A stretch of 35,317 nt of DNA from Nitrospirota bacterium. Its GTDB lineage: Bacteria > Nitrospirota > Thermodesulfovibrionia > Thermodesulfovibrionales > UBA6898. Positions 1 through 35,317 of the stretch are shown in pieces. The number at the start of each line of letters is the position of its first letter. Position 1 is the stretch's first letter. The stretch spans positions 1-35,317 of the forward strand of contig VEOY01000007.1 of NCBI GenBank assembly GCA_012026685.1, written 5' to 3'. The notes beneath the pieces were generated by a model. The model saw only the letters and a program-made list of their open reading frames with translations, did no database searches and was not told the origin of the DNA. The position numbers were made by a program, and so were the translations under genes.

Positions 1-110
1 CCTCTGTCCCCGGCTGACAATGAGTCGAACAGGGTCAGGGTGATCAGTGCAAGGAAGATGCGCACGAAAGATGATCTTTTCCATAAGGGATGAGGATTGT
101 TCTTCGTCAT
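1..110 (-). CDS. N-terminus of an exported protein (partial)
   Basis: The minus strand is open from an ATG at 110 to the window edge, giving 36 residues. They begin MTKNNPHPLWKRSS and continue into a hydrophobic stretch (FVRIFLALITLTLF) followed by DSLSAGD. This is the layout of a Sec signal peptide: a basic N-region, a hydrophobic core and an Ala-type cleavage site near residue 33. There is no Cys in the seen part, so a lipoprotein is not indicated. A weak Shine-Dalgarno (CAGG) lies just upstream. The mature protein is outside the window, so no function can be given. It is divergent from the gene starting at 219. Confidence 0.5.
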   Translation of the reverse strand, partial: MTKNNPHPLWKRSSFVRIFLALITLTLFDSLSAGDR

Positions 111-206
111 AATGCCTGTTTTTTTAATAAAGCAATCCATGTCTTTCATCAATGTTTCTGGCCCAGTCGAGGCAGCCGGCATTAGAATTAAACTGCGGCG
201 CTGTGG

Positions 207-212
207 TATATT
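207..212 (+). promoter_or_regulatory. Extended -10 element directly before the 219 gene
   Basis: TGGTATATT ends at 212, seven bases before the ATG at 219. It matches an extended -10 (TGnTATAAT-like). The predicted transcript start falls on the A of the ATG, and no Shine-Dalgarno is present between the two, so a leaderless mRNA is likely. No good -35 is visible. Confidence 0.45.
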
Positions 213-218
213 TCCTTT

Positions 219-2042
219 ATGATCAGAGACCTCAGACTCCACGGAAGTCTTGGTCCCGTGGATTTCTTTGCCCTTGTGTCCGGGGCTGACATCTTCAATG
301 CTTATTTTTATGAGGAGGAGCCCGGCCGCATCCGGTTCTTTGCCCGGGGGAACGAACTGACCATATCCGAAACGGGCGTGAGCTACCGCGGCACCGGCGG
401 CAGCTTCTGCGAATATATGTTCGGTGTTGAAAAACCGCTCAAGGACATGGAAAAGGAAGGCGTGCTCAACCGCCTTATCATGTTCGGGGCGGTCATGGAT
501 GAGCGGGAACAGGTCGTTTTCACAAACGATACGGATGGGTCGGAAACGTTTTACCGCCTCTTCCTGCAGGGCCACGCTGTCGCCAACTATTTCTTTCTCG
601 TCGCGTCCGAAACAGAAGGTGATCAAAAGAAGCGTCAGCGGCAGGTGCTGAAGTCTGTGGGCAAGTTTCTGAAGCGCACGGATCTGCTGTCCCTGAACAG
701 GGACACCGAACTCCTGGAGACCTTCTGCGCGGAACTCAGGGAAAAACGGTCCATGGTCTTCATATTCAAACTGATCAACAGGGCGAACCGGGAATATTAC
801 GACGCGTACCGGAATTTCTATGCGCGGAACAAGACGCTTTCGCCCCAGGAGGCGCTGCATTTGGGCGAGATCGTGGAGCGCAACGGCATCGACCAGTACC
901 AGCAGGAGCGGATGAAGATCGACGTCATGTACCGCCACCCGGAGAACAGGCTGGTGGTCGACGAGTACCGGGATATTCTCGTGCAGGGCCTTTCTGACGA
1001 CACGCTTCACACGTCCGAGCATGCGCGGCTTAACCGTCTCCGGACCCTGAGCATCCGCAATAACATACCCGTTGTGCTGTTCGACACCCTTGACGACCTG
1101 CTGCTCAGGGACAAGAAGGTGCTGGAGGTGGAGGAACAGGAGTATCTGAAGGAAGCACGTGCCATCCTCGAAAATCTTTTCTTCAAGGACCAGACGCTCA
1201 AACAGCATATCATCAAGGAGGATATCGTCAGGCTGATCAAGGCGAAGCATATCGCGTATGCGCAGAACGACAGGGGGTTTGAGCAGGTGCTCCTCGATAT
1301 CGGCAAGGCATGCGATGAACTCTCGCGGGAAACGGATGACTTCACGGTCTTTGAGGAGTTCAGCTCTATTGTCACGTATTTCGACCGGTATGACAACGTG
1401 CAGGCGCTTCTGAGCCAGCTCTCGTTCATGAAGAACATTGAGTTCAAGGAGGAAGCGCTCAGGAGCCTCGTCGGAAACAAGAAGGAGTTCGACGTCCTTG
1501 AGGACGACCTGTTCAGGGCTGTCTTCATCAAGGATCTACTGGACAACAGATATATCACTGCGTACGGAAAACGCAAGCTGAAACTGGTCGTCAGGGGTGT
1601 GGAGAACATCCAGAACGGTGAGGCATCGTATCGTGATGTGATCACCGAGCTTACGGCACTTGCTGAAGAGGAAAAGCTCTATTTCGAGATCCATGCCGCC
1701 CTGAAGGAGCGGATGAGGAGCTTCTTCCCGGGCCTGGAGCTGAAAGAGGTCAGGAACCAGATACGGGAGGACATTGCCCGCGAACTTGCCGGAAAAGGGT
1801 TCCCTGCAAAGATCCCTGCCAAGCTTTTTGAAAAGGTTTTTCTGGATCTGCGCAAGGAGTCGGTATATCTCAACCAGATCCTCCCGCAGGTCATTCAGGC
1901 CAGAGACACTGCACTCAGGGAGGATTTCCTCCAAAACAGCGGCCTCGACCGGTTCTACGTAGAATCCCTGGAACAGGAGTATTTCGAGGAAAAGGATCTG
2001 GACCCGGCGCTGCTCGAATCGCTCAGGGAGAACGCATCCTGA
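219..2042 (+). CDS. Large uncharacterised cytoplasmic protein, 607 aa
   Basis: A 607-residue open frame with strong coding character: regular codon use like its neighbours and many charged residues. I recognise no catalytic motif, signal peptide or membrane span. The first 130 residues look beta-rich (LHGSLGPVDFFALVSG and similar). From about residue 140 onward it is mainly charged alpha-helix, resembling a scaffold or regulatory protein. From memory it may belong to a conserved 600-residue family seen in Geobacter and Nitrospirota (possibly TIGR04442), which I could not verify. The ATG at 219 has no ribosome binding site but sits right after a -10-like element. The stop lies 6 bases from the 3' end of the opposing tRNA-Cys gene. 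Function unknown. Confidence 0.85.
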   Translation: MIRDLRLHGSLGPVDFFALVSGADIFNAYFYEEEPGRIRFFARGNELTISETGVSYRGTGGSFCEYMFGVEKPLKDMEKEGVLNRLIMFGAVMDEREQVVFTNDTDGSETFYRLFLQGHAVANYFFLVASETEGDQKKRQRQVLKSVGKFLKRTDLLSLNRDTELLETFCAELREKRSMVFIFKLINRANREYYDAYRNFYARNKTLSPQEALHLGEIVERNGIDQYQQERMKIDVMYRHPENRLVVDEYRDILVQGLSDDTLHTSEHARLNRLRTLSIRNNIPVVLFDTLDDLLLRDKKVLEVEEQEYLKEARAILENLFFKDQTLKQHIIKEDIVRLIKAKHIAYAQNDRGFEQVLLDIGKACDELSRETDDFTVFEEFSSIVTYFDRYDNVQALLSQLSFMKNIEFKEEALRSLVGNKKEFDVLEDDLFRAVFIKDLLDNRYITAYGKRKLKLVVRGVENIQNGEASYRDVITELTALAEEEKLYFEIHAALKERMRSFFPGLELKEVRNQIREDIARELAGKGFPAKIPAKLFEKVFLDLRKESVYLNQILPQVIQARDTALREDFLQNSGLDRFYVESLEQEYFEEKDLDPALLESLRENAS

Positions 2043-2048
2043 GGAGGG

Positions 2049-2124
2049 TGGAGGCGGCGAGCGGATTCGAACCGCTGCATAAAGGTTTTGCAGACCTCTC
2101 CCTTAGCCACTTGGGTACGCCGCC
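2049..2124 (-). tRNA. tRNA-Cys (GCA)
   Basis: The reverse complement folds as a full cloverleaf. The acceptor GGCGGCG pairs with CGCCGCC. The anticodon stem GAGGT/ACCTT holds the loop CTGCAAA with anticodon GCA, and the T-loop is GTTCGAATC. The discriminator base is U, as expected for tRNA-Cys, and CCA is encoded (2049-2051). Confidence 0.95.
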
Positions 2125-2238
2125 GACAAAGACAGTGATCCGTAAACAGTGATCAGTGACTGGCGATAGAAAAAAGTAAGGAATTGTACCGATAGTTAAA
2201 CTGATGACTCACTGTTAATCACTTATTTGCTGAATTTA

Positions 2239-2314
2239 TGGAGCGGGAAACGGGATTCGAACCCGCGACCCCAACCTTGGCAAGGTTGTGCTCTACCAAC
2301 TGAGCTATTCCCGC
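2239..2314 (-). tRNA. tRNA-Gly (GCC)
   Basis: The reverse complement forms a cloverleaf with acceptor GCGGGAA/TTCCCGC, D-arm AGCTCAGTTGGTAGAGC, anticodon stem CAACC/GGTTG with loop TTGCCAA (anticodon GCC), and T-loop GTTCGAATC. CCA is encoded at 2239-2241. It lies 114 bases upstream of tRNA-Cys on the same strand, so the two may be co-transcribed. Confidence 0.95.
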
Positions 2315-2357
2315 ATGGCTTCACCTATTAAGAGTACGAACGCTGAAGGTGCTACCC

Positions 2358-2387
2358 TTAACTTATTGCCCTGTAATGCGCTATAAT
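2358..2387 (+). promoter_or_regulatory. Candidate sigma-70 promoter for trpEG
   Basis: TTAACT (2358-2363) and a perfect TATAAT (2382-2387) are separated by 18 bases, 45 bases upstream of the trpE start. The -35 is only a 4/6 match. I see no Trp-rich leader peptide, T-box or attenuator between here and trpE. Confidence 0.4.
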
Positions 2388-2431
2388 TGCAGGACATTAC
2401 ATAGTACTGAATTGAAGAAAAGTTTGTCAAT

Positions 2432-3904
2432 ATGCACTACCCGGATCTATCAGAGTTCATAAAGCTTTCGGCGAAAGGCAACCTCATCCCTGTCTATCGG
2501 GAGATTTTTGCCGACACCTTTACGCCGGTGACGGCCTTTCTGCAGCTCGGCGGAAGCCCCTCGTTCCTGCTTGAGAGCGTCGAGGGCGGAGAAAAGTGGG
2601 CTCGCTATTCGTTCATCGGCTCCCGCCCGTCGAAGGTTCTGAAGGGAAGGGGCCGCAGGGTCGAGGTGATCGAGGGGACTACAGCTTCTGTGGTCACTGA
2701 CTCGGATAACCCCCTGGAGGTCATCAAAAAAGAGATAGCAGCGTATCGCCCGGTTGAGGTGAAAGGTCTGCCGAGGTTCTTCGGCGGCCTCGTGGGATAT
2801 ATCGGGTATGACATGGTCAGGTTCTTTGAGCCGGTGCAGCAGGCTGAAAAGCAGGGCCTCGAACTGCCTGATTTCTTCCTCATGCTCACGGACACCATGC
2901 TGATCTTCGACAGCCTGCGGCAGAAGATCCAGGTCGTTTCGAATGCCCATATCGACGGCAGGGACATCGGGGATATCTACCGGGAGTCGGTGCAGAAGAT
3001 CGACGCGATCGTCAGCCGCCTCAAATCTCCGGCGGAGCCGGTGACCAGCACTGCCGCCGTTCATTCCAACGGGTTCGGCGCGAACATGCCGAAACAGGAT
3101 TTTCTCTCTGCCGTGGAGCGGTCGAAAGAATATGTCATGGCAGGAGATATTGTCCAGGTCGTACTTTCCCAACGGTTCGAACGGACGTCACCGGTCGATC
3201 CCTTTATGGTCTATCGTGCGCTGCGGGTGATCAATCCGTCACCATATATGTACTTTCTCGATACGGGCGCTGCAAAGCTGGTCGGGTCATCCCCCGAGAT
3301 CCTTGTCCGTATGGAAAACGGAAAGATCGTTCTGCGGCCTATTGCGGGCACCCGGCGGAGAGGCGAGACCGAGGCTGCAGACAGGGCGCTCGAGGAAGAA
3401 CTGAAGCAGGACCCGAAGGAAATCGCCGAGCATATCATGCTGGTCGACCTTGGCAGGAACGATGTGGGGAGAGTGGCAAAGGTCGGTTCCGTGAAAGTGA
3501 CCGACCTTATGACCGTCGAGCGGTACAGTCATGTCATGCATCTTGTTTCGAATGTCGAGGGCGACCTTAAGGATGATCTCGATGCGTTTGACGTGCTGGG
3601 GGCATGCTTTCCCGCCGGCACGGTGTCAGGAGCGCCGAAGGTCCGCGCCATGGAGATCATTGAGGAGCTTGAACCCACGCAGCGGGGACCGTATGCCGGA
3701 TCGGTAGGGTATTTCAGCTATTCGGGCAACATGGACATGTGCATCACGATCCGTACGCTCATCATGAAAGAAGGCAAGGTCTATGTGCAGGCAGGCGCCG
3801 GCATTGTTGCAGATTCAGAACCGGAGAAGGAATACGCAGAGACGGTCAACAAGGCGAAGGGTATGATGAAAGCAGTGGATATGGCCGAAGAAGGGCTGGA
3901 CTAG
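2432..3904 (+). CDS. trpE: Anthranilate synthase component I
   Basis: TrpE turns chorismate plus ammonia or glutamine into anthranilate, the first committed step of tryptophan synthesis. The 490-residue length is normal for the family. The N-terminal domain carries LLES (residues 46-49), the segment that binds tryptophan for feedback inhibition. The C-terminal chorismate-binding domain shows [10 protein letters not shown], the [10 protein letters not shown] block and [16 protein letters not shown]. The LLES element and the adjacent glutamine amidotransferase gene favour TrpE over PabB or a menaquinone or siderophore isochorismate synthase. It is followed after 29 bases by trpG. The ribosome binding site before 2432 is poor (GAAG). 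Confidence 0.95.
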
Positions 3905-3933
3905 GAAACCGTGATGAGCAAGAGGGAAAACAT

Positions 3934-4506
3934 ATGCTGTTGATGATCGACAACTACGATTCGTTCACCTATAACCTGGTCCAGTACTTCGGCGAACTGG
4001 GCGAGGACGTGCGTGTCTTCAGGAACAACAGGATCACGATTGCCGAGATCGAGGCCATGCGGCCTGACCGGATCGTCATCTCTCCGGGACCGTGTACGCC
4101 GAACGAGGCCGGCATATCAGTCGAAACGATCAGGCATTTTGGCGGTAAGCTTCCGATACTCGGCGTATGTCTCGGCCACCAGTCGATCGGCGCGGCCTTC
4201 GGAGGAGAGATCATCCGCGCGCCGCGGCTCATGCATGGAAAGACCTCGCTCATTCATCATGACGGCAAGACTGTATTCGAGGGGTTGCCCAACCCGTTTG
4301 AAGCCACGCGGTACCATTCGCTGCTCATCAGAAGAGAGACAAAGCCCGACTGTCTCGAAACCACTGCCTGGACTGATGCCGGAGAGATCATGGGGGTACG
4401 TCACAAAGAGGTGGTTATCGAGGGGGTGCAGTTCCATCCCGAGTCGATCCTGACGGTAGCCGGCAAGGACCTTCTGCGGAATTTTCTGAAGCTGAAACAG
4501 TCCTGA
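3934..4506 (+). CDS. trpG: Anthranilate synthase component II (glutamine amidotransferase)
   Basis: A 190-residue class I glutamine amidotransferase that supplies ammonia to TrpE. The same subunit type can also serve PabB. The ATG at 3934 gives the standard start [15 protein letters not shown], with GAGGGA seven bases upstream; the open frame extends further 5' only as a shadow of trpE. The oxyanion motif SPGPCTP is present (residues 50-56). The catalytic triad is visible as Cys79 in GVCLGHQ, and His168 and Glu170 in FHPES. It is not fused to TrpD, unlike in enterics. The stop is 2 bases from the end of the convergent trpD. Confidence 0.95.
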
Positions 4507-4508
4507 GA

Positions 4509-5519
4509 TCAGAGGCTGTTTGAGACCTTTCGTATCTCCTCAAATTTTTTCATGGCACTGCCTGAATCGATAGTCTCCTGAGCAAGACTGACAGCCGTCT
4601 TCATATCATGTGTCCTGCCTGCCACCATAAGAGCGGCTGCTGCATTGATCAGCACGATGTCCCGCTTCGTTCCTTTTTCACCACGGAGAATGCCGAGGGT
4701 AAGTTCCGCGTTCTCCCTGTTGTCGCCTCCCACAAGTTTTTCTCTCGTTCCCCTGCTGATGCCGAAGTCTTCCGGCGAGAAGATGAGGTTCTCGACCTTG
4801 CCCCCTCTGAATCGTGAGACCCGTGTCCCGTTCGTTATGGTGATCTCGTCAAGTCCGTCCTCGCCATGGACGACCATCGCGTCGTCTGCACCGAGTTTGC
4901 CAAGCACGGTCGCAAGGGTTTCAGTCAGTCTGGCGGAAAAGACCCCGAGTATCTGCCGCCGGGCGCCTGCGGGATTGGTGATGGGACCGAGGATATTGAA
5001 GATCGTCCGGATGCCCATCTCCCGTCGCGGACCGATAGCATATTTCATGGCAGGGTGGAACAGCGGCGCGAAAAGAAAACCGAACCCCGTTTCAAAGAGA
5101 CATTGTTCAACCTTGTGGGGAGGGAGGTCTATTTTTATGCCGAGCGCTTCCAGCACGTCTGCACTGCCCGATCTGCTGGAGACCGCTTTATTCCCGTGCT
5201 TGGCAACGGGAACACCCGCTGCAGCAACCACCAGAGCCGTTGTCGTCGATATGTTGAACGTGTGCGACATGTCGCCGCCAGTGCCGCAGGTGTCCAGGAC
5301 ACCTTCAGGGGCCTTGATCTTTGCCGCCTTGTCCCTCATTATCCGCGCAGCACCGGTGATCTCATCGACCGTCTCACCCTTCAGCCTGAGAGCAGTGAGG
5401 AAGGACCCGATCTGCGCGTCGGTCGAATTTCCTTCCATGAGCTCTTTCATGCATTCGGCCATTTCGGCTTCAGAGAGATGAATACCGCCGACGAGAAGGT
5501 TGATGGCTTCCTTGATCAT
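4509..5519 (-). CDS. trpD: Anthranilate phosphoribosyltransferase
   Basis: TrpD joins anthranilate to PRPP to give phosphoribosyl-anthranilate. From the ATG at 5519 it is 336 residues, a normal size, starting MIKEAINLLVGG. A strong GGGAGG lies ten bases upstream, so the longer open frame to 5615 is not needed. Family motifs present include the PRPP-binding DTCGTGGD, the HGNKAVSSRSGSADVLEALG segment and the later GPITNPA and VVHGEDGLDE blocks. It runs opposite to trpEG and converges with trpG over a 2-base gap, so the trp genes are not one operon here. Confidence 0.95.
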   Translation of the reverse strand: MIKEAINLLVGGIHLSEAEMAECMKELMEGNSTDAQIGSFLTALRLKGETVDEITGAARIMRDKAAKIKAPEGVLDTCGTGGDMSHTFNISTTTALVVAAAGVPVAKHGNKAVSSRSGSADVLEALGIKIDLPPHKVEQCLFETGFGFLFAPLFHPAMKYAIGPRREMGIRTIFNILGPITNPAGARRQILGVFSARLTETLATVLGKLGADDAMVVHGEDGLDEITITNGTRVSRFRGGKVENLIFSPEDFGISRGTREKLVGGDNRENAELTLGILRGEKGTKRDIVLINAAAALMVAGRTHDMKTAVSLAQETIDSGSAMKKFEEIRKVSNSL

Positions 5520-5651
5520 AATAGGCGATCCTCCCTTTAAAAAGTATTTCCTGCACGCTGCCGCAGGGCTGAAAATCCGCCTGCTGAAACCGTGCGTTGA
5601 TCGAAGCTTAAACACGGAACGAGCATCCCGTTTCTCCTGCCCTGCATCTCA

Positions 5652-5680
5652 ATTGTACCCATGTGGGTCGTCCGAATCAA
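5652..5680 (-). promoter_or_regulatory. Candidate sigma-70 promoter for trpD
   Basis: On the minus strand TTGATT (5680-5675) and TACAAT (5657-5652) are separated by exactly 17 bases. Transcription would start near 5645, giving a leader of about 125 bases before the trpD ATG. The leader has a short open frame without Trp codons and no clear terminator, so I see no attenuation signal. Confidence 0.5.
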
Positions 5681-5756
5681 GGATTGCCCGATATCCTTGC
5701 TCAAATAAGTCATGATAGTGCAAAATATCTATTCATTTCGACGGAAAGGGGAGCGA

Positions 5757-6668
5757 ATGCCACTGCGAATCGGTGTGATCGGCGTCGGCTATCTCGGGCA
5801 GCATCATGCCCGCATATTCGCCGAGCTCGAAAAAGTTGAACTGGTCGGTGTATCAGATGCGGACACCACACGGGCTGATGAGATCGCGGCAAAATACTGC
5901 TGCTCATCGGTTGGCGACTGGAAAGAGCTCGCAGGGCAGTGTGATGCCGTCAGTATCGTCACCCCGACGACAACACACTACGAGATTGCGTCTGCCTGCC
6001 TGAGGGCCGGGAAGGACGTATTTATCGAAAAGCCGATAACCGAGAACCTTGAAGAGGCACGTGAACTCATCAGGGAAGCTGATGCCGGAAGCCGCATTCT
6101 GCAGGTCGGCCACCTCGAAAGGTACAACCCGGCCATCGTTTCCGCATCGGAACTCGTACATGAACCAAGATTTATCGAGGCTGAGAGGCTCTCCCCGTTC
6201 CTCGGCAGGGGTACGGACGTGGATATCACCCTTGACCTCATGATCCATGACATCGACATCGTCACCGGATTCGTGCAGTCAGCGGTAAAAAGCATCAGCG
6301 CTGCCGGTGACCGGGTGCTGACCGGGAAGATCGATGCGGCGAAGGCATGGATCGAATTTGAGAACGGCTGCAAGGCACTGGTAACGGCGAGCCGGCTGGC
6401 AACGGAAAAAGTGAGGAGGCTGAAGATCCATCAGCAGGATACGTTCATTTCCGTTGATTATCAGACCCAGGAAGTGAGAAAGTATTTCAAGGATGCCAGC
6501 GGCATCGCCTTCGATGTGATCAGACCCGAAAGCCGGGAACCGCTCAAGGAAGAGCTGAAAGACTTTGTCTCCTGTGTGCTGGGCAGGTCATGCCCGCGGG
6601 TTTCCGGCAGAGAGGCGGCTCAGGCACTGGAGATCGTACTCAGGATCAATGAGATGCTGAGACAATAA
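5757..6668 (+). CDS. Gfo/Idh/MocA-family NAD(P)-dependent oxidoreductase, probable GnnA-type UDP-sugar 3-dehydrogenase
   Basis: A 303-residue oxidoreductase with an N-terminal Rossmann fold (GVIGVGYLGQHHA, residues 6-18) and the family Lys in IEKPITENL. The ATG at 5757 is preceded by GGAAAGGGGAG; the open frame upstream (from 5712) adds residues outside the Rossmann fold. It is followed by a DegT-type aminotransferase and then lpxB. In Acidithiobacillus and Leptospira, this oxidoreductase/aminotransferase pair beside lpx genes is GnnA/GnnB. They oxidise and aminate the 3-position of UDP-GlcNAc so that lipid A carries amide-linked acyl chains. I infer that role from motif type and neighbours. 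A sugar dehydrogenase for another nucleotide sugar remains possible. Confidence 0.85.
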   Translation: MPLRIGVIGVGYLGQHHARIFAELEKVELVGVSDADTTRADEIAAKYCCSSVGDWKELAGQCDAVSIVTPTTTHYEIASACLRAGKDVFIEKPITENLEEARELIREADAGSRILQVGHLERYNPAIVSASELVHEPRFIEAERLSPFLGRGTDVDITLDLMIHDIDIVTGFVQSAVKSISAAGDRVLTGKIDAAKAWIEFENGCKALVTASRLATEKVRRLKIHQQDTFISVDYQTQEVRKYFKDASGIAFDVIRPESREPLKEELKDFVSCVLGRSCPRVSGREAAQALEIVLRINEMLRQ

Positions 6669-6691
6669 CCATATTATGGAGAAGAAATAGC

Positions 6692-7780
6692 ATGATCCCT
6701 ATGATAGATCTGAAAAAGCAATTTGCCGGAATAAAGGACGAGGTACTTGACGTCGTGACCGAGATCCTCGAGAGCGCTCATTATATCCTCGGTCCGAAGG
6801 TCGCCGAATTCGAGAAGCGGGTTGCCGCCTACCAGGGTGTTTCCGAGGCAATAGGGGTTGCATCAGGTACGGATGCCCTCCACCTTGCGGTCAAAGCGCT
6901 TGGCATCGAGGAGGGGGACGAGGTGATAACCACGCCGTTCACCTTTTTTGCGACCGCAGAGGCGGTCATCTATACCGGCGCCAAACCGGTCTTCGTGGAT
7001 ATCGATCGCGATACCATGAATATCGATCCCGCACGGATCGAGGCAAAGATCACGAAGAAGACGAAGGCGATCATCCCTGTCCATATTTTCGGCCATCCCG
7101 CGGACATGGATGCTGTCATGGCGATCGCAAAGAAACATGATCTTCGCGTCATTGAAGACTGTGCGCAGTCATTCGGTGCTGACATCAGGGGAAAGAAGAC
7201 CGGCAGTTTCGGCGATGCAGGGTGCTTCAGCTTCTATCCGAGCAAGAACCTCGGCGCGTTCGGGGACGGGGGACTGGTAACCCTCAACGACGCCGGTCTT
7301 GGTGAGAAGATCAGGGTGCTCAGGAACCATGGTTCGAAGGGAGCATACAAGCATGAGTCCGTCGGCTTCAACAGCAGGCTTGATGAGCTGCAGGCCGGGA
7401 TCCTGCTGGTGAAGTTCTCGCGGATCGACGCATACAACGGGAAAAGAAGGGAAAACGCGGCTTTGTATAACAGATATATTTCGGGCAGCGTTCTCAAGCC
7501 GGTTGAAAGGCCGGGCATGACACATGTGTATCACCAGTATACGATAAGAAGCCCGAGGCGGGATGACATAAAGAGCAAACTTAACGATGCGGGCGTATCG
7601 TCAGTGGTCTATTACCCGATCCCCCTGCACCTGCAGGAGGCACTGAGCTTCCTCGGACATAAAAAGGGAGACTTCCCTGTTTCCGAAGAGGCCGCAGGGA
7701 GCGTGCTTTCGCTCCCCATGTACCCCGAGCTTGAAGAAAAGACCATAAGGGAGATCGCAGAGATCATCAACAATGTCTGA
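6692..7780 (+). CDS. DegT/DnrJ/EryC1 family aminotransferase, probable GnnB
   Basis: A 362-residue PLP-dependent sugar aminotransferase of normal family length. The PLP-binding Lys is Lys185 in SFYPSKNLGAFGDGG. Other family blocks are GTDALHLA near residue 59, TPFTFFATAEAV near 81, and the IEDCAQSFGA block with the PLP-ring Asp near 156. It lies 23 bases after the oxidoreductase gene and overlaps lpxB by 8 bases, so the three are translated together. The likely substrate is the 3-keto product of the upstream enzyme, aminated to UDP-GlcNAc3N for lipid A. A 3-amino sugar for O-antigen is the main alternative, but the tight coupling to lpxB argues for lipid A. Confidence 0.88.
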   Translation: MIPMIDLKKQFAGIKDEVLDVVTEILESAHYILGPKVAEFEKRVAAYQGVSEAIGVASGTDALHLAVKALGIEEGDEVITTPFTFFATAEAVIYTGAKPVFVDIDRDTMNIDPARIEAKITKKTKAIIPVHIFGHPADMDAVMAIAKKHDLRVIEDCAQSFGADIRGKKTGSFGDAGCFSFYPSKNLGAFGDGGLVTLNDAGLGEKIRVLRNHGSKGAYKHESVGFNSRLDELQAGILLVKFSRIDAYNGKRRENAALYNRYISGSVLKPVERPGMTHVYHQYTIRSPRRDDIKSKLNDAGVSSVVYYPIPLHLQEALSFLGHKKGDFPVSEEAAGSVLSLPMYPELEEKTIREIAEIINNV

Positions 7781-8915
7781 AACGGTCATGATCGTTGCAG
7801 GCGAGACTTCCGGGGAACTCTACGGATCACTCCTCGCAGAGGCCCTGAAAAAGAAAGTTCCCCAGGTCAGGGTCGTCGGTATTGGCGGCGACCGGATGAA
7901 GGCGGCGGGGGTCGAGCTTCTCTCCGGCATAGCAAGCGCTTTTGGTATTGCAGAAGCGATTTCCTCCATAAAGACACTCAAAGAGACATTCAGAAAAGCT
8001 TCCGGAGCGTTCCTCACGTATCGGCCTTCTGTCCTCGTACTGATCGACTATCCAGACTTCAACCTCCGTCTCGCAGCAGAGGCCCGGAAGCTGAACATCC
8101 CCGTACTCTATTATGTGAGCCCTCAGGTGTGGGCTTGGAGAAGAGGCAGGGTAAAGAAGATCGCGGGTCTTGTGGACCGGATGGCGGTCATACTGCCCTT
8201 TGAGGCGGAGATCTACCGCGATACCGGTCTTGATGCGGAGTTTGTGGGGCACCCTGTCCTTGATGAGATCCGTGGCATGAAGGCTGACAAACGAGGGCTG
8301 AAGGCGGAACTGGGCCTCGTTCCTGATGTCCCGCTGATATCGCTGCTCCCCGGCAGCAGACCTCATGAACTTGAGCGGCTTCTCCCGCTCGTTCTCGAAA
8401 CGGTCAGGGCATGCAAACGGTCTTTCCCCGGATATCAGTACTGCATCCCGTTTGCTCCGAACACCGATCTGGTTAAACACCTGCAAATTGTCGATCTGCT
8501 GAAAGCTGAAGGAGTGAAGGTCAATAAGGGAAAGTCCCTCTTGACCCTTGCTGCTTCGGACCATGCCGTGATCGCATCCGGTACCGCAACGCTTCAGGCA
8601 GTCCTGCTCGGCGTGCCCCTGGTTGTCATGTACAAGCTCTTTCCGCTAACCTTTTGGCTGGGCAAACGCATTGTCAAGGTAAAGTGGGTGTCCCTGGTCA
8701 ACATCCTTTCGGACCGCGAGGTGGTCAAAGAACTGCTTCAGAAGGATGCCACGGTGGAAAATGTGATTCAGGAACTTGGGAGGATCATGAATGATGCCGC
8801 ATATCGGCAGCAGATGCTGGCGGCATATGGCGATGTGCAAAAGGTGTTCGCCGGAAAGCACGCCTCTGACAGGGTCGCTGAAATGGTCATCGATATGGCC
8901 GAATGGAAGAGATGA
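7773..8915 (+). CDS. lpxB: Lipid-A-disaccharide synthase
   Basis: LpxB (GT19) condenses UDP-diacyl-glucosamine with lipid X to form the lipid A disaccharide at the inner face of the cytoplasmic membrane. The 380 residues match the family. Landmarks are AGETSGELYG near the N-terminus (usual form GEASGD), the IDYPDFNLRLA and YYVSPQVWAWRRGR blocks, FVGHPVLDE, LPGSRPHEL, and SGTATLQAVLLGVPLVVMYK with the donor-site region. The start overlaps the end of the aminotransferase gene. The two preceding genes suggest its substrate may be the 2,3-diamino version of the sugar. Confidence 0.95.
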   Translation: MSETVMIVAGETSGELYGSLLAEALKKKVPQVRVVGIGGDRMKAAGVELLSGIASAFGIAEAISSIKTLKETFRKASGAFLTYRPSVLVLIDYPDFNLRLAAEARKLNIPVLYYVSPQVWAWRRGRVKKIAGLVDRMAVILPFEAEIYRDTGLDAEFVGHPVLDEIRGMKADKRGLKAELGLVPDVPLISLLPGSRPHELERLLPLVLETVRACKRSFPGYQYCIPFAPNTDLVKHLQIVDLLKAEGVKVNKGKSLLTLAASDHAVIASGTATLQAVLLGVPLVVMYKLFPLTFWLGKRIVKVKWVSLVNILSDREVVKELLQKDATVENVIQELGRIMNDAAYRQQMLAAYGDVQKVFAGKHASDRVAEMVIDMAEWKR

Positions 8916-8946
8916 CTGACCGCTATGCAGGACATGGGCATGTCAG

Positions 8947-10239
8947 ATGCCTCTCAATACCGACAGGCCTGACATGTTCCTGATCTACAGCATCCTCTAT
9001 GCATGCGCTTTCGCGATCTTCTTTGTCCCTCAGTATCTGAAAAGACCCCGGGATTTGAGAAAGAGATGGCTGCATGAGAAATTTGGTCTTTTGCCTGTTG
9101 TCCCGCAGCTCGGGCTCCAGGCCCCCATCTGGATCCACGCGGTCTCGGTCGGTGAAGTGAATGCCGCACTTCCTCTTCTGAGAAGGCTGAAAGAAGTGTG
9201 TCCAGCTCTCCCCGTGATCCTTTCGACCATCACCGATACCGGCCAGAAGGTTGCCGGGGAAAAAGCGCCGGAGGGGACAACCATCGTGTATCTTCCTTTT
9301 GACTTCCGCTGCATATTGAGGCGATGCTTCGCGCATATCAATCCCCGGCTGTTCATCGTGCTGGAGACCGAACTCTGGCCAAATGTCTTCAGGGTTGCTC
9401 ATGAAAGGAATGTCCCGGTACTGGTCCTCAATGGCCGGATCTCAAAGAAATCCGCCAAAGGATATCTCAAGGTATCCTTCTTCATGAAGAAGGTGTTCGA
9501 TCATGTGGCCCTTTTCTGCATGCAGAGCGATACGGATGCAGAGAGGATAAGGTCCATTGGCGCACAGGAGGAGAAGGTCAGGGTCACCGGCAACTTCAAG
9601 TTTGACATGGACATTTCGAAGGATGTCCCCGAGTGGACGAAGGGGATCATAGGGCCGGTGATCGTTGCGGGGAGTACGCATGCGGGGGAGGAGCAGATCA
9701 TGATCGATGCCTACCGCGAGAATGTCTATCTCTTCCCCGGTCTTAAGCTCATCATTGCTCCCCGCCATCCGGAACGCTTTAAAGAGGCTGAGGAGACGAT
9801 CATCAGGTCCGATATCCGGTACTGCAGGCGATCGGAACTCGGATCAGGAGACAGGGAGCAGTTCGACCCAGCCTGCAACATACTCCTTCTTGATACGATC
9901 GGCGAATTGACGGCAGTCTACAGCATTGCCCAAATCGCCATCATGGGAAAGAGCTTTGAGGGAGTCGGCGGCCAAAACCCGCTTGAGCCGGCGTACTGGG
10001 GGAAACCGGTCATTTGCGGCCCGCACATGGAGAACTTCCCGTTCATCAGAAGTTTCATTGATGAGGGCGCGGCCTTCGAAGTCACCTCTACAGGCCTTGC
10101 CAAGAAGATCAAGGAACTCCTCATTCAACCGGAAAAGGCAAGAGCTGCAGGTGAAAAGGCCCGTGCCTTGTATCTGAAGAACTCCGGGGCTGTTGACCGG
10201 ACCGTAAAGATCATCGAAGAATACATCGACAGGGAATGA
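8947..10239 (+). CDS. waaA: 3-deoxy-D-manno-octulosonic acid (Kdo) transferase
   Basis: WaaA (KdtA) transfers Kdo from CMP-Kdo to the lipid A precursor at the cytoplasmic membrane. The protein is 430 residues from the ATG at 8947, or 421 from the ATG at 8974 (MFLIYSILYACAF). The second fits better the usual start with a hydrophobic anchor followed by a basic segment. Family blocks are WIHAVSVGEVNAALPLL, the ETELWPN motif, VLNGRISKKS, VTGNFKFD, VAGSTHAGEE and APRHPER, and the C-terminal GGQNPLEPA motif near a PVICGPHMENF donor-site segment. It is the last gene of the gnn-like/lpxB operon, 31 bases after lpxB. No msbA lies between them. Confidence 0.95.
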   Translation: MPLNTDRPDMFLIYSILYACAFAIFFVPQYLKRPRDLRKRWLHEKFGLLPVVPQLGLQAPIWIHAVSVGEVNAALPLLRRLKEVCPALPVILSTITDTGQKVAGEKAPEGTTIVYLPFDFRCILRRCFAHINPRLFIVLETELWPNVFRVAHERNVPVLVLNGRISKKSAKGYLKVSFFMKKVFDHVALFCMQSDTDAERIRSIGAQEEKVRVTGNFKFDMDISKDVPEWTKGIIGPVIVAGSTHAGEEQIMIDAYRENVYLFPGLKLIIAPRHPERFKEAEETIIRSDIRYCRRSELGSGDREQFDPACNILLLDTIGELTAVYSIAQIAIMGKSFEGVGGQNPLEPAYWGKPVICGPHMENFPFIRSFIDEGAAFEVTSTGLAKKIKELLIQPEKARAAGEKARALYLKNSGAVDRTVKIIEEYIDRE

Positions 10240-10320
10240 ATCGTCGTACGCTTTATCGTGACCGACTGCATGCTTCGGGAGGCTGCGGGACGAAAAATGC
10301 AAAAAAGGTGCGGAGCAGTT

Positions 10321-10665
10321 TCAGCGTCTCATCCGGCTCCTGACAAGAGCTTCTATCTCTCCTTTAGATCTGGGATCAACATCCAGGAACCGAACGCCGT
10401 AATCGTAAACGTCAGGCGTTTTTGTCGATGCTCTCACAATCTCTCCGTTCACCGTAATTTTATGCTGGAGGACGAATGAGCATGTTATCTTGTCATGCCT
10501 GGCGAGGACCCGGTCTGTTTCAAAGAGCATGCCGGAAGTGCTTAAGTTCTGTGCCGCTGAAGAGAACGGCTTATTCCTGAATTCCCCCATGACAAACAAA
10601 CGGACGGGACACCGCACGTCCGTTCTCTTTTCGACAGTATTACCCCCCTGACCCCGGTATTCCAT
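10321..10665 (-). CDS. PilZ-domain protein, probable cyclic-di-GMP receptor (1)
   Basis: A 114-residue single-domain protein from the ATG at 10665, which has GGGGGG about ten bases upstream. The open frame extends to 10842 but that part overlaps the upstream PilZ gene and looks non-coding. The domain shows RTDVR (the RxxxR motif) near residue 14 and NLSTSGM (D/NxSxxG) near residue 41. Both c-di-GMP-binding elements are therefore present, with Asn replacing the more common Asp. It has no output domain, so it probably acts by binding a partner. It lies downstream of a second PilZ gene on the same strand. Confidence 0.78.
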   Translation of the reverse strand: MEYRGQGGNTVEKRTDVRCPVRLFVMGEFRNKPFSSAAQNLSTSGMLFETDRVLARHDKITCSFVLQHKITVNGEIVRASTKTPDVYDYGVRFLDVDPRSKGEIEALVRSRMRR

Positions 10666-10783
10666 CACTAAACCCCCCACTTTGTTGCCCGAAGCATATT
10701 TTGTAGTAGTAATGAATGCTTCGTTCCGATTCTCATTATACCATGCACCATTGACGGGTGCGGCGGTCAAGGTCAGGGAACGC

Positions 10784-11134
10784 TCAGGCAATGATGATCT
10801 TATCTCTGACGAACTCTTCATACTCGGGAGATGAGAAATCAATACCTATCCCGGTTGTCTGAACACCGTTCACGAGGCATTTGGTATGTCTCCTGACCGT
10901 CCCCTCAAAAGTAGAAGATTCACCCCTGATGATGAGAGTGACTTTGACGTTCGTTCCTACGGGAGGGGGCAGACGTTTGGGGATGAGGACGCCGTGGTTG
11001 GAGATATCAATAGTCCTGACTTCATGGACCTTGTCATCATATTCCAGCTTTACCTGGAATTTCTTTTCATATCTCGGGCTTCGTCTCTTCTGCGGCCCGT
11101 TATATAGTCTTTTTCCTTTACCGCTGCCGATCAC
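10784..11134 (-). CDS. PilZ-domain protein, probable cyclic-di-GMP receptor (2)
   Basis: A 116-residue protein starting with GTG at 11134, with GGAG eight bases upstream. It carries a canonical PilZ signature: RRSPR (RxxxR, around residue 17) and DISNHG (DxSxxG, around residue 43). The rest is a beta-barrel pattern ending in a short helix (SSPEYEEFVRDKI). It is 118 bases upstream of the other PilZ gene on the same strand, and the pair probably form one transcript. The two proteins are distinct in sequence, so this is not a recent duplication. Confidence 0.85.
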   Translation of the reverse strand: MIGSGKGKRLYNGPQKRRSPRYEKKFQVKLEYDDKVHEVRTIDISNHGVLIPKRLPPPVGTNVKVTLIIRGESSTFEGTVRRHTKCLVNGVQTTGIGIDFSSPEYEEFVRDKIIIA

Positions 11135-11288
11135 ATTTTCTCCACAGGTTCAAAGATAGTCTTTTCATTTTTCGCGCCGGTGCCTTCAATCAATGATGAA
11201 AGAAATTGTGTCCCCGCCGGTTTCGGCAATCATAACACGGGAAAGTTGCGACTTGCCATGCCGGTCGCTGACATCCATCCCTTCATTC

Positions 11289-11474
11289 CTATTGTTCTTC
11301 CCGGCCTTCAGTGACATACCGCATCAGGAATTCCTCGTCTTTCGGCGTCAGGTCGAACTTGAGTCAGGCCTTTTCGATCACGGTGTAAAGGGGGATTTCG
11401 GGGTGCTCGGTGCGCTCGTCCGATACCCATTTGACCGCTCTTCTTAATTGCTCACCTTCCGGCAGAATGCTCAT
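11289..11474 (-). pseudogene. Small 61-codon gene interrupted by an in-frame TGA (nonsense mutation or selenocysteine)
   Basis: An ATG at 11474 with GGAAAGG upstream opens a frame of 36 codons, starting MSILPEGEQLRRAVKW and reaching VIEKA. It is stopped by TGA at 11366-11364. The same frame continues for 24 more sense codons (LKFDLTPKDEEFLMRYV and a short polar tail) to TAG at 11291-11289. The continuation has the composition of a real helical protein. The whole resembles small conserved proteins I recall from Geobacter-like genomes, though I cannot verify this. It lies 28 bases after the SEC-C gene on the same strand. Either a single base change broke the gene, or TGA is read as selenocysteine. 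I see no convincing SECIS hairpin after the TGA by eye. A 36-residue truncated product is also possible. Confidence 0.5.
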
Positions 11475-11502
11475 GGTTATTCCTTTCCTCGGGCCGCGCC
11501 CT

Positions 11503-11997
11503 TCATGGCGCAGTGCCGCAGCATTTCTTGAATTTCCTGCCGCTGCCGCAGGGGCAGGGAGCATTCCGTCCTGTCTTGGGTTCAGCGCGGACAAACTGTT
11601 TCGGGGGAAGCACCTTGCCGTCCACGAGGTACCAGTTGCCGGCTTCCTTCTTGAAAGAGGACAGCTCGTGATGCTCGTGTCTGGTCCCGTTGTCCGTAAA
11701 TGTCGCAATGAACTCGACCGTGCCCTCGGTGTCTTCACCACCCCCGCCGACCGTGCTCAGGACATCGAGATTGTGCCATGCAGAACGTTCGGCCCATGCA
11801 CGGGTCGTTTCCTGATTGAAATCCGAACGATGGTCAGGATGAAGCGAAGAGCAGAGGTGATCGATCTCTTTCATCACATAGGCGCTGTAGCGCGAGCGCA
11901 TGAGCTCTTCCGCTGTTGCTGCCTGTCTCCGGCCTGTTATTACCGGTTCACAGCAGTCTGTATAGGCTGCATTTGATCCGCATGGGCATGTATCCAT
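11503..11997 (-). CDS. YchJ-family SEC-C motif protein
   Basis: A 164-residue protein with a SEC-C zinc-binding motif at each end: [13 protein letters not shown] near residue 4 and [13 protein letters not shown] near the C-terminus. Between them is the YchJ (UPF0225) middle domain ([13 protein letters not shown]; an NTF2-like fold in this family). The start at 11997 (MDTCPCGS) has GGAG six bases upstream; the open frame to 12045 is extra. SEC-C motifs bind zinc and in SecA contact SecB and ribosomes, but the role of YchJ proteins is not established. It heads a minus-strand group with the small interrupted gene and the PilZ pair, and is divergent from lpxK. Confidence 0.9.
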
Positions 11998-12154
11998 TGA
12001 TTTCTCCTTGCTCTGCCGCTGAGTGGCACAGAGTTTCCCCTGCAATGTTCAGACCGTATTCTAACACGGACGGGGCAGGAGCAGGAGGGTTTGTGTTCAT
12101 AAGAGCAAAAGAAAGCGCATGCTTTTGCGGAAAGTTGCGGTAGAATAGGATGCC

Positions 12155-13216
12155 ATGGACTTTTTCGAATATCTGTATTATATCGGTCTGTCGGTGAAAA
12201 GGCGAGTAGCCGTAATGGACCGTAAAAAGCTGCCGTGCAGGGTTGTAAGCATCGGCAACATCACGGTCGGGGGTACGGGAAAGACACCCGCAACCATTGC
12301 CGTAGCCGAAGAGGCAATGAAACGCGGATTCAGGCCGATCATTCTTACCAGAGGCTATAAGGGGGCCACAAGGGGGCCGTGTTTTGTCTCGAAAGGAGAT
12401 GGTCCTTTGCTCTCGGCATCACAGGCGGGGGACGAGCCGTTCCTGATGGCAGAGAGGCTGCCCGGCGTAGAGATCGTAAAAGGGCCTGACCGATATGCGT
12501 CGGGAATGTTTGCGCTGCAGGCTTTAGGCATGGGGAAAGAAGCAGAGGGTGCAGGAGGAAGAGCGGGCGGGATACAAGGGCACGCCACCGGTATTGAAGC
12601 GAAAGCCTTGAGTCGTGTCCTGTTCATCCTCGATGACGGGTTCCAGCACTGGAGGTTATACCGGAACAGGGATGTCGTTCTCATCGATGCCGGCAATCCG
12701 TTCGGCAACAGGAAGTTGCTCCCGTCGGGCCGCCTGCGAGAACCATTGACTGAACTGAAAAGGGCTGACGTGATCGCAGTTACCAAGTCTCCGAGGGAGG
12801 ACATCGGCCTCATCCGGGAGATACGGAAATATAATGAGAACGCACCGGTCTTTTTTTCCGATCACCGGGCGGTTTCGGTGTCCCTGCGGTCGGGAGAGAA
12901 AAAGCCTCTCGCATGGATGCATGGCATGAACGTCTTCTGTTTTTGCGGGCTTGCCGATCCCGGATCGTTCCGAAGCACGGTTGCAGGCACAGGAGCGAGG
13001 GTCGCCGGCATGAGGGTCTACCCCGATCATCATCCTTACACTCAGCAGGATATTGCTGATATCGTGAAAGACTGCCGCGTGTCCGGGGCTGAATGGGTCG
13101 TTACAACGGGGAAGGACATGGCGAAAATAAGAAACCTTGATTTGCCGGAAAATATTCTTATAATAGAAATTGCATTTGCTGCTGATCAGCCTTTTTATGA
13201 CAGCATTTTTGCATAA
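12155..13216 (+). CDS. lpxK: Tetraacyldisaccharide 4'-kinase
   Basis: LpxK phosphorylates the 4' position of the lipid A disaccharide at the inner membrane, after LpxB and before WaaA. The 353-residue protein starts with a short hydrophobic helix (FFEYLYYIGLSV). It has the Walker A GGTGKT (residues 39-44), the following ILTRGYKG block, and LDDGFQHW (159-166). A Gly/Ala-rich segment of roughly 25 residues (about 125-150) before LDDGFQH looks longer than in typical LpxK. AGGA lies six bases upstream of the ATG. A TAGAAT hexamer at 12141-12146 could be a very close -10. It is separated from the lpxB-waaA operon by the minus-strand PilZ/SEC-C block. Confidence 0.93.
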   Translation: MDFFEYLYYIGLSVKRRVAVMDRKKLPCRVVSIGNITVGGTGKTPATIAVAEEAMKRGFRPIILTRGYKGATRGPCFVSKGDGPLLSASQAGDEPFLMAERLPGVEIVKGPDRYASGMFALQALGMGKEAEGAGGRAGGIQGHATGIEAKALSRVLFILDDGFQHWRLYRNRDVVLIDAGNPFGNRKLLPSGRLREPLTELKRADVIAVTKSPREDIGLIREIRKYNENAPVFFSDHRAVSVSLRSGEKKPLAWMHGMNVFCFCGLADPGSFRSTVAGTGARVAGMRVYPDHHPYTQQDIADIVKDCRVSGAEWVVTTGKDMAKIRNLDLPENILIIEIAFAADQPFYDSIFA

Positions 13217-13242
13217 CGCGTTTTTTATCTCAGGGGGATCAG

Positions 13243-13656
13243 GTGGTACGATACATAAATGTAAAGAGCAAGACAAGGACGGAATTCGTCGACATCACGG
13301 AAAAGATCCAGGAGACGGTCAAGGAAGCAGGCATAGCCAACGGCATCTGTTATCTGTTCGTTCCCCATACGACTGCCGGCATAACGATCAATGAAGGCGC
13401 AGATCCGTCCGTACAGCGTGATATCCAGACATATCTGAACAAGCTGGTCCCCTTTGAAGGGGATTATCATCATCGCGAGGGGAACTCCTCGGCTCATATC
13501 AAGGCGTCGATCATCGGGATGTCGTCGCATGTCTTTGTTGAGGACGGCAAGCTTGTGCTGGGGACGTGGCAGTCCATCTTCTTTTGCGAATTCGACGGTC
13601 CGAGACACAGGCGGGTTGCCGTAAAGTTCACTGCCGGCGATAAGAAGCAGGCATAA
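13243..13656 (+). CDS. YjbQ-family protein (secondary thiamine-phosphate synthase type)
   Basis: A 137-residue protein of the YjbQ/UPF0047 family, starting at GTG 13243 with GGGGG five bases upstream. It shows the full family signature: VPHTTAGITINEGADP, then the YHHREGNSSAHIKASIIG block and the GTWQSIFFCEFDGP block, with conserved His and Asn in the active cleft. E. coli YjbQ has weak thiamine-phosphate synthase activity, but its main biological role is unsettled. It follows lpxK by 26 bases, so it may be co-transcribed, without an obvious functional link. Confidence 0.93.
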   Translation: MVRYINVKSKTRTEFVDITEKIQETVKEAGIANGICYLFVPHTTAGITINEGADPSVQRDIQTYLNKLVPFEGDYHHREGNSSAHIKASIIGMSSHVFVEDGKLVLGTWQSIFFCEFDGPRHRRVAVKFTAGDKKQA

Positions 13657-13695
13657 TCCTTCCTTCATTCCCGTGCTAACGGGCGGGGAGTGCGC

Positions 13696-14535
13696 ATGTC
13701 GGAACACCATGACCGCGAACTGAATCGTCTTGAGCGGGAGATCATCAGGCTCAGAAAGCGTCTCGTCCTTCTTTCGTCCCCTCTTGAAGTGCTTCTCAAA
13801 CGACGGGGGTTTCAGGTCTTTTCCAAGGAACCCGCGGAAGATCTTCTTATCCCGTCAAGGCGCTCTATCGACGGCTACTATGCGATGATGGGAAAATATT
13901 CTTTTCGTCTTTTTCTCAGGGATGTGATCAAGCATCAGGATTTTTTTACGGGGAAAATGGTGGCGCGGTATGCGACTGCTGATGTGACCTGTCAGTATAT
14001 TGAATATCTGCGTTCGCTCAGGCTCGTTGACGTGCGGGACACCGGATATGCGGTCGCAGGGAAACGCGTCAGGAGCTTCGGAGAAACGCTCGAATGGTAT
14101 GTTGCGGAAGTCCTCAGACGGGAGTTCTCTGCAGAGGCCGTCCGGGGGATCAGGTTCAAGGGCCGGAAAACGGGCGGTGACTACGATGTCATCGCTAAGA
14201 TGGACGGGGAACTCTGCTATGTAGAGGTCAAATCGTCACCTCCCAAGCAGGTCTACGAGGGGGAGATATCTGCATATCTCGACAGGATTGACGATCTTTC
14301 GCCGGAAGTCGCGATATTCCTCATGGATACGGAACTCAGAATGAAGGATAAGATCGTCCCCATGTTCGAGGCCATGCTCGCGGAACGGGGAAAAGAAGGG
14401 GTGCCCGTCGTCCGTATCGAAAAGGAACTCTTTCATATCGGACGCCGCATCTATATAATAAACGCGAAAGACAGTATCGCAGGGAACATACAGAACGTTC
14501 TGGCCAGATATTTCCGGGACCATGATGACAGCTGA
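13696..14535 (+). CDS. Uncharacterised protein: putative winged helix plus PD-(D/E)XK nuclease-like domain
   Basis: A 279-residue protein from the ATG at 13696, with GGGCGGGGAG well placed upstream; an earlier GTG at 13690 is in the same frame. I see a short charged N-terminal helix (residues 1-25). A middle region (about 65-125) has a helix-helix-strand pattern like a winged helix (FTGKMVARYATADVTCQYIEY, then LRLVDVRDTGYAV). The C-terminal domain carries Glu in SFGETLEW (130), GGDYDVIA (160-167) and YVEVKSS (175-181). That E...D...ExK order is the active-site pattern of the PD-(D/E)XK nuclease fold. A DNA-acting enzyme is inferred; the specific role is unknown. It follows yjbQ by 39 bases. 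Confidence 0.85.
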   Translation: MSEHHDRELNRLEREIIRLRKRLVLLSSPLEVLLKRRGFQVFSKEPAEDLLIPSRRSIDGYYAMMGKYSFRLFLRDVIKHQDFFTGKMVARYATADVTCQYIEYLRSLRLVDVRDTGYAVAGKRVRSFGETLEWYVAEVLRREFSAEAVRGIRFKGRKTGGDYDVIAKMDGELCYVEVKSSPPKQVYEGEISAYLDRIDDLSPEVAIFLMDTELRMKDKIVPMFEAMLAERGKEGVPVVRIEKELFHIGRRIYIINAKDSIAGNIQNVLARYFRDHDDS

Positions 14536-14699
14536 GATACAACGTTCTGCCCAAGGCGCTCCTATGGTCCCCGGGAGGCTGCTGCTCTCCGGAGGAAAGC
14601 CGGGCATGGACGCTTGTCCCATGCGTGATATTGTGCGAGAATGACATCGGACGGTTTTATTGCCTTCCTCGCACGGAAGAGGCCGGATTCGCCGCTGTG

Positions 14700-14711
14700 G
14701 CATAATTATGC
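14700..14711 (+). promoter_or_regulatory. Palindrome overlapping a candidate extended -10 for the phosphofructokinase gene
   Basis: GCATAATTATGC is a perfect 12-base palindrome. It overlaps TGGCATAAT (14698-14706), a one-mismatch extended -10, about 39 bases before the start codon at 14745. A dimeric repressor here could block transcription. The remainder of the 209-base gap from 14536 shows nothing else I can name. Confidence 0.3.
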
Positions 14712-14744
14712 GAAAGAGGAGACACGCGGTCTCATGAAAATGGA

Positions 14745-15986
14745 ATGAAAAAAGAAGTGCTTGCAATAGTCGTGGGTGGCGGGCCTGCTCCCGGGATAAA
14801 CGGCGTGATCAGCGCTGCAACGATCGAGGCCATTAATGAGGGCAAGGAGGTCATCGGCATCATCGGGGGCTTCAAGAGCCTTTTTGCCGGCGACAGGAAA
14901 AGCGTAGTCCCCCTGTGCATTGAGGATGTGTCACGAATCCATACTACGGGAGGATCGATACTCAGGACATCCCGCGATACGATGGACGTTGCCCGGAAAG
15001 GCTTTCCCACGCTCCAGCAGATGCTCAAGGCCCTGAAAGTGCGCTACCTGATCACTATCGGCGGTGATGGCACTGCCTTTATGGCGCGCTGGATCGAGAG
15101 CGAGTCGAGGGGGAGGATATCGGTAGTCCATGTGCCCAAAACGATCGATAATGATCTGCTTCTTCCGGGGGGGAGGTCGTCATTCGGATATCATACTGCG
15201 CGCCACTGGGGTGTTGAGATCCTGAAGAACATCATGGAGGACGCACGTACCACCGGGAGATGGTATTTCATCACGACCATGGGACGAAATGCCGGTCATC
15301 TCGCCCTTGGCATAGGGAAAGCTGCAGGAGCAACAATAACGCTCATCCCCGAGGAATTTACCGGGGGTATGCTCCATTTCCAGAAAATAACGGACATCAT
15401 TGAAGGATCGATCATCAAGCGGCTTGCCAACGGCAAGGACCATGGCGTTGTGGTGCTGGCCGAGGGCATTGCGGCAAAGGTTGACGAAGAGGAACTTCGT
15501 GCCTGCGAAGATATCAAGTGCGACGAACTCGGAAGGATGCGCCTGTCGGAGATCCAGCTCGGCAGGATCATCAGCAACAACGTCCGGAGAAGCCTTGAGG
15601 CGAGGGGCCTCAGGATGACCATTGTTCATAAGACCATCGGTTATGAGCTGAGGGCTGCTGACCCAATCCCCTACGACATTGAATATACCCGCGACCTCGG
15701 CTACGGCGCTGTCCGTTTCCTGCTGAACGGCGGCACGGGAGCGATGATCACCCTTGATGAAGGAAGGCTCAGGCCGGTCTCCTTTGTTGAAATGGTGGAC
15801 CCCACAACGGGCAAGACCAAGGTGCGGCTTGTCGATATCACGGCAGAAGCCTACGAGGTCGGCAGAAAATATATGATACGTCTCGAAAAAGAGGATTTTG
15901 CTCCCGGCACGGTAGAGATGCTTGCGCAGACAGCCGGCTTGAGCGTCCCGGACTTCGTCCAGCGCTTTTCCTATCTTGCCGGATGA
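14745..15986 (+). CDS. 6-phosphofructokinase (phosphoryl donor uncertain, ATP or pyrophosphate)
   Basis: A 413-residue member of the PFK family that phosphorylates fructose 6-phosphate. The motifs are VGGGPAPGING (10-20), IGGDGTAFMA (105-114), PKTIDNDL (131-138) and the MGRNAGH block (179-185). Donor choice in this family follows two positions. Gly in GGDG is typical of ATP enzymes and Lys in PKTIDND is typical of pyrophosphate enzymes. Here they are combined, as in the group that includes trypanosomal ATP-PFK, so the donor cannot be read from sequence. The 413-residue length is above the roughly 320 of classic bacterial ATP-PFK. It converges with the PilT-like gene 12 bases away. A class II aldolase gene at 20493 would supply the next glycolytic step. 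Confidence 0.9.
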   Translation: MKKEVLAIVVGGGPAPGINGVISAATIEAINEGKEVIGIIGGFKSLFAGDRKSVVPLCIEDVSRIHTTGGSILRTSRDTMDVARKGFPTLQQMLKALKVRYLITIGGDGTAFMARWIESESRGRISVVHVPKTIDNDLLLPGGRSSFGYHTARHWGVEILKNIMEDARTTGRWYFITTMGRNAGHLALGIGKAAGATITLIPEEFTGGMLHFQKITDIIEGSIIKRLANGKDHGVVVLAEGIAAKVDEEELRACEDIKCDELGRMRLSEIQLGRIISNNVRRSLEARGLRMTIVHKTIGYELRAADPIPYDIEYTRDLGYGAVRFLLNGGTGAMITLDEGRLRPVSFVEMVDPTTGKTKVRLVDITAEAYEVGRKYMIRLEKEDFAPGTVEMLAQTAGLSVPDFVQRFSYLAG

Positions 15987-15998
15987 CCGTCTTTCCGT

Positions 15999-17573
15999 CT
16001 ATTTCGTGAATTTTCCCTTGACCGCCTCCTGATAAAACGCAACGTTGTCCGCATGCTTTGCACCTTCCTCAACAGTTATGAGCCCATCGCCGGCAAGCCG
16101 TGCAAGACTGACATCTATCGACGCGTACTCCTCTCCCGGCAGCTGCATCTGTGATCTGATCTGATGGGTCTTGCTGTCCCGGATGAAGGTCTTTATTTTG
16201 AAGGAGTTGAGCATTTTCTCATATGCGAGAATGAGACCCGATCTGTCCTTTTTCATCACCAGCCGCTGCGAGAGCACCAGGAGAAGCGAATCGGCAAGCT
16301 GCATCCTGATCTGCGGCTGTTGTTCAGCAGGGAAGATATCGATGACCCGCTCAACGGTCGATGTGGCATTCCGGGAGTGCAGCGTGCTCAATACCAGGTG
16401 TCCGGTCTCCGCTGCCTGAAGGGCGATCCGGAAACTCTCGGGATCTCGCATTTCACCGATGACGATGACATCGGGGTCCTGCCGGAAAATATGCTTCAGC
16501 CCGTCGTGGAACGATGCCGTGTCGATGCCGATCTCTCTCTGATTCACATTGCTGTTCTGATGTTTATGCAGATACTCGATGGGGTCTTCGAGCGTGACGA
16601 TATTACATCTCCTTTTCGCATTGATGATATCCACGAGGGCCGCGAGCGTCGTCGATTTTCCGTGGCCCGCGGGGCCGGTTATCAGGATGAGCCCCTGCGT
16701 CTTGAGCGCAAAGCCCTCGAGCTCTTCCGGCAGGCCGAGCTCGCGTATCGTCGGGATGCTCTCCGGTATCCTTCGAATGGTAATGGAGACAGAGTTCCTC
16801 TGCTTGTAGATATTCACCCTGAATCTCCCGAACTCCTTGTCCGTGAACGCGAAATCAAGATCATTGAACTGGTCAAAGCGTGTCTGCTGTTCCGGGTTCA
16901 TAAGCGTTTGTGCGTAGTTCTTCATGTGTTCGGGCGTGAGGGGCGGCATGTTCAGGCGCCTCAGTTCGCTGCTCATCTTGAGGCTCGGCGGAACGCCTGC
17001 CGTGAGCTGCAGGTCGGTTGCCCTGGTCTCCATCATCTGACGGAGCAGGGTGTTCATATCGCCGGCACCCTCAGAACGTGCCGCGTCGCAGGATTGTTCG
17101 ATCTCGGTTCCTCTGAATGACCCCGTGTCCCCGGCCTCGATGCTCTTGATAGCGGCGTTGAACTGGAGGGAAGGCACGATGACCGTATTGACACGCTTGC
17201 CGAGGATGAATTCAATGTCCCGGATGGCGACATAATCGTTCGGGTTGACCATGGCAAGGGTCAGTTTATTATCGATCTCGAGGGGCAGGACTTTGTATTC
17301 CTTGATCTTCTCGATAGGCAGGGCCTTCAGCACTTCAGACGGGATGTCAAGCTTGAACAGATTGACCGAAGGTACGCCGAACTGCTTGCTCAGGAAGTCG
17401 AGAAGCGTGGCGGTCGTGACATATCCCATCTCGACCAGCACGGACCCGATCTGACCGCCGACCTGTGATTGGCGCCTCAGGGCGTTTTTGAGCATGTTTT
17501 GGGTAATGACCCCGTATGTCACAAGGATCTCCCCCAACTTGGGCTTTTTTGATGCTGCAGTTTCCGCTGCCAT
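15999..17573 (-). CDS. MshEN-domain PilT-like type IV pilus ATPase
   Basis: A 524-residue fusion. Residues 10-55 fit the MshEN (GspE N-terminal) pattern that binds cyclic-di-GMP: KLGEILVTYGVITQNML with ALRRQ, followed by QIGSVLVEMGYVT. A linker runs to about 170. The rest is a PilT/PilU-type hexameric ATPase with Walker A GPAGHGKST (300-308), an Asp box LEDPIEYLH (328-336), Walker B VIVIGEMRD (369-377) and the His box TGHLVLSTLHS (390-400). PilT normally has no MshEN domain, which is usual in PilB/MshE extension motors. This suggests a retraction-type or regulatory motor under c-di-GMP control, which is inference. The start at 17573 has GGAGGGG upstream. No other pilus gene is in the window. 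Confidence 0.88.
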   Translation of the reverse strand: MAAETAASKKPKLGEILVTYGVITQNMLKNALRRQSQVGGQIGSVLVEMGYVTTATLLDFLSKQFGVPSVNLFKLDIPSEVLKALPIEKIKEYKVLPLEIDNKLTLAMVNPNDYVAIRDIEFILGKRVNTVIVPSLQFNAAIKSIEAGDTGSFRGTEIEQSCDAARSEGAGDMNTLLRQMMETRATDLQLTAGVPPSLKMSSELRRLNMPPLTPEHMKNYAQTLMNPEQQTRFDQFNDLDFAFTDKEFGRFRVNIYKQRNSVSITIRRIPESIPTIRELGLPEELEGFALKTQGLILITGPAGHGKSTTLAALVDIINAKRRCNIVTLEDPIEYLHKHQNSNVNQREIGIDTASFHDGLKHIFRQDPDVIVIGEMRDPESFRIALQAAETGHLVLSTLHSRNATSTVERVIDIFPAEQQPQIRMQLADSLLLVLSQRLVMKKDRSGLILAYEKMLNSFKIKTFIRDSKTHQIRSQMQLPGEEYASIDVSLARLAGDGLITVEEGAKHADNVAFYQEAVKGKFTK

Positions 17574-17620
17574 GATCCCCTCCTTTGTCCCCCAAAAGGT
17601 ACTGACGGACAGATGAAATT

Positions 17621-17791
17621 TTATGGAAATCTTACTGCTTCATCGAAGAGCATTACCGGTATGTTGTTCCTGACAGGATAGATGAGACCGCATGACCTGC
17701 AGATGAGGCCGTCTCCTTTTGGAGCAAGCTGGACCGGCCCTTTACATTCCGGACAGGCAAGGATCTCAAGAAGCTCCTGGGTAATGGTCAT
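17621..17791 (-). CDS. Trm112-like zinc-binding protein (UPF0434/YcaR family), 56 aa
   Basis: A short gene starting at ATG 17791 with GGAG seven bases upstream and ending in TAA at 17623-17621. The protein starts MTITQELLEILACPECKGPV and continues to CRSCGLIYPVRNNIPVML. This is the Trm112/YcaR pattern: a CPxC pair, a second CxxC pair and the YPVxxxIPVML block. Eukaryotic Trm112 activates methyltransferases; bacterial versions are small zinc proteins of unclear role, often beside lpxK. It lies between ntrC (91 bases upstream) and the MshEN-PilT gene (47 bases downstream), all on the minus strand. Confidence 0.88.
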   Translation of the reverse strand: MTITQELLEILACPECKGPVQLAPKGDGLICRSCGLIYPVRNNIPVMLFDEAVRFP

Positions 17792-17839
17792 CGGACTCTC
17801 CTCATAAATGACTACAGATTAACAGCAATCGGCAATACT

Positions 17840-17856
17840 TGCAAGAGTCATGCAGG
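17840..17856 (-). promoter_or_regulatory. Weak sigma-54-like site before the Trm112-like gene
   Basis: On the minus strand CTGCATG-N4-TTGCA has the -12 GC and correct spacing to a -24 element, but the -24 GG is TG. It lies between ntrC and the Trm112-like gene, 49 bases before that start. It could be chance. Confidence 0.22.
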
Positions 17857-17881
17857 TGCGCCGGTGATTGCGGGGACAGGG

Positions 17882-19276
17882 CTACGTGATTTTGTATTCT
17901 TTGATCTTTGCGCGCAGCGTGTTCCGGTTGATGCCGAGAAGCCGGGCCGTTTTGAGCTGGTTGCCGTTGGTTTCCCTTAAGACGATCGAGATGAGCGCTT
18001 TCTCCACTTCCGAGAGGATGGTGTCATGCAGGTTGAAGTTCGTGACCCGTGCCATGTCCTTGAGGTACCGCTTCAGTTTCTCCTCGAGGAATTCCTTGAT
18101 GGAATAGGCATTGTCCTCTTCGAGGAGAAGGTCTTTTTTTTCTATGACGGTCCCCGCAGACAGTACGCACGCCCGTTTTATTACATTCTCAAGCTCGCGG
18201 ACATTGCCCGGCCAGTCATATTTTGCGAGCAGGGCCTTTGCGTCCTTCGAAAGTTCTTTTTCTCCGGTCTCGAACTTTTCCGCTGCATCCCTGAGGAATG
18301 CCTTGATGAGAAGAGGGATGTCCTCCTTTCTGTCGCGCAGGGGAGGAACCTTTATCTGCACGACATTAAACCGGTAATAGAGATCTTCGCGGAAGGCCCC
18401 CCGCGCGGTGGTTTCGGAAAGGTCCCTGTTCGTAGCTCCGATAATGCGGACATCGGCCTGCATGCTCACCGTGCTGCCGAGAGGGGTGAATTCCTTGTCC
18501 TGGAGAAACCGGAGCAGCTTTGCCTGAAGGTTCGGGTCCATTTCGGCTATCTCATCAAGGAACAGGGTGCCGCCATTTGCCGCCTCGATCTTTCCGGTCT
18601 TGTTGCCGACGGCGCCGGTGAAGGCGCCCTTTTTGTACCCGAAGAGCTCCGACTCCAGCAGGTCCTTCGGAATGGATGCCGCGTTCAGGGCTATGAACGG
18701 TCCGCCGGAACGCCTGCTATTAAAATGGATCGCCTTGGCCACGAGTTCCTTCCCGGTGCCGCTTTCTCCGGTAATGAGAACCGTAATGTCCTTTGATGCG
18801 ACCTTGCCGATGTCCTTGAATACCTTCAGCATTTTCGGGCTCTTGCCGATCATCTGCGGTGTCTCGGTCTCGAAGGCCGCCTTCTTCAGCTCCCGCAGTT
18901 CCTGTTTCATGGCGAGATCTCTGAATGCCTTGTCCACAACGATCTTCAGCTCTTCGATGTCGAAGGGCTTTTCGATGTAGTCATATGCCCCTTCTTTCAT
19001 CGCCGTGATCGTGCTTTCCATCTTCGCATTTGCCGTGATCATGATCACCGTGATGTCCGGATCGGTCGAGCGGATCTCGCGCAGCCCCTCGATCCCGTTG
19101 CCATCCGGCAGGATGAGGTCAAGGAGGACGAGATGGGGGTGATCGTCCACTGCCCGGAGACCTGACGTGAGCCTCGTGCGGGACGAAACCTTGTACCCGA
19201 GCGGCTCCAGGGCTTTCTTAATGACCCAGATGATGCTCTCGTCGTCATCTATGATGAGTATCTTCTTATCCATCAT
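17882..19276 (-). CDS. Sigma-54-dependent response regulator, NtrC family
   Basis: A 464-residue activator with three domains. The receiver (1-120) has the acidic DDDE cluster near residue 10, phospho-acceptor Asp53 in LLDLILPDG, and Lys in EKPF. The AAA+ domain shows Walker A GESGTGKE (170-177), the sigma-54-contacting GAFTGA (217-222) and DEIAEM (241-246). A C-terminal Fis-type helix-turn-helix ends the protein (TARLLGINRNTLRAKI). It works with RpoN, remodelling the closed promoter complex after phosphorylation. The upstream histidine kinase gene overlaps its start by 11 bases. The sequence is close to true NtrC, but nitrogen control cannot be proven here since no glnA or glnB is present. 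Confidence 0.95.
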   Translation of the reverse strand: MMDKKILIIDDDESIIWVIKKALEPLGYKVSSRTRLTSGLRAVDDHPHLVLLDLILPDGNGIEGLREIRSTDPDITVIMITANAKMESTITAMKEGAYDYIEKPFDIEELKIVVDKAFRDLAMKQELRELKKAAFETETPQMIGKSPKMLKVFKDIGKVASKDITVLITGESGTGKELVAKAIHFNSRRSGGPFIALNAASIPKDLLESELFGYKKGAFTGAVGNKTGKIEAANGGTLFLDEIAEMDPNLQAKLLRFLQDKEFTPLGSTVSMQADVRIIGATNRDLSETTARGAFREDLYYRFNVVQIKVPPLRDRKEDIPLLIKAFLRDAAEKFETGEKELSKDAKALLAKYDWPGNVRELENVIKRACVLSAGTVIEKKDLLLEEDNAYSIKEFLEEKLKRYLKDMARVTNFNLHDTILSEVEKALISIVLRETNGNQLKTARLLGINRNTLRAKIKEYKIT

Positions 19277-20303
19277 CTCTGAACGGCAGGTAGACCGAAA
19301 AAGACGTGCCTTTGCCTCTCGTGCTCTGCACCTTGATCATCCCCCCATGGTCATTGACGATCTTTTTTGAAAGGGAAAGCCCGATGCCGGTCCCTCCCTT
19401 CTTTCGGGTAAAAAAGGGAAGGAAGATCTTCTCCACTTCGGCGTCGGTCATGCCCCTGCCGGTATCCGATATGGAAATGAGGGCCATGCGCTTGGTCTTT
19501 CCGTGGTCGCCGAACAGCTCCTGGGAGGGGGATGTCGCGATATCGATCGTTCCTCCCCTGGACATGGACTCGACCGCGTTCTTAATGATGTTCAGAAAGA
19601 CCTGGAGCAGTTTTGATTCATCACCCCGTACCTGAGGCAGGCTTGGATCGTAAAGCCGCTTGAGCGATATGCCTGCCTTTTTGATCGGGACCGCAAGGAT
19701 GGTGAGCGCCTTCTCCACGATCTCATGGATATTGACGGGATGGAAAGACGGTTTCCTGCATATGGTGAGATAGTCCTGGAGTATTGCATTGAGCCTGTCG
19801 GTCTCGCGGATGATGAGGTCGGTGTATTCAGTGATAGGCCGGTCGGATGTGTGCAGGCAAAGGAGCTGGGCCGCACCCTTGATCCCGCCGAGGGGATTCT
19901 TGATCTCGTGGGATATTGAGCCGAGCAGATAGACAAGGGACTCCTGGTCATGGTCTTCACGGTCGGCAAGCGAAAGATTTTCCGAGAGGGACAGGATAGC
20001 ACCTTCTACACGGTCATGGGCATAAAACGGCGAGAGGCTGAAGTCCACATTGATTTTTCGGCCCACCGTGATGCTTACAGACTTTCCCCTGAACGAGCGT
20101 TCTTCCTCAACGGTCTTCCTGATCAGCGGGGATATCTTTTTCTCTCCGGTGATGAGCTGGGAAAGCCGCTTGCCTGACATGTCTTTGGAGCTTTTCCTGA
20201 AGAGCTCTTCGCCGCTTTTGTTGATGAAGACCATTTTGCCGTTCCCGTCAAAAAGGATGATCGTTTCTTTCAGACTGTTGATGATCGAATCAAAAGGAAC
20301 CAT
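19266..20303 (-). CDS. PAS-domain sensor histidine kinase, NtrB type
   Basis: A soluble two-component kinase partnered with the adjacent NtrC-type regulator. An N-terminal PAS domain starts right at the chosen ATG (MVPFDSIINSLKETIILFD). It is followed by HisKA with the H-box SISHEIKNPLGGIKGA and a HATPase domain with N, G1 and G2 boxes (NIIKNAVESM, DTGRGM, GTGIGLSLSKKI). No membrane span is visible, as in NtrB. The open frame reaches 20459. I chose 20303 (345 residues) because the PAS domain begins there and a TATGAT hexamer lies between it and the alternative ATG at 20339. It is divergent from the aldolase gene. Confidence 0.9.
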   Translation of the reverse strand: MVPFDSIINSLKETIILFDGNGKMVFINKSGEELFRKSSKDMSGKRLSQLITGEKKISPLIRKTVEEERSFRGKSVSITVGRKINVDFSLSPFYAHDRVEGAILSLSENLSLADREDHDQESLVYLLGSISHEIKNPLGGIKGAAQLLCLHTSDRPITEYTDLIIRETDRLNAILQDYLTICRKPSFHPVNIHEIVEKALTILAVPIKKAGISLKRLYDPSLPQVRGDESKLLQVFLNIIKNAVESMSRGGTIDIATSPSQELFGDHGKTKRMALISISDTGRGMTDAEVEKIFLPFFTRKKGGTGIGLSLSKKIVNDHGGMIKVQSTRGKGTSFSVYLPFRDDG

Positions 20304-20492
20304 TGTTTTACTGTCGCTGGGGTGCCTGAAATGTATCATACCTGTGTGTCTTTGTGCAAGAAATCGCGGTTTCATGCAATGCACCCGCAGTTCCCCCGGC
20401 CCCGAACGGTTGTGAAAAAACCTTGACCCGGCATGCCGCAGAGCGGTAATCTTTTCCATATAGACTCAACATCTGCACATACGGAGGGTGCC

Positions 20493-21491
20493 ATGGAAAG
20501 GGTTTCGTACAAGGAAATCGGGCTGGTCAACACCAGGGAGATGTTTCAGAAGGCGATGCAGGGCAAATACGCCATTCCTGCGTACAATTTCAATAACATG
20601 GAACAGCTGCAGGCTATCGTGATGGGCTGCGTCGAGTCGCGCTCGCCGTTTATCCTGCAGGTATCAAGCGGAGCCCGGAAGTACGCGAACCAGACGCTGC
20701 TGCGCTTCCTGGCCATGGGCGCGGTCGCGATGATAAAAGATGCCGGATCCCCGGTACGGTTCGCGCTCCATCTCGATCACGGAGACACGTTCGATCTCTG
20801 CAAGTCCTGCATAGATTCCGGCTTCTCCTCAGTCATGATCGACGGGTCGCATCATTCGTATGAGGAGAATATCAGACTGACGAAACAGGTCGTTGAATAT
20901 GCCCATGCCCATGATGTGACCGTCGAGGGCGAGCTCGGCGTCCTCGCGGGAATCGAGGACGAGGTCTCTGCCGAGAAGTCGACCTATACCAAACCGGAGG
21001 AGGTCGAGGACTTCGTGGGCAAGACAGGGGTCGACTCCCTTGCCATTTCCATCGGTACATCCCACGGTGCAATGAAATTCAAGCCCGAGCAGTGCACCCG
21101 CGACGAACGCGGCGTGCTGGTTCCCCCGCCCCTGCGCTTCGATATCCTTGAAGAGATCGAACGCCGCATCCCCGGTTTCCCGATCGTGCTTCACGGCGCG
21201 TCATCGGTCATACCTGAGTACGTGCAGATGATCAATGCGAACGGCGGCAAGCTGAAAGATGCGGGCGGCATCCCTGAGGAGCAGCTCAGAAGGGCTGCCA
21301 AGAGCGCGGTGTGCAAGATCAATATCGACAGTGACGGACGTCTCGCCATGACCGCTCTCATCCGCAAGGTATTTGTGGAAAAGCCCGCCGAGTTCGACCC
21401 GAGGAAATATCTTGGTCCTGCCCGCGATGAACTGACGAAGATGATCATCCATAAGAACAAGGAAGTGCTCGGCTCGGCAGATCGGGCATAA
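20493..21491 (+). CDS. fba: Class II fructose-bisphosphate aldolase
   Basis: A 332-residue zinc aldolase that cleaves fructose 1,6-bisphosphate into glyceraldehyde 3-phosphate and dihydroxyacetone phosphate, reversibly. The start at 20493 has a strong GGAGGG. Motifs are AYNFNNMEQLQAI, HLDHGDTFDLCKSCIDSGF with a zinc His and the catalytic Asp, the EGELGVLAG block, SIGTSHGAMKF and VLHGASSV, plus the C-terminal KINIDSDGR phosphate-binding block. The length and the insert EDEVSAEKSTYTKPEE fit the class IIA/B family. With the PFK gene it supports a glycolytic or gluconeogenic role. It is followed by a hairpin terminator. Confidence 0.95.
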   Translation: MERVSYKEIGLVNTREMFQKAMQGKYAIPAYNFNNMEQLQAIVMGCVESRSPFILQVSSGARKYANQTLLRFLAMGAVAMIKDAGSPVRFALHLDHGDTFDLCKSCIDSGFSSVMIDGSHHSYEENIRLTKQVVEYAHAHDVTVEGELGVLAGIEDEVSAEKSTYTKPEEVEDFVGKTGVDSLAISIGTSHGAMKFKPEQCTRDERGVLVPPPLRFDILEEIERRIPGFPIVLHGASSVIPEYVQMINANGGKLKDAGGIPEEQLRRAAKSAVCKINIDSDGRLAMTALIRKVFVEKPAEFDPRKYLGPARDELTKMIIHKNKEVLGSADRA

Positions 21492-21500
21492 GAGACCGAA

Positions 21501-21520
21501 AGGGGGCCGGAAGGCCCCTT
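21501..21520 (+). terminator. Hairpin terminator after fba
   Basis: GGGGCC-GGAA-GGCCCC forms a perfect 6-bp stem (21503-21508 with 21513-21518), extended by weaker flanking pairs, 11 bases after the aldolase stop. The T-tract afterwards is poor (CTTCTCCCC), so it may be a modest terminator. Confidence 0.55.
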
Positions 21521-21596
21521 CTCCCCATCCTGCGCTGCCGGCAGGGGGGAAAAGCAATATTCCCAGTATTATCAACCAGTTCTTATCAGTGCCGCA

Positions 21597-21626
21597 TTGA
21601 CACGTCCACGGACAAACTGATAAAAT
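21597..21626 (+). promoter_or_regulatory. Sigma-70 promoter of the rpsU-dnaG-rpoD operon
   Basis: A perfect TTGACA (21597-21602) and TAAAAT (21621-21626) are separated by 18 bases. Transcription would begin near 21633, with a leader of about 30 bases carrying GGAGAGGAG before rpsU. Confidence 0.7.
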
Positions 21627-21663
21627 GCCTTCTATTTTTTAAACGGAGAGGAGTGATATATGC

Positions 21664-21861
21664 ATGCCCTCAATCAGGGTGCGCGAAAGCGATTCATTCG
21701 AAAATGCTCTCAAGCGCTTCAAGAAGCAGTGTGAAAAGGAAGGGATTCTTTCCGAGATCAAAAAGCGTGAGCATTATGAAAAGCCGAGCGTGAAGAAAAA
21801 GAAGAAGGCAATAGCTGCCCGGAAAAAAGCCGCAAAAAGAATTAAACTGGGGATGAGATAG
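21664..21861 (+). CDS. rpsU: 30S ribosomal protein S21
   Basis: S21 is a small basic protein of the 30S subunit involved in initiation. The 65-residue sequence starts [20 protein letters not shown] and ends in a Lys/Arg-rich tail, typical of the family. GGAGAGGAG lies about ten bases upstream. It is the first gene of a macromolecular synthesis operon and is followed after one base by yqeY. Confidence 0.97.
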
Positions 21862-21862
21862 C

Positions 21863-22324
21863 ATGTCCCTGCTGAAACGGTTTGATGAAGACCTCAAGGC
21901 GGCGATGAAACGATCGGATACGATAAGTCTCTCCGCTCTCCGCATGGCCAAGGCAGCCATCAAGAACGTACAGATTGACAAGGGCCGGGAGCTCTCTGAC
22001 GAAGAGATACTCTCGGTCCTTTCATCCATGGCAAAACAGAGACGGGAGTCCATCGAACAATTCTCCAAAGGGGGCAGGGAGGAGCTTGCCGAAAAAGAAC
22101 GGCAGGAGCTTGCCGTGCTCCAGTCGTATATGCCCGCGCAGCTTTCGTCTGACGAGATCGAGAAGCTCATCGTCCAGGCGATCGGGGAATCGTCTGCCCG
22201 CTCGGAAGCCGACATGGGCCGGGTGATGAAACTGCTCATGCCGAAGGTCAAGGGCGTGGCAGACGGCAAGTGGGTGAATAACAGGGTCAAAGAATTGCTC
22301 TCCTCCTCCGGCACGTCTGCCTGA
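21863..22324 (+). CDS. GatB/YqeY domain protein
   Basis: A 153-residue stand-alone YqeY protein, resembling the C-terminal tRNA-recognition tail of GatB. Family marks are LRMAKAAIKN, MAKQRRESIEQF, LQSYMPAQLS and the MGRVMKLLMPKVKG segment. A role in tRNA-linked amidation is proposed for the family but not proven for stand-alone members. It starts one base after the rpsU stop, and its own stop overlaps the start of the next gene (TGATG). rpsU-yqeY-dnaG-rpoD is a known arrangement. Confidence 0.93.
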   Translation: MSLLKRFDEDLKAAMKRSDTISLSALRMAKAAIKNVQIDKGRELSDEEILSVLSSMAKQRRESIEQFSKGGREELAEKERQELAVLQSYMPAQLSSDEIEKLIVQAIGESSARSEADMGRVMKLLMPKVKGVADGKWVNNRVKELLSSSGTSA

Positions 22325-23283
22325 TGAACCTCAGGGAACTCTACCAAAAGGCTTTCGAAACCGGCATTGCGCATGACCCCCGGGGCCGGGATGCTGTCCA
22401 GAAGGAACTCCGGCGCGTAGAGAAGGGCTACCAGGAACTCAAAAAAGATGAACAGGACCTTTTTGATACGGAGTCGCTGCAGAACCCCTATTCGGACTCC
22501 CGTATCCTTCACGGCAACGGCGACGAGGAAGTGCAGCGTGCACTCGTCGGCATTGATATAGAGTCTGCCGAAATACTTCTCGCCGACCGTCTGAGAGAAC
22601 GGGGGGAAAAGATCGACCTCGTCATAGCTCATCATCCCGAAGGAATGGCATTCGCCAACCTTCCGGCGGTCATGTATATGCAATCCGATATTCTGAGCCG
22701 CTTTGGTGTTCCGATCAACATAGCCGAAGACCTCATGGAAGGGAGGGCAAAGGAGATCGAACGCAGGCTCATGCCGCTCAACCATACCAGGGCCGTCGAC
22801 GCTGCACGTCTCCTGAACGTTCCCTTTCTCTGTCTTCACACGCCGGCGGACAATATGGTCGTTACCTTTCTCCAGAAGATGTTCGATGAGCATGCGCCGT
22901 ACGCCCTGTCGGATGTCGTTGACCTGCTGAATACCGTGCCGGAATACCGCGAGGCTCAGCGCACTGGTTCCGGCCCCAGGATCCTGCAAGGTTCCAAGAC
23001 CAGGAGGGCGGGAAGGATATTCGTTGACATGACCGGCGGAACCGAGGGGTCAAAGGACATTTTCAAAAGCCTGAGCACATCGGGCGTCAATACAATCGTT
23101 GGCATGCATATCAGTGAAGAGCACAGAAAAGAGGCCGAAAAAAACCATCTGAACGTTGTTATTGCCGGCCATATCTCGAGCGACAATCTCGGTATGAACC
23201 TGCTTCTTGATGAGGTCATTAGGGGGACCGGCATACAACTTCTCGCGTGCTCGGGATTCTCACGGACCAGCAGACTTCAGTAG
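22324..23283 (+). CDS. NIF3-family (NGG1p-interacting factor 3-like) protein
   Basis: A 319-residue protein with the NIF3 metal-site motif IAHHPEGMAF near residue 101. Further conserved segments are LNHTRAVDAARLLNVPFLCLHTPADNM, and GMHISEEH and VVIAGHISSDNLG near the C-terminus. The protein starts with a unique helical, charged segment. NIF3 proteins bind two metal ions and are proposed GTP cyclohydrolase I type 2 enzymes in some species, but most have no known function. The gene overlaps yqeY by one base and is 74 bases before dnaG, so it is part of the operon. Confidence 0.88.
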   Translation: MNLRELYQKAFETGIAHDPRGRDAVQKELRRVEKGYQELKKDEQDLFDTESLQNPYSDSRILHGNGDEEVQRALVGIDIESAEILLADRLRERGEKIDLVIAHHPEGMAFANLPAVMYMQSDILSRFGVPINIAEDLMEGRAKEIERRLMPLNHTRAVDAARLLNVPFLCLHTPADNMVVTFLQKMFDEHAPYALSDVVDLLNTVPEYREAQRTGSGPRILQGSKTRRAGRIFVDMTGGTEGSKDIFKSLSTSGVNTIVGMHISEEHRKEAEKNHLNVVIAGHISSDNLGMNLLLDEVIRGTGIQLLACSGFSRTSRLQ

Positions 23284-23357
23284 CCTGTCCCTGCAACGGT
23301 AGAAAATCCCTTTCCCATGGTAAAATACCGGCGGCAATTTTCCTTCGCAGGGGAGAT

Positions 23358-25043
23358 ATGAAATCAGACAGGGTTCTTGAGGAAGTTAAAGGCAGAATAG
23401 ACATCGTAGATTTCATATCCGACTATGTCCAGCTCCGGAAATCGGGACAGAACTGGAAAGGCCTCTGTCCATTCCATTCCGAGAAGACCCCTTCGTTCAT
23501 GGTCAGCCCGTCAAAGCAGATATATCACTGTTTCGGGTGCGGCGCAGGAGGAGATGTCATAAGTTTCCTCGTGCAGTATGAACATCTCCCCTTTCCCGAG
23601 GCACTGCAGGTTCTTGCCCGAAAGGCGGGCATCCAGCTGCAGGCCATAAAGCACGACAAAAAAGCAGTTGAAAAAGATGAACATATCCGTAACGCTCTCA
23701 AAGAAGCTGCCGCATACTTTGCAAAAAAGCTCAAAGAGTCAGGGAATGCTGCAGCATATGTACGGAAGAGGGGCATTACGGAAGAGACCGCGGAGCTGTT
23801 CCGTCTCGGCTACGCCCCTGCGGGGTGGCATAACCTCCTGCAGTATCTGAAGGGCAAGGGATATGCAGATGCCATTATCAGGGAGGCCGGGCTGGCGGTC
23901 GCCGGGGAGAAGGGCATGTATGACATGTTCAGGGATCGGGGCATGTTCCCTATCATGGGCATGCAGGGCGATGTCATCGCCTTTGGCGGAAGGGCCATGG
24001 ACAGCAGCCTGCCGAAATATATCAATTCTCCGGAAACCCCGGTCTTCAGGAAATCAGAGACACTCTACGGACTGTTTACGGCTAAGGAAGCTATCCGGCA
24101 GCTGGAGCGGGTGTTCATCGCAGAAGGATATATGGATGTCATCATCTGTCATCAGTACGGTATCAGGAATGTGGTGGCTCCCCTGGGCACCTCGCTGACC
24201 CCGGGCCACCTCCAGAAACTAAGGAGGCTCACCAAAGAGGCGGTGGTCGTCTTTGATGGCGATGCTGCCGGTATCGCGGCCGCGCGCAGGGCTCTTCCGC
24301 TGCTTTGTCAAAACGATTACCACGCCAGGGTCCTGCTGTTGCCCCACGGCGAGGACCCGGACAGCTTCCTGAGAAAGCACGGGGCCGAATCGTTCGGCAT
24401 CCTTGCAGAGAAAGCGCAGTCGATGATCGACTTCCTCTTCAGCGTCGCGAAGGGGAGAAGGTCTGATGCGGTGCGGGAGGCTCTGATGATGATCGCGGAG
24501 CTGAAAGATAACCTTGAAGCTGAGCAGATGCTCATGGAACTTGCCGGCAGAAGCAGGGTCTCAGAGAGCGCCCTGCGGGAGGAATTCAGGAAAATAAGAG
24601 AGAAAAAACCCGGTGAGCGTGCCATGCCGGCACCGCGACGTCCGGGCGCTGCGACGTTCACGGAAGAGCGCCTTCTTCTCAGTGCCGTCATCGCTTTTCC
24701 GCAAAGAACTGACGAAGTGCTGGCGAGGATCGACCTGGACTCGGTCCGGGATGCTGTTGCCGCGGCGCTTTTCCGGAAAATAGCGGCAGCGCCTGACAGA
24801 GGCGAGCTGTCCTCGGTACTTGAGGGCGCGGGGGAGGAAGAACGGCTTCTTTTTACCCGTCTCTCGGTCGATCCGGGTTTTGATACGGGCCATGTTGACC
24901 GTGTCATAGAGGACTGCTTTTTAAAGATCGAGAACAGGAAGTTCGAGAAGCGGCTTGACGAGGCGCGTGAAACAGGGGACATTCACCTGATAAATTCATT
25001 ATTGATGGAGAAGAAACAATCCATAAAAGGGAAAAGGACATGA
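23358..25043 (+). CDS. dnaG: DNA primase
   Basis: DnaG makes RNA primers at the replication fork. The start at 23358 gives the standard [20 protein letters not shown], with GGGGAG just upstream; the longer open frame from 23247 lies partly inside the NIF3 gene. The 561-residue protein has an N-terminal zinc-binding domain (Cys37, His40, Cys58, Cys61 in CPFH...CFGC), the RNA polymerase core with GYAPAGW, and a TOPRIM fold with EGYMD (256-260) and DGDAAG (300-305). A helical C-terminal region follows for helicase contact. Its stop overlaps the rpoD start (ATGA). Confidence 0.96.
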
Positions 25044-26635
25044 AAGACTACAGCGATTTCAACGAATACTTTGAGGAGTTCGATTTCGACAAGGAGAACG
25101 CTTTTGACGAAAAGGACGAGAATGCCGAAGATGAAATAACAGATGAGGAAGAGGGACGGAGAGACTATTCCCTTGAAGGCGAATATGACCCTATCAAGGT
25201 CTATCTCAAGGAGATGGGCGGCGTACCTCTCCTGACCAAGGAGAATGAGGTAGAACTCGCGGTCAGGATCGAGAAGGGCAAAGAGAGGCTTGCGCGGGTC
25301 ATCTTCACGATTCCCTTTGCTATCACCAAGCTCATTTCCCTGGGAAGGATGGTAGAGGCCGGAGAAGCGCCGCTTTGGGATATCATCCAGAACGGTGATG
25401 AGGAGATGGAGGAAGACCTTCCCTATGAAAAGAAGCGCTTTTACGATATTACGCTGAAGATCAAGGCGCTTTCGCAGAAGCGGAAATTACTTTTGGAAAA
25501 GCTGGCCGGCACGAAGAAGAAACCGGACCAGAAGTTCCTGAAAGTCCTTGCGGAAAACCGGGACAAGCTCCTGAATGAAGTGCACGAACTCAAATTGAAG
25601 GACGATGTTATTCATGCCTTTTCCGAGGAGCTGAAGAAGGCCGTGATACATCTTGATGAAGCCCATATACGGCTTCAGTTTGCGGCGAAGAAGGCAGAGT
25701 ATCTCGGCGTTGACCTGAAAGGTCGCCGGAAACCGTCGGTGCCGAAGAACGTCAGGAACAGGGCGGTTGCTGATGAGATCATGCGCATCCTCGGGGAATA
25801 TGAGGATCTGAAAAAAACGATCATGCAGACCGAGGAATTCATCGGCGCGAAGTACGACGAGATGCGGAAGGCACTCAGGGTCCTGATCGAAGAAGAGCGC
25901 AACATCGATGACGCAAAGGGGAAACTGACCGAGGCGAACCTGCGGCTGGTCATCAGCATCGCAAAACGGTACATCGGCAAGGGACTGGGATTTTCCGATC
26001 TCATTCAGGAAGGGAATATCGGCCTGATGAGAGCCGTTGAAAAATTCGAGTACCGACGCGGCTACAAGTTCAGCACCTATGCCACATGGTGGATCAGGCA
26101 GTCCATAACCCGCGCACTCGCTGATCAGTCGCGTACCATCAGGATACCGGTGCATATGGTCGAGTCCATCAACCGGATGACCAAGGTCGTCCGTGAACTG
26201 GTCCAGGAGAAAGGGCGGGAACCATTACCGGATGAGATCGCCGACAGGCTGAAGATCCCGGTTGACAAGGTCAGGGGCATGCTCAAGATCTCCAAAGAGC
26301 CGATCTCTCTTGAAACGCCGGTGGGCGAGGAGGACGACAGTCATTTGAGGGACTTCATCGAAGACAAAGCGACGCTTTCTCCTCTGGACATTGCCATCCA
26401 GGACGACATGAGGAAGAACATCGACCTGGCGCTCGCCTCGCTTTCACCAAAAGAACGTGACATCATCAAGAAACGTTTCGGTATCGGGGACGAGGTTCCT
26501 CATACGCTCGAGGATGTCGGCAATGAGTTCGAGGTAACCCGGGAGCGTATACGGCAGATCGAGGTGAAGGCGATCCGAAAGCTCCGGCACCCTTCGAGGA
26601 GCAGGTGGCTCCGGACGTTCATCGAGAGCAAATGA
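25040..26635 (+). CDS. rpoD: Primary RNA polymerase sigma factor (sigma-70, RpoD)
   Basis: A 531-residue housekeeping sigma factor. It begins with a very acidic stretch (residues 5-40), then region 1.2 ([25 protein letters not shown]) and a non-conserved insert (about 110-285). Region 2 has [36 protein letters not shown] and [18 protein letters not shown]. Region 3 follows, then region 4 with the -35-binding helix-turn-helix [20 protein letters not shown]. The start overlaps the dnaG stop by 4 bases, giving translational coupling. It is the last gene of the rpsU operon; promoters matching its usual TTGACA/TATAAT targets are found through the window. Confidence 0.97.
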
Positions 26636-26672
26636 CGGGGAGAACCCATTGCGCGACAGCCGGCTGTTCATC

Positions 26673-26701
26673 TTGACTAAATAAATGAACACGGTTATAG
26701 T
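26673..26701 (+). promoter_or_regulatory. Sigma-70 promoter for the tRNA and zinc-ribbon gene
   Basis: TTGACT (26673-26678) and TATAGT (26696-26701) are separated by exactly 17 bases, each one mismatch from consensus. Transcription would start near 26708, about 85 bases before the tRNA. Confidence 0.6.
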
Positions 26702-26767
26702 ACTTTTTCACTGGCGCAACATGCAGCAATGATGCCTGACAGCCCCACTGAACCAATGAGTCAGGGG

Positions 26768-26782
26768 CAGGCACCTTGCCTG
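26768..26782 (+). other. Small hairpin in the tRNA leader
   Basis: CAGGCA-CCT-TGCCTG forms a 6-bp stem followed by TTGTTCTC, just before the tRNA. It may be a weak terminator or a processing signal in the precursor. Confidence 0.3.
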
Positions 26783-26791
26783 TTGTTCTCA

Positions 26792-26867
26792 GGGCCCATA
26801 GCTCAGTTGGTAGAGCTACCGGCTCATAACCGGTTGGTCCCAGGTTCGAGTCCTGGTGGGCCCACCA
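26792..26867 (+). tRNA. tRNA with CAT anticodon (elongator Met, or Ile2 if lysidine-modified)
   Basis: A complete cloverleaf. The acceptor GGGCCCA pairs with TGGGCCC, with A as the discriminator and CCA encoded. The D-arm is AGCTCAGTTGGTAGAGCT, the anticodon stem ACCGG/CCGGT with loop CTCATAA, and the T-loop GTTCGAGTC. The 5' end pairs fully with the acceptor, unlike initiator tRNA, so this is not fMet. Anticodon CAT alone cannot separate elongator tRNA-Met from tRNA-Ile2. Confidence 0.93.
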
Positions 26868-26883
26868 TAGCTCTGGAGGATTG

Positions 26884-27606
26884 GTGCAGGATTTCCTGAA
26901 ACATCTTGTTCAACTGCAGCAGACTGACGCTGCTATCCTTGAAAAACGGCGGTTCATTGACAGGGTGCCGCTTCGCATCAACGAAGTGGACGAGCCGCTG
27001 AGAATCGCCAAGGCAGAGCTCGAAAAAATACGCCAGAAAGCAGCCGCCGCAGCGAAGAAAAAGAAGGACAAGGAGACGGCACTCGCGGAGACCCAGGAGA
27101 AGATCACCAAGATGAAGAACCGGGCCTCGGATCTCAAGACCAACAAGGAATACCAGGCGCATCTCAAGGAAATAGAGAACTCGGAAAAAGAGATCGTCAA
27201 CATCGAAGAGCAGATCCTGCAGGTCATGGATGAGATCGACAGTGCAGAAAAAGAGATGGCGGAGAGGGAAAAGGGCGTCAGGGCCGAGGAAGCGAAGATA
27301 CAGGAATTTAAGCGCGTCCTCGATACCGATGTGGCGAAGCTCGAACTGGAACTGGCAGCTCTCAAGGAGGGGAGGACGAAGATCGTTTCGGAACTTGAGC
27401 CGGATATCTACAATACCTACCTTGCGCTGCTGAAAAGGGGCAACGGCATGGCTGTCGTACGGGCGGAGAACGAAATATGTCACGGTTGCGATATGAACAT
27501 TCCACCCCAGCTGTTCGTCGAGATCCGGAAGAACACGGACCTGATCCAATGCCCTCAATGCTACAGGATCCTGTACTACGAAGAGGACACCGCAGGGAAT
27601 TCATAG
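26884..27606 (+). CDS. Coiled-coil C4 zinc-ribbon protein
   Basis: A 240-residue protein with a long coiled coil (about residues 5-175, with regular heptads and many Lys/Glu) and a C-terminal C4 zinc ribbon (CHGC near residue 199, CPQC near 223). This is the pattern of the widespread bacterial family once called DUF164, predicted to bind nucleic acid or act with the ribosome. I chose GTG 26884, since GGAGG ends four bases before it; TTG at 26881 sits against the ribosome binding site. It starts 16 bases after the tRNA, with which it probably shares a promoter, and is followed by rnpB. Confidence 0.88.
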   Translation: MQDFLKHLVQLQQTDAAILEKRRFIDRVPLRINEVDEPLRIAKAELEKIRQKAAAAAKKKKDKETALAETQEKITKMKNRASDLKTNKEYQAHLKEIENSEKEIVNIEEQILQVMDEIDSAEKEMAEREKGVRAEEAKIQEFKRVLDTDVAKLELELAALKEGRTKIVSELEPDIYNTYLALLKRGNGMAVVRAENEICHGCDMNIPPQLFVEIRKNTDLIQCPQCYRILYYEEDTAGNS

Positions 27607-27648
27607 CAGGATTTTTCCAAAAGACTTCCAAATTCTAAAGAAATTTTA

Positions 27649-27654
27649 TATAAT
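27649..27654 (+). promoter_or_regulatory. -10 element of the rnpB promoter
   Basis: A perfect TATAAT in an AT-rich stretch; the best -35 at 17 bases spacing is weak (TTCCAA, 27626-27631). Transcription would begin near 27661, about ten bases before the first RNase P helix. Confidence 0.5.
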
Positions 27655-27673
27655 CATTAAAACTTGTTATAGG

Positions 27674-28065
27674 CTGCCGGAGCAGTCCAGGTAGTCGCCC
27701 ATGGAACCGATGTTGCATGGGAGGAAAGTCCGAGCTCCACAGGGCAAGGCGCTCCGTAACGCGGAGTCCCGGAAACGGGAAGGAAAGTGCCACAGAAAGG
27801 GAAACCACCCCGTCACAGGGGAAAGGGTGAAAAGGTGAGGTAAGAGCTCACCAGTGCCCCGGGCGACCGGGCAGCTTGGTAAACCCCGCCTGGAGCAAGG
27901 CCAAATAGGTTCTGTGTTGAGGGGTGCCCCCTCGAATCCCGGCTGCGGCCGGGAGACAGAACGGGTTAGGCCGCACGATCCCGGCCGCAAGGCCGGGGCT
28001 GAGATGAATGACTACAATTCCGATCTTCGGAATTACAGAACTCGGCTTACGGACTGCTTCGGCAG
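27674..28065 (+). ncRNA. rnpB: RNase P RNA (bacterial type A)
   Basis: This is the catalytic RNA that removes 5' leaders from tRNA precursors. Conserved region I is GAGGAAAGTCCGAGC (27721-27735) and conserved region V is ACAGAACTCGGCTTAC (28035-28050). The usual CCGGGC/CCCGGC P4 pair is changed to CGAGC/CTCGG on both sides, a compensated change that supports a working fold. The P1 helix pairs 27674-27688 with 28051-28065 over 15 bases with one wobble, and so sets both ends. The internal GAGCAAGGCCAAATAGG and the L15-region GGGTTAGGCCG are also typical. T-rich sequence (ATATTTTCTT) follows P1. Confidence 0.95.
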
Positions 28066-28092
28066 ATATTTTCTTGAAGCTAAAGGAGAGCC

Positions 28093-29001
28093 ATGGAAGA
28101 TCACAAACTCAAAGTGTTCTGCACGGTAGCTGAGACAAAAAGCTTCTCAAAGACGTCCGAGATCATCCATCTCACCCAGCCTGCCGTGAGCCTTCAGATT
28201 CAGGCGCTTGAGGAGATCTATGAGACAAAGCTTTTTGACCGTTCCAGCAGCACCGTGACCCTGACCCCTGCGGGTGAAGTGCTCTATAAATACGCGAAAG
28301 AGATACTGAGCCTGTATGCGAATGCGGAGAAGGTGATCGGCGAACTGACCGGACTGGTCAAAGGCAGCATCAGCATCGGCGCGAGTTCTACCATCGGCAA
28401 CCATGTGCTTCCTGTTGTGATTACCGATTTCAAGAAGACGCATCCGAAGATCAAGGTCCATCTGCTTGTCGGCAATACGAAGCGTGTGGTTGAGCTCCTG
28501 AACTCCGGCAACATAGACCTCGGACTGGTCGAAGGCGAGGTCACGAGGCAGAAGATGATCGTGGAAAAGCTCCTCTCCGACGAACTGGTTCTTATTGTCC
28601 CTGCCTATCATCCCTGGGCCAAGAAGAAGGAGGTATCGATCAGCGAACTTACGAAGGAGCCGTTCATCTTCCGCGAAGGCGGTTCCGGTACGCGTCAGAT
28701 GATCGAGAAGTTCCTCGCCATGCACGGCATCGCGCCGCAGGAGATGAAGATATCCATGGTGCTCGGCAGCACGGTGGCTATCAAGGAGGCCGTTGAGAAC
28801 GGACTTGGGATCTCCATTGTCTCGCGCTGGGCGGCAAGGAAGGAAAGCAAGTACGGGACGATCGCGCTTCTCAAGATAAAAGAGCAGAAGATGATCCGGG
28901 AATTCTCGCTCATCACGAACAAAGGTGCGGTATCATCACATGCCGTGGACGAATTCCTCACCTATCTGAAGTCCTATCCGTTCACAAAACTGCTTTCGTA
29001 G
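28093..29001 (+). CDS. LysR-family transcriptional regulator
   Basis: A 302-residue LysR regulator starting at ATG 28093 with AGGAGAG upstream. The N-terminal winged helix-turn-helix is clear (LKVFCTVAETKSFSKTSEIIHLTQPAVSLQIQ). A linker helix and a two-lobed effector-binding domain follow (GSISIGASSTIGNHVLP; DLGLVEGEV; FIFREGGSGTRQMIEKFL). The SGTR motif and overall sequence resemble the CysB/CbbR branch, where small anions or metabolites are sensed. It starts 27 bases after rnpB and may be partly read through from it. The target is unclear: no divergent gene is next to it, unlike most LysR genes. Confidence 0.92.
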   Translation: MEDHKLKVFCTVAETKSFSKTSEIIHLTQPAVSLQIQALEEIYETKLFDRSSSTVTLTPAGEVLYKYAKEILSLYANAEKVIGELTGLVKGSISIGASSTIGNHVLPVVITDFKKTHPKIKVHLLVGNTKRVVELLNSGNIDLGLVEGEVTRQKMIVEKLLSDELVLIVPAYHPWAKKKEVSISELTKEPFIFREGGSGTRQMIEKFLAMHGIAPQEMKISMVLGSTVAIKEAVENGLGISIVSRWAARKESKYGTIALLKIKEQKMIREFSLITNKGAVSSHAVDEFLTYLKSYPFTKLLS

Positions 29002-29056
29002 CCTTCCCGTCCGGCGAAGGGTATCCGGTCTCATTCAATCTCAAGCCCGGCGTGCC

Positions 29057-30661
29057 TCAGCGCCTGCGCGCGAACATCCTGAAGTCGATATCACGGAAGA
29101 TCGGGCTCTTTCGTTCAAGCGATGACAGATGGTCCTCCCGAATATCAGAATCGGCAATGTGCCTGATGAGGTCGAAGAAGTTGCCCATATGCTCCCTGAA
29201 CGTTGCCTCCGCGAATTCCGCGGCATTGCCCGTATGCATCATGAACGGCCAATCGCTTGACTGGGCTATCAGGAGTTCCCTCAAAGCCTGGTCGAGCGCA
29301 CGTTTCAGCAGACCGGTGGCTCCCGTATGCATGCTGCTCAGCCGTGACATGATCCCGGCAGCTTTCTTCAAGTGCCGGCATATCCAGCTGTTCGAAGGAT
29401 CGAGCCAGACCAGGCTGTAGCCATGCCTTCCCCAGCTCGAAGCAGAAGGCTGGACGGTTTCACATACTGCAGTATCCTTGGCGCGTGCCGACGGCGTTGC
29501 GAACCGGCATATGCCCGTTCGTGCCTTGCGGCTGCCCAGTACAGCCCTCAGCCATTCCGGCCCTTCATACCACCAGTGACCGAAGAGCTCCGTGTCATAT
29601 GCAGCGGTGATCACGGGCCGTCTTCCCAGTGCGTTCCTGAGGGCAAGGACCTGCCGCTCCCGCGCCTGCAGGAAGTGCCTGGCATGGTGCCGCGCTCTCC
29701 GCAGGCCCTGTGCGGGGATATAGAGTTGCTTGTTTTCGGTTTTACCGGTCACGCGGTAATATTTCATGCCTGTGAAGGTCCTGACTCCGCCGGGGAGATA
29801 GGGCCTGACATATTCATAATCAAGGTCAAAACCTATGTCACGGTAAAAGTCCCGGTAGTCCGCATGGCCCGGATATCCTTCCGCCGAACTCCATACCTGG
29901 GCAGCAGATTCCGTGTCCCGCGCGTAGACGACCACGCCGGCAGGGGTCCTGACAGGGCGGTAGATACTGTTCCGCGGCTTCGGAACAGCGTTGAGCACGC
30001 CATGGCTTTCAAGAAATGTATAGCCGGCGCCTGCCTCAGCAATGAAAGAATCCAATCCGGGAGCATAACCGCATTCCGGAAGCCATAGACCTGCCGGAGG
30101 CTTCCCGAAATGCCGGAGAAACGTGCTGCAGCCAAGACCCAGCTGTGCACGGATGGTTTCGGGTTCCGACATATGCAGGGGGAGGAAGGCATGCGTCGCA
30201 GCACTGGTGATGAGCTCGACCCTCCCGGAGCGTTCAAGGGCCCGGAACGACGTTAAAAGGTTCCTTTTGCAGCCGCGGAAATAACGTTCTGCATTGAGGA
30301 ATTGCCGTTGGTACATCCGGGCAAGGAGCGCTTGCTGCGGTTCATTTCTTGTTCTGAACAATTCTTTTTCCGCGAGGTCCAGGCGGCGTTCGATGTACCG
30401 CTGGAAGCGATCCATGAGCAGAGGGTCGCCCAGCATTTCCAGAAGGGACGGCGTAAGGGAAAACGTGAGCCTGAAGTCTGCACCGTCAGCAAGGAGATCT
30501 TCAAGCACCCTGATGAGGGGAATGTAGGATTCCAGCATCGCCTCATGCAGCCATGCCTCTTCAAGGTGGTCTTCGTGTCCGGGATATCTTACGTACGGAA
30601 GGTGGGCATGGAGGACGAGGATAATATCTCCCTGTGTCGGTGAGGTCGAGCTTCTTTTCAC
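29057..30661 (-). CDS. GH57-family 1,4-alpha-glucan branching enzyme
   Basis: A 534-residue protein of the GH57 branching-enzyme branch (with a C-terminal DUF1957 region), which adds alpha-1,6 branches to glucan such as glycogen. It starts with the family block LVLHAHLPYVRYPG. The predicted nucleophile is Glu196 in WLPECGYAPG and the acid/base Asp356 in AAYDTELFGHWW; the Thermus and Thermococcus enzymes have the same pair. The C-terminal helical domain includes SSDWPFMMHTGNAAEFAE. I chose GTG 30661: no Shine-Dalgarno exists, but a TATCAT hexamer ends seven bases upstream, suggesting a leaderless mRNA. The open frame to 30697 is extra. No other glycogen gene is near. Confidence 0.92.
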   Translation of the reverse strand: MKRSSTSPTQGDIILVLHAHLPYVRYPGHEDHLEEAWLHEAMLESYIPLIRVLEDLLADGADFRLTFSLTPSLLEMLGDPLLMDRFQRYIERRLDLAEKELFRTRNEPQQALLARMYQRQFLNAERYFRGCKRNLLTSFRALERSGRVELITSAATHAFLPLHMSEPETIRAQLGLGCSTFLRHFGKPPAGLWLPECGYAPGLDSFIAEAGAGYTFLESHGVLNAVPKPRNSIYRPVRTPAGVVVYARDTESAAQVWSSAEGYPGHADYRDFYRDIGFDLDYEYVRPYLPGGVRTFTGMKYYRVTGKTENKQLYIPAQGLRRARHHARHFLQARERQVLALRNALGRRPVITAAYDTELFGHWWYEGPEWLRAVLGSRKARTGICRFATPSARAKDTAVCETVQPSASSWGRHGYSLVWLDPSNSWICRHLKKAAGIMSRLSSMHTGATGLLKRALDQALRELLIAQSSDWPFMMHTGNAAEFAEATFREHMGNFFDLIRHIADSDIREDHLSSLERKSPIFRDIDFRMFARRR

Positions 30662-30668
30662 AGTATGA

Positions 30669-30674
30669 ATGATA
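30669..30674 (-). promoter_or_regulatory. -10-like element directly before the GH57 gene
   Basis: TATCAT on the minus strand ends at 30669. The predicted transcript start at 30662 is one base before the GTG, and there is no ribosome binding site. Confidence 0.35.
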
Positions 30675-30755
30675 CAAGATACCCGCGGCATGGGCAAGCT
30701 TGCTATTCCATGGTTAAAATGTAATCATACCGAAGCTTACGATCATGGAGAAGCC

Positions 30756-31607
30756 ATGCAGATATTTCTTGATGACAGACTGGTCCCGGAACAGGATGCT
30801 GTGGTCTCGGTATTCGATCACGGATTCCTGTACGGCGACGGCATTTATGAGACCATGCGGGCTTACAACGGCAGGGTCTTCATGCTCGGACAGCATATCG
30901 AGAGGCTCGGGCGCTCTGCCGCGCTTATCAGGATGCATATCCCTGAACCGCAGACGATCAGGGACGCGGTATATGCTGCCGTGGAAGCGAACGGCCTGAA
31001 GAGCGCGTATATCCGCGTTACCATATCACGGGGCAAAGGAGCGATCGGCCTGGACCCTTCACTCTGTCCTCGTCCGACCTTCATAGTGATCGCCGAGGAG
31101 TTCAGGGGCTACCCCGACACTTTTTATGAACATGGAGTATCCCTGATCATTGCCGCGACGCGCCGGAACCTTATTGAGGCGCTCAACCCGAAGATCAAGT
31201 CCCTGAACTTCCTGAACAACATTCTTGCAAAGATGGAAGCGAAAGAGCGGGGTGCCTACGAAGCGATCATGCTGAATGCGCAGGGGTACATCGCCGAGGG
31301 GACCGTATGCAACATTTTCTTCGTGAAAGAAGGCGTTCTCCGCACCCCGGCAGTTGAGGTCGGCGTGCTCGAGGGCATCACGCGGGAACTGGTCGTTACC
31401 CTTGCGAAAAAAGAGGGTATAACGGTGAACGAAGGCAGATATCTGCCGGAAGATATTTTCAGTGCTTCCGAGGTGTTTTTCACAAATACGACGAGTGAGA
31501 TCATGCCGGTATCGCAGATCGAAGATGTGAACTATCCGGTGGGAGAAATGACCCGGAAGCTGCATGCCCTGTATAAAGAGTACGTCAGGGGATCTCTGGA
31601 GCCATAG
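30756..31607 (+). CDS. ilvE: Class IV PLP aminotransferase, probable branched-chain amino acid aminotransferase
   Basis: A 283-residue fold-type IV aminotransferase. The start at 30756 (MQIFLDDRLVPEQDAVVSVFDHGFLYGDG) has GGAG six bases upstream. The PLP Lys lies in KIKSLNFLNNILA, with the family Glu in GYIAEGTVCNIF and the phosphate-binding segment TNTTSEIMPVSQIE. The DHGFLYGDGIYETMR block is shared by IlvE, D-amino acid aminotransferase and aminodeoxychorismate lyase (PabC). The IlvE role is preferred because the Asn pair after the PLP Lys and the length are typical of bacterial IlvE, but Dat or PabC cannot be excluded. It is divergent from the GH57 gene. Confidence 0.85.
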   Translation: MQIFLDDRLVPEQDAVVSVFDHGFLYGDGIYETMRAYNGRVFMLGQHIERLGRSAALIRMHIPEPQTIRDAVYAAVEANGLKSAYIRVTISRGKGAIGLDPSLCPRPTFIVIAEEFRGYPDTFYEHGVSLIIAATRRNLIEALNPKIKSLNFLNNILAKMEAKERGAYEAIMLNAQGYIAEGTVCNIFFVKEGVLRTPAVEVGVLEGITRELVVTLAKKEGITVNEGRYLPEDIFSASEVFFTNTTSEIMPVSQIEDVNYPVGEMTRKLHALYKEYVRGSLEP

Positions 31608-31664
31608 CTGCAGACGGTGAGACCGTGGTGTCAGACGGCAGGATCAGGAGGGCGACGCCGATGT

Positions 31665-32729
31665 TCATTCCGGTATGGTCCTGTAGAGATATACGGCAAA
31701 TGAACCGAAGACGAACGGCACGGACCACGCTGCAATGAACGGCGGTACTATCCCCGCATAGCCGACCGAAAGGGAAAAGGTATAGCCGAACCAGTACAGA
31801 AGGCTTATCAGCAGGCCCATACCGGCGGTTAACAGACCGCTGTTCATGGTCGATCTGGCCGAAAGGGAAATGCCGAGAAACATCATAAATACGTTGATCA
31901 GCGGAAAAGAGACTTTTGCATTGAGGTCAACAATGAGCTTGATATTGTTGAAGCCCGCGGCCTTGAGCCTCTGTACATACCGGTAGAGCTCGGCGAGGCC
32001 CATCTCCTCGGAGGTTTTCATTTCCCGTGAGAATATATCGGGAGATTCGAGGTCCCGGTACTCCATACGCGGCAGCATGTCGCTCTTCCCGGTTTCAGTC
32101 GTCAGCACGGTCACCTGTTCGAGCATCCACCGCCCTTCATCCCAGACGGCCTTCTTCGCGGCGATCGTCTGTTTAAGAAAGGTCTCTCCCTGCACAAATA
32201 TGCTGATGCCGCGTGCCACTTTCCTCTCGGGGATATAGAGTTCTATGCGGACCGGATTTCCTTTCATGTCCTTGATCCAGAGGGCACCTGCGGAAAAGAT
32301 CGTTTTCTTGGCGCCTCCCGTAAGCTTTGTCCTGAGCTCTGTGGCGCGCGAGGCGAAATCCGGTGCGACGGCTTCGCTGATGAAAAATGCAGCGAGGCTG
32401 ATAAGGACGCCGCATATGACAAACGGCCAATAGAGATCGCGCAGTCTTCCCCCCGCCGCCTTGATCGCGATGATCTCCTTTCTCCGCATTGCCTGGCTGA
32501 ACGTGAAGAGGCTGCATATCAGCACCGACATGGGCAGGAGGTAAAGGAAGAATTTGGGAAAGGCGAGGACGGCGTACAGAATGAGGGCTCCGATCGAAGG
32601 CTTGCTCGGCAGGAATTCATCGATATTCCCTATCAGGTCGATAAGACTTGCGATGAGGGACAGTCCGCAGGCTATCAGGAGAAGGATCTTGAAGAAATCC
32701 GAAAGATATAAGCGGTGAACGATCTTCAC
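31665..32729 (-). CDS. lptG: LPS export permease LptG
   Basis: A 354-residue inner-membrane subunit of the LptB2FG transporter, which extracts LPS from the inner membrane for transport to the outer membrane. There are three N-terminal membrane helices (about 10-30, 45-75 and 90-115), a periplasmic beta-jellyroll (about 120-250) and three C-terminal helices. The GTG start at 32729 overlaps the lptF stop (GTGA), so the two are translationally coupled; the longer frame to 32792 is inside lptF. The order in the operon and sequence type (SLIDLIGNIDEF, RKEIIAIKAAGG) identify it as LptG rather than LptF. The cytoplasmic ATPase gene lptB is not in the window. Confidence 0.92.
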   Translation of the reverse strand: MKIVHRLYLSDFFKILLLIACGLSLIASLIDLIGNIDEFLPSKPSIGALILYAVLAFPKFFLYLLPMSVLICSLFTFSQAMRRKEIIAIKAAGGRLRDLYWPFVICGVLISLAAFFISEAVAPDFASRATELRTKLTGGAKKTIFSAGALWIKDMKGNPVRIELYIPERKVARGISIFVQGETFLKQTIAAKKAVWDEGRWMLEQVTVLTTETGKSDMLPRMEYRDLESPDIFSREMKTSEEMGLAELYRYVQRLKAAGFNNIKLIVDLNAKVSFPLINVFMMFLGISLSARSTMNSGLLTAGMGLLISLLYWFGYTFSLSVGYAGIVPPFIAAWSVPFVFGSFAVYLYRTIPE

Positions 32730-33802
32730 TGGAGGCTGGCCTTTCTGAACAGGAAGGATGAGAAGATGCTGAGCAGCCCCGTTGCCATCCATGCGCCTAA
32801 ATAGTGGGGGAGTTTGCCTGCGATAACCAGGTTCTCGCCATACATGAGCAGCACATAATATGCGGTGAAGACAAAAAGGCCGAGCGCGAGACCGCCGAGT
32901 TTCCCCGACTTTCCTGCGATAAGCGAGAGAGGAGGGCCAAGAAGAGCAAGGAGCAGACAGACAGCGGGGAGTGAGAACCTGCGGTGCAGTTCAAGGTAAA
33001 GGCCTGCTTTAACCTTGAGCGAGTCTGCCTCTTTCCCCTTTTTGAGAAGTTCGGAAGGCGTATATTCCATCTTTCTCGGCGTCGAAGAATCCGATGCGTC
33101 AAGACTGAGCACCATATTGTACCTGTCGAAGAAGAGCTCGGTCGTTGCTTTTCCTCCCATGATATTGATGTAGCCGTTTGAAAGGACGAGCATGATGCTC
33201 GTCCCGTCCTGGGGAACGAATGTTCCCTGTTTTGCCATGAGTACCCTCGCCTGGTCCTTCTGGCGGTTGTCATAGATGAAGATATCTTCGAGCGTTCCCG
33301 GGGACTTCTTGCCCTTCACGATGATCACGATATCCCTGAACGAAGAGTTGAACGTCCCCTCCTCAAGGGCCAATGCTGAACGGGTGGTGATAATGGTTGT
33401 AATCGTGTCTCGAACCTTGCTGCTGCTCTTGGGCCCTATATAAAAACTTACGGCGATGCTGAAGAGGAAGCAGAATGCGCCAAGGATGAAGACCGGGTAC
33501 GAGATCTTCGGAAAGTCCATGCCCGAAGCGCGCAGGACAATGATCTCGCTGTCATGGTTCATCCTTCCGTATACGAGCAATGTCGACAGGAGCATCCCCA
33601 TCGGGATGGTGAGCATGAGGAGCTGAGGCTGAAGGTAGAGGATGATCTTTGCCATGTCGAGCACTGTGGCCCCGACTCCCGACAGGACCCTGCTGAGCCG
33701 GACCAGCTTTTCCATCATCATGATCGAGTTCAGAAAGACGATGGTGATCAGGAATGTCGCTGCAAGCTCCTTCAAGGTGGTCTTATGGATGATCTTCAGC
33801 AT
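32726..33802 (-). CDS. lptF: LPS export permease LptF
   Basis: A 358-residue partner of LptG with the same plan: three membrane helices (LAATFLITIVFLNSIMMM; then LYLQPQLLMLTIPMGMLLSTLLVYG; then VFILGAFCFLFSIAVSF), a periplasmic domain (about 130-270) and three more helices. The coupling-helix region HDSEIIVLRASGM contacts LptB. The ATG at 33802 (MLKIIHKTTLKE) is preferred; ATG 33811 adds three residues. Neither has a Shine-Dalgarno, but an extended -10 (TGCTACAAT, 33818-33810) ends just upstream, suggesting a leaderless transcript. The open frame upstream to 33973 enters the TPR gene and is not used. Confidence 0.92.
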   Translation of the reverse strand: MLKIIHKTTLKELAATFLITIVFLNSIMMMEKLVRLSRVLSGVGATVLDMAKIILYLQPQLLMLTIPMGMLLSTLLVYGRMNHDSEIIVLRASGMDFPKISYPVFILGAFCFLFSIAVSFYIGPKSSSKVRDTITTIITTRSALALEEGTFNSSFRDIVIIVKGKKSPGTLEDIFIYDNRQKDQARVLMAKQGTFVPQDGTSIMLVLSNGYINIMGGKATTELFFDRYNMVLSLDASDSSTPRKMEYTPSELLKKGKEADSLKVKAGLYLELHRRFSLPAVCLLLALLGPPLSLIAGKSGKLGGLALGLFVFTAYYVLLMYGENLVIAGKLPHYLGAWMATGLLSIFSSFLFRKASLQ

Positions 33803-33809
33803 TGTGGAC

Positions 33810-33818
33810 ATTGTAGCA
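33810..33818 (-). promoter_or_regulatory. Extended -10 promoter of lptFG
   Basis: TGCTACAAT on the minus strand ends at 33810, so the predicted start is 33803, one base before the lptF ATG at 33802. No clear -35 is present. Confidence 0.45.
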
Positions 33819-33866
33819 CAAGTCCGTTTCCTGCCATGAGTACGGGGCAGGAGGGCAGTTGATCTG

Positions 33867-34484
33867 TTAGTGACCCGGCCGGCGTGTAGTGTGACGCTGA
33901 CGCGCCGGAGGTACGCCCGGCGGCCTTCTGTCGCGCATGATCTCGATGAAGCAGTCAGAGGCGCGGACCGCATCGTACGTCGGTGACGTCATGATATAGC
34001 TCCAGTTGTTGTACCCCTTTTCGATCGCCATCCGCAGCCATTTGCATGATCCGGAAGCATCACCCTTCGCAGCACAGATTTCGGCCATGCTGTTCAGCGC
34101 ATAGATATTTGCCGGATTGAGGTCGAGCGACTTCCTGATATCTGCTTCGGCGCGGATGAGATCACCCATCAGAAGAAAGGCAAACCCCCGATTGTTGTAC
34201 GGCATGCCGTTTTCGGGCTTCAGTTCGATCGCCCTGTCGTAATCCGCGATGGCGAACTCGTACCGGGTTGTCTGCATATATACGTTTCCCCGGTTATTAT
34301 ACGCAAGGAAATAGTCGGGTTTGAGTTCGATCGCCCTGTTGTAGTCAGCGATTGCGCGTTCAAAATCCCTCTTCCGGAAATAGGCATTGCCCCGCTCTTT
34401 GTACGCCCGGAAGTTTGCAGGGTCCTCCTCTATCTGCCGGGCATATTTTGCGATATCAAGGTCGTATTTCCATGTCTTTGGCAT
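33867..34484 (-). CDS. Tetratricopeptide repeat protein
   Basis: A 205-residue protein with at least four TPR units between residues 22 and 160. Two are near-perfect copies: ERAIADYNRAIELKPDYFLA and a similar unit with FAIADYDRAIELKPEN. There is no signal peptide, so it is probably cytoplasmic. The C-terminal part after 165 is different, ending in a Pro/Arg-rich tail. AGGAAAAAAT precedes the ATG. TPR proteins mediate protein contacts; no partner is indicated. It is upstream of lptF on the same strand, 64 bases away, but lptF seems to have its own promoter. Confidence 0.9.
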   Translation of the reverse strand: MPKTWKYDLDIAKYARQIEEDPANFRAYKERGNAYFRKRDFERAIADYNRAIELKPDYFLAYNNRGNVYMQTTRYEFAIADYDRAIELKPENGMPYNNRGFAFLLMGDLIRAEADIRKSLDLNPANIYALNSMAEICAAKGDASGSCKWLRMAIEKGYNNWSYIMTSPTYDAVRASDCFIEIMRDRRPPGVPPARQRHTTRRPGH

Positions 34485-34575
34485 ATTTTTTCCTGGTGCA
34501 GACCCGGTGAGGGAGTTTTGCCGGATACCTCCTCTTTGTGGCGGGCCAACTCATGTCCCCAGCCAAATTTATTGA

Positions 34576-34584
34576 ATTATAACA
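34576..34584 (-). promoter_or_regulatory. Extended -10 promoter of the TPR gene
   Basis: TGTTATAAT on the minus strand is a perfect extended -10. Transcription would start near 34569, giving an 85-base leader to the TPR gene at 34484. No clear -35. Confidence 0.5.
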
Positions 34585-34653
34585 GAAAAGCGGAAAACGG
34601 ATGAAAGGCTTATTTTCGGGGTGCCCTGATTGTCATGTAATAAGTACGGTTTT

Positions 34654-34667
34654 CAACACCACTGTTG
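34654..34667 (+). promoter_or_regulatory. Inverted repeat, possible enhancer site
   Basis: CAACA-CCAC-TGTTG is a 5-base inverted repeat about 90 bases upstream of the start predicted from the sigma-54-like site at 34732. That is a usual place for an NtrC-type activator, but the site is short and could be chance. Confidence 0.22.
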
Positions 34668-34731
34668 CAGGACAGCCACATTCTTCTCTGAAAATACGAT
34701 AAAGAACGCTTATTTTTCAATACGTTAATAA

Positions 34732-34747
34732 TGGTATATATATTGCT
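34732..34747 (+). promoter_or_regulatory. Candidate sigma-54 promoter of the porin-like gene
   Basis: TGGTATATATATTGCT has the -24 GG and -12 GC at the correct separation and the TTGCW ending. It differs from the consensus TGGCACGNNNNTTGCW mainly in the -24 box after TGG. The region is AT-rich, so chance matches are possible. Confidence 0.4.
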
Positions 34748-34787
34748 TTCTTTTGTGAAGGTCAAGCTTTGTAAATTTTTTTTCTGC

Positions 34788-34818
34788 TTGACAATGATCT
34801 TTGAGAATCGCTTATAAT
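34788..34818 (+). promoter_or_regulatory. Sigma-70 promoter of the porin-like gene
   Basis: A perfect TTGACA (34788-34793) and a perfect TATAAT (34813-34818) are separated by 19 bases, slightly longer than the optimum of 17. Transcription would begin near 34825, giving a leader of about 180 bases. Confidence 0.65.
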
Positions 34819-34856
34819 GTTCCGGTCGTGAATAAATGAAAAAAGCTTCATTCTTG

Positions 34857-34971
34857 CTGTTTTCGCAACTATATATATAAAGAAAACAGAATCTTCTGAA
34901 AAGGAGGTGGTTCGAGGAGCTCAGGAAGAAGCGGTCATGTAAGTCTTGTTAGCAAATCCGCCTTTGGCGGA
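34857..34971 (+). promoter_or_regulatory. Structured leader of the porin-like gene
   Basis: Two hairpins are visible: CTGTTTTC (34857-34864) with GAAAACAG (34882-34889), and TCCGCC-TTT-GGCGGA (34957-34971). The CAG of the first can instead pair in CAGAATCTTCTG (34887-34898), directly before a strong Shine-Dalgarno AAAGGAGG (34901-34908). That site has no long gene behind it; the nearest ATG (34938) is followed at once by TAA. A second AAGGAGG (34992-34998) serves the real start. A 14-codon open frame (MKKASFLLFSQLYI, 34836-34880) has no ribosome binding site. Confidence 0.4.
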
Positions 34972-35005
34972 CTTAATACTGAACTAACCATAAGGAGGTT
35001 AGGAA

Positions 35006-35317
35006 GTGAAGAAAACAATCGCACTAGTAGCAGCAGTAGTTTTCGTTCTGGGCTTTGCAGCCAGCGCGTTCGCAATCCACGCTGAGATCCCTGCAGAGAC
35101 CCAGGCAGTCGTAGCAACCGGCGGCACCCAGATCACCCTCGGCGGTGAGGTAAGGGTAAGAGGCTGGTACCGGAAGAACCTCGCCAGCGCACTCGGCCAG
35201 GATTCTGATTCCTATGCATGGTATGACCAGCGCGTACGGCTGTCCGTAGACGCGAAGGTCTCCCCGAACGTCCAGGCATTCATCCAGCTTGAGTCAGAGG
35301 GGACCGGCTTTGACAAC
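35006..35317 (+). CDS. Porin-like outer-membrane protein (partial, 5' end)
   Basis: A GTG at 35006, seven bases after AAGGAGG, opens a frame that runs to the window end (104 codons). Residues 1-23 are a clear Sec signal peptide: KKT, a hydrophobic core ALVAAVVFVLGFA, and ASAFA at the cleavage site. The mature part (TQITLGGEVRVRGWYRKN, then YDQRVRLSVDAKVSPNVQAFIQLE) has alternating hydrophobic and polar residues with aromatic anchors, as in beta-barrel porins of the alginate-export/OprP-like type. The strong promoter and ribosome binding site fit an abundant protein. Substrate unknown; the rest is outside the window. Confidence 0.8.
   Translation, partial: MKKTIALVAAVVFVLGFAASAFAIHAEIPAETQAVVATGGTQITLGGEVRVRGWYRKNLASALGQDSDSYAWYDQRVRLSVDAKVSPNVQAFIQLESEGTGFDN

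Follow-up and report, generated by a model that had tools for sequence, protein, structure and literature searches.

False pairings of an in-frame TGA with the Cys codon of homologues are filtered in the literature by asking for TGA-containing homologues and a SECIS element (PMC13188914). The published bacterial SECIS (bSECIS) model (Fig. 2 of PMC13188914) describes a hairpin located 16 to 37 nt after the TGA, with a stem of at least 4 bp, a loop of 3 to 9 nt with a G in its first two positions, and an MFE of -7.5 kcal/mol or lower. Some accepted bacterial SECIS elements fall outside this model (PMC13188914). The genome studied here, that of a Nitrospirota bacterium, has its own selenocysteine (Sec) system. 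The original prediction had proposed a check for selA, selB, selC and selD, and we found selA, selB, tRNA-Sec and selD all present over curated cut-offs. selA adjoins selB on contig C193 (G000:C193:15012-18573), while contigs C198 and C88 carry the tRNA-Sec gene and selD, respectively. The selD gene itself contains a TGA, and two formate dehydrogenase genes (G000:C58, about 8593-11451, and G000:C173:3-1403) have a Sec TGA together with strong SECIS hairpins. The Sec system is complete and in use, with Sec encoded in selD and in formate dehydrogenases.

The window, which is the whole stretch of 35,317 nucleotides that was analyzed, contains a small reverse-strand gene interrupted by an in-frame TGA. 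The gene and its surroundings comprise the following features:

11503 to 11997, reverse strand: upstream YchJ-like protein with SEC-C motifs (Pfam PF17775 and PF02810, NCBIfam NF002449)
11481 to 11489, reverse strand: Shine-Dalgarno-like AGGAAAGGA, 5' of the ATG, read from the sequence
11367 to 11474, reverse strand: codons 1 to 36, the open part before the TGA, from translation and homologues
11364 to 11366, reverse strand: in-frame TGA, codon 37, where relatives have a sense codon
11289 to 11363, reverse strand: codons 38 to 61 and the terminal TAG, a conserved C-terminal part with no sign of decay, from translation and homologue alignment
10784 to 11134, reverse strand: downstream PilZ-domain protein (Pfam PF07238, E 1.4e-11)

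Translation confirms the frame as it was originally described: from ATG 11474, 36 codons lead to TGA 11366-11364, and a further 24 codons lead to TAG 11291-11289. Read on the reverse strand, 11474-11289 gives MSILPEGEQLRRAVKWVSDERTEHPEIPLYTVIEKA, the internal stop, LKFDLTPKDEEFLMRYVTEGREEQ and the terminal stop. The good ribosome binding site claimed for the gene is also there, as the Shine-Dalgarno-like sequence at 11489-11481 precedes the ATG. The YchJ/SEC-C gene ends 28 nt from this ATG on the same strand, and two PilZ-domain genes, again on the same strand, lie downstream. YchJ also precedes the small gene in one close relative (locus L033), where the downstream genes differ. A search for a conserved gene neighborhood found no neighbors shared with distant relatives.

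A search of the whole genome shows the small gene to be single copy. Its read-through product belongs to a nameless family of about 60 amino acids found in Nitrospirota and Desulfobacterota, for which Pfam and NCBIfam hold no model at cut-off. We built a family profile, A1, for searching genomes for the small gene. This profile aligns with the read-through product along its full length (E 5.7e-32, positions 1 to 59 of 60), and so through the TGA, with the consensus MSILPEGEQLRKAVKWISD...LIExACLKFDLxPKDxEFL; the family members otherwise examined have a sense codon at position 37, unlike the TGA of this gene. In the order, 39 of the 176 genomes match profile A1, this genome included; a phylum sample adds 7 further carriers, and a second phylum, sampled around a Desulfobacterales genome, has 138 carriers among 395 genomes. 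Some Gammaproteobacteria and two Plesiomonas plasmids also encode it, there as a hypothetical protein. Presence is patchy even inside the genus, with the same-genus genome G006 lacking the gene; this absence and the modest share of carriers in the order indicate that the gene is dispensable. Sequence and fold searches revealed no solved structure close to the family protein and nothing significant regarding function. An AlphaFold2 model of moderate confidence (mean pLDDT 74) predicts three helices, at residues 8 to 23, 29 to 40, and 44 to 59.

Homologues ending at residue 36 had been named as an observation that would count against an interrupted gene; the homologues instead run to full length and encode an amino acid at position 37. 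Those from the same genus align through the TGA at 71 to 84% identity and are free of stops, which shows that the open tail is not due to chance. In a comparison with relatives, the synonymous/nonsynonymous ratio of codons 38 to 55 resembles that of codons 1 to 36, indicating that the tail is undecayed and that any lesion is very young. Such a tail fits a base error or a mutation that arose very recently, and it would fit a selenoprotein as well.

As to which residue homologues have at position 37, the original prediction had looked to Cys as support for Sec, and Cys (TGC/TGT) is indeed the commonest. The 80 distinct sequences comprise 46 with Cys, 13 with Ser, 9 with Ile, 5 with Val, 3 with Ala, 2 with Thr, 1 with Gly, and the window's TGA, which is thus aligned with Cys in 46 of the 79 others. 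Intact relatives allow 22 to 26 one-step nonsense changes per gene, of which one or two strike a Cys codon, giving a random nonsense change a 4 to 8% chance of landing there. The coincidence of the TGA with the Cys codon favors Sec by roughly 13- to 26-fold. Together with the Cys in relatives and the Sec machinery, these odds made Sec decoding worth testing.

Further evidence from codon 37 does not point the same way. No TGA at this codon is reported in about 189 other carrier genomes (38 in the order, 7 in the phylum sample, 138 in the second phylum, and 6 others), a count in which the codon was read directly only in the fetched loci. A TGA call in the family member from G363, considered as a second Sec case, was rejected, as it is the terminal stop after codon 58. 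Codon 37 falls within the predicted helix at 29 to 40, and no CxxU, UxxC, UxxT or CxxC-like redox motif surrounds it. We infer that position 37 looks like a buried mid-helix site and not a catalytic cysteine.

Folding of the stretch after TGA 11366-11364 yields no hairpin compatible with the published bSECIS model, in agreement with the earlier impression by eye that no convincing SECIS is visible. All 10 control Sec sites fit the model (eight selD genes of this and related genomes and the two fdhA genes of this genome), as do 45% of coding positions drawn at random from this genome, making the failure of the small gene informative. Further, the MFE of the post-TGA stretch is no better than that of shuffled sequences (z scores of +0.8, +1.2, +0.5, and -0.3).

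In-frame stops also occur elsewhere in the assembly. The recA gene (G000:C104:4134-5096, L262) is interrupted close to its N-terminal end by an in-frame TAA in place of a highly conserved Lys codon, reading GGC TAA GGT where the same-genus genome G001 reads GGC AAA GGA. A family search indicates that the assembly apparently has one full recA, with one TAA, and no internal stop is present in other recA genes among the matches listed. Similarly, thiL, encoding thiamine-monophosphate kinase (G000:C19, near 7394-8113; L150, L177), has an in-frame TAA at a codon that is Arg in two same-genus genomes. Both stops are TAA, and selenocysteine is therefore excluded at these sites.

Portions of about 1 Mb (this genome) and 0.8 Mb (G001) were compared, covering 160 shared genes and 50,914 aligned residues. 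One true internal stop was found in this genome relative to G001, the TAA in recA, and the reverse comparison gave no clearly internal stop. Frameshift-type errors showed no counted excess in the assembly. Interrupted genes were also sought by coding potential alone, with no reference genome, but lesions could not be told apart from normal gene ends in this way. The TAA codons in recA and thiL suggest that the assembly contains base errors, mixed strains or recent mutations. By extrapolation there would be roughly a dozen or more such stops genome-wide, at an imprecise rate that rests on one or two events.

Taken together, the TGA is very probably a sporadic single-base nonsense change, either very recent or an artefact of assembly or strain mixture, and is not decoded as selenocysteine. 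Of the two options originally offered, a conserved small protein broken by a nonsense change is supported by the full-length homologues and by the TAA stops of recA and thiL. The undescribed selenoprotein becomes very unlikely: Cys at position 37 and the selA, selB, selC and selD set were indeed found, but there is no SECIS-like hairpin, no relative reported with the TGA, and no conserved redox Cys at this position. On this reading the product would be a conserved small helical protein of the ordinary kind, and codon 37, Cys in most relatives, reads TGA through a single-base change, presumably by consensus error, strain variation or young mutation. If the base is real, translation would end at residue 36, partway through predicted helix 2, leaving a product that lacks helix 3.

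The interruption of recA and thiL in this assembly too tips the balance somewhat toward an error or strain variant and away from a fixed mutation. We give a little better than an even chance to a consensus base error or strain-mixture artefact of metagenome assembly, with the gene intact in the organism itself. The TAA codons in two housekeeping genes, the single true internal stop in about 51,000 residues aligned with G001 set against none clearly internal in reverse, and the lack of decay 3' of the TGA all speak for such an artefact, although frameshift-type errors are not in excess and the stop rate depends on so few events. A real, recent nonsense mutation is a less probable but credible account, under which the locus would be a young pseudogene of a dispensable gene from which the 36-residue fragment may still be made. 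It agrees with the patchiness of the gene, which is lacking in a genome of the same genus and in most genomes of the order, and with how common one-step nonsense changes are (22 to 26 possible per gene); however, the tail has neither a second lesion nor relaxed constraint, and chance would strike the Cys codon in only 4 to 8% of cases.

Decoding of the TGA as selenocysteine in a new small selenoprotein limited to this species is very unlikely, as is its origin by a species-restricted Cys-to-Sec change with a SECIS outside the published bacterial model. The pairing of TGA with Cys in homologues, the complete Sec machinery, the conserved 3' part and the existence of accepted bacterial SECIS elements outside the bSECIS model (PMC13188914) would be consistent with it. 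Weighing more heavily in our estimate are the absence of a bSECIS-compatible hairpin where 10 of 10 controls have one, the lack of any reported TGA homologue in about 189 genomes, a position 37 that tolerates Ser, Ile, Val, Ala, Thr and Gly without a redox motif, and comparable TAA lesions elsewhere in the assembly. Programmed or leaky read-through of the TGA, for example by insertion of Trp or Arg to give a low level of full-length protein, is the least likely account of all. The frame is intact downstream of the TGA as this would require, but the TGA is conserved in no relative, position 37 is never Trp or Arg in the sequences examined, and recA and thiL are interrupted by TAA.

Were the gene a true selenoprotein after all, its family would be new and its SECIS atypical. 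The very probable nonsense change carries a caution instead: a Cys/TGA pair and a complete Sec system are insufficient for a selenoprotein call in a MAG with spurious housekeeping stops. The family of about 60 residues, nameless in Pfam and NCBIfam, could receive a model of its own. Compared with known systems, the small gene resembles SelD and formate dehydrogenase of this genome in having an in-frame TGA aligned with the Cys of homologues in the presence of Sec machinery. Those genes differ in their SECIS hairpins and in a TGA kept across the SelD genomes compared, whereas the small gene has neither. Although the stops of recA and thiL are TAA, unlike the TGA of the small gene, these two genes, like it, have a frame that is conserved and intact apart from one isolated in-frame stop.
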